Assembly: GCA_031290935.1 (NCBI GenBank)
Contig: JAISLK010000037.1
Span: 84,492-148,491 of the forward strand
From: Prevotellaceae bacterium
GTDB lineage: Bacteria > Bacteroidota > Bacteroidia > Bacteroidales > UBA932
Direction: 5' to 3'
DNA: 64,000 nucleotides
Below, piece by piece: positions 1 to 64,000 of the stretch (the first letter of the stretch is position 1; every line of letters starts with the position of its first letter). The notes beneath the pieces are model-generated. The model searched no databases. It saw only the letters and a list, made by a program, of their open reading frames with translations, and was not told the DNA's origin. Position numbers and translations under genes: made by a program.

Positions 1-55
1 ATACGGATACTATTATTATTGTTATAATCTTTTTCATTTTAATGATTTTTTCATT

Positions 56-2497
56 TTAATATCGAATGACCACAAAACTCTTCTTTATATTCCCTGACTT
101 TTGCGCCGACAGGATATAATAATACGTATTGCCGGGCACTTTGTTCCCTGCATGCGGGCCGGTATTGGCAACGCCGTCCCAGTCATTTTTATAGTCCGGC
201 GAGCGGTAATGTTCCTGCCCTGACCCGTCAAATACCCTGAGGGAGTAAGTATCGCTATTATCGAGGGAGCATACGAAGTAATCATTCACGCCATCGCCGT
301 CGGGGCTGAAGCCCTGTGGCGCATAAATATCCTCTACGACTTCTACTTGGCAGGACGCTTCAAAATTACCGTCCTCGGTATATACTTTAAGCGTGGTATT
401 CCCCACGGCGCGGGCGACGAGGTTGCCGGCCATATCAATGGCCGCCACTGAAGATTTATCGGAACTCCATATTACATTTTTATTATAAGCATCATCTGGT
501 TCTACAATAGCTTTCATTCTGGTTACGCTATTTACCAATACTTTTAACAGGCTTTTTTCTAACCGGACGCCGGCAACTGCCCGGACTACCCTGACGACGA
601 CAGAATCCCGGAAACCGCCGTCCACTGTGGCGGCTATTAATTTTGTCTCGCCGGTTTGTTGCAGCGCTTTCACGCTATCGGTGGCGGCCGTATGAATCAT
701 AACGGCCACCGCCGGATTCAACACCGTCCATGTTACCTGTTTATTGCTGGCATCCGGCGGCTGTATCACGGTATATATGCTGGCGCTGTTACCGGGAGTA
801 ATAATAACCGTATCGGGATACACGGCGATGCTTTCTACATTTACTTCCTTTACGTGCAGGTTTGTTACAGCCGTATATCCGCCGTCCACCGTGGTGGCTA
901 TAATTTTCGTATTCCCCGCCGCTATGCCCTGCACAACGCCCGAAGCGTTCACCGTCGCGATGGACGTATTATTGCTTTTCCACGTTACCTGCTTATTGCT
1001 GGCATTCGCCGGCGAAACGGTGGCATGCAATGTAATCGTCCGGCCGGCCAATACGGTGTCGGCGGCAGGAGCGGTAACGCCGGTGGCCGGGACATATTCG
1101 CCCACGGCCAGAGAAGCGTCCAGCAGCCCGGAGCCCATGAACGGGATAATTGCCGGGTCCCATTCTATCGGGCGCACGGAAGCCAACAGCCGCGCCCGCA
1201 GTTGATCCGGCGTATAGGACGGGCTGCCGTACTTGGAAAGAATCAATGCCGCCACGCCCGATACGTGCGGGCAAGCCATGGAAGTGCCTTGCATATAGCC
1301 GTAGGCGCCGTCAGGGAGGGTGCTGTACACCGTTTTAGAGGATACTTTTACATCTCCCCCCGGCGCGGAAATATCCACCCACGAACCGTAATTGGAATAA
1401 TCCGCCCGTTTCCCGGTAGGACCGATGGCGGCCACCGCCACCACCTCCTCCCATGCACCCGGAAGCCATTCGCCGTCGTCATGGTCATTCCCGGCGGCAA
1501 ATATCACGAGGCCGCCGACCATCGGGGTATTATCCCTCGGAGAGCCGTCCGGCTTTCTTCCTGCGTGGGCGATGAAATAACCGATAGCCTCTTTATCGAC
1601 CTCGTTATACTCTCCCTTGGTATCATAGCCCCAACTGTTTTGGGCAATCACCGCCCCGTTATCAGCCGCCCATACAATGGCATTGGCAGCCACCGTCCCT
1701 GTATTTCCCTCGAAAATTTGGCAGGATAATAACCGCACGCCATCGCCGCTACCGGATCCACCGGCAATGCCGGATACGCCCATGCCGTTATTGGTTACCG
1801 CGGCAATCGTTCCCCCTACATGCGTACCGTGGTCGTCGGCCGTTACGCCGCCGCCGCTCACAAAATTACGTCCGCCTCCATAATTGGCCGTTATATCCGG
1901 GTGCGCCGCATCAATGCCGCCGTCCACCACGCCGACAATTACACGGCTATTGCCCTGCGTGGTATTCCAGGCTTCCGGTAAGTTGATGTCCACATCGGCG
2001 AGCCCCACCTGCCCGGTATTGTGGTAATGCCACTGGGCGGAAAAATACGGGTCGTTGGTAGCGGACTGCCGCCGGTTGTCCACGGCGTCCGCCGCAGCCG
2101 GCACATTGGTAATGCGTTTTATTCGGGCTACCGGCGCGGCGCGAGTGATTACCGGCGTACTGCCGTAACCGGCGGCGGCGGCGATGACGCTGGCGTCGGC
2201 CTTTAATACTATTTCGTACCATAAGTGCAGCCCGAATTGCCGGTGCGCCGCCTCATATTCGCCGGCAGGAGGAAAGATGCGCCGCCATTCGGCGGCGCCA
2301 TAGCGCACATTCAGGTCGTCCACACTTTTGAGGCCGGTTTGCACGACGCTGCCTGCCTGTGCGCGCAGCGGCCGGGTTTGCAGTTGCTGCGCCATTTCCG
2401 GCGTAAGTTTTACGTGAATAACGCCAGCGGCGTATTGCCCGCGGCCTTCTGCAAAGAGCAGGGCGAGGGCAAATAAGGTTAAAAGATATCTCTTCAT
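56..2497 (-). CDS. Secreted S8 subtilisin-family serine protease with BIG2-like Ig repeats and a gliding-motility-type C-terminal domain
   Basis: Catalytic motifs VVDGGIDAAHPDI, DHGTHVGGTIAA and GTSMACPHVSGVAALI; about three BIG2-like repeats (VTGVTAP..TWKSNNTSIATV..G); C-terminus 'APQGFSPDGDGVNDYF..' typical of CHU_C/type B T9SS cargo. Start placed at MKRYLLTLF, which begins a signal peptide. Confidence 0.88.
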   Translation of the reverse strand: MKRYLLTLFALALLFAEGRGQYAAGVIHVKLTPEMAQQLQTRPLRAQAGSVVQTGLKSVDDLNVRYGAAEWRRIFPPAGEYEAAHRQFGLHLWYEIVLKADASVIAAAAGYGSTPVITRAAPVARIKRITNVPAAADAVDNRRQSATNDPYFSAQWHYHNTGQVGLADVDINLPEAWNTTQGNSRVIVGVVDGGIDAAHPDITANYGGGRNFVSGGGVTADDHGTHVGGTIAAVTNNGMGVSGIAGGSGSGDGVRLLSCQIFEGNTGTVAANAIVWAADNGAVIAQNSWGYDTKGEYNEVDKEAIGYFIAHAGRKPDGSPRDNTPMVGGLVIFAAGNDHDDGEWLPGAWEEVVAVAAIGPTGKRADYSNYGSWVDISAPGGDVKVSSKTVYSTLPDGAYGYMQGTSMACPHVSGVAALILSKYGSPSYTPDQLRARLLASVRPIEWDPAIIPFMGSGLLDASLAVGEYVPATGVTAPAADTVLAGRTITLHATVSPANASNKQVTWKSNNTSIATVNASGVVQGIAAGNTKIIATTVDGGYTAVTNLHVKEVNVESIAVYPDTVIITPGNSASIYTVIQPPDASNKQVTWTVLNPAVAVMIHTAATDSVKALQQTGETKLIAATVDGGFRDSVVVRVVRAVAGVRLEKSLLKVLVNSVTRMKAIVEPDDAYNKNVIWSSDKSSVAAIDMAGNLVARAVGNTTLKVYTEDGNFEASCQVEVVEDIYAPQGFSPDGDGVNDYFVCSLDNSDTYSLRVFDGSGQEHYRSPDYKNDWDGVANTGPHAGNKVPGNTYYYILSAQKSGNIKKSFVVIRY

Positions 2498-2560
2498 GGT
2501 TTTCCGGTATTTATTATGTATATAAATATAAAATGAATAAAAAAACAACAGGCGCCGATA

Positions 2561-2607
2561 ACAGTAATAAAAGAAGCGCCCCTTGCGGGCGCTTCTTTTA
2601 TTACTGT
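2561..2607 (-). terminator. Perfect 21-bp stem hairpin with CTTGC loop
   Basis: ACAGTAATAAAAGAAGCGCCC-CTTGC-GGGCGCTTCTTTTATTACTGT, between the lipoprotein gene and the protease gene. Confidence 0.75.
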
Positions 2608-2616
2608 ACACTGTGA

Positions 2617-3549
2617 TTATTTCAATTGAGCTTTAATATAAGCGCCATAAGCGCCGGTATAATATCCCGACCAGACACCATTCTTAAATATTTGTATCAT
2701 CCAATAATCCTCTGTATCAAAAAGACGGCTGGAGTAATTAATAGTTCCATTTAGAGGCAAAGCCGGGTTACCCGCAACATCCCAATCGCCAAATATGAGA
2801 ACGTCTCCTGCACTGGTACTATAGTTTCCAATAAATTGTGGCGGTATATTGAATGTCATGGTGTTAATATTTACGTACACTTTTATCGGCACATCCTTGA
2901 TTGTATTATAAACGCCTGCCGTATTCGGCACCATACCGCTAAAGAATCCGGAAATAAGCAATGTATCCCCTACTCCTTTCGAAATGTCCACGTCAATTGT
3001 TTTGCTTGCATATCCCGATCCTGTATTCAAATTTGTAAACAGTTCGTATTTCCCCACAAAGTCATCCAAACTCGGAAAAGCAACCTGCAACTCGCAGATG
3101 CCGCCCTGCAGAGGACTCATGCCTAATTTGTATCCGGCGGAATTGGATTTTAGCACGATGTTGATTATTTTCAAATCCGGAACGCCGGTAAAGGGCGCGC
3201 GAATGTAGATGGTATCCGTGCCGGTGCCTTCGGGAAAGGTCAGCACATAGTTGGACACCGAGTCGCCGTGCGCGTCCACTACATAGAAATCTTTGCCCAG
3301 CACGGCATGCCGGACGCCTTCAGCTTTGGGTTCAAAACTGTAGTTCACGGTAACCGCAGCCCCTTTTGGGGCGGCAATGACTACCGGTACTTTTAATACA
3401 TCGCCGTCCTGCACCACCAGCGCATTATCGCGGGTAATGGAAACAAAATAGTCGGAGGCGGGCAAGAAAACGTCTTCTTTTTCCTGACAGGCATTTAGCG
3501 CCAGAAGGCCTGCTATGATAAACAGTAAGTAGAATTGTATTTTTTTCAT
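2617..3549 (-). CDS. SusCD-associated lipoprotein (DUF4843-like)
   Basis: Lipobox-like LALNAC; position after SusD; domain pattern resembles DUF4843. Confidence 0.6.
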   Translation of the reverse strand: MKKIQFYLLFIIAGLLALNACQEKEDVFLPASDYFVSITRDNALVVQDGDVLKVPVVIAAPKGAAVTVNYSFEPKAEGVRHAVLGKDFYVVDAHGDSVSNYVLTFPEGTGTDTIYIRAPFTGVPDLKIINIVLKSNSAGYKLGMSPLQGGICELQVAFPSLDDFVGKYELFTNLNTGSGYASKTIDVDISKGVGDTLLISGFFSGMVPNTAGVYNTIKDVPIKVYVNINTMTFNIPPQFIGNYSTSAGDVLIFGDWDVAGNPALPLNGTINYSSRLFDTEDYWMIQIFKNGVWSGYYTGAYGAYIKAQLK

Positions 3550-3582
3550 CGTATATAATTTTTAATTGTAATAATAAATCAT

Positions 3583-5025
3583 TTATTCTTCCGTACCGTA
3601 CCCGTCGTTTTGTACCATCAGGGTATTGGCGCGCACCTCGAGGATAGGAACCGGCCAAACAAAATGGTAGTCGTCTGCGGTAACGGTAATCGGGTTGGTA
3701 GTGGGGTGGGAATCCGTTTGGGCTACCCGTGCGAATCCTCTTCCGAAACGTTTGAGGTCATGGAAATAGTGCCCTTCCACCGGAAATTCCCTGCGCCGTT
3801 CTTCAAAAATAGCGTCTTCGTTAATTATCGACGCCGGGCCGATACCTCGGTGGGTGCGCAGTTCGTTCAGCGTCGCCAGTCCGGCTCCCCCGCTGTTCAT
3901 TTGCGCTTCGGCTTTATTCAGTACTAATTCCGCATACCGGAAGATTTTTACCGTATTCGTCCGGAAGGTAGAGGTGGGGAACGAAGTTTTGTTCCCGGCA
4001 TATTTGAAGAGCAGCGTTTGCGTGCCGTATTGCTTCGTTACCGTGTCACGGAAATAAGCGGCGCGCCGGTAATCGCTGTTCTCATATTTGTCCACAATAC
4101 CGGAGGCGCCGTTTTTACTCGGCACCACGTCGGGGTGCGGCAGCCCTTGCGAATCATTAATGAAATAATCGCCGATAGCGCGCCCCTGGCCATATTCATT
4201 CGTTGCCAGCGTTATCTGGAATACGATTTCTTTTCCTTTATCCTGGCTCCACACTTCTTTAAATTCTTTTTCGGTGTCGGCCAGTCCGAAAGCGCCGTTC
4301 GACACCCTGTCAAACTCGGCCGCCGCCGCTATCACGCCGGGATAATCCTGCATATACAGTTTCACCCGCGAGAGCAGAATGTATGCTGCACTTTGGGTAA
4401 AATAGTTGATGCCGGTACTGCTCAAGCCGGGAATGGCGTTTTCAATATCCTGCACAATCCACGAATACACTTCCGCTACCGTATTGCGGGCTTTGTTTTC
4501 AATATCCGACGTTCTTACAAACGGAACGCCCAAATCAGAAGCGGCCGTAGCGAGGTTGTACTTTTTAGCGAATATGCGCACCAAATCGTGATGCGCCAAC
4601 GCGCGGGCAATTAAAGCTTCCGATTTAATCCGCGTTTTTTCTTTTCCGTCGCCCGGCACATCGTCAATAGCATTGATAATATTGTTGGCATTTACGATAG
4701 CTTTATAATAGTTGTCCCACAAGTTTGCCGCTTCGCCGGAGTTGGAATTCCAATTATAACGAAGCAGTTCATAGAAAGTATTTGTAAAATTTTTCATCGG
4801 CACCAGGTTGTCGGAGGCGATGTCGAAATAAATAAGCTCATCCGGCAGGTACACTTCGCGGATATAGGCATACACGCCGTTTAAGGCGGTGTTGCAGTCT
4901 TCCAGCGTAGCTAATGCGATGTCGGTACTTACCGCATTCGTCGGTTCTTTATCTAAAAAGTCTTCACAAGCGGTTCCGGCAAATAATCCGGCAATCAATA
5001 CGGTGTATAATAGTATTTTTTTCAT
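3583..5025 (-). CDS. RagB/SusD family nutrient-uptake outer membrane lipoprotein
   Basis: N-terminal lipobox GTACEDFLDKEPTNAVS; C-terminal 'ERRREFPVEGHYFHDLKRFGRG' typical of SusD/RagB. Confidence 0.93.
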   Translation of the reverse strand: MKKILLYTVLIAGLFAGTACEDFLDKEPTNAVSTDIALATLEDCNTALNGVYAYIREVYLPDELIYFDIASDNLVPMKNFTNTFYELLRYNWNSNSGEAANLWDNYYKAIVNANNIINAIDDVPGDGKEKTRIKSEALIARALAHHDLVRIFAKKYNLATAASDLGVPFVRTSDIENKARNTVAEVYSWIVQDIENAIPGLSSTGINYFTQSAAYILLSRVKLYMQDYPGVIAAAAEFDRVSNGAFGLADTEKEFKEVWSQDKGKEIVFQITLATNEYGQGRAIGDYFINDSQGLPHPDVVPSKNGASGIVDKYENSDYRRAAYFRDTVTKQYGTQTLLFKYAGNKTSFPTSTFRTNTVKIFRYAELVLNKAEAQMNSGGAGLATLNELRTHRGIGPASIINEDAIFEERRREFPVEGHYFHDLKRFGRGFARVAQTDSHPTTNPITVTADDYHFVWPVPILEVRANTLMVQNDGYGTEE

Positions 5026-5046
5026 AATTATATTTTCCTCCTTTGT

Positions 5047-8043
5047 TTAGAATGTAATATCTATCCCCAATGATACTTTGCGCGGCATGGGATACGCGCC
5101 CAAGTCCACGTTACTGGGGTTTTCCGGGTCGAACCCGCGATATTCGGTAATGGTTAATAAATTTTCACCCTGTGCGTAAATCCGCAGGCCTTTCAATATT
5201 TTTGTCTTTTCCAGCAGGTTCCGGTCGAATGTATAAGAAAGGGTAATGTGTTTCAAGCGTACAAAATCCTGCGGTTCGTAGAGGCGTTCGTCAAATTGCG
5301 CTCCTGTGCCTAACCGCGGCAGGGGCGTAACATCGCCCGGCTGCTTCCAGAAATTGGCAGCTTCCCGCGACTGTCCCATATTGCTAAACCCGCCATTGTT
5401 AATGGTAAAGAAGTAGCGGTTGTTGTTCAGGGCATATTTGCCGAACATGCCGATAAACGAGGCATGCAAAGCAATACCTTTCCAGGATACGTCCATATCC
5501 AGTCCGGCGGTGTAGTCGGGGATATAGGTGTAGCCGAGGAATACGGCGTTTTCGTCGGCAAAGACAGTAGTCAGGTTGCCGTTTTTGTCATACCACAGCG
5601 GGTCGCCGTTGCCGGGGTTCACGCCCGCCCAGCGCACATCGTAAAATTCGCCGTAGGGATGCCCTACCTGTAATTTCAAACCGGTACCGGGGTCTTCCAG
5701 CCCTTCGTCTTCCAGCAGGTTGTCGAAAAGTTTGGTAATTTCATTGTAGTTATACGAGAAATTGGCGGAAGCGGATACCGTCCAGTCGGCGGTTTTCACC
5801 AATTCCGTGGATACGGATACTTCTATCCCGGTGTTGTACATTTCGCCCATGTTGCGGTACACGTCGGCAAAGCCGGAGGTGTGCGTAACCGGCACTTCGA
5901 GCAGCATGTCGTAGATATTGCGGCGATACCAGTCCACCGTCAGTTTGTAACGGTCTTCTACAAACCCGACGTCAATACCGGCATTGTAGGCCAGCGAGCG
6001 TTCCCACGTCAGGTTGTCGTTCGACGGGGAATTCAGGTAAGACGCTGCATTACCATTATAAGTGGTTCCAAAGGCGTACAGCCCTTTGGAACGGTAATTG
6101 CCGAAACCAATAGTGCCTTGCTGCCCGGCATTGCCTTGCGTGCCAACGCTGAAGCGCAGTTTTGCCAACGACAGCCAGTCGGTATATTCCAGGAACGCTT
6201 CGTTTTTAATATTCCATGATACGCCGGTTGACCAGAAAGTTCCCCAGCGGCGGTTTTGCCCGAACCGCGAAGAGGCGTCCGTACGCAGGGTGAGGTCAAG
6301 GAAATATCTTTCCTTGTAATTATAATTCAGGTTGCCGAAGAACGATAATATGCTAAACTCCTCTATGCGGCCGCCGAAACCTTTGCCGGAATAAATGCCG
6401 GTAAAAGCGTCCGGCACTTTCAGCGCGGGATGCGATACGCCTTTCATGTTGTTCGTTTCCGACGTATAGTGGTAACCGACGATTTCGGAACCCCCAATCA
6501 CTTTCAAGTTATGATCATCGGCAATTTGTTTGGCATAGGTCAATACATTGGTCTGCGTCCAGATGTTCACTCCATAATGTCCGAGTTGCAATATGCCGCC
6601 CGCCGTTTCCCCCCATGCAGAATAGGGAGATTGGTATTCTCTGTCTTTTTCCGTGTTATAGTTAATTCCCAGGGTAGAACGCAATGTGAGGTCTTTGAGA
6701 AATTCTATTTCGAGGAAAGCAACGCCCCGCAAATTTAGCACATTAAATCCTGATTCGTTTAAACTTAGTTCTTTTAATGGGTTTCCATACCCCCAGCGCA
6801 GGAAGTCCGTATTGAATGAGCCGTCGTCATTTTTCAGGCGTTCGTAGGGGTTAATGAGGTAGGATGCGAAAATGGGGTTATATACATTGTTACGATAATT
6901 GCTGTCTTCATCGCCGGTAACGGAAGATTGGTTATCCTGGTAGCCTAAGGAAGCGTTGAGTCCGAATTTCAGCCAGTCATTAGCTGTTTGGGAGTAGTTC
7001 ACGCGGGCGGTGTAGCGTTCATATTTGGAACGTTCCACCACACCGTCTTCCTTATAATAGCTTACGGAAGCCAGCACACGCTGTTTTTCCGTACCGCCCT
7101 GCACTTCGAGGTCGTAGCTCTGCATGATGCCGTCGCGCATCATTTCGTCCACAATAGAACTGTTGTTTTGAATGGCTTTGCGATAAAATTCCACATCCGC
7201 CGGTTTGGACATATCCAGCAATCCGGTAGCGATTTCGTAATTCAGTTTTTCTTCGGTATTCATTAAGTTCAGCCGGTTGGGGGCTAACAAACTTACGCCG
7301 CCGGAAGCCTTAAAAGTAATTTTGGCTTCCTTTCCTTTGGCGCCTTTCGTGGTTACGAGCACCACACCGTTGGAAGCGCGCGAACCGTAAATAGCCGTAG
7401 CGGAAGCGTCTTTCAAAATAGTGAGGCTTTCAATATCATTCGTATTGAGGGTCGAAAAGTCGCCGGCGGTGGACGAAATCCCGTCAATGATATAGAGAGG
7501 CGCCGTTCCGGCATTGATAGAGCCTACGCCGCGGATACGGATAGTAGAACTTGCCCCGGGACGTCCCGAATTGGCAATCACGGATACCCCTGCCGCCTGT
7601 CCCTGCAGCAACTGGGTAGCATTTGCTACCGGAATATCCTGCAAACTCTTGGCCGTTACGGTACCTACTGCGCCGGTGATAGCGCCTTTACGGGTAGTGG
7701 CATATCCTACCATAATTACATCTTCCAATATTTCCGCGCTAACTTCCAACTGGATGTTAACAACCGACCGTTGATTGACGTTTACAGTTTCCCGTTTGAA
7801 TCCCAGTAAAGAAAATACCAGCGAGTTTGAACCTTCCGGAAGGGTTATTGTGTAGTTACCGTCCGCGTCGGTGATGACGGAAACAGTCGTTCCATCTACG
7901 ATTACTACTGCTCCAACTAAAGGAGTGCCGTCTTCGGCGGAAGTAACCTTCCCGGTTACCTGTTGCCCCTGCGCCCACAAGGCGCCGATGCTTAACAGTA
8001 CGGCCAGCGCCGTTCCTATGATTTTATTTATTGTTATTTTCAT
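5047..8043 (-). CDS. SusC/RagA family TonB-linked outer membrane protein
   Basis: Carboxypeptidase-like N-terminal domain, plug motifs '[17 protein letters not shown]' and '[33 protein letters not shown]'-like, terminal beta-strand '[12 protein letters not shown]'. Confidence 0.95.
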   Translation of the reverse strand: [998 protein letters not shown]

Positions 8044-8075
8044 ATTAATTTTTTCTATTAAATGTTTATAAATAT

Positions 8076-9734
8076 TTACAACGTTGCCACAACCTCGACA
8101 TTATCAATCCCAAGAATTTCTTGGTCAGTACAATTGTAATGTACAAAGGCAATATATATTTTCTTCCCAACATAAGCGGTTAAATCAGCCTCTTTTGGCA
8201 GAAGATAGCCATTAGTCCTTGCAAGTGTTTCTTCAAATACAGCAGGAATGTCGGAACAATTAGCCGCTGTAATCGGGGTTTCCGATACGATTACTTTGTA
8301 GTGTTCATTACCATATGATGAATAAGATAGCCACTGAAGCGTAACACTACTCAAACCACCAGGAATGGTAATTTGTGGGGATATTAAATAATTTTCAGGA
8401 GTAAGAGGGCCAGCGGTATTTATCCATGATCGTGAAATCATTGTAAGACCGGTTACGCCATAATCGATTGAAGACCAATTGTAGCCATCGCCGTCTTTAT
8501 CAATAAGGCTCCATGTATTAACTTCTGCTTGTGTAGCAAAAGTATTAACAAACAACGTAATTATTCCTATTTCCTGTGTAATGGTAAACGAAGCGGAAGC
8601 CTTTTTGTCTATTGAAGTCAGCGTTACGGTGGCGGCACGTGCGGGACCCGTATTCGCCAGTATTTTCAGGGACAAGCCGGAAGAGTCTTTCTTTTGTTGC
8701 ACCTGCGCCCATGTTGCCGCCGATGCCGGGGTGAACGCGTATGTCCAATCTTGCGTAGCCAGTATGGAAACATTCGCCGCGCCGCCTTCTTTGGCTATTT
8801 CAATGGTCGCAGGCGTAACTACAATGCTGGCGCCGGCGGCGTGTTGTATAATATCTAATGTATCGGCCACTGTACCTGTCGCTAATACCTGTTTAAAAAT
8901 AAAGCGTCCCGAACGGGGTTGCCCGGTAGTATTCGCCGGTGCCTTGATGGTAATAATGTCTTCTTCCCGGGAAATATCAAAGGAAGGCTCGCCGGATTGG
9001 GTAAATTCCCACGGCACATTGGCGGTAATCACATAATCGGCCGTATCGCCTGCCGCCGGCACGGTTACCAGTTTTTTAGAAACCTTGATGGAAGCCGCCG
9101 ACTGGGTGATTCTCACTGAGCCGGAAAAACTGCCCGCTTCATTCTTTAGGGTATAGCGTAGGGAGGAAACGCGATCTTTCGACGTCGGGTTTTCGGTAAT
9201 AACCGCCAGGAGTGTATCCTTATTCTCCGACCTCCACACCCCGGCGTAGATGTTCACGTCAGTTGAAAATGATACCGTTCCGCTACTGATATTTGTTGTA
9301 ATAAGCGCCCTTACGGTATCCGAAGTTGCTTTTACGGAAGCAGTAGCCGGGGTAAGGGTAATAGTTTCCTCGTAGGCGGATTGTTTTACGGTAATTTCCC
9401 TGGTAATGTTATCCGTTTTTACAAGCACCGTGGCCGTGCGTGCGACCTTTACGAGCGAATTGTCCACAGTAATGATGAATTCATCATCGCCATTCCCGCC
9501 GGTTTTATTGAAGTGTACCCATGAGGAATCACAGGTAACCGACCAAGCCCTGTCGGCAAGAATTTTCACAGCGGCCGGTTCGTTTCTTTCGGAATTTACA
9601 GAAATACTTGTAGGCGAAACCGCCAATTGAGAAAGGATGTCCGGACTGTACTCTTCTTCCTCGCAAGCGCTGAACGTAAATGTTCCGATAAGCAGGATAC
9701 ATCCCATTCTTAAGAGTAATTTTGATTTTTTCAT
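8076..9734 (-). CDS. Lipoprotein with repeated BACON-like domains and a C-terminal choice-of-anchor J/cleaved-adhesin-like domain
   Basis: Lipobox TFSACEEEE; repeats 'WSVTCDSSWVHFNKTGGNGDDEFIITV'; C-terminus 'NYLISPQITIPGG..VIVSETPIT..IAFVHYNCTDQEILGIDNVEVV'. Confidence 0.75.
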   Translation of the reverse strand: MKKSKLLLRMGCILLIGTFTFSACEEEEYSPDILSQLAVSPTSISVNSERNEPAAVKILADRAWSVTCDSSWVHFNKTGGNGDDEFIITVDNSLVKVARTATVLVKTDNITREITVKQSAYEETITLTPATASVKATSDTVRALITTNISSGTVSFSTDVNIYAGVWRSENKDTLLAVITENPTSKDRVSSLRYTLKNEAGSFSGSVRITQSAASIKVSKKLVTVPAAGDTADYVITANVPWEFTQSGEPSFDISREEDIITIKAPANTTGQPRSGRFIFKQVLATGTVADTLDIIQHAAGASIVVTPATIEIAKEGGAANVSILATQDWTYAFTPASAATWAQVQQKKDSSGLSLKILANTGPARAATVTLTSIDKKASASFTITQEIGIITLFVNTFATQAEVNTWSLIDKDGDGYNWSSIDYGVTGLTMISRSWINTAGPLTPENYLISPQITIPGGLSSVTLQWLSYSSYGNEHYKVIVSETPITAANCSDIPAVFEETLARTNGYLLPKEADLTAYVGKKIYIAFVHYNCTDQEILGIDNVEVVATL

Positions 9735-9815
9735 AGCATCATTTTTTTTGATTAGTAAATAATTTTTTTGTTGTGTGTTTTATTTATGAACAAAAATGTT
9801 CTTACAATGGTTACA

Positions 9816-9823
9816 AAAGTACA
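9816..9823 (-). promoter_or_regulatory. Candidate Bacteroidota -7 promoter element TACTTTTG for the minus-strand SusCD operon
   Basis: Matches TAnnTTTG about 80 bp upstream of the operon's first gene. Confidence 0.5.
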
Positions 9824-10212
9824 AAAAGGAATCAAAAGAAACAATACTGTCATATAATTGTAACATTAATTTATTTTTACTTTATTGCGCCCTGTAAAGC
9901 ATACTGCCCTTTTAAGATGTTACTGTTTATTATTTTATAAAGAGTAATAAAACATTTTCCTCTGCTTTTCAGACAGGGGAAAAACACTTTTTCCCGCCTG
10001 CTTTATGAAAAAATGAAGATTTTTTTGCGATTGGCGGCTTTTTTTTGGGCCATTTTCGATTGGAAATTGAAAAATGTAAATTTTTTTTAATATTTTTTCA
10101 AGAATTTTTAATGCGTTTATTTTCTTGCAGCTAACATCCATTTTTTCCCGAATCTGCCGTAGAAATAAGGCTATCCAAACTGTGCGGGCTTTCTTTCCTT
10201 TATCATTCCTTG

Positions 10213-10220
10213 TATCTTTG
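10213..10220 (+). promoter_or_regulatory. Candidate -7 element TATCTTTG upstream of the tyrosine recombinase
   Basis: Matches TAnnTTTG, 39 bp upstream of the ATG. Confidence 0.5.
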
Positions 10221-10258
10221 TTATTCCAATAAACGAATTTAAGATAATAAGATAATTT

Positions 10259-11545
10259 ATGACCAAAGTCCGTTTCTACCTGCGAAAACACAACACTATG
10301 AATGTAACAAGTATTTTTATGTCAATCTATTTCGGGGCTTCCAAATGGAATACAAATCTCAAAAAGTACCTTCCCCTCAAATACAGTATCGGTGAAAGCA
10401 TATCGCCCGCGCACTGGGACAAGAAAAAATGCAAGGCTGTAGAGAGCGTTAACTACCCCCAATATACGTTGCTGAATATCCGGCTCCGGATACTGGAAAA
10501 TTTGGTTCATTGCTTCGTGCTGGAGTTAAAAAATAAAAATATCATACCCAGCCATAAACGACTGCGGGATATGCTGGACATTAAATTACAAAGGGTACAC
10601 GACAGGGTGGTCTGGGATCCTGTATGCTCCTTGCCCGATTTTGTCGAACAGCATATAATGCACGTCATGCACCTCAAATCGACCGGCACCATCAACCAGT
10701 ACCGCAATACCCTGCGTATATTGACGGCGTTTGCCAAAGAGACCGGCAAAAAACTGGAGTTTGAAGATATTGATTTGAAATTTCATGCCGATTTCAGGAA
10801 ATATATGCGGGCGCAGGGTTATTCCGATTCGTACCTCAGCAACCAGATAAAATTTATCCGGTTATTTATGAATGAAGCGACCGAACTGGGGTATAACAGG
10901 CAATTGATATTTAAAAGCAGAAAGTTCGGTTTTACGACGCCGGAGACAGCCAAAATATACCTCACCGAGGCCGAAATAAACAGTATTCAACAGTTGCATA
11001 TTGAAGGCAGCATCATTTTGTCGGCCACGCGGGATTTGTTTATCGTCGGCTGCCGGACAGGCTTGCGGTTCTCCGACCTTGTCCGCCTGAACCCTTCCAA
11101 TTTTAATGAAAGTGAAAAAATCCTGCGCATCACCACGCAAAAAACCAATAAGCTGGTCTATATCCCGCTGACGGCGGATGTGATGGAAATTTGCAGGAAA
11201 TACAACTATTCCCTGCCGTATGTATCCAATGGGGTATTCAACATCCATATTAAAGAGATTGCCTGCATGGCCGGCGTGGAAGAAGATGTGGAAATAACCT
11301 CTTACAAAGGACATGAAAAGAAACGCGAAATTTTTAAAAAATATAAACTGGTAAGCGCTCATACCGCCCGCCGGAGTTTTGCGACGAACGCTTACCTCGG
11401 GGAGGTGCCGACTATCGCGATTATGAGCATCACCGGGCACCAGACGGAAAAATCTTTTATGAAATATATTCGTATCGGGAGCGAAAATAATGCCCGGCAG
11501 TTACTCTCTCATCCGTACTTTTTAAAAGACTGCAAAAAGAAATAA
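10259..11545 (+). CDS. Tyrosine-type site-specific recombinase (Bacteroides integrase type with Arm-DNA-binding and SAM-like domains)
   Basis: Catalytic signature CRTGLRFSDL ... HTARRSFATNAYL ... GHQTEKSFMKYI (R..HxxR..H..Y); N-terminal Arm-binding pattern 'YFGASKWNTNLKKYLPLKYSIGESISPAHWDKKK'. Confidence 0.92.
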   Translation: MTKVRFYLRKHNTMNVTSIFMSIYFGASKWNTNLKKYLPLKYSIGESISPAHWDKKKCKAVESVNYPQYTLLNIRLRILENLVHCFVLELKNKNIIPSHKRLRDMLDIKLQRVHDRVVWDPVCSLPDFVEQHIMHVMHLKSTGTINQYRNTLRILTAFAKETGKKLEFEDIDLKFHADFRKYMRAQGYSDSYLSNQIKFIRLFMNEATELGYNRQLIFKSRKFGFTTPETAKIYLTEAEINSIQQLHIEGSIILSATRDLFIVGCRTGLRFSDLVRLNPSNFNESEKILRITTQKTNKLVYIPLTADVMEICRKYNYSLPYVSNGVFNIHIKEIACMAGVEEDVEITSYKGHEKKREIFKKYKLVSAHTARRSFATNAYLGEVPTIAIMSITGHQTEKSFMKYIRIGSENNARQLLSHPYFLKDCKKK

Positions 11546-11605
11546 AGCGGAAAAATTCATCATAAGCGCATCCCCAGTAAACATGCAGCGGGGCAAAAGC
11601 GCTTG

Positions 11606-11613
11606 TATCTTTG
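11606..11613 (+). promoter_or_regulatory. Candidate -7 element TATCTTTG upstream of SusC (11710)
   Basis: TAnnTTTG match about 100 bp upstream of the SusC ATG. Confidence 0.5.
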
Positions 11614-11709
11614 CACACCCAAAAACAGGGCGCGTCATCCGCCTGCTTTGGCTTATATATGTAAAAAGACAGCAAATAACATTAATCAATCACTAAGCGA
11701 AAATTATTT

Positions 11710-14700
11710 ATGCACAAAATCTTTTTGATTGCCGCCTGCCTGTTTTTTACGGGCAAAGGCGTTGTGTGGGCGCAGCCCGTACAGGTAAACGGCGTGGTCA
11801 CAGAAAACCGGCAACCCCTGGCAGGCGTGTCGGTCATAGTAAAAGGAAGTTCCGCCGTCAGTATCACCGACGTCGACGGCCGCTATTCTATTGCTGCGCC
11901 GGAGGGGGCAGTACTGGTTTTCTCTTTCATGGGGCTTAAAACGCAGGAAATCGACGTGGGCAACCGTACGGTCATCAATGTGGAAATGGAAGCGGACGTG
12001 GCAGAATTGGAGGAAGTAATCGTTGTGGCGTACGGGACGGCGACGCGGCGGGCTTTCACCGGCGCAGCAAGCGTTATCAAGAGCGCGGATATTGCCAAAC
12101 GCCAATCGTCGAACATCACGAATATGCTTACAGGGCAGGTGGCGGGGCTGCAAACGGCCAGTTCCAGCGGGCAGCCGGGGGCGCCGGCGGCTATCCGTAT
12201 CCGGGGGCTGGGTTCGTATTCGGCGTCGTCGGCGCCGCTGTTTGTGGTGGACGGCATGCCCTACGAAGGCGGGCTGGAAAATATTAACGCTGCCGATATT
12301 GAATCTATCAATGTATTGAAAGACGCTACGTCGAGTTCGCTCTATGGCGCACGGGGCGCCAATGGGGTAATTATTATCACCACCAGGAGCGGCAAATCGC
12401 GCGACGCCGTTATAACAGTGGATGCAAAAGCCGGCGTCAATTCCCGCGCACTGTGCGACTACGACGTGATTAAAGACCCTGCCCTGTTTTACGAAACGCA
12501 CTACCGGGCTATCTATAACTATGCAAGCAGGCAACCCGGGCAAACCCCCGCTTCGGCGGATGCGTTTGCCAATGCCCATATGATAAACAATAATTCCTAC
12601 GGGCTTATATATAATGTGTACGATATTCCCCAGGGGGAGGCAATGATTGTAAACGGTAAACTGAATCCCGCCGCTACACTGGGGCGGATGGTTACCAGCC
12701 AGGGCGGGCAGTACTGGCTGCAGCCCGACGACTGGGCAAAGGAGGCCTACCGCCGGTCATTGCGCCAGGAGTATAACATCACCGTGAACGGCAGCAGCGA
12801 AAAGGGTTCCAACTATTTCTCGGCAGGTTTTTTGAGCGACAAGGGATTTGTGGCAGGCTCCGATTTCAGGCGGTTCACCGCCCGCGTGCGTTCCGACTGT
12901 CAGGTGAAAAAATGGTTGAAAGTTGGCGCCACGGCAGGTTATGCGCACACCGCGGGCAACTATATAGACGCTACCGGCAACAGCAGCGCAAATATTTTTT
13001 ACAGTATCCGTTCCATGGGGCCGATTTACCCGGTGTTTGTGCGGGACGCCAACAAGCAGGTGGTAACAGACCCGCAGGGGCGCCCCCTGTATGACTGGGG
13101 CGATAAAATCTACGGCGTCCGGCCGGTGATGCCGCTGTCAAATCCTGTGGCAGGGAATATGCTTAACACGAACGGCGACGATATAAATAATTTGAACGCA
13201 AATACCTTTGCAGAAATAACCTTCCTGGAGGATTTTTCATTCAAGTTGAGCGCCGGCGCCGACTGGGTGGACGACCGCACGACGGAGTTTACCAACCGTT
13301 ACTACGGGCAGTACGCCCCGTCGAACGGGATTATTCGCAAACAGCACTGGCGGCTGTTTACCGTCAATTTGCAGCAACTGTTGAACTGGAAACGCCGGTT
13401 CGGCAATCATCATTTAGACGCAATGCTCGGTCATGAGTATTATAACCGGCAGGTCGCTTTCCTTTCCGGCTCGCGGAGCAATGCGTTTAACGATGAAAAA
13501 ATGGAAATAAACGCCGCCGTATCCAACCCTTCTGCCAATTCCTACCTGACGGAATACAATATTGAAGGCTTCTTCGGGCGCGTGCAGTATGATTACGGGC
13601 AACGTTATTTTGCTTCGGCAAGCTACCGCCGCGACGGCACTTCGCGTTTCCACCCGCATCACCGGTGGGGTAACTTCTGGTCAGCCGGCGTGGCCTGGCT
13701 GGTGAATGAAGAGGCGTTCTTCCACGCGCCGCAGGTGGATTTATTAAAGTTCAAACTGAGCTATGGCTCGCAGGGAAACGATAATATCGGGGGGTACCTG
13801 TATGACGACCGTTTCCGCATTGCCACTTCGCCGGCCGGCATCGGGTTGACGGTTATCGGGCTGGGAAACCCCCGTATTACATGGGAAACAAATTATAACT
13901 TCAATGCCGGCGTGGAATTTCAGCTGTTCGATAAACGGCTGGGCGGGAATATTGAGTACTTTATTCGCCGGTCGGGCAATTTGCTGTTCAACGTGCCGCT
14001 GCCGCCTTCCTTCGGGTTCGGCAGCATCGGTGAAAATGCCGGGGCGATGCGTAATAACGGCTTTGAGCTGGAAATTACCGGTACGCCGGTAAAGAATGAG
14101 CGCCTGCTGTGGACGCTTTCTTTCCATGCCACGCATTTCGTAAATGTCATTACCAAACTGCCGGCGGCGCGAAAGGACGGTTTTGAAACGGGCAGCTACC
14201 GCATTGAGGAAGGGAAATCGCGCTATGAATGGTATATGCCGCAATATGCCGGCGTAGACGACAGCGGCCGTTCGACATGGTACGTCAATGTGAAAGACGC
14301 GGAAGGGCATATTACCGGCAGGGAGGCTACCGCCAACTATGCCCTCGCCAGCTATTATTTTTCCGGTTCGTCTATCCCCGGCCTTTTCGGCGGGATTTCC
14401 ACCGCTGTGGAAGCCGCCGGCATGGATTTCAGCTTTGCGCTGGCTTACCAGCTCGGCGGGCGCAGCTATGACGCCGGCTACGCCGCCCTGATGTACGTCC
14501 CCTCGTCCGCACAGAAAGGGTATGCATGGCATAAGGATATACAGAAAGCATGGTCGGAAAATAACCGTTCGTCCAACATCCCGCGCCTGCAATTCGCCGA
14601 CGCCTCGGTAACCAATATATCCGACCGTTTCCTGACGAGCGCTTCCTGCCTCAGCATCCAGAATATTATCGTAGGCTATACGTTTCCGAAAGCATGGACG

Positions 14701-14868
14701 TCGAAAATATACCTTTCCTCCCTGCGTATTTTCGCTGTGGCGGATAATGTCTTTCTGTTCTCGGCGCGGAAAGGTTTCGACCCGCGCCAAAGTTTCGACG
14801 GCAGCGCGTCGGCACAACAATACGCCCCGGCGCGAACCGTTTCCGCCGGCGTGTCGGTGAAGTTTTAA
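11710..14868 (+). CDS. SusC/RagA family TonB-linked outer membrane protein
   Basis: 'VNGVVTENRQPLAGVSVIVKGSSAVSITDVDGRYSI', 'IRIRGLGSYSASSAPLFVVDGMPYEGG', 'IESINVLKDATSSSLYGARGANGVIIITT'. Confidence 0.95.
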   Translation: MHKIFLIAACLFFTGKGVVWAQPVQVNGVVTENRQPLAGVSVIVKGSSAVSITDVDGRYSIAAPEGAVLVFSFMGLKTQEIDVGNRTVINVEMEADVAELEEVIVVAYGTATRRAFTGAASVIKSADIAKRQSSNITNMLTGQVAGLQTASSSGQPGAPAAIRIRGLGSYSASSAPLFVVDGMPYEGGLENINAADIESINVLKDATSSSLYGARGANGVIIITTRSGKSRDAVITVDAKAGVNSRALCDYDVIKDPALFYETHYRAIYNYASRQPGQTPASADAFANAHMINNNSYGLIYNVYDIPQGEAMIVNGKLNPAATLGRMVTSQGGQYWLQPDDWAKEAYRRSLRQEYNITVNGSSEKGSNYFSAGFLSDKGFVAGSDFRRFTARVRSDCQVKKWLKVGATAGYAHTAGNYIDATGNSSANIFYSIRSMGPIYPVFVRDANKQVVTDPQGRPLYDWGDKIYGVRPVMPLSNPVAGNMLNTNGDDINNLNANTFAEITFLEDFSFKLSAGADWVDDRTTEFTNRYYGQYAPSNGIIRKQHWRLFTVNLQQLLNWKRRFGNHHLDAMLGHEYYNRQVAFLSGSRSNAFNDEKMEINAAVSNPSANSYLTEYNIEGFFGRVQYDYGQRYFASASYRRDGTSRFHPHHRWGNFWSAGVAWLVNEEAFFHAPQVDLLKFKLSYGSQGNDNIGGYLYDDRFRIATSPAGIGLTVIGLGNPRITWETNYNFNAGVEFQLFDKRLGGNIEYFIRRSGNLLFNVPLPPSFGFGSIGENAGAMRNNGFELEITGTPVKNERLLWTLSFHATHFVNVITKLPAARKDGFETGSYRIEEGKSRYEWYMPQYAGVDDSGRSTWYVNVKDAEGHITGREATANYALASYYFSGSSIPGLFGGISTAVEAAGMDFSFALAYQLGGRSYDAGYAALMYVPSSAQKGYAWHKDIQKAWSENNRSSNIPRLQFADASVTNISDRFLTSASCLSIQNIIVGYTFPKAWTSKIYLSSLRIFAVADNVFLFSARKGFDPRQSFDGSASAQQYAPARTVSAGVSVKF

Positions 14869-14871
14869 TTT

Positions 14872-14945
14872 ACACCATATATATAATGGTACATTTTACA
14901 CCATATATATAACAGTACATTTTTACACCATAATATATATACATC
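14872..14945. repeat. Short AT-rich direct repeat, three copies of about 26-27 bp, between susC and susD
   Basis: ACACCATATATATAA(TGG/CAG)TACATTTT; ACACCAT occurs at 14872, 14898 and 14925. Confidence 0.7.
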
Positions 14946-16523
14946 ATGAAAAAATACAGGATATACCCCACCGTTGCGGCTACCGGCCGTGCATGTGTAG
15001 CCCTCCTGCTGCTATCCGGCATGGCGGGCTGCCTGAAAGAAACGTTCCCGAAAGACGATACCGCCCTTGGCCGGGAAATTGCCGGGGCCTCGCCCGGCTA
15101 CTTCGCCGCCGGCATTGACGCATGGATGATTTCCAATTCTGTGGGCGCATGGGGTTACAGCCATTATGATTTCGGCTACCCGTCCATTATGATTATGACG
15201 GATATGGAAGGGCAGGATATAGCGCCGATGAATAAATATAATACTTTCGGGGCTTTCTATACGGTGCAGAACCTGGGCCCGGATTATGTAACCGTACAGG
15301 TTCCATGGAATTTCTTTACCAAGCTGCTTAAACTGTCCAACATCGCCATCGCCGCGCTGGACAGCGCTTCCGTGAATACGGAAGCAAAAACCGTACTGGC
15401 GCAGGCGTACGCCTACCGCGCATTCGCCTATTTCCAGCTGGCGCAGCTCTACCAGTACACCTATAAGGGGCATGAACAGGCGCCGGCAGCGCCCATTGTT
15501 CCCGAAAACATCACGCTCGAGCAGGCGCGGAACAACCCCCGCGCGACGGTGGAAACAGTGTACCGGCAAATCCTCCGCGACCTTGCCGCCGCCGAAAGGC
15601 TGATGGAAAACACCCCGTATGTGCGCCCTTCGGCGGCGAAAATCAACCTGAATGTCATCCAGGGGCTGCTGGCGCGGGTATATTTGGTGATGCACGAGTT
15701 TGACAGGGCGCGGCAATACGCCGCCCTGGCCGGAAAGGGCTTCCGGCCGCTGTCCGAAGCGCAGTACTTTGACCCGGCGAGCGGGTTTAACGACCTCGCC
15801 GCACAGCAGTCATGGATATGGGGGCTGGACGTTACGGCAGAGGACGGGTGCACGAAAACCGGCATCATCAATTTCCCCGGGCAGATGTGCAATACCTACC
15901 TCGCCGGCTATGCCGCCGCGGGCTATGCCAAAATGATTGACGCCGCCCTTTACCACAGTATCCCCGACGCCGACTGGCGAAAAAAGGCATGGCTGGCGAA
16001 AGATACGGAAATCATCCCCGGCTTCCGCCTCCCGAAATACAGTTCCATGAAATTTAAACCCTGTGCCGGCGATATGAAAAACAACCGGCAGGCATGCGAC
16101 ATCCCCCTGATGCGCGTAGAAGAGATGATGCTCATCGAAGCCGAAGCAGCCGCCCGCGGAAGCGCCGGGCTGGACGCCGGGAAAAAACTGCTGGACGGCT
16201 TCCTCGCCCTGCGTACCCGGAGCGGGCAAAGCCAAACCTCGCAAGCCGCCTCCGTCGCCGGCCTGGTGGATGAAATCTGGAAACAGCGGCGTATTGAGTT
16301 CTGGGGCGAGGGGCTGTCGTTCTTCGATATCAAACGCCTTGAAAAAGGCATTACCCGCAGCTACCCCGGCACAAACCACCAAATGAACGCCCGCTACAAT
16401 ACCTCCACAACACCCTACTGGATGAATTTCTGCATCAGCCGCTCGGAAACAAATACCAACAAAGGCATCCCGCCGGAAATGAATAACCCCGAGCCGAAAA
16501 AACCGGAAGACGGGGGGATGTGA
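14946..16523 (+). CDS. RagB/SusD family lipoprotein
   Basis: Lipobox GMAGCLKETFPKD; 'KQRRIEFWGEGLSFFDIKRLEKG'; directly follows susC. Confidence 0.9.
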   Translation: MKKYRIYPTVAATGRACVALLLLSGMAGCLKETFPKDDTALGREIAGASPGYFAAGIDAWMISNSVGAWGYSHYDFGYPSIMIMTDMEGQDIAPMNKYNTFGAFYTVQNLGPDYVTVQVPWNFFTKLLKLSNIAIAALDSASVNTEAKTVLAQAYAYRAFAYFQLAQLYQYTYKGHEQAPAAPIVPENITLEQARNNPRATVETVYRQILRDLAAAERLMENTPYVRPSAAKINLNVIQGLLARVYLVMHEFDRARQYAALAGKGFRPLSEAQYFDPASGFNDLAAQQSWIWGLDVTAEDGCTKTGIINFPGQMCNTYLAGYAAAGYAKMIDAALYHSIPDADWRKKAWLAKDTEIIPGFRLPKYSSMKFKPCAGDMKNNRQACDIPLMRVEEMMLIEAEAAARGSAGLDAGKKLLDGFLALRTRSGQSQTSQAASVAGLVDEIWKQRRIEFWGEGLSFFDIKRLEKGITRSYPGTNHQMNARYNTSTTPYWMNFCISRSETNTNKGIPPEMNNPEPKKPEDGGM

Positions 16524-16590
16524 TAATGTGCTAATGTGATTAATTGTTTAATGTGATTAATTAGTCTGGCGCCGGCATGAAATCGCCAGA
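16521..16590. repeat. Heptad-arm repeat plus CTGGCGCCGG core (copy H1), including a hairpin
   Basis: TGATAATGTGCTAATGTGATTAATTG..., core at 16566-16575, stem TCTGGCG...CGCCAGA. The AT arm reappears inverted at 18866-18890. Confidence 0.6.
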
Positions 16591-16604
16591 TTATTTATTT
16601 TACG

Positions 16605-16612
16605 TATCTTTG
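16605..16612 (+). promoter_or_regulatory. Candidate -7 element TATCTTTG upstream of tpiA
   Basis: TAnnTTTG match 29 bp upstream of the ATG. Confidence 0.5.
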
Positions 16613-16640
16613 CGCGGGAAAAACCAAAACTAAAAATAAT

Positions 16641-17393
16641 ATGTATAAAAAAATTGTAGCAGGAAACTGGAAAATGAATACCACCTTCCAGGAAGGGGAA
16701 GCGCTGGTAAAGGCCATTATTGCCGGGAAAAAGGAAACGCCGGCGGATGTATCGCTGATTGTAGCGCCGCCGTTTACGCATCTTTGTTGCCTTACGGAGC
16801 CCTTGCGCAAGGCGGGTATCGGTACGGCGGCGCAAAATTGCGCGTCGGAAGAGAAAGGCGCATACACCGGCGAAGTGTCGGCAAAAATGCTGGCCTCCAT
16901 TGGCGTCGAATATTGTATTATCGGGCATTCCGAACGCCGCGAATACTATGGTGAGACGAATGAAATTTTATTCAAGAAAGTGCAGCAGGCTTTATCCGCG
17001 GGCTTGCGCCCTGTCTTTTGCGTCGGCGAAGTGCTGGCGGAACGCGAAGCCAACCGTCATTTTGAAGTGGTGGCGCAACAATTGGGCGAAGTCCTTTTGA
17101 AATTAACGCCGGCGGATTTTGCAAAAATAATTGTCGCTTACGAACCGGTATGGGCTATCGGCACCGGGAAGACGGCTACTTCGGCGCAGGCGCAGGAAAT
17201 ACATGCGCATATCCGCAAGACGCTGGCAGGCCGGTTCGGCGCGGCGGCCGAGGATACGGCTATTTTATACGGCGGCAGCTGCAAACCTTCGAATGCAAAG
17301 GAACTGTTTGCGCAGCCCGACGTCGCCGGCGGCCTGATTGGCGGCGCATCGCTCGTTGCCGACGACTTTATCGCTATCGCGAAAAGCTACTAA
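16641..17393 (+). CDS. tpiA: Triosephosphate isomerase
   Basis: 'AGNWKMNTTFQEG', 'IIGHSERREYYGE', 'VAYEPVWAIGTGKTAT', 'LYGGSCKPSNAKELFAQPDVAGGLIGGASL'. Confidence 0.98.
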   Translation: MYKKIVAGNWKMNTTFQEGEALVKAIIAGKKETPADVSLIVAPPFTHLCCLTEPLRKAGIGTAAQNCASEEKGAYTGEVSAKMLASIGVEYCIIGHSERREYYGETNEILFKKVQQALSAGLRPVFCVGEVLAEREANRHFEVVAQQLGEVLLKLTPADFAKIIVAYEPVWAIGTGKTATSAQAQEIHAHIRKTLAGRFGAAAEDTAILYGGSCKPSNAKELFAQPDVAGGLIGGASLVADDFIAIAKSY

Positions 17394-17412
17394 GGGCGCT
17401 GCATTGATGTAT

Positions 17413-17504
17413 GAGTTGAGAGTTGAAAGTTGAAAGTTGAAAGTTGAAAGTTAACTGGCGCCAGCTAATTTTCAACTTTCAACTTTCAACTCTCAACTCT
17501 CAAC
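17413..17504. repeat. Large inverted heptad repeat: (AGTTGAA)n - CTGGCGCCAG core - (TTCAACT)n (copy H2)
   Basis: Left arm 17413-17452, core 17455-17464, right arm 17465-17504; between convergent tpiA and folC. Confidence 0.85.
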
Positions 17505-18811
17505 TAAATCACTTCTGCTACCACAAAGTTACTGCCCCCGACGAAAATGACATCGCCGGGGGCAGCGCGGTTTTTGGCCATGGAGAGGGCTTCCCGTACA
17601 TTCGGGACAGTTTCGCCGGAGAGGCCGGCGGCATGGCATTGCGCCGCAAGTTCAGCGGCGTCGAGGGCGCGCGGCAAAGCGGCCTGCGTGAAATAATAGC
17701 ATGCGTCGCGCGGCAGCAGGGGCAGTATGGCCGACAAGTCTTTGTCGGCTACCACGCCAAATACGATATGCAGGCGGTTGTGCGGCATATCCGCCAGCTG
17801 TTTCAAGCTATGCTGCAGCCCGTGCGCATTGTGCCCGGTATCGCAGATGACCGTCGGGTTGCTTTCCAGTATTTCCCATCGCCCGCGCAGGCCTGTAAGG
17901 CGGGCGGCCTGTTCCAGGCCATCAAGGATGCTGCGGGTGGAAACCGCCACAGGGCGGGGAAGCGAACGCAATACTTCCAGCGCCGCCAGCGCCGTCCGGG
18001 CATTGTACCGCTGGTATTCGCCCAGCAAATCCACCGCCACGCGGAGCGCGGCCAGCGGGGCGCCGGCGTACTGCACGATGAAATGTTGCAGGCGGTCATA
18101 TACGCCGTCGGGCGTTACGTGTACGCAGTCTTTGGCAAACAGCAGCGGGGCTTTTTGCTTTGCCGCTGTTTCCCGGAATACATGTTCCGTTTCCGGCAAA
18201 GCCTCGCCAATCACTGCGGGCGTGCGCCTTTTAATAATGCCGGCTTTTTCGCGGGCGATGGCTTCCAGGGTGCCGCCGAGGTGTTCCGTATGGTCTAACC
18301 CGATGTTGGTAATCACGCTCAGCGCCGGGCGGATAATATTGGTAGCGTCCAGCCGCCCGCCCATGCCTGTTTCCACGACGGCGATATCCACTTCCCGGCG
18401 GGCAAAATAATCGAACGCCAGCGCCGTGGTCATCTCAAAAAACGACGCCCGGTTTTTTTCTATCCACGGATAATGTGCATTGACGAAATCCAGCACTGCA
18501 GCCGGGAAGATGGGGGCGCCGTTGACTTTTATACGTTCGCGGAAATCTTTCAGGTGCGGCGAGGTATATAGCCCCACCCTGTAACCCGCCGCCTGCAGGG
18601 CGGCCGCCAGCATGTGCGACACGGAGCCTTTGCCGTTCGTGCCTGCGACATGAATACATCTGTATTTACGGTGCGGATGCCCGAAGTATTTATCCAATGC
18701 TTCCGGCGTAGCCAAACCGGCTTTGTACGCCGCCTTCCCTATCGACTGGTACATCGGCAACCGTTCAAACAAACAGGCTGCCGCGTCCTCATAAATTGTA
18801 AATCGAGCCAT
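17504..18811 (-). CDS. folC: Bifunctional folylpolyglutamate synthase/dihydrofolate synthase
   Basis: 'VAGTNGKGSVSHMLAAALQAAGYRVGLYTSPHLKDFRERIKVNG', 'VVETGMGGRLDATNII', 'VICDTGHNAHG'. Confidence 0.95.
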   Translation of the reverse strand: MARFTIYEDAAACLFERLPMYQSIGKAAYKAGLATPEALDKYFGHPHRKYRCIHVAGTNGKGSVSHMLAAALQAAGYRVGLYTSPHLKDFRERIKVNGAPIFPAAVLDFVNAHYPWIEKNRASFFEMTTALAFDYFARREVDIAVVETGMGGRLDATNIIRPALSVITNIGLDHTEHLGGTLEAIAREKAGIIKRRTPAVIGEALPETEHVFRETAAKQKAPLLFAKDCVHVTPDGVYDRLQHFIVQYAGAPLAALRVAVDLLGEYQRYNARTALAALEVLRSLPRPVAVSTRSILDGLEQAARLTGLRGRWEILESNPTVICDTGHNAHGLQHSLKQLADMPHNRLHIVFGVVADKDLSAILPLLPRDACYYFTQAALPRALDAAELAAQCHAAGLSGETVPNVREALSMAKNRAAPGDVIFVGGSNFVVAEVI

Positions 18812-18817
18812 CTTTTT

Positions 18818-18890
18818 TAGTTGTAAATCATAAGTTGTAAATCACACATCGGCCGGCGCCAGCCCAATTAATCACATTAGCACATTATTT
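18818..18890. repeat. Heptad-arm repeat plus CCGGCGCCAG core (copy H3)
   Basis: AGTTGTAAATCATA/AGTTGTAAATCACA (14-bp period), core at 18853-18862, then AATTAATCACATTAGCACATTA, the reverse complement of the H1 arm. Confidence 0.6.
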
Positions 18891-19376
18891 TTTCCATTCC
18901 GCTACTTCCAGCCCGGCGATAGCGCCGTTGTCTATGGTAAACCGCAGGGCGGTGCGTACGGTATGAAAGCCATATATGCCGGCCGCCCCGGGGTTCATGT
19001 GGAGCAGGTTTAATTTTTTATCGTGCATTACTTTTAAAATATGCGAATGCCCGGAAATAAACAGCTGCGGCGGGCTTTTTAGCAATTCCTGCAGCACGGC
19101 GGGTTCATAACGCCCGGGATAACCGCCGATATGCGTCATCAACGTTTCCACCTTTTCTACGGTAAAGCGCAGCGCCGCCGGGTAAACGCGCCGGACGTCC
19201 GCGCCGTCGATATTGCCATACACGGCGCGCAGCGGTTTGAACGCCGCTATTTCATCGGCTATCGCCAAAGAGCCGATATCCCCGGCATGCCATATTTCAT
19301 CTGCGTCCTGGAAGAAACGGCGCAGTTTTTCATCCCAGAGATGATGCGTATCCGAAAGCAAGCCGACAGTTTTCAT
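18885..19376 (-). CDS. YfcE/MJ0936-type metallophosphoesterase
   Basis: 'VGLLSDTHHLWDE', 'DADEIWHAGDIGS', 'VYGNIDGADVR', 'FISGHSHI'. Start placed at MKTVGLLSD. Confidence 0.9.
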   Translation of the reverse strand: MKTVGLLSDTHHLWDEKLRRFFQDADEIWHAGDIGSLAIADEIAAFKPLRAVYGNIDGADVRRVYPAALRFTVEKVETLMTHIGGYPGRYEPAVLQELLKSPPQLFISGHSHILKVMHDKKLNLLHMNPGAAGIYGFHTVRTALRFTIDNGAIAGLEVAEWKK

Positions 19377-19588
19377 TAGCGAAAAAAAATAATGGTGCAA
19401 AAATACTATTTTTTCCGGGAAGGGAAAGGGTCGAAGGGGCAAGGGGGATGCCGCGCCGGGGATGTACCGGCGGCGAACCTTCCCGGGAGGACATTTTTGA
19501 GGTTTTATTTATCGCCGGGGCGTGGTGTAAAACGCCCCGCGGGCGTCGTTGCACAGGCTTTTTTAATGGATTTGATACTTCCGGCAGG

Positions 19589-19828
19589 GTTGCAACAGCT
19601 GTTGCAAGTCCGTTGCATTTTTGCGACAGGGTTGCAACAAGTGTTGCAAGTCCGTCGCACTTTTGCGACAGGGTTGCAACAAGTGTTGCAAGTCCGTTGC
19701 ACTTTTGCGACAGGGTTGCAACAGTTGTTGCAAGTTCGTCACACTTTTACGACAGGGTTGCAACAGTTGTTGCAAGTCCGTCGCATTTTTGCGACAGGGT
19801 TGCAACAGTTGTTGCAACCCTGTCGCAA
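19589..19828. repeat. Tandem array, 42-bp unit, 6 units, each with two hairpin-forming dyads
   Basis: GTTGCAAC recurs at 19589, 19631, 19673, 19715, 19757 and 19799 (exact 42-bp steps). Each unit holds TTGCAAC-NNNN-GTTGCAA and GTCGCA-NNNN-TGCGAC. Confidence 0.95.
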
Positions 19829-19917
19829 ATCTGAAGCCGGGAGGAAAGGCAATACTTTTTTTGCATGGAGGAGGTATGTGCGGGTATTATTTCGTCCCTG
19901 CTTTGGTCATAAAATAG

Positions 19918-19925
19918 TATCTTTG
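19918..19925 (+). promoter_or_regulatory. Candidate -7 element TATCTTTG upstream of galE
   Basis: TAnnTTTG match 20 bp upstream of the ATG. Confidence 0.5.
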
Positions 19926-19944
19926 CATTATTAAAAAAAAATAT

Positions 19945-20976
19945 ATGTCAAAATCGATTATTCTTGTTACCGGCGGCACGGGGTACATTGGCTCGCATAC
20001 CGTCGTAGCGTTACAGCAGGCGGGGTTTGAAGCCGTCATTATAGATAATTTGTCGAACTCCACCGCGGAGGTGGTCGACGGCATAGCGCGCATCACCGGC
20101 GCCCGCCCGCATTTTGAGCGGGTGGACTGTTGCGACCGGCATGCGGTGGCTGCGGTATTTGAGAAATACCCCGGCATTACGGCGGTTATTCATTTTGCCG
20201 CGTCCAAGGCGGTGGGCGAAAGCGTGGAGAAGCCTTTATTATATTACCGCAATAACCTGGTATCGCTGCTCAACGTGGTGGAAGAGATGCTGGCGCATGC
20301 CGTGTTATCTATTGTGTTTTCTTCGTCGTGCACGGTTTACGGCCAGCCCGCCGCGCTGCCGGTGACGGAAGATGCGCCGGTGCAGCCGGCGCTGTCGCCC
20401 TATGGCAATACGAAACAGATTTGCGAAGAGATTTTGCGGGATACCGCTGCTTCCTGCGCCTTGCAAGGCGTTTTGTTGCGTTACTTTAACCCGGTAGGCG
20501 CCCACCCGTCGGCGGAGATAGGCGAATGGCCGGTGGGCGTGCCGCAAAATTTAGTGCCGTTTATCACGCAAACGGCGGCAGGCGTCCGGAAAGAGCTAAG
20601 CGTTTTCGGCAATGACTACCATACGCCCGACGGCAGCTGTATCCGCGATTACATCAATGTGGTGGATTTGGCGCGCGCGCATGTGCAGGCCGTAAATTAC
20701 CTGTTGGGCGGGAAAAATAAAACGGCGATGGACGTCTTTAATATCGGTACGGGCAAAGGGTTGTCGGTGCTGGAACTGGTTAGCGCTTTTCAAGAAGCTA
20801 CGGGCGTAAAAATACCTTACAAAATTACCGGCCGCCGCGCCGGCGACATCGAGCAGGTATGGGCGAACCCCGGGAAAGCGCATGCCGTCCTGGGCTGGCA
20901 TGCGCAGGAATCTATTGAAGACACCCTGCGTTCCGCATGGAAATGGGAAAAGAAAGTCAGGGGAATTGAACAGTAG
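19945..20976 (+). CDS. galE: UDP-glucose 4-epimerase
   Basis: 'ILVTGGTGYIGSHTVVALQQAGFEAVIIDNLSNS', 'SSSCTVYGQP', 'SPYGNTKQICEEIL', 'LRYFNPVGAHPSAEIGE'. Confidence 0.97.
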   Translation: MSKSIILVTGGTGYIGSHTVVALQQAGFEAVIIDNLSNSTAEVVDGIARITGARPHFERVDCCDRHAVAAVFEKYPGITAVIHFAASKAVGESVEKPLLYYRNNLVSLLNVVEEMLAHAVLSIVFSSSCTVYGQPAALPVTEDAPVQPALSPYGNTKQICEEILRDTAASCALQGVLLRYFNPVGAHPSAEIGEWPVGVPQNLVPFITQTAAGVRKELSVFGNDYHTPDGSCIRDYINVVDLARAHVQAVNYLLGGKNKTAMDVFNIGTGKGLSVLELVSAFQEATGVKIPYKITGRRAGDIEQVWANPGKAHAVLGWHAQESIEDTLRSAWKWEKKVRGIEQ

Positions 20977-20998
20977 AAAGTCATAAGTTGAAATCCGT

Positions 20999-22066
20999 TC
21001 ACGCCTTATTGGCGTGTTTCCGGATTAGCCGTCCGATATTGCGCTCCAGGATAAAATCAATGATAATACATATCCCGGCGCTTCCGGCAAGCACTATCCA
21101 GTCTTTAAAAAAATTGCTGGCGGCGAAAATACTTGCGGAAACAAGCATGTAGCCTGCGAGGATAATGCGCGCAGCGCCTGCATGCGTTCCCGTTACGTGC
21201 AGCAGCACATGATGCAAATGTTGCTTGTCGGGAAGGAAAGGTGATTTCCGCTGCTTAAGCCGCAGGATGAATATACGGGTGGTATCGAAAACCGGTAATA
21301 ATACCAGCGCCAGCCCGGCGCTGAATACGGCCGGGAATTTACAGGGCGCATCATCCGGCAAATTGCCGTTGACGGTAATAAAAGACAGCGTACTTGTCGC
21401 CAGGAGAAACCCGACGACCAGCGAACCGGTGTCGCCCATGAAAATGGAAGCCGGCTGCCAGTTATAATATAAGAACCCGATGAGGGCGCCGATGATACAG
21501 GCCATGCGCAAGGCTTCCGTATTGTTGCCCGTAAAATAGAACCAAAAACCGAGGAACGAAAAAGCTATTGTAGCGATACTGGCTGCCAGCCCGTCGATGC
21601 CGTCGATTAAATTAAAGGCGTTGGTGATAAAAATAATGAACAATATGCTTACCGCATACCCCAACAGCTCCGGTATTTCATATATGCCGAACAAGCCATA
21701 GAAAGAATGGATATACATATTGCCGGCTATTACCACGATAATTGCCGCGATGATTTGTACAAATAATTTGTACACCGGGCGCAAGGGGTCTATGTCATCA
21801 CGGATGCCGGCAAAGAACACAAGCGCAATAGCCGCCAGCTCAAACCGGCGGCTGCTAATGCTCTCGATGGGTATCCACAGTAGCATGGCAAACAGGAAGG
21901 CTGTGCAAATAATAATCCCCCCCATCGACGGGACAAAGCCCTTGTGGATTTTCCGGTGCCCGCCTTCGTCAAGGACATGCCTGCGGCGCAGGAAACGCAC
22001 CAGTAAGGGCATCATCAAAAAACTACATAATAAAGCAGTAATACCGGCGTAGAAGAATATACTCAT
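20999..22066 (-). CDS. MraY/WecA-like undecaprenyl-phosphate glycosyl-1-phosphate transferase
   Basis: 'HKGFVPSMGGIII', 'FITNAFNLIDGIDGLAASIATIAF', 'WQPASIFMGDTGSLVVGFLLA', 'DKQHLHHVLL'. Confidence 0.93.
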   Translation of the reverse strand: MSIFFYAGITALLCSFLMMPLLVRFLRRRHVLDEGGHRKIHKGFVPSMGGIIICTAFLFAMLLWIPIESISSRRFELAAIALVFFAGIRDDIDPLRPVYKLFVQIIAAIIVVIAGNMYIHSFYGLFGIYEIPELLGYAVSILFIIFITNAFNLIDGIDGLAASIATIAFSFLGFWFYFTGNNTEALRMACIIGALIGFLYYNWQPASIFMGDTGSLVVGFLLATSTLSFITVNGNLPDDAPCKFPAVFSAGLALVLLPVFDTTRIFILRLKQRKSPFLPDKQHLHHVLLHVTGTHAGAARIILAGYMLVSASIFAASNFFKDWIVLAGSAGICIIIDFILERNIGRLIRKHANKA

Positions 22067-22100
22067 ATATTAATTTTTTGGCAAAAGTAAGAAAATATAG

Positions 22101-25100
22101 TTATATTTTTTTCGTCAACTGGAATTTTATATTTTCCGATTGCATGAAGTCTATAAATTCCGGCGTCAGCGCCACGCGAAACGAGCGCGACTGTAAGACT
22201 AATTTCAGGCAGTTTTTTTGTTCCGTCAATTTCAGTTGCAGGGCGATGTGCCCCCGGTTTTTTGAGATGGCTTCTTCCAGGCGTTTTATCAGCGATGCGG
22301 ACAACTCTTCTACCGGCAATACCAGTTGGACGGTCTGTATCAATTCGTCGCACACGTGCGCCAGGTTATGGATAGCGCGTATTCTCAGTTCCCATTCCTC
22401 GGGGCGCTTATCATCCCTTCCGCGAAAACGTTTTTGCAACTGGCAGCGCAGGAGCAACAGCTGGTCGACTTTAATCAATTTGGAAAAATTGTCGTAATCC
22501 TGCCCGTATAGCGTCATTTCCCTGGCGCCGATATAATCTTCGATGGTGAAACGGATATAAGGTTTTTCCGTTTTTCTTGATCTGGCTTCTTCCACTTTGG
22601 TTACAATGCCTGCGAGCATAATGGATGTTTTCTGTATCTTTTCGTCCTTGTCGTTTTGCGCCCTGCTTAATAGCGCCGGGACGTCCTGCAATGTATGGGT
22701 AGTAAAATGCTCCAGCGCGAATTTGTGCACATCCAGCGGGTGCGCCGACAGGTAGATGCCGACTAATTCTTTTTCTTTTTTCAACGTTTCGGTAGCCAGC
22801 CATTCTTCCACGCCGGTGGGGATTTTCGGCTTTTGTATCGCTACCTCATACGTGCCGCCGAACAGTGAATTGGTGTTTTGCTGTTTGTCGGCTTGCCGTT
22901 TGGAGGCATAGCGCAGCAAGCTATCCAGGAAGATTTCATTTTGTTCGTTGGGCGATAGGAACTGGTAGCGCTTGATTTCTTTAAATTCATCGAACGCGCC
23001 GCCCAGCACCAGGGCTTCCACCGTCCGGCGGTTGATGGTGGTTAGCGGCACGCGTTCTACAAAGTCGTAGATGTCTTTGAAAGGCCCGTGCGCTATCCGT
23101 TCGCTGACGATGGCGTCGATGGCGGCCGCTCCCACGTTTTTAATAGCCGCCATGCAGAAGCGGATATTTCCCGCTTCATTAACGGTAAACTTCCGGTTAC
23201 TTTCATTGATAGCCGGCCCCAGCACGGCGATGCCCATCCGCCGGCACTCGTTCATCAGTTTGGTAATTTCGTCGATATTGTCCAGGTTGCGGCTCAGCAC
23301 GGCGGCCATGTATTCCGCCGGATAGTTGGCTTTCAGGTAGGCGGTCTGGTAGCCCAGCAAAGCGTAACAGGTGGAGTGCGATTTATTGAAAGCGTATTCG
23401 GCAAACGATTCCCAGTCGCTCCATATCTTGGCGCAAATTTCTTCGGAGTGGCCGTTTTTTACCGCGCCGGCAATAAAATCGTTTTTCATTTTCGCCAGGG
23501 TCTTTTTTTGCTTTTTCCCCATGGCTTTTCGCAAGGTGTCCGCTTGCCCGCCCGTGAAGCCCGCCAGTTTTTGCGACAGTAACATGACCTGTTCCTGATA
23601 CACGGTAATGCCGTAGGTGTCGCTCAAAAACTCTTCCATTTCGGGCAGGTCGTATTTTATTTTCTCGCGCCCATGCTTCCGCTGGACAAAATTGGAAATA
23701 TAATTCATCGGGCCCGGGCGGTAGAGCGCGTTCATGGCAATCAGGTCTTCAAAACGGGTGGGTTCGAGATCCTGCAGGTGTTTCCGCATGCCGTCCGATT
23801 CAAACTGGAATGTAGCGACGGTATTCCCGCGGCTGAACAGTTCATAGGTTTTTTTATCATCCAGCGAAATGGAGGCCAAATCTATTTCAATGCCGCGGGA
23901 AAGTTTGATGTTTTCAATGGCGTCGCGCAGAATCGACAGGGTCTTTAATCCGAGGAAATCCATTTTCAGCATGCCTACTTCTTCGATGCACGACCCTTCG
24001 TATTGCGATACCCACATGTCTTCGCCGGTGTCTTTGTCTTTGGCGGCGGAAATGGGAATGTGCTCCATCAAATTATCCCGCCCGATAATAATGGCGCAGG
24101 CATGCACCCCGGTATTGCGGATAGAGCCTTCGAGTTGTTTGGCAAACTTGAAAGTGTTTTGCAGCAGCGGGTCTTCCGATTGCAATTCCTGTTTAAGTTC
24201 GGGGATATGGTCGAGGCAATTTTTCAAGTTAATCGGCAAGTTCTGTTCTTCTTTTTCTTCGTTGCCGTCTTCGTCTTTTTTAACAACCGTTTCTTTTTTA
24301 TCCCAGCGCATGGGTATCAGTTTGGCCAGCGTATCGGATTTATCCAGCGGCAACTTTTGCACGCGCGCTACATCGCGGATAGCCGACTTGGTAGCCATCG
24401 TCCCGAACGTGATGACATGCGATACATGGTCTTTACCGTATTTATCCTCTACATATTTTAATACTTTTGCACGCCCGTCGTCGTCGAAATCAATATCAAT
24501 ATCGGGCAGGGAAATGCGGTCGGGATTGAGGAAACGCTCAAACAGCAAATTATATTTCAACGGGTCAATATCGGTAATCCGCAAACAGTAGGCCACTACC
24601 GAACCGGCCGCCGAGCCGCGCCCGGGGCCTACCCACACGTCCATTTTACGCGCTGCGGCAATAAAATCCTGCACAATCAAAAAGTAATCGGGATACCCCA
24701 TTTTCTTTATTGTCGCCAGCTCAAAATCAATCCGCGCTTTTATTTCCTCCGTCAGTTCTTTGTAGCGTTGCGCCGCGCCTTCATACGCCAGGCTCCGCAG
24801 GTATTCGTTGGAGTCCGCGAAATCCCCGGGGATGGGGAAATACGGCATTATCGGCCGGTTGTTGATACTGTAGCGTTCTATTTTTTCCGCTACTTCCAAC
24901 GTATTGGTCAACGCTTCGGGAAGGTCGGAAAACAGTTGCGCCATTTCCGCATGCGTTTTCATCCATTCCTGTTTGGTATAGCGCAGGCGTTTTACATCGT
25001 CCAGCCCGGCGCCGGTATTCAGGCAAATCAGGCGGTCGTGCGCTTCAGCGTCGTCGGCGTTTTCAAAGTGGACGTCGTTGGTGGCAATAATTTTAATCCG

Positions 25101-25724
25101 GTATTTTTGCGCGAATGCCAGCAGGTGTTCCGCCACGGCTTTTTGCATCGGGTAAACCTGCCGGTCTGCCAGCGGGTCTTGCGTTTCGTGGCGTTGCAAT
25201 TCGAGATAGTAATCATCGCCGAATAAATTTTTATACCACACAATGGTTTTTTCCGCCTCTTCCAAATTCCCGTGCAGGATAGCGCGCGGCGCTTCGCCCG
25301 CCAGGCAGGCCGAACAGGCAATCAATCCTTCGTGGTATTTTTCCAGCAGTTCGTGGTCGATGCGTGGCTTGTAATAAAACCCTTCGATATAGGCAAGGGA
25401 AACCAGCTTGACCAGGTTATGGTAGCCGGTTTTATTTTTGGCTAACAGCACAAGGTGGTTGCTGCTTTGGTCTTCTTTGCCGCGCCGCGAGAAGCGGCCT
25501 TCGGCTGATACATACACTTCGCATCCGACAATCGGTTTTATTTCCGGGAATTTTTTTTCTGCTACATCCAAAAATTCTTTTATGCCGAACATATTGCCAT
25601 GGTCGGTGATAGCTAACGCCGGCTGCCCGTCTTCCCTGGCTTTTCGGAAAAGCCCGTCAATCGTGGACATCCCGTCTAAAATAGAGTATTGCGTGTGGAC
25701 GTGTAAGTGTACAAATGGTACCAT
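22101..25724 (-). CDS. dnaE: DNA polymerase III subunit alpha
   Basis: PHP start 'FVHLHVHTQYSILDGMSTIDGLFRKA', 'VGPGRGSAAGSVVAYCLRITDIDPLKYNLLFERFLNPDRISLPDIDIDF', 'HSTCYALLGYQTAYLKANYPAEYMAA'. Confidence 0.98.
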   Translation of the reverse strand: MVPFVHLHVHTQYSILDGMSTIDGLFRKAREDGQPALAITDHGNMFGIKEFLDVAEKKFPEIKPIVGCEVYVSAEGRFSRRGKEDQSSNHLVLLAKNKTGYHNLVKLVSLAYIEGFYYKPRIDHELLEKYHEGLIACSACLAGEAPRAILHGNLEEAEKTIVWYKNLFGDDYYLELQRHETQDPLADRQVYPMQKAVAEHLLAFAQKYRIKIIATNDVHFENADDAEAHDRLICLNTGAGLDDVKRLRYTKQEWMKTHAEMAQLFSDLPEALTNTLEVAEKIERYSINNRPIMPYFPIPGDFADSNEYLRSLAYEGAAQRYKELTEEIKARIDFELATIKKMGYPDYFLIVQDFIAAARKMDVWVGPGRGSAAGSVVAYCLRITDIDPLKYNLLFERFLNPDRISLPDIDIDFDDDGRAKVLKYVEDKYGKDHVSHVITFGTMATKSAIRDVARVQKLPLDKSDTLAKLIPMRWDKKETVVKKDEDGNEEKEEQNLPINLKNCLDHIPELKQELQSEDPLLQNTFKFAKQLEGSIRNTGVHACAIIIGRDNLMEHIPISAAKDKDTGEDMWVSQYEGSCIEEVGMLKMDFLGLKTLSILRDAIENIKLSRGIEIDLASISLDDKKTYELFSRGNTVATFQFESDGMRKHLQDLEPTRFEDLIAMNALYRPGPMNYISNFVQRKHGREKIKYDLPEMEEFLSDTYGITVYQEQVMLLSQKLAGFTGGQADTLRKAMGKKQKKTLAKMKNDFIAGAVKNGHSEEICAKIWSDWESFAEYAFNKSHSTCYALLGYQTAYLKANYPAEYMAAVLSRNLDNIDEITKLMNECRRMGIAVLGPAINESNRKFTVNEAGNIRFCMAAIKNVGAAAIDAIVSERIAHGPFKDIYDFVERVPLTTINRRTVEALVLGGAFDEFKEIKRYQFLSPNEQNEIFLDSLLRYASKRQADKQQNTNSLFGGTYEVAIQKPKIPTGVEEWLATETLKKEKELVGIYLSAHPLDVHKFALEHFTTHTLQDVPALLSRAQNDKDEKIQKTSIMLAGIVTKVEEARSRKTEKPYIRFTIEDYIGAREMTLYGQDYDNFSKLIKVDQLLLLRCQLQKRFRGRDDKRPEEWELRIRAIHNLAHVCDELIQTVQLVLPVEELSASLIKRLEEAISKNRGHIALQLKLTEQKNCLKLVLQSRSFRVALTPEFIDFMQSENIKFQLTKKI

Positions 25725-25788
25725 AAATTAAAATGGAAAAGGATATTTTTTCGTTTGCAAAGATACAATATTTATTTACGGATTTACG

Positions 25789-25814
25789 GATTTGGGCTGG
25801 CGCCAGCCCAAATC
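25789..25814. repeat. Perfect 26-bp palindrome with CTGGCGCCAG core (copy H4)
   Basis: GATTTGGGCTGGCGCCAGCCCAAATC is self-complementary and is preceded by TTACGGATTTACGGATTT. Confidence 0.9.
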
Positions 25815-25820
25815 ATCCCA

Positions 25821-26429
25821 TCATTCGCACAACTTATCAATAAACAGTATGCCGCGCGTATGGTCGTATTCATGCTGGAAAATCACCGCCGTGAACGTAT
25901 CCGGGCGGCTGTAGCCTTCCAGCCGTTCGCGGAACAGTTCGCCGCGCTCGTTATAATACTCCACTTCCACCCAGGGATAGCGGATGGAATTGCCGCTGAT
26001 ACCGGGAATGGACAGGCACCCGTCGCGCACGAAACACACCGTTGTATCCGGGCGGCGGGTTATTTTGGGGTTGATAGCCGTGACAACCGGCTCGCCCGGC
26101 GCATCCAGCCGCATAAACAGGAAAATATTTTTCAACACCCCTACCTGCGGCGCGGCAATACCCACGCCGTTCTCCGCGGCCAGCGTGGTTTTCAGGCGTG
26201 CAATCAATAAGGCCAGCGTGGAATCATTGGCGAAATTTTCCACATCGCTGCAAGGCGTCCGGAGTATCGCAGCATCGTGCGTATCGGTTATTTTCAACAC
26301 CCTGAAAGGCGTTTGCGCCGTCCCTTCGGCAACCAGCGCCTGTTCTTCTGCGGAAAATACCGCCGGGCGGCCGCAGGAAAGCGCCAGGGCGCCCGTTATG
26401 CCGCATAATAGTAATAATACTTTTTTCAT
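25821..26429 (-). CDS. Peptide deformylase-like protein with a lipoprotein signal peptide
   Basis: Motifs GVGIAAPQVG, DGCLSIPG (canonical EGCLS with E to D) and QHEYDHTRGILF; N-terminus MKKVLLLLCGITGALALSCG resembles a type II signal peptide. Confidence 0.85.
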   Translation of the reverse strand: MKKVLLLLCGITGALALSCGRPAVFSAEEQALVAEGTAQTPFRVLKITDTHDAAILRTPCSDVENFANDSTLALLIARLKTTLAAENGVGIAAPQVGVLKNIFLFMRLDAPGEPVVTAINPKITRRPDTTVCFVRDGCLSIPGISGNSIRYPWVEVEYYNERGELFRERLEGYSRPDTFTAVIFQHEYDHTRGILFIDKLCE

Positions 26430-26714
26430 AGTTGGTAAATTTAACGGCCGCAAGTTACAAAAAATATATGGCGCCCGCCAATTCCCGCCTCACGCCGGGT
26501 ACAATCCAACTTATCGCGCGTCCTGAGTCGCTGAAACAACCCCCGGACAATCATTAACCGTAAATCCGGCTACTTAAAGGCAGGACAAGAATGGCTACGC
26601 ACTAAACGCCTCCAAGCCACCCGGAATAAAGATTTCCTTATCCGGTCGCTTAAAATGTACATGCGCTTACCCTGGAAAAAGTGATTATTTTTTGCGTATA
26701 TAAAATTTAGTTAT

Positions 26715-26722
26715 TAACTTTG
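26715..26722 (+). promoter_or_regulatory. Candidate -7 element TAACTTTG upstream of tRNA-Ile
   Basis: TAnnTTTG match 36 bp before the tRNA. Confidence 0.45.
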
Positions 26723-26757
26723 CATCCCTTTTTAAAGAAGGATGTTTTAGGAAACAC

Positions 26758-26831
26758 AGTCTCGTAGCTCAGTTGGTTAGAGCACTACACTGATAATGTA
26801 GGGGTCCGCGGTTCAACTCCGCGCGAGACTA
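26758..26831 (+). tRNA. tRNA-Ile (GAT)
   Basis: AGTCTCG...CGAGACT acceptor pairing, TAGCTCAG D-arm, anticodon loop CTGATAA, T-arm GGTTCAACTCC; CCA not encoded. Confidence 0.95.
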
Positions 26832-27139
26832 CAAAAGCTACTGCCAGGCGATTTTGAATAAAATCGCCTGGTTCTTTTTAATTAAAAACCAACCTTTAAA
26901 AAGAAAGGACATTTTGGTGCAATGCTAATTGTTTTTTGCTGTTCTTAAAAAACTTTCTATCTTTGCACCCGGAAATCAAAACAAAATGGCAGGCCTCTTA
27001 AACACATCCCCGACACAGCTGGAAAAATTATCAAATTATACCTGTATATACCCTGACCCTGTCGCACCTGTCCCGGGACTTTCGGGAGTATGTTCCGGAA
27101 CTTATAGTAATAAAAACCGAAAACAAATAATTTAAGCAA

Positions 27140-28291
27140 ATGAAGCTGTTCAATAGCATAAGTACAGTGATTATAGCCGGCGTATTGCTGGTTGCCTGCA
27201 AAAGTACCGGACAGAAAGCCTTGTCGCAAGGCGATTACTACACCGCCTGCTTGCAGGCGATTAACAAACTGCGTTCCTCTCCGGACAATGCAAAAGCCGC
27301 CGGCGCTCTGGAGCAGGCTTATCCGTTGGCTGTGGATTATACGCAACGGGAAGTGGAACGGCTAATGGCTTCACCGTCGAATAATAGCCGCTTTCGGGCG
27401 ATTTTTAACCTGTACCTCCATATGAACAATATTGCGGTTCAATTGTCCCAATGCCCGGCTGCCTTGCGGATTATTCCCCATGCCGATTACTATAATTCGC
27501 AGTTGGAATCGGCGCGGAACATGGCGGCGGAAGAAAGCTACCAGGCTGCCGAAAATTACCTCCGCCAGGGTACGCGCCCAGCGGCCAAACAGGCTTACCT
27601 GCAATACCGGCAGGTAAACAGCATTATCCCCGGCTACAAGGATGTTGCCGACAAGTTGCAGGAAGCAAAATGGGATGCTACATTGAAAGTGGTACTGGAA
27701 CAAATACCCGTAGAAGGGCAATATAAAATAAGCGCTGATTTTTTCCAGGCTAAAGTATTCGAATATTTTTCTACCGGTATCCGGAATGAATTTATACGTG
27801 TTTTTTCGCCGGAAGAAGCCGAAAACACTCAGCTGCAACCCGACCAACTCATCCGTTTGCGCTTTTTGGATTTTACAGTGGGGCAACTGCACGAAAGCAA
27901 ACACACACGCGAAGTAACACGCGACAGCGTAGCTACGGGCACCTATAAAGACGCGAAAGGCGAGGAGCATACCGTTTACGGAACGGTTAAGGCGACGCTG
28001 ACCGCCCATACCGTTGAATTATCGTCCGGCGGGATATTGGAAGCCGCTATTATCAATTATGCGACGAAGTCCGTGTTATCGCAACAACGCTTTCCCGGCG
28101 CCTATGTATGGAGCGACTCATGGGCTTCGTTCAACGGCGACGAACGGGCGTTAAGCCGAAAAGAGCTGGACATGTGTAAACGCAGCAAACCCTCGCCGCC
28201 GCCACCGCCGCAAGAGCTGTTTATCCAGTTTACCGTACCGATTTATGCGGACTTGTCCCGGTTTATTCAAAATTATTACAGGAATTACTGA
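27140..28291 (+). CDS. Predicted lipoprotein of unknown function
   Basis: Signal with lipobox MKLFNSISTVIIAGVLLVACKST; complete 383-aa ORF with a TATCTTTG at 26958-26965 upstream. Confidence 0.7.
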   Translation: MKLFNSISTVIIAGVLLVACKSTGQKALSQGDYYTACLQAINKLRSSPDNAKAAGALEQAYPLAVDYTQREVERLMASPSNNSRFRAIFNLYLHMNNIAVQLSQCPAALRIIPHADYYNSQLESARNMAAEESYQAAENYLRQGTRPAAKQAYLQYRQVNSIIPGYKDVADKLQEAKWDATLKVVLEQIPVEGQYKISADFFQAKVFEYFSTGIRNEFIRVFSPEEAENTQLQPDQLIRLRFLDFTVGQLHESKHTREVTRDSVATGTYKDAKGEEHTVYGTVKATLTAHTVELSSGGILEAAIINYATKSVLSQQRFPGAYVWSDSWASFNGDERALSRKELDMCKRSKPSPPPPPQELFIQFTVPIYADLSRFIQNYYRNY

Positions 28292-28363
28292 CGCCGGGCT
28301 TTAGTCATAAAACCGGCTTCCAAAAAAAAATTGTATATTTGCCTATTCTTAAAGAGGAAAAAC

Positions 28364-28942
28364 ATGCGGAATTTTATTATTATCATTGGAACAATTTGGC
28401 TTGGCTGTTCTTTTGGACACCTTGCAGCGCAAGGAAAGCAAGCGCCGCCGGAAAGCAATCCGGTACAGTGGTATTCCATAGAAACGGCTGACAGCCTGCG
28501 CGGCAAAACGCCGAAAAAAATCTTTATCGACGTATATACCGACTGGTGCGGCTGGTGCAAGGTCATGGACAGGAATACATTTAGCGACCCGAAAGTGGCG
28601 GAGTACCTGAACAGGCACTTTTATCCGGTCAAACTGAATGCCGAACAAAAGACGCCTATCAAATTCGACGGGCATACGTTTAATTTTATGCCGGAACATC
28701 GTTCACACGAGTTGGCCATTGCTTTGCTGCAAGGTCAAATGAGTTATCCGAATATTGTTTATATGAACGAAGAGGGGCAACCGATTCAAGCTGTTCCCGG
28801 CTATCAAACGCCCGAAGTGATTTTACCGATTCTGGTATTTTTCGCCGAAAACCATTACCAAAAACTGTCGTGGGAAGACTACAACAAAAGCATCTGGCCT
28901 ACGCACCCGGAGAATAAGCAGGCAGTAGGCGGTTCTCAGTAG
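28364..28942 (+). CDS. Thioredoxin-fold (DUF255/thioredoxin_7-like) secreted protein
   Basis: 'KKIFIDVYTDWCGWCKVMDRNTFSDPKVAEYLNRHFYPVKLNAEQ'; TATATTTG at 28334-28341 upstream. Confidence 0.85.
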   Translation: MRNFIIIIGTIWLGCSFGHLAAQGKQAPPESNPVQWYSIETADSLRGKTPKKIFIDVYTDWCGWCKVMDRNTFSDPKVAEYLNRHFYPVKLNAEQKTPIKFDGHTFNFMPEHRSHELAIALLQGQMSYPNIVYMNEEGQPIQAVPGYQTPEVILPILVFFAENHYQKLSWEDYNKSIWPTHPENKQAVGGSQ

Positions 28943-29046
28943 CAGTAGGCGGTTTTTAGTCAACAATAGAAAAAAATGAGCAGGCGCAAATCACGCGCTT
29001 GTTTTTTTATTCTACTGCTTACTGCCTACTGAATACTGTCCACTGC
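28915..29046. repeat. Heptad-like repeat between convergent genes (copy H6, degenerate)
   Basis: CAGTAGGCGGTTCT..CAGTAGGCGGTTTT on one side; ACTGCTT-ACTGCCT-ACTGAAT-ACTGTCC-ACTGCAA (7-bp steps) overlapping the xerD 3' end. Confidence 0.55.
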
Positions 29047-29961
29047 AAACTTCCTCGGGTGGTATTCCAGGATAGTGGATTGCCAGCGTTTGCGGTTGAG
29101 GTGCGTGTAGATTTCGGTGGTGAGGATGCTTTCATGCCCCAGCATATCCTGTACGGCACGCAAGTCGGCGCCGTTTTCAATCAGGTGCGTGGCAAAAGAA
29201 TGGCGCAAGGTGTGCGGGCTGATATTCTTTGTTATCCCGGCTTTCTCCGCCAGCCCTTTAATAATCCTGAAAATCATGGAGCGCGAAAGCGCCTTGCCGC
29301 GCCGGTTGAGGAACAGGATGTCCTCGTATTTGGTAATGATTTTTTGCGTAGCGCGTTTTTGCAGGTACCGGTTAATTTCGTTTTCGGCGCATTTGCCGAC
29401 AGGAATCAGGCGTTGCTTGTCTCCCTTGCCGGTTACGCGGATGAAGCCCTCATCAAAAAATAAATCGGAAATGCGCAGGCTCACGGCTTCGGAAACGCGC
29501 AGCCCGCAGCCGTACATGATTTCGAGGATGGCGCGGTTACGGTGCCCGTCGGGGCGGCTGGCGTCCACAGCGGCAATGAGCGCTTCAACTTCACCGATGC
29601 TCAATACATCGGGAAGATACAGGCCTAATTTCGGCCCCTCCACTAATTCCGTCGGATTGGTTTCCATCCGGTTTTCCAGTATAAGAAATTTGTAGAATGC
29701 TTTGACGCCGCTCAGCGTGCGGGCTTGCGAGCGTTTGTCAATGCCCGCTTCGTACAAGCGCCCAAGGAATAATTCGATTATTTTTCGCGTAACGCAGTCC
29801 GGAGGGACGCCTGTTTTGGAACAGCAGAAACGTTGCAGTTTTTTCACATCCATCAGGTAGGCGGCGATGGAATTGCCCGACAACGACCGTTCGAGTCGCA
29901 GGTAGGTTTCAAAATCGTCTATTGCCGTTTGCCATGTGGCGGTGTGGCTGTTTGTGGTCAT
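29026..29961 (-). CDS. xerD: XerD-like tyrosine recombinase
   Basis: 'MYGCGLRVSEAVSLRISDLFF', 'SPHTLRHSFATHLIENGADLRAVQDMLGHESILTTEIYTHL'. Confidence 0.92.
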   Translation of the reverse strand: MTTNSHTATWQTAIDDFETYLRLERSLSGNSIAAYLMDVKKLQRFCCSKTGVPPDCVTRKIIELFLGRLYEAGIDKRSQARTLSGVKAFYKFLILENRMETNPTELVEGPKLGLYLPDVLSIGEVEALIAAVDASRPDGHRNRAILEIMYGCGLRVSEAVSLRISDLFFDEGFIRVTGKGDKQRLIPVGKCAENEINRYLQKRATQKIITKYEDILFLNRRGKALSRSMIFRIIKGLAEKAGITKNISPHTLRHSFATHLIENGADLRAVQDMLGHESILTTEIYTHLNRKRWQSTILEYHPRKFAVDSIQ

Positions 29962-30596
29962 AGTTTACGAATAATCATCAGCCCGTCGCGGAGCGGCAGC
30001 CATACGTTTTCTACGCGGCAGTCGGTTTGTACGAGTTCGTTAAAATCGCGTATTTCCTGCGTATGCCTATCGGCGGGCGCGGGCGTTTCCATCACTTTGC
30101 CATTCCACCATACATTATCGGCCAGCAGGAAACCGCCGCTGCGCACCTTGCCGATGAGGGCGTGGTAATAGGCGCAGTATTCGCGTTTATCGCCGTCGAT
30201 ATACGCCAAATCAAACGTCTCGTCCATCGCCGGGATGATTTGCAAGGCGTCGCCCGTGTGCATTTTTATTTTCCCGGCATGCGGGCTGCGGGCAATAAAC
30301 GACGCCGCGACGCCGTGCAGTTCGTCGTTGCGTTCAATCGTATGCAGCACGCCGTTGGCGGGAACGCCTTTTGCGAGGCACAAGGTGGCATAGCCTGTGA
30401 ATGTCCCTATTTCCAAAGCGTGCAGGGGGCGTATCATGCAAGAAATTTGTTCCAGCAATTTCCCTTGCAGGCGTCCCGACAGCATGCGCGGGTTCAGGAC
30501 ATGCAAATGCGTATAACGCACCAGCTCCGCCAGCAGTGCGTCTTCTGGCGAAGTGTGGTTTTCGGCGTAAGTTGTCAGTTGTAAGTCGTCAGTCAT
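29958..30596 (-). CDS. SAM-dependent O-methyltransferase (COMT-type)
   Basis: 'ALEIGTFTGYATLCLAKGVP', 'FDLAYIDGDKREYCAYYHALIGKVRSGGFLLADNVWWNGKV'. Confidence 0.93.
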   Translation of the reverse strand: MTDDLQLTTYAENHTSPEDALLAELVRYTHLHVLNPRMLSGRLQGKLLEQISCMIRPLHALEIGTFTGYATLCLAKGVPANGVLHTIERNDELHGVAASFIARSPHAGKIKMHTGDALQIIPAMDETFDLAYIDGDKREYCAYYHALIGKVRSGGFLLADNVWWNGKVMETPAPADRHTQEIRDFNELVQTDCRVENVWLPLRDGLMIIRKL

Positions 30597-30659
30597 AAAT
30601 TGTCAGTCGTAAGTCGCAGGTTGCGGCAGGCGTTAGCCCATTCTTAATTCCTAATTCAC
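30567..30659. repeat. Heptad repeat with degenerate GGCAGGCGTTAGCCC core (copy H5)
   Basis: GTAAGTT-GTCAGTT-GTAAGTC-GTCAGTC-ATAAATT-GTCAGTC-GTAAGTC (exact 7-bp steps), core at 30625-30639, then ATTCTTA-ATTCCTA-ATTCAC. Confidence 0.75.
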
Positions 30660-31868
30660 ATAAGTGAGCGTAGAGAGTTTTTCCGGCGCAAAGATTTCGT
30701 TGGCGATGTCCTGTATTTCCTGCGCGGTGAGCGCTTCTATCCGCGCTTTTAACAGGTCGAAAGTTTCTACATAATCATAAGCCATCACACTTTTTCCCTG
30801 GCTTAACATTTGCACTTCGGCATTGTCAGCGCTAATGAACAGTTGCCCCAACAACTGTTTCTTGATGCGGTGCAGGGAGGCGCTACCAAAGGCTTTGGCA
30901 CATACCGCCTGCAATTCTTTCCTGATGAGTTCCATGCATTGCGGTATATTTTCCCTGTCGGCGCCGAAGTAAACAGTTACGGCGCCGCTGTCGCAGTAAG
31001 GCGTGTAGTTGGCTTCTATCGTATATACCAGCCCGTTTTTTTCGCGCAGCGCCGTATTCAAACGCGCATTGGCGGCGGGGCCTCCCAAATAATTTACCAA
31101 CAGCGCCAGCCCGGTGCGCCTGGCGTCATGTAAAGAGTATGCGCGGTTGCCCAGCATGCAGTGTGTTTGAAAAGTCCGGCATTCTTTGGTAACCTGAAAC
31201 GGCCGGTACGCCGCCGGTTTTTTCCTGCTGCGCTTGCCTCCTGCGGCGGGAAAAGCAGAAAAATGCTTTTTCACCAACCGCTCCATGCGTTTCGGGTTGA
31301 TTTTCCCGATACTGGAAAACACCATTTGCGGGGGTTGATAGTGTTGCCCGGTAAAGTTTTTCAGCTGTTCCACGCCAATGCCCGCAAGGGTTCCGGGAAC
31401 GCCTAAAATCGGCCTTCCCAGCGGGGAGCCTTTGAACAGCAAGGCGTCGAAATCATCAAAAATCAATTCGGACGGATGGTCTTTGCAGGAATTTATTTCG
31501 TCGATAATAACTTCTTTTTCCTTTTTCAACTCTTTGTCGGGAAAGGTAGCATGAAAAGCCAAATCGGCAAGCAATTCCACCGCCCGCTCAATGTCGCCTT
31601 TCAGCACGGTGGCATGAATGACCGTTTCTTCCTTTGTGGTAAAAGCGTTCAGTTCGCCGCCTACATTTTCCAGCCGGTTATTGATATAATAAGTCGAACG
31701 CCGCTGGGTGCCTTTGAACAACATGTGTTCCGTCAGGTGCGCTATGCCGTTTTCGGCGGATGCCTCGTCGCGCGTGCCCGCATTGACGCTCAGGCTGCAA
31801 TAGGCCACCGGCGAAGTATGGTAGCGATGTACTATGCGCAGACCATTTGGAAGAATGTAGTTATTCAT
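30651..31868 (-). CDS. M16 family (insulinase/processing peptidase-like) zinc protease
   Basis: 'NGIAHLTEHMLFKGTQRRS' (HxxEH) and 'GGELNAFTTKEETVIHATV'. Start placed at MNNYILPNG. Confidence 0.93.
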   Translation of the reverse strand: MNNYILPNGLRIVHRYHTSPVAYCSLSVNAGTRDEASAENGIAHLTEHMLFKGTQRRSTYYINNRLENVGGELNAFTTKEETVIHATVLKGDIERAVELLADLAFHATFPDKELKKEKEVIIDEINSCKDHPSELIFDDFDALLFKGSPLGRPILGVPGTLAGIGVEQLKNFTGQHYQPPQMVFSSIGKINPKRMERLVKKHFSAFPAAGGKRSRKKPAAYRPFQVTKECRTFQTHCMLGNRAYSLHDARRTGLALLVNYLGGPAANARLNTALREKNGLVYTIEANYTPYCDSGAVTVYFGADRENIPQCMELIRKELQAVCAKAFGSASLHRIKKQLLGQLFISADNAEVQMLSQGKSVMAYDYVETFDLLKARIEALTAQEIQDIANEIFAPEKLSTLTYVN

Positions 31869-31904
31869 TTTAAAGAAAATTTTTGCAAAGTTAGAAAAAT
31901 ATCT

Positions 31905-31912
31905 TACCTTTG
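31905..31912 (+). promoter_or_regulatory. Candidate -7 element TACCTTTG for tRNA-Phe
   Basis: TAnnTTTG match 15 bp before the tRNA; a divergent TAACTTTG (31886-31893, minus) lies before the M16 gene. Confidence 0.5.
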
Positions 31913-31926
31913 CACTCCTGAAAAAA

Positions 31927-31999
31927 GGTGCCATAGCTCAGCAGGTAGAGCAAAGGACTGAAAATCCTTGTGTCCGCGGTTCGATTCCACGTGGCACCA
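31927..31999 (+). tRNA. tRNA-Phe (GAA)
   Basis: GGTGCCA...TGGCACC acceptor, TAGCTCAG D-arm, anticodon loop CTGAAAA, T-arm GGTTCGATTCC. Confidence 0.95.
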
Positions 32000-32012
32000 C
32001 CGGAAAAAAAAA

Positions 32013-32040
32013 CTGTTCGACTATTCGAACAGTTTTTTTT
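32013..32040. terminator. Bidirectional-looking terminator after tRNA-Phe
   Basis: A-run, CTGTTCGA-CTAT-TCGAACAG, T-run. Confidence 0.85.
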
Positions 32041-32057
32041 ATGGCCCCAATTCTTAT

Positions 32058-32554
32058 TTTAAAATTTTAATATTATCAGTTAAAATTTTCTTAAAGAATT
32101 TGAAAGTGCAAATGTAAAAAACGTAAATGACATTACAACAAAAAAGCAATTTAAATTATTAACAAAAAATATTAATATATTATAATTCAGTATTATATTT
32201 TTTAATAACTTCGATGTTTTTTAATTAAACTTTTAAATTGATACGGATAATTTATCCAAATAAAATGGATGCAGCAAGCGTCGAGATAAACAAAAAATAT
32301 CCATGAATAATTGATACAAAAAAAACATTAATCTATTATAATCCAATATATTTTTATTTTTTTCGGTCTAATCCAATATTTTTTCTTACCGTTTTTCATA
32401 CCTCCTGCTTTTCTTTATAAACACCTATTAATATTAACTATACACGCTTTATAAAACGTGTTATTTTGCCCTTTTTATACCCAAATTCGTCCCCACCCCA
32501 TGTATATGCCTGTCTATCAAAATCAATTTTAACTGATAATATTAAAATTTTAAA
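32058..32554 (-). other. Candidate invertible promoter cassette A (OFF orientation relative to susC 33010)
   Basis: Perfect 30-bp inverted repeats TTTAAAATTTTAATATTATCAGTTAAAATT at 32058-32087 and its reverse complement at 32525-32554; no coding content; homologous along its length to 39237-39706 in opposite orientation. Confidence 0.8.
32109..32116 (-). promoter_or_regulatory. Promoter -7 element TACATTTG inside cassette A, pointing away from susC
   Basis: Minus-strand TAnnTTTG with TTTG (plus-strand CAAA 32139-32142) upstream, 22-nt spacer; a TTG at 32136-32138 gives 19 nt. Confidence 0.6.
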
Positions 32555-32658
32555 CGGATAAAAAAGTTGTTAAAAAAACGCATTCAAAATTGACAAAAAA
32601 ATGACCGCCGCGCCATTTATGCTTAGCCAAATGTATCATCTCCTCCAGAGGAAAGCGT

Positions 32659-32880
32659 ACCGTTTTGCCGAAAAGCTGCATAACTTTTCCCAAAAACTGC
32701 ATGGTAATCGCCGAAAACTGCATGGTATTTGCCAAAAGCTGCATGGTAATTGCCAAAAACTGCATGGTAATCGCCAAAAACTGCATGGTAATTGCCAAAA
32801 ACTGCATAGTAATCGCCAAAAACTGCATGGTAATCGCCAAATACTGCATGGTATTTGCCGAAAACCATACCGCTTTTTCC
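32659..32880. repeat. Tandem array, 21-bp unit (AAACTGCATGGTAATYGCCAA), about 10 units
   Basis: CTGCATGGTA recurs in 21-bp steps; outermost units degenerate; lies between cassette A and susC. Confidence 0.93.
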
Positions 32881-33009
32881 CGGATTTGCTCATAAATCAA
32901 AATAACAATAAAGTAAATATTAAAATGTTATATGAAAATATCGAAAGTTATCGGATAAAACCATAATTATCACAATTCACTTATTTACTTACCAAAATTT
33001 AATTTATCT

Positions 33010-36000
33010 ATGAAATTAAACAAAATCAAGAGAACGGGACACAGGCTTTTACGAAAAACCTGCCTTCTCGCAGGCGTATGCTTGCTGACGATGTTGGGCT
33101 TTACTCCCGTAAATGCGCAACAGCAAAGTAAAACCATCATTGGCACGGTGGTGGACAAAAGCGGGGAACCGATGGTAGGCGCCGCCGTTGTCGTGAAAGG
33201 AACGACAAAGGCTGTGGCTACCGACGTGGACGGGAAATTTTCCCTCTCCGTGTCTGAAGGAGATGTGTTGACGGTATCGTTTATCGGTTACACCACCAAG
33301 AACGTTACGGTAAGCGCGGCAAACACTTTAACCGTTACGCTCGAAGAAAACGCACAGATGCTGGACGAAATTGAAATCACGGCAGAGTTCGGTATGAAGC
33401 GCGTCGCGCGGTCTATCGGGTCGTCCGTGCAAAACGTGAAAGCCGCGGACATTATTGAATCTGGGCGCGACAATTTCATTTCCGCCTTGCAGGGGCGCGT
33501 AGCGGGGATGAACGTTATTTCCAGCGGCGGTGCGCCGGGCGCTTCCAACACTGTTATCCTGCGAAGCCTGACTTCTATTTCAGGGAACAACCAACCGCTC
33601 TATGTTGTAGACGGTATCCCGATGAATAACTCGTCATTCAGCGCATCATCAGGATTTGCCAGAGCCGACGTTTATTCATCCCGCTACCTTGACTTTTCGT
33701 CGCGTGGCGATGACTTCAACCCGGAAGACATCGAATCCATGACTATCTTGAAAGGCGCAGCTGCCGCCGCCCTCTACGGGTCTAACGCATCGAACGGCGC
33801 AATTATCATCACTACAAAAAAAGGTGCGCCCGGAAAAGGAAAAGTATCCTATAGCAACTCTTTCCGCTGGGATTCGGCGTATGGCTATCCCGAATTACAG
33901 GATAAATATGCCAACGGCGGCTACGGGGCTACCAGTTATTATAATCTTAGCCGGTTTGGCGGCCTTTATCCCGAAGGCACTACACTATATGATAATGTGG
34001 CGGCCATCTTGCAAACAGGATTTACGAGCAAACACAACATCGCCGTAGAAGCCGGAACAGCCAGTACAACCATCCGCGCCGCCGCTTCCTTCCTTGACCA
34101 AACAGGGGTAGTTAAAACAACGGATTATGGCCGCACCAGTATTTCCTTATCCGGTAAGTCGGAAATTACTAAATGGCTAAAAATGGAAGCATCCATGCAA
34201 TATGCCTCTACCACTAATACGAAAGTGCAAAAAGGATCCAGTGGGCCACTGCGTTGGGCGATGCGCTGGCCCATGGTGGACGACATGTCGAATTATCTGG
34301 CTCCCGACGGCATGCACATGCGTTATCCGGAACGGTATGTGGATACAGACTTATATAATCCAATATTCGGCATGAACAAAAATAAATTTTACGACGAATC
34401 CGACCGTATTATAGCCAATGCCGTAGTGATTGTTACCCCTACGAAAAATACTTTCCTCCGCGCACAGGCAGGCTGGGACGTAGGCGCACAAACGTTCGAA
34501 ACATCGGAACACCCCTATTTTACCACTAATAACTATAACGTGCTTCCCGGAAACGGCGGCGTATATAACTTGTCGAAATCAAATTTTTCAGACCCCGCAA
34601 TGAATATTCTTGCCGGTTATAACGACAGTTTCTTCCAGGACAAATTGACCGTTTCGGCGCAGGTAGGATACCACCAGCTAGAAAACGGCGTTACCCGCTT
34701 ATCTACCTACGGAACTAAATTTGCTGTCGTGGATTTGCAATCTATCAATAACTGCGACCCTACAACTGTTTCTTCAAAGAAAAGGGCTTCCAAACGCAGG
34801 ATACAGGCTATTTCGGCGCAGGCGGAAGTCGGGTGGAATAATATGGCCTTCCTGACTTTCCGTGCCCGTAACGACTGGTCTTCTACACTGCCGAAAGACA
34901 ATAATTCTTATTTCTATCCGGCGTTGGAAGGCGCTTTTGTGGCTACCGAATTGCCGTTCCTGAAAGAAAACAAATATGTAACCTACCTGAAACTGCGCGG
35001 CGCAATAGCGCAGGTTGGTAAAGACGCCGGCCCGCTCGAAATCAATCCCGAACTGGAGCCGACGCAACAATCGGGCGGCGGTTATAGATATGGATGGACA
35101 GGGCCGAACCTGGACTTGCGCCCGGAAATGACCACCTCCTGGGAAGCCGGATTTGAAGGACGGTTCTTTAATGACCGGGTCGTAGCGGATTTTACCTATT
35201 TTAATACGCGTTGTGAAGACCAGATAGTAAAAGAATTCCGTATGAGTTATGCTGGCGGGTTTGTATTAAACACCCAAAATATGGGTACCTTTGAAACCTG
35301 GGGATGGGAAGCGCATATTGACGGCGATATTTTCAACACCAACGGCTTCCGTTGGAATATCGGCCTAAACCTTTCGCACACCGGTTCGGAAGTAATAAGT
35401 ATGCCCGTACCGGAATATTATGACGCTTATACCAACGGCAACACTGCCGGTATTCGTAACGGCGTAATGGTCGGCTACCCGGTAACTACCGTAACGGGAA
35501 CTGACTTTCAACGCAACGACAAAGGAGAGGTGCTGATAGATCCGAGCACCGGCATACCGCTCGTTTCCTCCGAATGGACAATGCTTGCCGACCGGGAACC
35601 CAAAGTCCGTTTAGGTTTTAATACGGTTCTTTCCTATAAAGGCTTCCGGTTATCGGCTATGTTTGCCGGAAAGTTAGGAGCAAATGTAGTAAATGGTACT
35701 AAACGGGAAATGATGTCCAGTGGGTTGAGTTGGGAATCGGTAGATTTCCGCGAACGCGGTCCGGTAGTATTTAATGGCGTATTGAAAGACGGTAATGAAA
35801 ACAGCGACCACCCGACGCCTAATATCTTGTCGGTAACGTATGGCGATTATAGCGCATCCATTTATGCCGGAGCAGCAGCAAACTGGATAGAAAAAAATGT
35901 ACACTACATCCGGTTGCAGGAACTCCGCTTTTCCTATACGATTCCTACGAACTACTTGAAAAAATTCCTTAATGGATTCGTCAGTTATGCCAGCGTTTTC

Positions 36001-36165
36001 GTTTGCGGGAACGACCTCTTTACCATCACCAATTATTCCGGTATTGACGCTGTGGGGAATACCCTGTCAGCTTCTGCCGGCGGTACGGGCGGCGAAGGCT
36101 ATGACACATGGGCTATACCCAACCCGCGCGGCCTGTCGTTTGGCGTTAGTTTAACCTTTAATTAA
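33010..36165 (+). CDS. SusC/RagA family TonB-linked outer membrane protein
   Basis: 'IIGTVVDKSGEPMVGAAVVVKGTTKAVATDVDGKFSLSV', 'SISGNNQPLYVVDGIPMNN', 'IESMTILKGAAAAALYGSNASNGAIIITTKKG'. Confidence 0.95.
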   Translation: MKLNKIKRTGHRLLRKTCLLAGVCLLTMLGFTPVNAQQQSKTIIGTVVDKSGEPMVGAAVVVKGTTKAVATDVDGKFSLSVSEGDVLTVSFIGYTTKNVTVSAANTLTVTLEENAQMLDEIEITAEFGMKRVARSIGSSVQNVKAADIIESGRDNFISALQGRVAGMNVISSGGAPGASNTVILRSLTSISGNNQPLYVVDGIPMNNSSFSASSGFARADVYSSRYLDFSSRGDDFNPEDIESMTILKGAAAAALYGSNASNGAIIITTKKGAPGKGKVSYSNSFRWDSAYGYPELQDKYANGGYGATSYYNLSRFGGLYPEGTTLYDNVAAILQTGFTSKHNIAVEAGTASTTIRAAASFLDQTGVVKTTDYGRTSISLSGKSEITKWLKMEASMQYASTTNTKVQKGSSGPLRWAMRWPMVDDMSNYLAPDGMHMRYPERYVDTDLYNPIFGMNKNKFYDESDRIIANAVVIVTPTKNTFLRAQAGWDVGAQTFETSEHPYFTTNNYNVLPGNGGVYNLSKSNFSDPAMNILAGYNDSFFQDKLTVSAQVGYHQLENGVTRLSTYGTKFAVVDLQSINNCDPTTVSSKKRASKRRIQAISAQAEVGWNNMAFLTFRARNDWSSTLPKDNNSYFYPALEGAFVATELPFLKENKYVTYLKLRGAIAQVGKDAGPLEINPELEPTQQSGGGYRYGWTGPNLDLRPEMTTSWEAGFEGRFFNDRVVADFTYFNTRCEDQIVKEFRMSYAGGFVLNTQNMGTFETWGWEAHIDGDIFNTNGFRWNIGLNLSHTGSEVISMPVPEYYDAYTNGNTAGIRNGVMVGYPVTTVTGTDFQRNDKGEVLIDPSTGIPLVSSEWTMLADREPKVRLGFNTVLSYKGFRLSAMFAGKLGANVVNGTKREMMSSGLSWESVDFRERGPVVFNGVLKDGNENSDHPTPNILSVTYGDYSASIYAGAAANWIEKNVHYIRLQELRFSYTIPTNYLKKFLNGFVSYASVFVCGNDLFTITNYSGIDAVGNTLSASAGGTGGEGYDTWAIPNPRGLSFGVSLTFN

Positions 36166-36177
36166 AACACAATAATT

Positions 36178-38094
36178 ATGAAAAAAATAACAATAATAAC
36201 GTTTTTAACTGTCTTATTCTCGGTTACAAGCTGTGAAAAATATTTGGATGTCAATAAAAATATTGACGCCCCTGACCGTATAGATAGCTACTTGTACCTT
36301 TCCGGTATTTTACAGTCCTATCAGGATATTTATAATGATTTGCATGCAATAGCCCCCATGATAGAAATGTGGGGTACTACCAATGCAAATTATACTCCTT
36401 TTGCCAATCATTTCTACTATAAAAGTTCGGACGTTGGCGGAGTAGTTTGGCGTACGGTTTACTGGGGACAGGGAATGAACCTGGAGAACCTCATCAATCA
36501 GTCTATAGCGGCCGAAGAATGGACGCTGGTGGGTATCGGGTATGCTATCAAATCCTTTAGTTGGGATATGCTTACGAAATTATATGCCGATGTGCCCTTA
36601 AAGCAAGCCTTCAGTACCGGACGGACGATATATGATTACGATTACCAAAATGAAATCTACACGCAAGTACGCGCATGGGCGCGGGAGGCCATTAAGTATT
36701 TGGAAATGGACGATAAGACCAGTTACGGCTCTAAATTAACCGACCATGACTGGATATACAAAGGCGACAAGGCAAAATGGATCAAGTTTGCCTACGCAGT
36801 GATTGTGCGAAATCTGGCCTCATTGTCCAACAAGACCGGTTTTGTAACGCAGTATGCTGACGAATTGATCGAATGCGCCGGGAAATCTTTCCAGTCGGCA
36901 GATGACGACGCGCGGGTAGGGGTGTCCGGCGGCTCCCAGTCCGTACCTTATAGCGGATTCAATAACTTTTGGGGAACTGCCAGGAATAATCTCGGGCAAA
37001 CTTCGTTTCAACACGACTATGCTGTGCAGGTAATGACCGGCACTGTGCCTGTATATGAGGCTGACGGAAATAGAAAAAAAGTTGTGATACCTCCTACGCA
37101 TGAGGATACGCTTTATTACGCCTACTATCCGTATGAATTAGTTCCCCAACAAATTATTTGCGACACGTCGAAAGCGACAGGACATTTTGACCCCCGTGTA
37201 ATAGCCAAACTTAGTACGACAACAAACCAGTATATGTACATAGATAATGCCGACAGCGTAAAAGCCTATAAATATTATGGAGCGCGGAGATCGACCGAAC
37301 GCATCAACCCCATTGACGCCGGCGGCGTACCCACTTTTTTTGGCCGAGATGCCGCCGTAAAAAACGGTTCAACAGCTCCGCCTAATGATGGAAAAGGGCG
37401 TTGGATATATCACGACGAAGCGCCGTATATCCTGACGACTTGCGCCGAAATAAAATTCTGCCTGGCGGAAGCCTATTGGAAAAAGGGGCAAAAGGGATTG
37501 GCTTACGAAGCCTTTAAAGAAGGCGTAAAAGCAGATATTGCCTTTACCGCCGGGCAACTTCGGCCGGGAGCCAAAGGCCAGGAAGTCGGTGGCGACAAAG
37601 TTACCGCAGCAGTGTTCAATACCCTTGCCAACGAATATACGGCAGGGCCTTATGTAGATGGATTGGGCGAAGCCAATTTAACCCTTTCGCATATTATGAT
37701 GCAAAAATGGGTAGCCCTTTACCCTTGGGGCGCTATGGAAGCATGGGTGGACATGCGCAAATACCATTATGATATTGCCTATACCGGCAATTATCCGACA
37801 CTGGGCAATGGCTGGGATGCTACAAGGCGTATCCAGCATAAAGCAGATGATGCCCAAGACAGGCTGTATAAAGGTTTTTACCTGGGAGCGGCAGAGCGAT
37901 TGGAATTTCGTGATGCCCCTTACAATATCGAGAATGAAGGTTCTCCTTGCTACCGCTTGCGTCCGCGCTATAATTCGGAATATATCTGGAATATTCCTTC
38001 GCTGGAAAAATTAAAACCCATTGCCGGCACAGCTCCTAATTATCAATGTTCGATACCCTGGTTTGCCTACCCGGGAGATTATCCTGCTAACTAA
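36178..38094 (+). CDS. SusD-like lipoprotein (SusD/RagB superfamily)
   Basis: 'SVTSCEKYLDVNKNIDAPDRIDSYLYLSGILQSYQDIY'; follows susC; 'LAEAYWKKGQKGLAYEAFKEGVKADI'. Confidence 0.88.
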   Translation: MKKITIITFLTVLFSVTSCEKYLDVNKNIDAPDRIDSYLYLSGILQSYQDIYNDLHAIAPMIEMWGTTNANYTPFANHFYYKSSDVGGVVWRTVYWGQGMNLENLINQSIAAEEWTLVGIGYAIKSFSWDMLTKLYADVPLKQAFSTGRTIYDYDYQNEIYTQVRAWAREAIKYLEMDDKTSYGSKLTDHDWIYKGDKAKWIKFAYAVIVRNLASLSNKTGFVTQYADELIECAGKSFQSADDDARVGVSGGSQSVPYSGFNNFWGTARNNLGQTSFQHDYAVQVMTGTVPVYEADGNRKKVVIPPTHEDTLYYAYYPYELVPQQIICDTSKATGHFDPRVIAKLSTTTNQYMYIDNADSVKAYKYYGARRSTERINPIDAGGVPTFFGRDAAVKNGSTAPPNDGKGRWIYHDEAPYILTTCAEIKFCLAEAYWKKGQKGLAYEAFKEGVKADIAFTAGQLRPGAKGQEVGGDKVTAAVFNTLANEYTAGPYVDGLGEANLTLSHIMMQKWVALYPWGAMEAWVDMRKYHYDIAYTGNYPTLGNGWDATRRIQHKADDAQDRLYKGFYLGAAERLEFRDAPYNIENEGSPCYRLRPRYNSEYIWNIPSLEKLKPIAGTAPNYQCSIPWFAYPGDYPAN

Positions 38095-38120
38095 ATTATT
38101 AATTTTTAAACTTAAAAATT

Positions 38121-39131
38121 ATGAAACAAATTAAATATATAAATTTATTGTTATTGATTATGTTTTTCGCCTCTTGCGAAAAACATGTAGTAGACTACGA
38201 CACCTATACGTTAACGGAAAATACGGCGGAATACCAGTTACATTATTTTGTACCTGTTCCTTCTGCAGCCGCGAATAACATCTATAAAGTAGAAGTTAAT
38301 GATGATGTCGTTACTACTAATGCTGCTACGTTGGTTACTTACAACGCTATTCCCAGCGGCGGCGTAGGCCGGTTCGCTACTGTGGCTCCCGGTACAGTAA
38401 ACATAAAGTTGTATCAACTGACCAATCCAAGTTTACCATACAGCGATGCTAATTTAACTAAAGTATACGACCAGAACACGCAACTACAAGGCGGTAAAAA
38501 GCAGAATATTTTTGTATATGATTTTACTCAACCGCCGATTGTTTTTGATAACGGGTACCCTTATATATCCGACCGCCGGCCGTATGATACGGATACCATT
38601 GCGTATGTAAAATTCTACAATTTTATGTTTGAAACCACGGACGTTCCTACAACCATGAAATTGCAGTACCAGTACCAATATATTTTGCACCCGCTTTATA
38701 CCCTCGAAGACGCCCAAAAAGGTGTTATACCCGAAGGTAAAAAAGTAGGAGATGCAACCGGAGATACCAAACGAAGCGCATGGCTCAATATTGGCAACCC
38801 GCTTGCTTTTGGTGAAACAACCGGATGGCAAGAGGTAGTGGTCAAAAAAACAAGTTACATTGCACAGGGCTCGGCAACCATTTATTATCGGATTGTAGTT
38901 TCTGCTGAAAATGGCGGAGTACCCGGCGTTACTGTAATGGATAGCAATGATTGGGTTTTGCGGGCACGGACGAATGCCAGCAATGTAAATACGTACAATG
39001 CTTATTCTTATAGCACTTCACTAACAATTGGGCGAAGACAACACCACACGATAGGCGGCCAGCGGGCAGGGGGCGACATTCCTGGTGTTGCTGATCCGAT
39101 AATCGGGATCAAACTTTTTACAGCACTCTAA
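38121..39131 (+). CDS. SusCD-operon lipoprotein, DUF4397-like
   Basis: Lipobox FFASCEKHVVDYD; 'LHYFVPVPSAAANNIYKVEVND..GGVGRFATVAPGTVNIKLYQ'. Confidence 0.55.
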   Translation: MKQIKYINLLLLIMFFASCEKHVVDYDTYTLTENTAEYQLHYFVPVPSAAANNIYKVEVNDDVVTTNAATLVTYNAIPSGGVGRFATVAPGTVNIKLYQLTNPSLPYSDANLTKVYDQNTQLQGGKKQNIFVYDFTQPPIVFDNGYPYISDRRPYDTDTIAYVKFYNFMFETTDVPTTMKLQYQYQYILHPLYTLEDAQKGVIPEGKKVGDATGDTKRSAWLNIGNPLAFGETTGWQEVVVKKTSYIAQGSATIYYRIVVSAENGGVPGVTVMDSNDWVLRARTNASNVNTYNAYSYSTSLTIGRRQHHTIGGQRAGGDIPGVADPIIGIKLFTAL

Positions 39132-39151
39132 TTCCATAGAGTTAATAAATA

Positions 39152-39205
39152 AATAATTATAACAAAGAAGCCGTCCGAAAGGACGGCTTCTTTGTTATAA
39201 TTATT
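39152..39205. terminator. 25-bp perfect-stem terminator hairpin, GAAA loop
   Basis: AATAATTATAACAAAGAAGCCGTCC-GAAA-GGACGGCTTCTTTGTTATAATTATT. Confidence 0.9.
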
Positions 39206-39236
39206 TGATTATCTCAAGTGTGTTTATTTGATTAAA

Positions 39237-39706
39237 ATTTTAATATACTCAGTTAAAATTGATTTTGATAGACAGGCATATACATGGGGTGGGGACGAAT
39301 TTGGGTATAAAAAGGGCAAAATAACATGTTTTATGAAGCATGTATAGTTAATATTAACAAGTATTTATAAAGAAAAATAGGAGGTGTGAAAACCGGTAAG
39401 AAAAAATATTGTATTAGACCGAAAAAAATAAAAACATATTGAATTATAACATATTAATATTTTTTACAACAATGATTTTTTGTTTTTTTCGATACCCGTT
39501 GCATCCATTTTCGACGAATTAATTTTCCGCATCAATTTAAAAATTTAATAAAAAATAGCAAAATTATAAAAAAATGCAGCATTGAATTATAACTTATTAA
39601 TGTTTTTGTTAATAATTTTGGTTGATTTTTTGCTGTAATTTCATTAAGATTTTTTATATTTGCATTAACAAATTTAAAACAAAATTTTAACTGAGTATAT
39701 TAAAAT
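39237..39706 (+). other. Candidate invertible promoter cassette B (ON orientation relative to susC 39787)
   Basis: Perfect 24-bp inverted repeats ATTTTAATATACTCAGTTAAAATT at 39237-39260 and its reverse complement at 39683-39706; homologous to cassette A in inverse orientation. Confidence 0.8.
39655..39662 (+). promoter_or_regulatory. Promoter -7 element TATATTTG inside cassette B, pointing toward susC
   Basis: TAnnTTTG with TTTG at 39629-39632 upstream, same 22-nt spacer as in cassette A. Confidence 0.65.
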
Positions 39707-39786
39707 GTAAATTCAAAAATTAATTAAAAGATTATCAAGGCTATATAAGTTTAAAATTTTATTTATTAACCCAACTTAAATTATCT

Positions 39787-42700
39787 ATGAATTTGAAAAA
39801 ATCAAAAAAATCAAGCAGCAGCTTACTTTACAGAGCTTGCCTTGTCGCAGGCGCATGCCTGTGTTGGATGTGCAGCCTTACGTTGGCAAATGCACAACAG
39901 CAAACAAAAACATTGGCCGGCACAGTGGTCGATGCAAAAGGAGAAACCGTTGTCGGGGCATCCATTTCCGAAAGGGGAACGACGAATGCCGTGATGACGG
40001 ATGTAGATGGGAAATTTTCCATTACCGTACGGGAAGGCGCAACCTTAAACGTTTCTTTTTTGGGTTACAAAACGCAATCGTATGTGGTGGGCGCAGCTAA
40101 TTCTGCTCGGATAGTATTGCAGGAAGACAGCAAAGTGCTGGACGAAGTAGTAGTAGTCGGCTACGGTATGCAGCGGAAAGAAAACCTGACCGGCGCCGTA
40201 GTATCGGTGGATGTGGACAAAACCTTAGCCAGCCGTCCTATAGCCGACGTCGGGCGCGGATTACAGGGCTCCGTCCCGGGGTTGTCGGTGGTAGTGGCCA
40301 GCGGTGAAATCGGTTCCGACCCGATTATGAAAATTCGCGGGCAGGTTGCTTCTTTAAACGGAAGTTCCACACCGCTAATACTGATGGATAATGTCGAAAT
40401 CCCCAGCATTCAGGTGGTCAATCCTGACGACATTGAATCTATTTCCGTATTAAAAGACGCCGCATCGGCTTCTATTTACGGTTCTAAAGGCGCATTTGGA
40501 GTTATTTTGATAACGACCAAAAAAGGCGCAAGAACAGAATCTGTGTCGGTAACTTATTCGGCCAATTTCTCATGGCAGAACAGGGCAAAAGAATTAAACA
40601 TGGCAACCATAGACGGGTTGCAATATACCCTGGATGCGGCTCGTAGCCGTAACCCCGAAAATCCGGGTACCGGCGTAGTCGGCAATATGTGGCGAATAAA
40701 TGAAGAAAGCCTTAAGAAAGCAAGAAAATGGGTAGAAACGTACGGCAGTACGGTGAAGCCGACGGACCCTGTGGTATATAACAGGGACTGGTATATAGAC
40801 CCGGCTTTTGGCCCTGCGTATAAATTGGGGATACGTACCTACAATTCAGTGGACGCCTTAGTAAAGGAATGGACGCCGACCATGACGCACAACTTGTCTC
40901 TCAACGGACGGTCGGGTAAAACAACTTACCATATCGGCTTAGGCTTTTTGGAACAAACCGGAATGACAAAACCCGCCAAACATGATGATTTCAAACGCTA
41001 CAATGCATCCATCAATGTGTCAACAGAAGTGAATAAATATTTGACATTGCATGGAGGCGCTATTTATTCCGACCGGACTAAACGTTATCCCAGTATCGGC
41101 TCTACCTATACAGACCCGTGGTTATATGCCTATCGTTGGGGCAGTTTGATGCCTATCGGCGTGGTAGACCAGTTTGGCGACCAGATAAGAAACCCTGCGT
41201 ATGAACTGGCCGAAACAACCACTTCAAGCAAGCGCAATATTTATGTGAATATAAATTTGGGCGCTACCGTTAATTTTACAAAAGACTGGAATCTTCAATT
41301 TGACTACACGCATGTTACAAGAGGAGATATAACAGAAACATCTATCCCGACTTTTGCCGGTGGCGATGCATGGTATGGAGCAGTAGAATGGCTGGACGAA
41401 AACGGCAACCAGGTTTTTGTGGACGAACAAGGGAACATAACGGGCACAGGAGGCGTACCTGCCTACAGGTTTAGTCCGATAGAATGGAATGCGTCCGGTT
41501 CGTCGGGAAGTTCCATTTCCCGCACTTCAAGGGCGACGGATAATAATACGTTCAACATATATACCACTTACAACCTTAAATTAGCCGAACAGCATGTATT
41601 TAAGGTTATGGCTGGGATGAACAACGTAACTAACCAGTGGAAACAGCATGCTGCCACGCGGGGTACATTAACTAATTATGAAAACCCGCAGTTTAATTTT
41701 GCTACCGGCGTGCAGGAAGTGGCTGGAGATGCAAACTGGGATTCCCAGTTAGGTTTTTTCGGACGCCTCAATTATGCGTTTGACAATAGATATTTAGTGG
41801 AAGCCAATTTGCGTTATGACGGTTCTTCAAAGTTTCCTACAGATTTGCAATGGGAATGGTTTCCTTCTTTTTCAGCAGGATGGATACTAACTAATGAAGA
41901 ATTTATGAAGCCGGTAGAATCGGTATTGAGTTTTAGTAAAATAAGAGCGTCGTGGGGAAGCATTGGCGACCAGTCGGTATCCAACAGTCTCTATATTCCT
42001 TCCATAGCCAGCTATGAATCGCTGTGGCTGGGGGCTGATGGAATATATTCGGCTTACAGGACACCGACGGCCGTTTCACAGGATATTAAATGGCAGCGTA
42101 TAGAAACTTTGGATATAGGCGTTGATTTGCGGTTTTTCGACAACATACTGGGCGCTTCTTTTGACTGGTTCAGGCGCGATACAAAGGATATGATTATCGG
42201 CGGCGATACCGTGCCATATGTATTTGGTGCGAGCGCACCACAGGGTAATTACGGCAACCTGCGCACCAACGGTTGGGAAATAGCGTTGGACTTCCATTAC
42301 AAATTTAGCAACGGGTTAGGCGTAAATGCGCTGGCAATGTTGGCAGACGCGACTTCTCGTGTAACGAAAGGCGCCGATTACCTGACGCCATGGGAAGACA
42401 GGTCTATCGGTTCTAACTGGTCCACAGATGCGCGTTACGGCGATATTTGGGGTTACGTAACCGACCGGCTGTACCAGGAAGAAGATTTTATACGCGGCGC
42501 CGCCGGCAACTTACAGAAAACGACGATTATTATTAACGGTACAGCTAAAGATTCGTACGAATTGGCAGGCAGCAACCCCGTCTATCAAACTTATTTGGAA
42601 GACGGCAACGGCGTAGCGATATTCCGCCCCGGCGATGTAAAATTTGTAGATTTGAATGGCGACGGGTACATCACCCCCGGACGCGGCACTTTCGGCGATC

Positions 42701-43269
42701 CGGGCGACCGGAAAGTTATTGGGAATACGACGCCGCGCTACGAATACGGTTTCCGCCTCGGTGCGGATTACAAGGGATTTGACGTTTCCGTATTTCTACA
42801 GGGTGTAGGTAGCCGGCAAATATGGGGATCGGGGCAATTGGCTATTCCCGGTTATCATGCCTCCGACGGCGCCATGCCGCAAGCAATAGCCGGAGATTAC
42901 TGGCGTCCCGACCGGACTGGTGCTTTTTATCCCCGTGCATGGGATAATGGCGGCGAGAATACCAATTACAGCCTCCAGAGACAAACTCGATACTTGTTGG
43001 ATATGGCTTATATGAGGATAAAAAACATTACCTTTGGCTATACGGTACCGGAAAAGTTATTGAAAAAAATCTACCTCTCGAATGCCCGCATTTATGTGTC
43101 GCTGGAGAACTTCTTTACATTCGACAATCTCAGGGGATTGCCCATTGACCCGGAAGTCATTTCTGGATATTCCATGTTTAGAACAGATAACGAAGCCAGC
43201 ATGGGACGTACTGGAGTAGGTACGCCGATGTTTAAATCGGCTTCTGTGGGCGTACAATTAAGTTTTTAA
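39787..43269 (+). CDS. SusC/RagA family TonB-linked outer membrane protein
   Basis: 'LAGTVVDAKGETVVGASISERGTTNAVMTDVDGKFSITV', 'VVVVGYGMQRKENLTGAVVSV', 'DIESISVLKDAASASIYGSKGAFGVILITTKKG'. Confidence 0.96.
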   Translation: MNLKKSKKSSSSLLYRACLVAGACLCWMCSLTLANAQQQTKTLAGTVVDAKGETVVGASISERGTTNAVMTDVDGKFSITVREGATLNVSFLGYKTQSYVVGAANSARIVLQEDSKVLDEVVVVGYGMQRKENLTGAVVSVDVDKTLASRPIADVGRGLQGSVPGLSVVVASGEIGSDPIMKIRGQVASLNGSSTPLILMDNVEIPSIQVVNPDDIESISVLKDAASASIYGSKGAFGVILITTKKGARTESVSVTYSANFSWQNRAKELNMATIDGLQYTLDAARSRNPENPGTGVVGNMWRINEESLKKARKWVETYGSTVKPTDPVVYNRDWYIDPAFGPAYKLGIRTYNSVDALVKEWTPTMTHNLSLNGRSGKTTYHIGLGFLEQTGMTKPAKHDDFKRYNASINVSTEVNKYLTLHGGAIYSDRTKRYPSIGSTYTDPWLYAYRWGSLMPIGVVDQFGDQIRNPAYELAETTTSSKRNIYVNINLGATVNFTKDWNLQFDYTHVTRGDITETSIPTFAGGDAWYGAVEWLDENGNQVFVDEQGNITGTGGVPAYRFSPIEWNASGSSGSSISRTSRATDNNTFNIYTTYNLKLAEQHVFKVMAGMNNVTNQWKQHAATRGTLTNYENPQFNFATGVQEVAGDANWDSQLGFFGRLNYAFDNRYLVEANLRYDGSSKFPTDLQWEWFPSFSAGWILTNEEFMKPVESVLSFSKIRASWGSIGDQSVSNSLYIPSIASYESLWLGADGIYSAYRTPTAVSQDIKWQRIETLDIGVDLRFFDNILGASFDWFRRDTKDMIIGGDTVPYVFGASAPQGNYGNLRTNGWEIALDFHYKFSNGLGVNALAMLADATSRVTKGADYLTPWEDRSIGSNWSTDARYGDIWGYVTDRLYQEEDFIRGAAGNLQKTTIIINGTAKDSYELAGSNPVYQTYLEDGNGVAIFRPGDVKFVDLNGDGYITPGRGTFGDPGDRKVIGNTTPRYEYGFRLGADYKGFDVSVFLQGVGSRQIWGSGQLAIPGYHASDGAMPQAIAGDYWRPDRTGAFYPRAWDNGGENTNYSLQRQTRYLLDMAYMRIKNITFGYTVPEKLLKKIYLSNARIYVSLENFFTFDNLRGLPIDPEVISGYSMFRTDNEASMGRTGVGTPMFKSASVGVQLSF

Positions 43270-43281
43270 CCTAAATAAAAA

Positions 43282-45183
43282 ATGATATATATGAAAACGA
43301 ATATAAAAAATATGAAAACAAAAATAATCGTACTCACCACTTTTATTATGTGCTCGCTTGCTGGTTGCGATGTATTAGACCGCCCGCAATTGACCTCATG
43401 GGACGACAGCAATTTCTGGGTAAGTGAAAGTAATGTGCGGTTGTATGCAAATGGATTTTATCAACGCTACTTTGTCGGGTATAATACGAACTACGGTACA
43501 GCCTATGCCGCGCATGAAGGCTATATATTTAGCGATGATATAGTAAATTACGGTACCCAAACCCAGTTTGAACTTGCCGTACCCAATGACAGGGGTAGCG
43601 CATCTATTGAAACAACCTACATTCCTTGGTTGGAACGGTATAGCGGTCCCGACTGGAGCTTTGCATGGCTGCGTAAAGCCAATATTATGCTTAACCGTAT
43701 TGAAACCCAAATGGGAGGTATCTTCACTGAGGAGCAAAAGAACCACTGGACGGGAATAGCGCGTTTCTTCCGATCAATGGATTATGCCGGACTGGTAACG
43801 GTATTTGGCGATGTGCCTTATTTTGACCACGAAGTAAGCGACTCTGATTATGACGACCTCTACAGACCGCGTACGCCCAGGAATGAAGTCATGGATGCGG
43901 TGTACGATGATTGGAAATTTGCGTTATATAATGTTAGAATAGATGATGGCGCCATGAATGTAAACAGGTATGTAGTGGCTGGCTTTATCAGTCGGCTGGC
44001 ACTATTTGAAGGTACCTGGCAAAAATACCATTACAACAATACCGAACGCTCCAGGAAATTTTTAAGCCTGGCCGTGGAAGCGGCAGATATGGTTAAGAAC
44101 AGCAACAAGTATGTTTTTGATACCGAATTCCGCGCGCTCTTTGGCTCCAATGATTTGTCAGGAAGTAAAGAGGTAATATTCTACCGGCATTATGATATAG
44201 CGTATGACATCAAACATGCCGTTGGGCACAGTTGCAATATGTCGGAAGGAAGACTTGATGATAATCCCACTTTAGCCTTGATAAAATCATTCCTTTGCAG
44301 CGACGGTACCGATTGGCAAACCTCCTCCAATGCGGCAAACAAAAACTTTGTACTGAGCAACCTGATAGCCACGCGCGACCCGCGTTTTGAAGCTACTTTC
44401 TACAAAAAATTGACGTGGAATGCTCGTGCTTCCTGTCTATATACGGCTAAATTTATAAGTCGGGACGGTCTCCGGTATCTTGATAACGGAACAACCATAT
44501 CACAAGAGTACATGGGCAATAATAATGTGAATGACTATCCGGTGATGCGCTATGCGGAAGTATTGCTGAACTGGATTGAAGCGAAAGCCGAACTGGCAAC
44601 GCTCGGGGAAGCGCCCGTTACGCAAACGGATATTGATGAATCTATCAATAAAATTCGCGACAGGCCATTAGACCCGGACGCCATAGCGGCAGGCGTAAAG
44701 AAAACAACCGCTATGAATTTATCCGCCCTGCCCAACAGTCCCGACCGGGGCGATGTTCCCCAGTTGATTTGGGAAATCCGCCGTGAACGGCGCATGGAAC
44801 TGGCTTTTGAACATTCCCGTATATTAGACCTCCGGCGGTGGAAAAAATTAGCGTATATGGACGATACCCAAAATCCCGACATACTCATGGGGACATGGAT
44901 AGACGCCAATGCACCCGAATTAGCAACCGCATTACTTATTCCGGGGAACGTCGGTAAACTGGCAGTTGTCAATCTGAGCGGACAAAAGACGGTTTATGAC
45001 GGTAGCAATGCTGCTGCCATGGTAGGTTTTTACACGCATAGCACTATACAGGGGCGTTTGCCGTTCCTTAATGTAACAGGCGTGAATCCGTATTTGGCGC
45101 CGGTGGGAAGGAATCAACGGATAGCTTACCAGAATAAAGGCTACGTATTGTCTCAAACAGAAGGCTGGCCTTCGGATTTATAA
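43282..45183 (+). CDS. RagB/SusD family lipoprotein
   Basis: Lipobox CSLAGCDVLDRPQLTSWDDSNFW; 'EIRRERRMELAFEHSRILDLRRWKKL'. The true start may be a later in-frame ATG (43312). Confidence 0.93.
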   Translation: MIYMKTNIKNMKTKIIVLTTFIMCSLAGCDVLDRPQLTSWDDSNFWVSESNVRLYANGFYQRYFVGYNTNYGTAYAAHEGYIFSDDIVNYGTQTQFELAVPNDRGSASIETTYIPWLERYSGPDWSFAWLRKANIMLNRIETQMGGIFTEEQKNHWTGIARFFRSMDYAGLVTVFGDVPYFDHEVSDSDYDDLYRPRTPRNEVMDAVYDDWKFALYNVRIDDGAMNVNRYVVAGFISRLALFEGTWQKYHYNNTERSRKFLSLAVEAADMVKNSNKYVFDTEFRALFGSNDLSGSKEVIFYRHYDIAYDIKHAVGHSCNMSEGRLDDNPTLALIKSFLCSDGTDWQTSSNAANKNFVLSNLIATRDPRFEATFYKKLTWNARASCLYTAKFISRDGLRYLDNGTTISQEYMGNNNVNDYPVMRYAEVLLNWIEAKAELATLGEAPVTQTDIDESINKIRDRPLDPDAIAAGVKKTTAMNLSALPNSPDRGDVPQLIWEIRRERRMELAFEHSRILDLRRWKKLAYMDDTQNPDILMGTWIDANAPELATALLIPGNVGKLAVVNLSGQKTVYDGSNAAAMVGFYTHSTIQGRLPFLNVTGVNPYLAPVGRNQRIAYQNKGYVLSQTEGWPSDL

Positions 45184-45213
45184 AAAATAATGTTTAATAT
45201 AAATAATAAAACC

Positions 45214-46644
45214 ATGAAAAGTATAAGCAAATACATCAATTTGTTGTTTATCCTTGTTGCAGCGCTGCTTGTTTCGTGCAGCGAGGAAAAATACGATACC
45301 TCGGATTCTCCCGACCTGACCGTTATTCGCAGTATTAAAATTGTAAACGGCGGCGTTACGGGAACGGAAGTGATAGTGGGAACGGTGAATGAAAGAAAAA
45401 AAGAAATCACTTTCCCGGAAGTGCACATGGACAGCGACCTGTCTAAAGTTCAATTTGAAGCCGAAGTGCCTGAACGGGCCAACCTGGATTCCGCCGCCTA
45501 CGATTTTAGCATTCCCGAAGGCGACGCCGAGCGAAAGCGAACCATTGCCGTAGTGAATGGCACAAGGAAACGGGAATATTTTGTTACAATAAAATTAGAT
45601 GTGCCGGTATGGGGCGCCGATTTCTCCGAAGCCAAAGCAAAGGTATATGATTTTTCGTCGAAGACTACTATATACCCGGAATTTGTGAGCGCTTCAAACG
45701 GCCGTATGGCCGGTATGGATTTAGAACATGTATTGATTGTTTCGCGCAGCGGAAATCCGCATTTGCTTAAATTGTCCGAATTGAAGGAAGGAACAATCAA
45801 CCCGATAAACCTTAATTTGACAGGCGTTACTGGAGGAACTTATCCTCGTAACGGCGGACGTTTGGTCAATGGGCATGTCTATATATGCAATCTGAATACG
45901 GGTTTTGGCTCGGTAGCTACCAAAGTCTATCATTGGACAACAGAGCATCCTGAGGCAGCGCCTGAGGTGGTGGCCAGTTTTACGGCTGCAGACCTTGTTG
46001 CCGGGGATGCGGCAAGCCGTTATGGCGATTTTATGTCTATAGACCTTGATGAAAATGGCAATGGGTATATCTTTATGGGAAATAACCCGGCGACAACCCC
46101 GGCGCGGATTTTACGGATAAGCGTTACGGGCTACACGACCGGCTCGGAGCCAACGATTGTTAATCCGGCAACTTATGCCGGCCTGTGGGCAAGCTATAAC
46201 CATGTAGATGGGGCTGACGACGAATATCTTTATACCGGCCATCAAAATGCAATATTCCTTTTATCTGCCGGCGGAGCGCCATTATATACTATACCAACAA
46301 GCGCTATCGCCGCCACACAAGGATGTGATGCGCGTATCATCAACTTCAATAAAGAACGCTATTTGGTGATGCTGGCTGACGCTACCAGCGCAGGGCGTAT
46401 AGTAGTATATGATATAACAAAAGGGGCAACTACAACGGAGGCTTTAACATTGTTGGCTAACAGCGTACCCGAACCTTTGTTCAGCTATTCGCTTGGCGGC
46501 GCGATACCGGCGGCCAATGCTTCTGTTTGCATCGGCTGGGCGAAAGACGGGAATGATAAACTGTACCTTTTAGGCGCTGGCGTGCAGGCAGGCTTTGCGA
46601 TAATTGAATTTCCCAAAAAAGTAAAAGAAACAGCCGCGCCATAA
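45214..46644 (+). CDS. DUF4623/DUF5018-like surface lipoprotein in a SusCD operon
   Basis: MKSISKYINLLFILVAALLVSCSEEKYDTSDSPDLTVIRSIKIVNGGV signal/lipobox; domain pattern resembles DUF5018 plus DUF4623. Confidence 0.65.
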   Translation: MKSISKYINLLFILVAALLVSCSEEKYDTSDSPDLTVIRSIKIVNGGVTGTEVIVGTVNERKKEITFPEVHMDSDLSKVQFEAEVPERANLDSAAYDFSIPEGDAERKRTIAVVNGTRKREYFVTIKLDVPVWGADFSEAKAKVYDFSSKTTIYPEFVSASNGRMAGMDLEHVLIVSRSGNPHLLKLSELKEGTINPINLNLTGVTGGTYPRNGGRLVNGHVYICNLNTGFGSVATKVYHWTTEHPEAAPEVVASFTAADLVAGDAASRYGDFMSIDLDENGNGYIFMGNNPATTPARILRISVTGYTTGSEPTIVNPATYAGLWASYNHVDGADDEYLYTGHQNAIFLLSAGGAPLYTIPTSAIAATQGCDARIINFNKERYLVMLADATSAGRIVVYDITKGATTTEALTLLANSVPEPLFSYSLGGAIPAANASVCIGWAKDGNDKLYLLGAGVQAGFAIIEFPKKVKETAAP

Positions 46645-46654
46645 GCAGTAACGT

Positions 46655-48112
46655 ATGCGAAAATACATAAAATATTTTGTATTAGCCGGTCTGGTTGCCT
46701 TTTTGGCCTCCTGTAATAAAGACGATGAACCCGGTGGCGGAGAAACGCCGCCACCGGCGCCACCGCCGGCGCCGGCAGAGGATATTTTGCCGAAAAAGGA
46801 AATGCGGGCGGCATGGATTGCCACCGTATGGAGCCTTGACTGGCCGCAGGAGGTGTACGATGCAGCGGGGCAAAAGCAAAAATTTATCGATTACCTGGAT
46901 GCCTTTGCAGCGTTAAACATCAATGCGGCGTTTGTACAGATTCGCCCTACGGCCGATGCGTTTTACGATTCGCCTTTCGAGCCGTGGAGTAAAGAAATCA
47001 CGGGCGAGGCCGGTAAAGACCCCGGCTACGACGTATTGCAGTTCATGATTGACGAAGCGCACAAACGCAACATCGAATTTCACGCATGGATGAACCCCTA
47101 CCGTATTTCCAGGCGCACCGATAAAAACAGTTCCTTTCCGGCATTAGATTCAAAAATACCTGCGGCGTTGGTAAAAGACTACGACAAAATACGGATATAC
47201 AATCCGGCATTGCCGGAAGCGCAGCAGCGGATAGCGGATATTGTGAAAGACGTAATTACCAAATATGATGTAGACGGTATCCATTTTGACGATTACTTTT
47301 ATCCCGACCCGGGGGATTATACATCGCTCGACGATACGCAGGAATATAACACCTACGGCGCCGGCTACGCCACTGTGAACGAATTTCGTTTCGGGAATGT
47401 CAATAAGGTAGTGCAGAAAGTGCATGATATTATTGTGCAGGAAAAACCCGGCGTAGTATTTTCTATCAGCCCGGCGTCCGGGGATTCGTATAACAGGACG
47501 CTCTATGCCGATGCGCCAAAATGGTGCCAGGAAGGCTGGGTGGATATTATCATACCGCAGATATATCAGGGAACGGGGAGCGGCACAAGCAATTTCAGCG
47601 CACTGCTTAACTGGTGGAACCAGTACAATTATAAAGCGGCGCTGATGATAGGCTATGCCCTTTATAAATTCGGCGACCCCGAGGCCGGCGCCGTTTTCCA
47701 GACCACCGCCGAGCTGGAGCAACAGTTCAGCCTGGCGAATGCCAAACCGAAAGTGCAGGGAAGCGTCCTGTACAGCGCACACTATATTCCCGACAACAAA
47801 ATCGGCATCACCAATACCTTGAGAAAGCTGTATAAAAACCCGGCCGTTCGCCCTTTTGCCGGTCGCACGACCGTATCGCCTCCCGCTCCCGCAAGCAACG
47901 TGCGCCTGAGCGGGGCAACGTTGAGATGGAACGCTGCGGCGGAATTACAGTCTGTGGTATATCTCCTGCCGGAAAATGACACAAAAGCGCAGGTAGTAGC
48001 CATCACCCCGGCGGACTCCTGCCCGGTAAGCCTCAAGGGGGCTTACTTTGTTTCTACGATTAACAGGGATAACACGGAAAGCGAGGTATCGGCGCAGGTG
48101 ATATATAAATAA
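46655..48112 (+). CDS. Glycosyl hydrolase-like family 10 (GHL10/DUF187, YddW-type) lipoprotein
   Basis: 'KKEMRAAWIATVWSLDWPQ', 'NINAAFVQIRPTADAFYDSPFEPWSKEITG', 'VDGIHFDDYFYP'. Confidence 0.9.
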   Translation: MRKYIKYFVLAGLVAFLASCNKDDEPGGGETPPPAPPPAPAEDILPKKEMRAAWIATVWSLDWPQEVYDAAGQKQKFIDYLDAFAALNINAAFVQIRPTADAFYDSPFEPWSKEITGEAGKDPGYDVLQFMIDEAHKRNIEFHAWMNPYRISRRTDKNSSFPALDSKIPAALVKDYDKIRIYNPALPEAQQRIADIVKDVITKYDVDGIHFDDYFYPDPGDYTSLDDTQEYNTYGAGYATVNEFRFGNVNKVVQKVHDIIVQEKPGVVFSISPASGDSYNRTLYADAPKWCQEGWVDIIIPQIYQGTGSGTSNFSALLNWWNQYNYKAALMIGYALYKFGDPEAGAVFQTTAELEQQFSLANAKPKVQGSVLYSAHYIPDNKIGITNTLRKLYKNPAVRPFAGRTTVSPPAPASNVRLSGATLRWNAAAELQSVVYLLPENDTKAQVVAITPADSCPVSLKGAYFVSTINRDNTESEVSAQVIYK

Positions 48113-48122
48113 ATTTCCGCCC

Positions 48123-49940
48123 TTACTTCAGGAAGCGTTTATCTATTTCTTCCATGGCAATGATTTGCAGGGTGGGCTTGCCTTCGGGCGACAGGGCGGG
48201 TTCTTTGCAGGCAAATAAATTATCAACCAATGCCTGCGCTTCAAGCATATTCGGCGGTTCGCCGGAAGTTCCGGCGGCGGCTTTGGCCAATGACAGCGCC
48301 AGTTTTTCGCGCCGCTGCGTTTTTAAATCGGCGGCGTTTTCGTGCAGTGTATGCAATAATTCTTCCAGCAGTTGCGGGGCGTCCATTGCGGGAAACGAAG
48401 CCGGCTGCCCGTTTACGACGACCGTGTTATTCCCGAACGGCCGGATATCATAGCCGGTTTGCGTTAAATCATCCAGCACGCTTTCCAGTAACGCATAATC
48501 CACCGGCGACAGGGTTACGGTTTGCGGGAAAATTTCCTGTTGCGTTTCTTGCAGCGGGTGTGTTAAATTTTGCAGAAAACGTTCGTATAAAATACGTTGT
48601 TGGGCGCGGCGGCAGTCAATAATCAGGCATCCCGATTTCACAGGCGTGAGGATGTATTTCCCTTTCAAGAGGCATATCGAACGCCCGGCGGCAAAGTTCC
48701 CGGCCGATAACTGCTCCGGTATTTTTTCTTCGGGGAGAGCGTCAAACTGTTTGCTGTGCGACAATCCGGCATATAATTTTTCCCATCCTTTGAGCGGTGT
48801 GCTGGGAGACCGGCCGGGCGTTCTCCCCGGTACTGTTTCTTCGTCAAACGGATTAAAGGAAGGGTCAAGGCGGGTAAACGGCAGGGTCGCCGGCGTATTC
48901 TTGCTCACCGCCGGGATAGCCGGCGCGCCTTCGGTATCGAAGTCTATGGACGGCGCTATGGCAAATTTCCCCAGCGCCTCGCGGACGGCGGCGTGGAGCA
49001 TTTGAAAAATAATCTGCTCTTCTGCAAATTTAACTTCAATTTTTGCCGGGTGGATATTCACATCTATCCTGTCGGGCGGCAATTCAAAATAAATGAAAAA
49101 CGCCGGAAAGGCTTTCTCCGGCAAGAGTTGCTGATAGGCGTTGAAAATAGCTTTCTGGAAATAGGCGCTTTTGAAAAACCGGTTGTTTACAAAAAAGAAC
49201 TGTTCGCTAGCGGTACGTTTGGCGCCTTCGGGCTTGCCGATAAATCCCTTGATACGCACCACCGAGGTGTCAACCTGTACGGTAATCAGACGCTGGTTGA
49301 TGTCTTTGCCCATCAGGGCGACGATACGCTGGCGCAGGTTGGCGGCAGGCAGGCTGTAGAGGTTCGCGCCGTTGTGCTGCATGGTAAAGGACACTTCGGG
49401 ATGGCACAGCGCCACCCGCTGCATCTCGGTAACCAGGTTTTTCAGCTCTACGCTGTCGGACTTCAAAAATTTCCGACGGGCAGGCACGTTGAAAAATAAA
49501 TTGCGCACCGCAATAGACGTCCCCGCCGAGCAGGCCGCCGGTTCCTGCGCGGTAACTTCCGAGGCGGAAATAATAAGCTGCACGCCGAGTTCATCTTCCC
49601 GCCGGCGCGTTTTAACAGTAACATCCGCCACGGCGGCAATAGACGCCAGCGCTTCGCCGCGAAAGCCGAAGGTCGTAATAGCGTTCAAATCGTCTAACCG
49701 GCGGATTTTGGAAGTGGCATGCCGCTCGAACGCCATGCGGGCGTCGGCGCCGTTCATGCCGCAGCCGTTGTCCACCACCTGCAGCAACGTACGTCCGGCG
49801 TCGGCAAGCACAATGGCGATAGCCGTTGCGCCGGCGTCGACAGCATTTTCCAGTAATTCTTTCAATGCCGATGCGGGACGCTGCACCACTTCGCCGGCGG
49901 CAATCTGGTTGGCAATATGGTCGGGAAGGAGTTGTATCAT
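48123..49940 (-). CDS. mutL: DNA mismatch repair protein MutL
   Basis: 'LLPDHIANQIAAGEVVQRPASALKELLENAVDAGATAI', 'DNGCGMNGADARMAFERHATSKI', 'FGFRGEALASIAAVADV'. Start placed at MIQLLPDHI. Confidence 0.97.
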   Translation of the reverse strand: MIQLLPDHIANQIAAGEVVQRPASALKELLENAVDAGATAIAIVLADAGRTLLQVVDNGCGMNGADARMAFERHATSKIRRLDDLNAITTFGFRGEALASIAAVADVTVKTRRREDELGVQLIISASEVTAQEPAACSAGTSIAVRNLFFNVPARRKFLKSDSVELKNLVTEMQRVALCHPEVSFTMQHNGANLYSLPAANLRQRIVALMGKDINQRLITVQVDTSVVRIKGFIGKPEGAKRTASEQFFFVNNRFFKSAYFQKAIFNAYQQLLPEKAFPAFFIYFELPPDRIDVNIHPAKIEVKFAEEQIIFQMLHAAVREALGKFAIAPSIDFDTEGAPAIPAVSKNTPATLPFTRLDPSFNPFDEETVPGRTPGRSPSTPLKGWEKLYAGLSHSKQFDALPEEKIPEQLSAGNFAAGRSICLLKGKYILTPVKSGCLIIDCRRAQQRILYERFLQNLTHPLQETQQEIFPQTVTLSPVDYALLESVLDDLTQTGYDIRPFGNNTVVVNGQPASFPAMDAPQLLEELLHTLHENAADLKTQRREKLALSLAKAAAGTSGEPPNMLEAQALVDNLFACKEPALSPEGKPTLQIIAMEEIDKRFLK

Positions 49941-50142
49941 GAGCAGTTTTTGACGGGCAAAGATACGAAATTTTTTGATGGGATGACAGGATGAACCCGC
50001 CCAACTCTTCATTCCTGAATATAAATACCCGGTTTTGCTTCCCGCGCATGGCGGGAGACAAAACTACCTGCCGATTTTGCTTCCCGGATGACACCAGTGA
50101 AAAGTCGTGTTCGACAAAATCCGTACCGCACGGTTACTCTGT

Positions 50143-50200
50143 TTTCACCCCTGAATAGCGTTTTTCACCACTGGATAGCGTTTTTCATCCCTGCGGCGGG
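50143..50200. repeat. Short 21-bp-period direct repeat, about 2.5 units
   Basis: TCACCCCTGAATAGCGTTTTT / TCACCACTGGATAGCGTTTTT / TCATCCCTGCGGCGGG. Confidence 0.75.
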
Positions 50201-50278
50201 CAGTTTCCCCACTTTTTTTTGGAAAACATTTTCATTAGTTGTTCCTTTGCACCCAGCAAAAATTTAAAATTACACAAT

Positions 50279-51904
50279 ATGCAAAAATTATCCTATGAAC
50301 ATGGCCTCAGCGATATTCCCCTGAAAGGGCAAACCATCGGGGAAAATCTTCGGGAAACAGTCGGCAAATATGGCGACCGCGAGGCGCTGGTCGTCGTAGA
50401 ACAGAATTACCGCGCTACCTATAAAGAATTTTGGGCGCAGACAACAGAAGTGTCCAAAGGGCTCATGGCATACGGTATCAAGCGCGGCGACCGCGTGGGC
50501 ATTTGGGCGGCCAACCGGTTTGAATGGGTGCTCGTGCAATATGCCACCGCCCGCATCGGGGCGATTATGGTAAATATCAATCCCGCGTACAAAACTACCG
50601 GCCTGCAGTATGCCCTGGAACAGTCCCGGATAGACCTGCTGATTGCCGCCTCGCACTTCCGCCAGACCGATTATATTGACCTGTTAAACCGGATACGGCC
50701 GTATTGCAATTATCCCGAACGTACAATTATTATAGAACATGACTGGGTGAAATTAATCCGGGCGGCGGTAAAAATCAGCGACGCCGAACTGGCGGAACGC
50801 GAAAACGCCCTGCAATTCGACGACCCGGTGAATATCCAGTACACCTCCGGCACCACCGGCTACCCGAAAGGCGCCACGCTCTCGCACCACAATATCCTGA
50901 ACAACGGATTTTTTATTGGCGAACGGATGTTCTATACCGAAAAAGACCGCGTATGTATCCCCGTCCCTTTTTACCATTGCTTCGGCATGGTATTGGGCAA
51001 TATGGCCTGTACTTCGCATGGCGCCTGCATGGTAATTGTCGGCGAATCTTTCGACCCCGAAACGGTGATGCAGGCAGTGATGAATGAAAAATGCACCTCC
51101 CTGCTGGGCGTTCCTACAATGTATATCGCCCAGCTCGAACATCCCAAATTCAGCCAGTACGATTTTTCCAGTTTGCGCACCGGTATCATGGCCGGCTCGC
51201 CCTGCCCAACAGATACGATGCGCCAGGTGCAGTCAAAAATGAACATGAAAGAAATTACCGTGTGCTACGGGATGACGGAAACGTCACCCGTTTCGACGCA
51301 AAGTTTTGCCAACGACGAACTGGAAAGGCGGGTAAGTACGGTAGGCACGGTACACCCGCATGTAGAAATAAAGATTGTGGATGAGCAGGGAAACATTGTG
51401 CCCCGCGGCGTGGCGGGCGAATTTTGCACCCGCGGCTATTCCGTCATGATTGGCTACTGGAACAATCCCGAAGACACCGCCGCCATTATCGACCGGCACC
51501 GCTGGCTGCACTCCGGCGACGTCGCAATCATGGACAATGACGGGTATGTAAAAATCACCGGGCGGATTAAGGACATTATCATCCGCGGGGGCGAGAACAT
51601 TTCGCCGCGCGAGATTGAAGAGTTCCTCATTTCGCACGAGGCAGTAGCCGATGTATATGTAATCGGCGTGCCGAGCGCAAAATACGGCGAAGAAGTAATG
51701 GCATGGGTAAAAATCCGCGACGGCTACGAATTAACCGAAGAACAGTTGCGCCGCTTCTGCAAAGACCAAATCGCTACCTACAAAACACCCCGCTATTGGA
51801 AATTTGTTGATGAATTCCCGATGACCGTTTCAGGAAAAATCCGCAAAGTGGAAATGCGCGAAATCTCTGCCAAAGAATTGGGGCTGGAAGTTAAGAACGC
51901 TTAA
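50279..51904 (+). CDS. AMP-dependent acyl-CoA synthetase/ligase
   Basis: 'IQYTSGTTGYPKGATLSHHNILNN', 'YGMTETSPVSTQS', 'WLHSGDVAIMDNDGYVKITGRIKDIIIRGGENISPREIEEFL'. Start placed at MQKLSYEHG. Confidence 0.95.
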   Translation: MQKLSYEHGLSDIPLKGQTIGENLRETVGKYGDREALVVVEQNYRATYKEFWAQTTEVSKGLMAYGIKRGDRVGIWAANRFEWVLVQYATARIGAIMVNINPAYKTTGLQYALEQSRIDLLIAASHFRQTDYIDLLNRIRPYCNYPERTIIIEHDWVKLIRAAVKISDAELAERENALQFDDPVNIQYTSGTTGYPKGATLSHHNILNNGFFIGERMFYTEKDRVCIPVPFYHCFGMVLGNMACTSHGACMVIVGESFDPETVMQAVMNEKCTSLLGVPTMYIAQLEHPKFSQYDFSSLRTGIMAGSPCPTDTMRQVQSKMNMKEITVCYGMTETSPVSTQSFANDELERRVSTVGTVHPHVEIKIVDEQGNIVPRGVAGEFCTRGYSVMIGYWNNPEDTAAIIDRHRWLHSGDVAIMDNDGYVKITGRIKDIIIRGGENISPREIEEFLISHEAVADVYVIGVPSAKYGEEVMAWVKIRDGYELTEEQLRRFCKDQIATYKTPRYWKFVDEFPMTVSGKIRKVEMREISAKELGLEVKNA

Positions 51905-52682
51905 CTTTCTTTTGCAGGCGCATGTTCAGAACTTCTAGCAGCAGAGAAAAGGCAATGGCGAAGTAGATATACCCCTTCGGCACTTCCGACACTTCCTTCC
52001 CGAAAAAGCGGAAATGCGAGAGGCCCCCGGCTTCAATAATCAATGTAACGCCGATAAGTATCAGAAACGACAGTGCGAGCATTTGTATGGACGGATGCCG
52101 GTTGACAAACCGGCTCACCGGCCCTGCAAAAAACAGCATCACCGCCACCGCTACTACAATAGCCAATACCATAATCGCCAGTGCGCCCTTCTCGCCGAAC
52201 TCGGTGAAGCTAACCATGCCCACTGCGGTAAGCACGCTGTCGAGCGAAAAAACAATATCCAGCAATACGATTTGGACTATTATCAAAATAAACCCTCGGC
52301 GTTTCGCCGGCGCCTGGGCGGCTGCGCCTTCTATCTTGTGATGAATTTCCGTTACGCTTTTATAAAGCAGAAACAGCCCGCCAAGCAAAAGAATAATGCT
52401 TTGCCCCGTTACAGACAGGTACAGCCAGTTTGTCTCAACCGTCCACAGCGGTTGTGTCAGCCGCATGAGCAGGGATATGCCGAAGAGCAGGAGAATACGC
52501 GCCAGCATCGCCAGCCCCATCCCGATGCGGCGGGCTTTGGGTTGCCGGCGCGCCGGCAGCTTGGAGGTCATGATAGACAAAAATACTATATTATCAATGC
52601 CCAGCACTGTTTCGAGCAGCACTAATGTAAGGAGCGCCAGCCAGGCGCCCGGCATCAGAAAGGTTTGCAGTATATCCATCAT
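51891..52682 (-). CDS. TerC family integral membrane protein
   Basis: 'LTLVLLETVLGIDNIVFLSIMTSKLP', 'IVLLDIVFSLDSVLTAVGM'; convergent, overlapping the acyl-CoA synthetase 3' end by 14 bp. Confidence 0.93.
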   Translation of the reverse strand: MMDILQTFLMPGAWLALLTLVLLETVLGIDNIVFLSIMTSKLPARRQPKARRIGMGLAMLARILLLFGISLLMRLTQPLWTVETNWLYLSVTGQSIILLLGGLFLLYKSVTEIHHKIEGAAAQAPAKRRGFILIIVQIVLLDIVFSLDSVLTAVGMVSFTEFGEKGALAIMVLAIVVAVAVMLFFAGPVSRFVNRHPSIQMLALSFLILIGVTLIIEAGGLSHFRFFGKEVSEVPKGYIYFAIAFSLLLEVLNMRLQKKVKRS

Positions 52683-52771
52683 TTATTGGTTTACGTCCGT
52701 ATGTAAATAAATTTCCTCCCGTATGAAAATTTATTTCTGTACGGAAGGAAATTTATATCCATGCGGAACGA

Positions 52772-53116
52772 CTATTTCAGCGATTTCACGACGGCTTCAA
52801 AGGCTTGCGGATGGTTCATCGCCAGGTCGGCAAGCGCCTTACGGTTTAATCCGATACGGCTGGCCGCCGCCTTACCCATAAATTCCGAGTACGTCAAACC
52901 GTGCTGGCGGCAGGCGGCATTGATGCGCTGAATCCACAGCGAACGAAATACCCGCTTTTTCGTTTTGCGGTCACGGTACGCATAGGTTAACCCTTTTTCG
53001 TAAGTGTTTTTGGCGACTGTCCACACATTGGCACGCGCCAAAAAATTACCTTTGGTAAGTTTGAGAATCTTTTTGCGGCGGGCTTTCGACGCCACCGCGT
53101 TAGTTGAACGAGGCAT
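52772..53116 (-). CDS. rplT: 50S ribosomal protein L20
   Basis: '[65 protein letters not shown]'. Confidence 0.98.
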
Positions 53117-53194
53117 AATTTGTTTGTTTTGCGAATGCCAGCGTTCCTTTGAAGGACTCTTTCAGCTGGGCATCCAGGTTAATAAAATAAATTG

Positions 53195-53389
53195 TTAAAC
53201 GACGAGTAATTCTTTAATACGTTTTTCATCCACCGGGGACACTACGGCCGTATGGCTTAAATTGCGTTTTTGCTTGGTCGTTTTTTTCGTCAGGATATGA
53301 CTTTTGTAAGCGTGTTTGCGCTTTACTTTTCCCGAGCCGGTGAGCGTGAAACGCTTCTTTGCACCGGAGTTCGTTTTAATTTTTGGCAT
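53195..53389 (-). CDS. rpmI: 50S ribosomal protein L35
   Basis: '[44 protein letters not shown]'. Confidence 0.98.
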
Positions 53390-53462
53390 CTTTTTTTAAT
53401 TTTTATTGGTTATTCATTTTATTACTATTTCATCTCTTCTGCCACTGCCCGCTACGGATTGC

Positions 53463-54071
53463 CTACTTCTTTTTCGCCAGCGGCGCAAGCATCATAATCA
53501 TGCGCTTTCCTTCCAGCTTCGGCAGTTGTTCGGCTTTTCCGTATTCTTCCAAATCTACGGCAAACCGCAACAGTAATTTTTCGCCCTGCTCGGGACGCAT
53601 AATCGTCCGGCCTTTAAAAAACACGTAGGACTTGACTTTCGCGCCTTCCTGCAAAAAACTTTGCGCATGTTTCAACTTGAACTGGTAATCGTGCTCGTCG
53701 GTATTCGGGCCAAACCGGACTTCCTTAATAACTACTTTTGCGGCGTTAGCCTTCATCTCTTTCGCTTTTTTGCGCTGCAGGTAGAGGTATTTTTGGTAGT
53801 CGATAATTTTACATACCGGCGGTTCGGCATTCGGCGATATTTCCACTAAATCCAATTCTATGTTCTGCGCCATGCGCAAAGCTTCGGCAATGGAAAATAC
53901 GCCCTGGCTATTCGGTACATTTTCGCCTACCAGACGGACTTCACGGGCGCGGATTTCCTGGTTCACGCGAAGCCCCGGCACTTGTTCTTTCTTTCTGTTG
54001 ACCGGCCTCGGCCTGTTCTTATGTGACGCTCCCGGTGTATATGTCGGACGCGGTCTGTACGGTGTTGCTAT
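53463..54071 (-). CDS. infC: Translation initiation factor IF-3, probable ATA start codon
   Basis: '[64 protein letters not shown]'. Frame extends upstream to AGGAGG-8nt-ATA giving [33 protein letters not shown]. Confidence 0.9.
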
Positions 54072-54230
54072 AGTTTTTTCCTCCTGTGTTTATTATTTAC
54101 AGAGCGCGAAAATACAATTTTTTTCGGATATGGCAAAATTTATATAACATTTGGCAGCGCGGTAAGTTCAAAAATATACCCGGACCGCATCCCGTCCATC
54201 CATACAGTTTATAATACGCTTCACTGCTTA

Positions 54231-54272
54231 AAAAAAGAGCGGCTGTCTCCGCGGGGACAGCCGCTCTTTTTT
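54231..54272 (-). terminator. Strong hairpin terminator downstream of tsf
   Basis: AAAAAAGAGCGGCTGTC...GACAGCCGCTCTTTTTT. Confidence 0.88.
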
Positions 54273-54285
54273 CGTTCCGGCACTA

Positions 54286-55122
54286 TCAGTCGTTCAGCGA
54301 AAAACGGCGGAAGCCGGTAACTTTCACTTCGGCGTCTGCCGCTTTCAGGTATTGCGCTACCGAAATTTTCCCGTCCTTTACAAATGTTTGGTCTTCGAGG
54401 GTGCTTTCTTTAAAGAATTTATTCAATTTACCCTGTGCAATCTGTTCAATCATATCTGCCGGTTTGCCCGCCATTTTCGGGTCCTGGCGGATTTGTTCGC
54501 GGTAAATAGTCAATTCTTTTTCGATAACTTCTGCCGGGCAATCGTTGCGGCTCACCGATACCGGGTTCATCGCCGTAATTTGCATGGCTATTTCGCGGCC
54601 TGTTTCGTTGCTGATAACTTTTGAAAATCCAACGATAGTGGACACTTTTCCAGTCATGTGTATATACGAAGAAATGAAAGGCGCTTCCAGCGTGCCGTAA
54701 TAGGCAATCACATGCTTTTCGCCCGATTTCCCGGTTTGTTGCGTAACCAATTCTTCAATGGTTGTTTCGCCGATGCGGGCGGCTTTCAAGGCTTCCGGCG
54801 TAGCGGGAAATTCAGCCAGCGCCGTTTCTGCAATACTGTTTGCTATTGCTTTAAATTCGGCATTGCCTGCCACAAAGTCGGTTTCGCAACCCAGCGCTAC
54901 CAGTATCGCTTTCCTTGCGTCTGCCGATACTTTGGCTATTACTGCGCCTTCGGTTGTTTCGCGGTCGGCGCGTTTGGCGGCAACCAGTTTACCCTTTTCG
55001 CGGATAATTTCTTTTGCACGTTCAAAGTCGCCGCCGGCTTCCACCAGTGCGTTTTTGCAGTCCATCATGCCTGCGCCGGTCATTTGGCGCAATTTGGCTA
55101 CATCTTGTGCTTTAATTTCCAT
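54286..55122 (-). CDS. tsf: Translation elongation factor Ts
   Basis: 'VAKLRQMTGAGMMDCKNALVEAGGDFERAKEIIREKG', 'LGCETDFVAGNAEF'. Confidence 0.97.
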   Translation of the reverse strand: MEIKAQDVAKLRQMTGAGMMDCKNALVEAGGDFERAKEIIREKGKLVAAKRADRETTEGAVIAKVSADARKAILVALGCETDFVAGNAEFKAIANSIAETALAEFPATPEALKAARIGETTIEELVTQQTGKSGEKHVIAYYGTLEAPFISSYIHMTGKVSTIVGFSKVISNETGREIAMQITAMNPVSVSRNDCPAEVIEKELTIYREQIRQDPKMAGKPADMIEQIAQGKLNKFFKESTLEDQTFVKDGKISVAQYLKAADAEVKVTGFRRFSLND

Positions 55123-55150
55123 AAATACTCCTTAATTATATATTGTGTTT

Positions 55151-55945
55151 TTATTCTTCCTTTTTCTTCGCAGCGGTTCTGCGGGAACGTATTTTCTTCC
55201 CTTCGCTGCTTTCTTCATTTTCTTTTGCGGGGGCATCGGTATTTTTTTCTTTTTCTACCTTGCTTTCCTGCAAACCTTCATTGATAGCTTCGCATAAGGT
55301 AGAAACGACCAGCGCTATGGATTTCGCCGCATCGTCGTTTGCCGGGATGACGTAATCAATGGCAGTGGGGTCGCAACAGGTATCCACCATCGCAATAATC
55401 GGTATATTCAAACGGTTGGCTTCTTTCACGGCATTTGCTTCTTTTTGCACATCCACCACGAAAAGGGCGGCCGGCAAGCGGTTCAAATCGGCGATAGAAC
55501 CCAGGTTCTTTTCTAATTTGGCGCGTTGGCGTGTAACCTGCAACCGTTCGCGTTTCGCCAAGGTTTCAAAAGTGCCGTCGGTAACCATTTTGTCGAGGGT
55601 GTTCATTTTCTTTACCGCTTTGCGAATGGTCGGGAAGTTGGTAAGCATTCCGCCGGGCCAGCGTTCCGTTACATACGGCATGTTGACGGCTTTGGCTTGT
55701 TCCGCCACAATCTCTTTGGCTTGTTTCTTGGTAGCTACAAAGAGTATTTTGCGGCCGCTACGCGCCAGTTGCCGCATCACGTTGGCGGCTTCGTCTATTT
55801 TCAGCACGGTTTTGTGCAGGTCAATGATATGGATGCCGTTTTTTTCCATAAAAATATACGGCGCCATTTTAGGATTCCACTTGCGTTTCATGTGCCCGAA
55901 GTGCACTCCTGCATCTAAAAGTTCTTGGAAATTTGTTCTGGACAT
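55151..55945 (-). CDS. rpsB: 30S ribosomal protein S2
   Basis: 'LLDAGVHFGHMKRKWNPKMAPYIFMEKNGIHIIDLHKT', 'VTERWPGGMLTNF'. Confidence 0.98.
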   Translation of the reverse strand: MSRTNFQELLDAGVHFGHMKRKWNPKMAPYIFMEKNGIHIIDLHKTVLKIDEAANVMRQLARSGRKILFVATKKQAKEIVAEQAKAVNMPYVTERWPGGMLTNFPTIRKAVKKMNTLDKMVTDGTFETLAKRERLQVTRQRAKLEKNLGSIADLNRLPAALFVVDVQKEANAVKEANRLNIPIIAMVDTCCDPTAIDYVIPANDDAAKSIALVVSTLCEAINEGLQESKVEKEKNTDAPAKENEESSEGKKIRSRRTAAKKKEE

Positions 55946-56156
55946 GTTGTTTTTAATTTTTTGTTTTTAATTTTTGTTGTGAAGCGTTGCGCTTCGCATC
56001 TTTTACTTCAATCGTACGGTAGTAGCGGTTATGCTAATCCGTATAATTTTTTTGCGACAAGGCAACTTCGCAAAACCGACAGGCTTACATTTGCCTGCTG
56101 GTTTCCTGTGCGGCAGTTTATAACCATTGTCGTGCATTGTAACGGTGAATGAAAAA

Positions 56157-56546
56157 TTACCGTTTACTGAATTGGAAGCGTTTGCGTGCGCCGGGGCGGC
56201 CGGGCTTTTTGCGTTCCACCTCGCGGGGGTCGCGGGTGAGCAAGCCGTTAGCCTTTAATACCGGGCGATGCACTTCCTTATCGATTTTGCACAATGCACG
56301 CGCTATCGCCAAACGGAGGGCTTCTGCCTGACCTTTGATGCCGCCGCCATCAAGGTTCACTTTGATGTCGTAGTTGGCAATGGTGCCGGTCAGTTCGAGC
56401 GGTTGTTTGACGATGTACTGCAAAATGTCCATCGGGAAGTACTGTTCCATCGGGCGATTGTTTACTACAATAGCGCCGTTGCCGGGATTCATGTAAACGC
56501 GGGCAATTGCTGATTTTCGTCTTCCAAGTGCGTTGATTACTTCCAT
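56157..56546 (-). CDS. rpsI: 30S ribosomal protein S9
   Basis: 'GRRKSAIARVYMNPGNGAIVVNNRPMEQYFP', C-terminal 'KKPGRPGARKRFQFSKR'. Confidence 0.98.
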   Translation of the reverse strand: MEVINALGRRKSAIARVYMNPGNGAIVVNNRPMEQYFPMDILQYIVKQPLELTGTIANYDIKVNLDGGGIKGQAEALRLAIARALCKIDKEVHRPVLKANGLLTRDPREVERKKPGRPGARKRFQFSKR

Positions 56547-56552
56547 GCTCTG

Positions 56553-57005
56553 TTAAATTTCATTTAATGTAATTTGTTTGGGTTGTTGTGCCTGGTGCGG
56601 ATGTTCGGCGCCTGCATATACATGCAGGTTGCGGAACAATGCAGCGCCAAGCCGGTTTTTCGGAAGCATACCGCGTACTGCTTCCTCTACTACTGCAAAC
56701 GGCTTGCGCGACAGCAACTCTTTGGGAGTAGTGAAGCGTTGACCGCCGGGATAGCCGGTGTGACGGACGTACACTTTATCGGTCATTTTCTTGCCCGTGA
56801 GGCGGATTTTCTCGGCATTAATGACAATAACATTGTCGCCGCAATCTACATGAGGCGTAAAATTGACTTTATGCTTGCCGCGAAGCATGTATGCCACGCG
56901 CGAAGCAAGGCGTCCCAATACCTGATCCGTAGCGTCAATAACCAGCCACTCTTTATTCACGGTGGCGGCATTTGCCGATACGGTCTTGTAACTTTGTGTG
57001 TCCAC
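56553..57005 (-). CDS. rplM: 50S ribosomal protein L13
   Basis: '[46 protein letters not shown]', 'HTGYPGG'. Confidence 0.98.
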
Positions 57006-57403
57006 GTTCTTGATGTTTTAATTAATATCTATTATTTCTTTTTTCAAAAAGGGTTGCAAAGGTACTACTTTATTTTGGATTTACAAACATGTCTTGAATA
57101 TTTTTGAGAAAATGTACGGTTAAAAGTGCAAAATTAATTTCATGCTATTTCAATACCATCTCGTAAAGTTAAGAGCTAAAAGTTAAAAGTGGCTGCCGCC
57201 GCCGACGTCATTGCGAGCGGAGGGAAGCGCTTGCCCTCATCGCCGCCTGGATCAACCCCCGCCTCCGGCACTGGCCATGGAGCGATGAAATAAAGGTGTT
57301 GACTAATTGAGGGTTTTTTAATTTTTTTTCCCGGCGGTTAAACCTTTTTTTAGGATGCGCGTCTTACTACCAAATAAATTTTTCATAGGTTTAGATTAGG
57401 CGG

Positions 57404-57431
57404 AAGCGGGGAGTTGAAAAACTCCCCGCTT
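57404..57431 (-). terminator. Hairpin downstream of the decarboxylase operon
   Basis: AAGCGGGGAGTT-GAAA-AACTCCCCGCTT. Confidence 0.7.
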
Positions 57432-57478
57432 TTGTTTCTTTATTTTTATTTCCTTGAGACGACGCCCGCCGGCAATCC

Positions 57479-58639
57479 TTACGATAAAAATCCTAACAGA
57501 ATCCCTGCTGCTACCGCGCTGCCGATAACGCCGGCAACGTTGGGGCCCATGGCGTGCATGAGCAGATAATTGGTTTTGTCGTATTCCAGCCCGACGTTGT
57601 TCGATACACGTGCGCTGTCGGGCACTGCCGATACGCCGGCATTCCCGATAAGCGGGTTAATCTTGTTGCCTTCTTTTAAGAACAGGTTGAAGAATTTCAC
57701 GAACAGCACGCCGGCGGTGGTGGCTATCATGAATGACAGCGCTCCCAGTATAAATATTTTGATGGAATTCCATTGCAAAAACTTGTCGGCTTGCGTTGAT
57801 GCGCCTACGGTGATGCCAATCAGTATGGTAACGATGTCAATCAGCGGCCCGCGGGCGGTTTCAGCCAGGCGGCGGGTTACGCCGCATTCTTTAAGCAGGT
57901 TGCCGAAGAACAGCATCCCCAGCAGCGGAATGCCGGAAGGCACTAAAAACGCTGTCAACAGGAATCCGACTATCGGGAAAAAGATTTTTTCGCGTTGCGA
58001 TACTACGCGGGGCGGCTTCATGCGAATCAGCCGTTCTTTCTTTGTCGTAAACCAGCGCATAATGGGTGGCTGAATCACCGGCACCAGTGCCATGTAGGAA
58101 TATGCCGATACGGCGATAGCGCCCAGCAAGTCCGGCGCCAAACGCCCCGAAAGGAAAATGGCGGTAGGCCCGTCGGCGCCGCCGATGATGCCGATAGCGC
58201 CGGCTTCATTCGCCGGGAATCCGAAAAACAACGCCAGCCCGTATGCGCCAAAAATACCGAACTGCGCCGCCGCGCCAATCAACATCAGTTTGGGGTTGGA
58301 TATAAGCGCCGAGAAGTCGGTCATGGCGCCAATGCCGAGAAAAATCAACGGCGGATAAAAGCCCAGCCGCACGCCCTGGTAGAGGATGTTCATTACCGAC
58401 CCTTCTTCGTACACGCCGATAGAAAGCCCTTCAAGGAACGGGATATTCCCGATGATAATGCCGAACCCGATAGGGACTAACAGCATCGGTTCCCAATCTT
58501 TCGTGATGGCCAAATAAAGGAATATCAACCCGACTATTATCATGATCATGTGCCCGAACGTAAAGCTGGCAAAAGCCGTATAGCCGAAGAATTGTTGTAA
58601 ATTATCCCACAAAAAAGAAATGAATCCTTGATTTTCCAT
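57479..58639 (-). CDS. mmdB: Sodium ion-translocating decarboxylase subunit beta
   Basis: '[41 protein letters not shown]', '[47 protein letters not shown]'. Confidence 0.93.
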
Positions 58640-58640
58640 A

Positions 58641-59072
58641 TTATCCGATGATTATAAGTTCTGCCCCTTCCAATACCGAATCGCCTTTGGCCACTTTGAT
58701 AGCGGTAATTTTACCGTCACGGTCGGCTTCAATACTGTTCTCCATTTTCATGGCTTCGAGCACTAATAATTTCTGCCCCGCTTTGACGGCATCGCCGACA
58801 TTTACATCCACCGACAGGACTACGCCCGGCAGCGGCGACTTGATGGTGGAAGCGTTTCCGCCGGTGGCCTGCTTGGCCACTACCGGCGCTCCAACCGCAT
58901 TAACCGGCGCGGCTACCGGCGGATGCACTTTGGCCGTCGGTTTTACCGTGCGCTCGATTTCTACTAAAAACGGTGTCCCGTTTACTTCCACTTCCAGCGA
59001 AGCGTCTTCTGTTTGCCCGATTAGTACACTGTAATCGGCGCCATTTATTTTCAAGTTATATTCTTTCTTCAT
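58641..59072 (-). CDS. mmdC: Biotin/lipoyl-attachment subunit of the decarboxylase
   Basis: Biotinylation motif '[19 protein letters not shown]' and '[26 protein letters not shown]'. Confidence 0.93.
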
Positions 59073-59100
59073 TTCACGATTTTTTTACAGATTAAACGAA

Positions 59101-60087
59101 TTATTTATGCGGTATTTCCCGCAGCCCGTATATTTTCGAGCTCCAGGGCGAATAGGTGCGCGTTACCTTGTTAATGGTTAATATGGTGTTTTCAATATCA
59201 TGCGCTTCTTCCTGCTGAATATATAAATACAGCGCAGCGGCTACCGCGGCATATACTTCGCCGGGCGCATCCTGTGCCACAGCCACTACATCCGGTGCTA
59301 CGCCTGCCTTTTCAGCTTTTCTGCGTCCCGAATTGATAGAAGCGCGGCCGATATTTTTAAATACTACATACAGTAAAATCAATGCGACAAAGACCACGGA
59401 CATGGCGGTAATCGCCATAATCACGCCGTAGGGGTCAAATGTCAGGAACCGTTGCGCCGCCGCTTCGCTGTCGAGGATGACGTTGTTGCTGCTGGGCGTG
59501 GTTTTCACCAAAAACGCCCAACCGTTGTCGCCGCCGGTTTGCTCGCCGTCCATCAGGCGTCCGTACGATACGTTATCAATGGGATAGGAGGGGATATTCC
59601 CTTTTATCACCACCTGGTTGCCGTTATTGTCGGCGATATAATCCATGACAGGGTAAGGCCCCGCGCCGGTGGGGAAATGCAAGCTGTCGATGATGTCGCG
59701 GCCGTTGCTGCTGATAAGGTACAGCGCATCGGTTTCCGTGAGCGTGAAGTTAACGTGAAACGTCCCGCGAAGGGGCATATTATCCGCCCAAAGGACGATA
59801 TGCTGGCGGGGCTTGATTTTAGTAAGTACATCGCCTTTCGGGATGCGGTATTTCTTCAAGTTGTTCCGGTCGTTCGACACGTAACAGCCGCCAATGTCCA
59901 CAGTGCCTCGCGAGGTATTGAACAGCTCAATCCAGCCGTGCTTGTGGCCATAGTCGTCTTCATAGTCATCGGTATTGTACACCAGTATTTCATTGATGCG
60001 CATATCCGACTGGCTTTGCGCAGCCGCCTGCCCGGCTGTAAAAAGAAGACAACCCGTTAATAAAAATATGTATAATTTATTACTCAT
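59101..60087 (-). CDS. OadG/MmdD-like subunit with an N-terminal signal peptide and lamin-tail-like domain
   Basis: 'MRINEILVYNTDDYEDDYGHKHGWIELFNTSRGTVDIGGCYVSNDRNNLKKYRIP' (LTD-like) followed by TM 'AITAMSVVFVALILLYVVFKNIG'. Confidence 0.8.
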   Translation of the reverse strand: MSNKLYIFLLTGCLLFTAGQAAAQSQSDMRINEILVYNTDDYEDDYGHKHGWIELFNTSRGTVDIGGCYVSNDRNNLKKYRIPKGDVLTKIKPRQHIVLWADNMPLRGTFHVNFTLTETDALYLISSNGRDIIDSLHFPTGAGPYPVMDYIADNNGNQVVIKGNIPSYPIDNVSYGRLMDGEQTGGDNGWAFLVKTTPSSNNVILDSEAAAQRFLTFDPYGVIMAITAMSVVFVALILLYVVFKNIGRASINSGRRKAEKAGVAPDVVAVAQDAPGEVYAAVAAALYLYIQQEEAHDIENTILTINKVTRTYSPWSSKIYGLREIPHK

Positions 60088-60116
60088 GCTATAGTCTTAA
60101 CTTTTGGTTTTTCACT

Positions 60117-61670
60117 TTACAGGGGCAGATTATCGTGTTTCTTTGCCGGATTGGAAAGTTTTTTGGTCGCCAGTTGCTGCAGTGCGCGGATAACGCGGAA
60201 GCGCGTGTTGCGCGGTTCAATCACGTCGTCGATATATCCGTATTTGGCGGCATTGTAGGGGTTGGCAAAAGCTTCGCGGTATTCCTGTTCTTTTTCTGCG
60301 GCAAATTTCACAGGGTCTTCGGCTGTAGCGGTTTCTTTCCCGTAGAGCACTTCGATAGCGCCCGAAGGGCCCATCACCGCGATTTCGGCCGTAGGCCATG
60401 CGTAGTTAATATCGCCGCGCAGGTGCTTGCTGCTCATCACGCAGTAAGCGCCGCCGTAAGATTTCCGCAGGGTAACGGTTACTTTCGGCACGGTCGCCTC
60501 GCCGAAAGCATAAAGCAGCTTGGCGCCATGCAGGATAATCCCGCCGTATTCCTGCTGCGTGCCGGGAAGGAAGCCGGGCACGTCCACCAGCGTTACTATC
60601 GGAATATTGAAAGCATCGCAGAAGCGCACGAAGCGCGCCGCTTTCCGCGCAGCGTTAATATCCAGGCAGCCGGCCAGAATTTTCGGCTGGTTGGCAACAA
60701 TGCCGACCGAGAGTCCGTTGAACCGGGCAAAGCCGACGATGATATTCGGCGCATAGTCCTTATGCACTTCCAAGAACTCCCCGTTATCCACAATCCCGCC
60801 GATAACCTGGTACATATCGTAGGGTTTATTGGGGCTGTCGGGAATAATATCGTTCAGCGCATCTTCGAGACGGTCGATAGGGTCGCTGCAAGGCTGCAGC
60901 GGCGCCTCTTCCAGATTATTCTGTGGCAAATAACCCAGCAGCCGCCGGATGAGTTGCAAACCTTCCTCTTCGCTATCCACTGCAAAATGCGCCACGCCGC
61001 TCTTGGAGGCATGCACGCTCGCGCCGCCGAGCTCTTCCTGCGTAACGTCTTCGCCTGTTACCGTCTTCACCACCTTCGGGCCGGTGAGAAACATATAGCT
61101 CGTACCCTTGGTCATCACATTAAAATCCGTCAGCGCCGGCGAATATACCGCGCCGCCGGCACAGGGGCCGAAAATAGCCGAAATTTGCGGCACCACCCCG
61201 GAGGCTAAAATATTCCGCTGGAAAATCTCGGCATACCCCGCCAGGGCATTTACACCCTCCTGGATACGCGCACCTCCGGAATCATTCAGCCCGATAACCG
61301 GCGCTCCCATCTTCATCGCCTGATCCATAATCTTACAAATCTTCATGGCAAAACTCTCGGAAAGAGAGCCGCCGAAGACGGTAAAGTCCTGTGCAAAGAC
61401 ATAGACCAGCCGCCCGTCGATAGTACCGTAGCCGCTCACCACGCCATCTCCCAGGAAAGTACTCTCCTGCATGCCGAAATTCGTGCAGCGATGCGTTACG
61501 AACATGTCGAACTCCTCAAAACTGCCGCCGTCAAGTAACATCGCGATGCGTTCGCGGGCAGTATATTTTCCCTTTTGATGCTGAGAGTCGACACGTTTTT
61601 GACCGCCCCCCAGACGCGCTGTTTCACGCAATTTTATCAGCGCCTTTACTGATTCTGCTTGATTACTCAT
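60117..61670 (-). CDS. mmdA: Carboxyltransferase alpha subunit (methylmalonyl-CoA decarboxylase/propionyl-CoA carboxylase)
   Basis: '[62 protein letters not shown]', '[51 protein letters not shown]'. Confidence 0.96.
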
Positions 61671-61682
61671 TTCTTTAATATA

Positions 61683-62102
61683 TTAAATTGTTAATTTAGT
61701 CCCCTGTTCGCAGAGCTCCGTAAGCACGCCCAGCGTTGACTTCGGGTGAAGAAAAGCAATCTGCAGCCCCTCCGCTCCTCTCCGGGGCGTCCTGTCCAAA
61801 AGCTGCACACCCTTCCCCGCCAGCTCATCCAGCGAAGGCTGCAGCCCTTCCACGGCGAACGCTACATGATGCACGCCCTCGCCGCGCTTCTCTATAAACC
61901 GGGCGACCGTACTGTCTGCACCTGTCGGCTCCAGCAGCTCGATCTTTGTCCTTCCAACCATAAAAAAAGCGGTCTTCACCTGCTGCTCGACCACCTCTTC
62001 CACGTTGTAACATTTCAACCCCAATACTTCTTCGTAAAAGGGAATGGCCTCTTTCAGCGACTTTACTGCGATGCCAATGTGTTCAATATGCGATAAATTC
62101 AT
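61683..62102 (-). CDS. mce: Methylmalonyl-CoA epimerase
   Basis: 'IEHIGIAVKSLKEAIPFYEEVLGLKC', 'KIELLEPTGADSTVARFIEKRGEGVHHVAFAV'. Confidence 0.95.
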   Translation of the reverse strand: MNLSHIEHIGIAVKSLKEAIPFYEEVLGLKCYNVEEVVEQQVKTAFFMVGRTKIELLEPTGADSTVARFIEKRGEGVHHVAFAVEGLQPSLDELAGKGVQLLDRTPRRGAEGLQIAFLHPKSTLGVLTELCEQGTKLTI

Positions 62103-62270
62103 AATAATATTACTTTTTAATGTCCAATCTCAAAATTCAGGGCGACAAATGTACGGTTTTTTTACGAAAAAACCTAACCGGCTCAAAAAATAACCCCGTT
62201 AAAGGTGCCAAAATTCCCCCGCCCCCCCTCCTAATTCATATCTCATAACCCATAACTCAAAAAAAAAAAC

Positions 62271-62278
62271 TACCTTTG
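62271..62278 (+). promoter_or_regulatory. Candidate -7 element TACCTTTG upstream of the aminotransferase
   Basis: TAnnTTTG match 30 bp upstream of the ATG. Confidence 0.5.
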
Positions 62279-62307
62279 CACCCATTAACAACATCACACC
62301 AAAAGCC

Positions 62308-63555
62308 ATGATACAAAACTTGACCGCCCTCTTCTCCGAAAACGCCAACAGCATGCAATCTTCCACCATCCGCGAGCTCCTCAAAATAACCCAGCAGCCG
62401 GGCATCATCTCCTTCGCCGGAGGACTTCCCGCCCCCGACCTTTTCCCTGTCGAAATACTCAAAGAGATAACCGCCGAAGTCCTCGACTCCGACAGCGCAC
62501 AGGCGCTCCAGTACGGCGCTACCGAAGGAGAAAAGCACCTCCGCGAGATTCTTCTCCGGCGGTACCAAAAAGAAGGCATCCAGGCAGCGCTCAAAAACAT
62601 TATCATCACCACCGCCTCGCAACAGTCCATCGACATTATCTCGAGAATCTTCCTCAACCCCGGGGATACCGTCGTATGCGAGCTCCCCTCCTACCTCGCC
62701 GCGCTCCAGACCTTCGCCGCCTGCCGCGCACAGCCCGCAGGGATACGCCAAATCAGCCAGCTTGAAGCGACTCTCAAAAAGCTCATCGCCGAAAACCGCA
62801 AGCCCAAGTTCATCTATCTCATACCCGACTTCCAGAACCCTTCCGGGACCACCCTTTCTCTTGACGAACGGATAACCGCCCTCCGGCTCGCACACCATTA
62901 TAATATACCCATCGTCGAAGACGCCCCCTACCGCGAGCTTCGCTTCGAAGGAACCCCCATCCCCTCTCTTTACCAGCTCGACGGGACGGGACACGTTATT
63001 ACTCTCGGAACCTTTTCCAAAATATTCGTCCCCGGGTTCCGCCTCGGATGGCTCCTTGCGCACGAAGACATTATTACAAAAGCGACCATCGCCAAGCAGT
63101 CCATCGACCTCTGCTCTCCCGTGTTCGACCAGAAAATTACCGCCCGCTTTTTCGACAGGGGGCTCTTTGAGGGCAATCTCCAAAAAATCATTCACGCCTA
63201 CCGCCAGAAACGCGACGCCATGCTCGACGCCCTCGACAGGCACATGCCCGAAGGGGTTACATGGACCCGCCCCCAGGGAGGGCTCTTTCTCTTCCTCAGC
63301 CTCCCCGAAACCATGGACGCCAAAGAACTTTTCCAGCTCGCCCTCCGGCAAAACGTCGCCTTCGTGCTCGGAGAAGACTTCCACTGCGACGGCTCCGGCA
63401 AAAACACGCTCCGGATCAACTTCTCCTACATGAGCCGCGAACAAAACGAAGAGGGAATCATCCGCCTCGCAAACGCCATCAAAACACTCCGGGAAGAAAC
63501 GGGGAAAAGGGGGAAAGGGGGAAAGGGGGAAGAGGTGGAAACGGTGAAGAGGTGA
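62308..63555 (+). CDS. PLP-dependent class I/II aminotransferase (2-aminoadipate/MocR-like fold type I)
   Basis: 'IISFAGGLPAPDLFPVE', 'LQYGATEGEKHLREIL', 'YLIPDFQNPSGTTLSLDER', 'LGTFSKIFVPGFRLGWLL'. The C-terminal GKRGKGGKGEEVETVKR comes from a repeat tract. Confidence 0.94.
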   Translation: MIQNLTALFSENANSMQSSTIRELLKITQQPGIISFAGGLPAPDLFPVEILKEITAEVLDSDSAQALQYGATEGEKHLREILLRRYQKEGIQAALKNIIITTASQQSIDIISRIFLNPGDTVVCELPSYLAALQTFAACRAQPAGIRQISQLEATLKKLIAENRKPKFIYLIPDFQNPSGTTLSLDERITALRLAHHYNIPIVEDAPYRELRFEGTPIPSLYQLDGTGHVITLGTFSKIFVPGFRLGWLLAHEDIITKATIAKQSIDLCSPVFDQKITARFFDRGLFEGNLQKIIHAYRQKRDAMLDALDRHMPEGVTWTRPQGGLFLFLSLPETMDAKELFQLALRQNVAFVLGEDFHCDGSGKNTLRINFSYMSREQNEEGIIRLANAIKTLREETGKRGKGGKGEEVETVKR

Positions 63556-63662
63556 AAAGGGGGAAGGGGTGAAAAAGAAGAAACGGTGAAAAGGTGAAAA
63601 GGGGGAAGGGGTGAAGAGGAAGAAAGGGTGAAGAGGTGAAAAGGGGGAAGGGGTGAAAAGAA
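63500..63662. repeat. Purine-rich, G-run-rich repeat tract with about 42-bp period
   Basis: GGGGGAAGGGGTGAA(A/G)A(G)... blocks; antisense translation shows the 14-residue period HPFPLFTSSPFLPL/HPFPLFTFSPFLLF/HPFPLFTSSPFPPL. Confidence 0.8.
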
Positions 63663-63681
63663 ATAAATGATGAAACGAAAA

Positions 63682-64000
63682 AAATGTTCCATACTAAGAA
63701 GCAAATGTTCGACACTAAGAAGCAAATGTTCGGCACTAAGAAGCAAATGTTCGGCACTAAGAAGCAAATGTTCGATACTAAGAAGCAAATGTTCGATACT
63801 AAGAAGCAAATGTTCGATACTAAGAAGCAATTATTCCATACTAAGAAGCAAATGTTCGGCACTAAGAAGCAAATGTTCGATACTAAGAAGCAAATGTTCG
63901 GCACTAAGAAGCAAATGTTCGACACTAAGAAGCAAATGTTCGACACTAAGAAGCAAATGTTCGACACTAAGAAGCAAATGTTCGACACTAAGAAGCAAAT
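63682..64000. repeat. Tandem array, 21-bp unit (TTCGACACTAAGAAGCAAATG), about 15 units, truncated by the window edge
   Basis: ACTAAGAAGCAAATGTTC recurs every 21 bp; only the GAC/GGC/GAT/CAT triplet varies apart from one divergent unit. Confidence 0.96.

Follow-up and report, generated by a model that had tools for sequence, protein, structure and literature searches.

The window analysed here, a stretch of 64 kb on contig 37 (JAISLK010000037.1) of a Prevotellaceae bacterium (GCA_031290935.1; genome of 1.64 Mb, 63% complete), contains two short intergenic segments, termed cassettes A and B, each of which is flanked by inverted repeats. Cassette A (32058-32554) is located between a tRNA-Phe gene (31927-32001, plus strand) and an operon that encodes a SusC/RagA family TonB-linked transporter (33010-36165, plus strand; TIGR04056 with 616.7 bits, and Pfam), a SusD-like lipoprotein (36178-38094, plus strand; PF12771) and a predicted surface lipoprotein of 336 amino acids without Pfam match (38121-39131, plus strand). 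Cassette B (39231-39712) lies between the end of this operon, which is marked by a terminator-like hairpin at positions 39145-39212, and a second susC gene specifying another SusC/RagA family transporter (39787-43269, plus strand; TIGR04056 with 793.4 bits). Runs of a 21-bp tandem repeat extend over positions 32690-32865, between cassette A and its susC gene, and over positions 63682-64000. Tandem-repeat runs were likewise noted at L114 (10203-10547) and L122 (2902-3270), and repetitive open reading frames in similar positions downstream of congener cassettes suggested like repeats with unrelated unit sequences. A 42-bp tandem repeat of 5.5 copies, with abundant TTGCAAC palindromes, is present at positions 19572-19835.

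The motif ATTTTAATATNNTCAGTTAAAATT has exactly four matches in the 64-kb window (32064-32087 and 39237-39260 on the plus strand, 32525-32548 and 39683-39706 on the minus strand); none is expected by chance, and the motif never occurred in shuffled sequences. These matches are part of the inverted repeats of both cassettes. The repeats of cassette A (32058-32087, plus strand, and 32525-32554, minus strand) are identical over 30 bp and spaced by 437 bp, and those of cassette B (39231-39260, plus strand, and 39683-39712, minus strand) are identical over 24 bp and spaced by 422 bp, with few bases differing outside these 24 bp. Within each repeat, near-palindromic arms of the type TTTAA...TTAAA enclose a 7-bp spacer, or core, that reads ATTATCA in cassette A (32072-32078 and, on the minus strand, 32534-32540) and ATACTCA in cassette B (39245-39251 and, on the minus strand, 39692-39698). 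The first-pass annotation had stated that the two ends of each cassette are mutually identical and that the cassettes differ from each other in a central dinucleotide. This is confirmed by the four sites of the window, with TA at both ends of cassette A and AC at both ends of cassette B, and the difference falls on positions -1 and 0 of the spacer, i.e. on its exact centre.

Cassette A can be aligned with the reverse complement of cassette B over 490 bp with 83% identity, from which it follows that they are homologs in opposite orientations. A promoter -7 box matching the Bacteroidota consensus TAnnTTTG is present near the same end of each cassette: the box TACATTTG of cassette A (32109-32116, minus strand) points to the left, away from the susC gene at 33010, and the box TATATTTG of cassette B (39655-39662, plus strand) faces out of the cassette toward the susC gene at 39787. 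Judged by the direction of these boxes, cassette B would be ON and cassette A OFF, the opposite orientations being those of two homologous cassettes. About 60 bp beside one repeat (39237-39340 and 32440-32550) are identical in both cassettes, the sequences elsewhere being less alike (83% overall), which suggests recent conversion or selection at this end. A motif resembling GGACGAATTTGGG is found at that end and recurs there in many cassettes.

DNA searches detected homologs of cassettes A and B upstream of susC genes on contigs 17 and 5 of the genome analysed here, and one further homolog in the congener G004. The spacers common to both ends are ATTGTAG on contigs 17 and 5 and GTAGTAG in G004; in the cassettes on contigs 17 and 5, the nucleotides immediately adjacent to the spacer are not the same at both ends. 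A larger set of cassettes was compiled from the own genome and eight congeneric genomes by means of a pattern that left the spacer positions free, and from the upstream regions of susC genes. The pairs were selected by arms and spacing, with the spacer ignored, and the family-I arm pattern was defined on sites already seen, so that the conservation of the arms, in which the core had no part, is partly built in. A second, related arm family of the type TTGATTAA-core-TTAATCAA was found in four congeners devoid of a counterpart to the tyrosine recombinase encoded in the window; its layout is TTGATTAA[A/C]-7 bp-GTTAATCAA, with the two ends approximately 343 bp apart. These congeners were dropped as negative controls because the second arm family obeys the same rule of matched spacers. 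Searches in other families of the order yielded single pattern matches without an inverted partner, which were discarded. Altogether, 43 inverted pairs passed the selection, and the 37 pairs that match in five or more bases of the spacer were kept for the permutation test and the position profile. The spacers of the other six pairs are unrelated, mostly owing to chance pairings, with the exception of G005:C92, where a spacing of 341 bp points to a degenerate cassette with unrelated cores.

Identical 7-bp spacers are present at both ends in 34 of the 37 cassettes, which together contain 27 distinct spacers. Random re-pairing of the right ends within the arm family resulted in a mean of 3.2 and a maximum of 13 identical pairs in 100,000 trials, and the 34 identical pairs are still far above chance when counted against all 43 pairs. 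The position profile revealed three mismatches in the spacer, compared with 105.7 expected if the ends were unlinked, 19 versus 61.7 in the arms and 245 versus 241 in the flanks, which corresponds to ratios of 0.03, 0.3 and 1.0, respectively; beyond 14 bases the flanks are unrelated. At position -4, just left of the spacer, mismatches were observed in six of the 37 pairs (20.0 expected). The matched region consequently begins sharply at position -3, whereas its right edge could not be placed, since there is hardly any variation at positions +5 to +8 throughout the set. The core differs from the arms with p = 5e-7 (Fisher) and from position -4 with p = 5e-4, values that serve as guides because cassettes related by descent are not fully independent. 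The three mismatches are distributed over the pairs G007:C201, G006:C84 and G006:C47 with one each, and the pair identity of the spacer is thus a strong tendency but not absolute. Among site pairs in direct orientation that passed the same strict arm criteria, identical cores were found in 0 of 16 and 0 of 7 cases in two scans.

The same behaviour is apparent in orthologous cassettes. A syntenic ortholog of cassette A was identified in G004 (G004:C46), where the genes encoding XerD, a methyltransferase and an M16 peptidase, the tRNA-Phe gene, the cassette and susC follow in the same order. The two loci share 79% DNA identity on both sides, and both cassettes have the same OFF orientation; the spacer pairs read ATTATCA/ATTATCA in cassette A and GTAGTAG/GTAGTAG in the ortholog, i.e. 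five of the seven core bases have changed, and identically at both ends. Another cassette, present with the same flanking gene families in G003:C11, G006:C12 and G008:C117 (the second flanking protein was identified by alignment in G003 and G008 and by visual inspection in G006), carries the spacers TATTACA, TTTTATA and TCTTTAA, respectively, each matched at both ends. Further ortholog sets, compared at the start of the downstream susC gene only, behave alike. In one of them, the ends of the G007 cassette read TTTCTCA and TTTCCCA, the relatives having either T or C at this position at both ends, and the pair looks as if it had been caught between states. The first-pass annotation had proposed that all copies of the repeat be compared within and between pairs and had named a pattern of simple drift as one refuting outcome. 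The comparison over the nine genomes revealed a within-pair core identity that far exceeds that between pairs, and simple drift can be rejected, as the effect centres on the spacer and orthologs changed their spacers in concert at both ends.

The best candidate for the invertase, which would act in trans, is a tyrosine recombinase of 428 amino acids encoded at positions 10259-11545 (plus strand; PF13102 and PF00589). It comprises a SAM-like and a catalytic domain with the invariant residues R270, K295, H368, R371, H394 and Y403, which we take to be the catalytic R-K-H-R-H-Y set of tyrosine recombinases. Orthologs with 62-67% identity are encoded in G001, G002 and G007, all three of which contain family-I cassettes, and no match at E <= 1e-20 was obtained in G003, G005, G006 and G008, the genomes with the second arm family. 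An exception is G004 (80% complete), a genome with family-I cassettes in which the best match to the recombinase has 37% identity and is thus not a close copy. In the window, and likewise at the five loci of related recombinases, no cassette of the A/B kind was found beside the recombinase gene, and a search among solved structures gave no relatives of the enzyme at E <= 1e-5. With this correlative link, the 428-amino-acid enzyme is the best candidate and probably acts on the sites of cassettes A and B. No recombinase serving the second arm family could be found; in G006 (79% complete), which has dozens of second-family sites, a single PF00589 gene was detected.

Taken together, we regard cassettes A and B, with a probability of roughly 0.87, as phase-variable invertible promoters flipped by a tyrosine recombinase, probably that encoded at 10259-11545, which depends on homology over an overlap of about 7 bp. 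The recombinase would bind the near-palindromic TTTAA/TTAAA arms and, with cleavage positions placed by inference, exchange strands across the approximately 7-bp overlap between them. Since strands can be exchanged only if the two overlaps base-pair with each other, efficient inversion would be restricted to cassettes with the same overlap at both ends. Repeated exchange, through a presumed homogenising step, would preserve the match between the two ends of a cassette, and separate cassettes would diverge. Recombination of this type occurs at short stretches of sequence identity, and the overlap of phage lambda comprises 7 bp (PMC8371274). The earlier proposal that strand exchange within a pair demands matching crossover sequences thereby gains support from the 34 of 37 matched pairs, against about three expected, the enzymatic step itself being deduced.

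The exact restriction of the A/B difference to two central bases would also be expected from a serine recombinase with the TA/AC dinucleotide as its 2-bp crossover. This explanation is nevertheless improbable, since pair identity spans the whole spacer from -3 to +3, which a 2-bp crossover would not require, and outer spacer bases such as +2 and +3 differ widely from cassette to cassette but never within pairs. Alternatively, the cores might be kept equal by selection on a recombinase binding site or an encoded RNA rather than by strand-exchange homology. The cores are indeed not random, most of them having T at positions -2 and +1, but as many as 27 different cores occur between similar arms and each end matches its partner rather than a consensus, so that we consider selection of this kind very improbable. 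The matched ends might finally be relics, the arms being identical through recent duplication or copying, with too little time for divergence and no requirement imposed by recombination. Cassettes have clearly been copied around the genome, as A, B and the homologs on contigs 17 and 5 demonstrate; however, divergence within pairs is seen in the arms beside the core and in the flanks but not in the core itself, and orthologs embedded in DNA of 79% identity have changed the core identically at both ends. There is hardly any room left for this account, and homology-dependent inversion by a tyrosine recombinase remains our preferred interpretation.

Several cores are shared by cassettes of one genome, for instance by C17 and C5 and by C9, C23, C25, C30, C46 and C55. 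The core TTAGTAG was found on six contigs of the own genome, and TCTTTAA and TTAGTGA on eight contigs each in G008. A private core that insulates every cassette was therefore ruled out as a general rule. According to a hand count with non-uniform sampling, approximately 33 of 44 sites whose core is present on at least four contigs of a genome are located within 400 bp of a contig end, compared with approximately 10 of 70 sites with rarer cores (p = 9e-11). The assembly branching at shared-core sites could reflect recombination between sites of the same core or merely repeated sequence.

A promoter was clearly located inside the invertible segment only in A, B and three close homologs. In 30 of the 43 cassettes, a TAnnTTTG box is instead present immediately beyond one of the repeats and directed into the segment, which would accordingly be transcribed, and the start of a signal-peptide gene is commonly located beyond the far repeat; this pattern was noticed after the fact, and the promoters are consensus matches. 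Examples with segments of about 300 bp include L024, L075, L076, L219, L275, L277, L286, L292, L341, L344 and L345, among others. The segments typically consist of about 70% pyrimidines on one strand, a bias that was found in approximately 1% of 300-bp background windows. The strand that would be transcribed is purine-rich in 12 and pyrimidine-rich in eight of 20 assigned cases, so both orientations occur. In L341, L357 and L358 of G003, a terminator-like hairpin, CGCCGG-N4-CCGGCG-TTTTTCAT, is located 46 bases into the segment in the pyrimidine-rich direction only. From these features, most relatives of A and B resemble 5' leaders that are invertible and strand-biased more than they resemble invertible promoters, and the likeliest reading, put forward as a hypothesis, is that they would act as a termination switch like the flg leader of Clostridioides difficile. 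Promoter boxes outside both repeats and pointing inwards were noted in L346, L345, L357, L358, L369, L106, L091 and L208, and such two-sided cassettes might exert reciprocal control over the genes on both sides.

The more frequent location of shared-core sites near contig ends led to a wider reading, in which the core would serve as an address and one recombinase would operate many switches with common arms. Private cores would insulate a switch and shared cores would connect switches into exchange networks, and most switches would be strand-biased invertible leaders behind a fixed promoter, their orientation deciding whether transcription reaches the gene. We put this joint reading forward tentatively and at somewhat less than even odds. 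Its potential relevance is illustrated by cassettes A and B, which are 7 kb apart: if their cores were equal, an exchange between the two could lead to deletion or inversion of the susCD operon.

Invertible promoters are widespread among gut bacteria, but how numerous switches operated by a single enzyme are kept from recombining among themselves has, to our knowledge, rarely been addressed. The matched-core rule predicts which switches can exchange with each other and which cannot. Moreover, the crossover region could be narrowed from natural sequence variation alone to approximately 7 bp in which identity is either required or maintained, and the different cores found within one arm family form a ready-made natural collection. 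As the leader-type relatives suggest, some entries in catalogues of invertible promoters may be switches that act on transcription elongation instead.

The cassettes resemble the Tsr-type invertible regions of Bacteroides fragilis, e.g. those of Tsr0667 and Tsr19/BF2766, in that both are found in Bacteroidota and consist of promoters flanked by inverted repeats, with TAnnTTTG boxes and susC/susD targets, and in that one tyrosine recombinase serves distant sites (PMC4747536). This likeness is one of description, and the arms may or may not be related. Unlike the Tsr regions, the cassettes described here tend to have a 7-bp core of their own, and the pair rule was measured over 37 of them. The sfx sites of the Rci shufflon likewise combine a tyrosine recombinase, inversion and an arm-core-arm layout with a 7-bp core (PMC11852207). 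The shufflon sites, however, share one core and shuffle mutually, whereas the present cores are mostly private, with some groups sharing one, and a common core of the shufflon type is absent between A and B. The CTnDOT integrase IntDOT, which also originates from Bacteroidota, and Tn916-type integrases are tyrosine recombinases as well, but they tolerate unmatched overlaps and need homology of only 2 nt or 1 bp (PMC5871717). The present sites look strongly homology-dependent, and the pair rule thus sets this enzyme apart from the CTnDOT type. In the flg switch of C. difficile, Rho stops the OFF transcripts in an invertible leader (PMC7446863). As in most relatives of A and B, the invertible segment is part of the transcribed 5' leader there, although C. 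difficile belongs to another phylum and A and B carry the promoter inside the segment. The principle of such switches is already known, and what is new is the clade-wide set of private spacers together with groups of cassettes that share one spacer.
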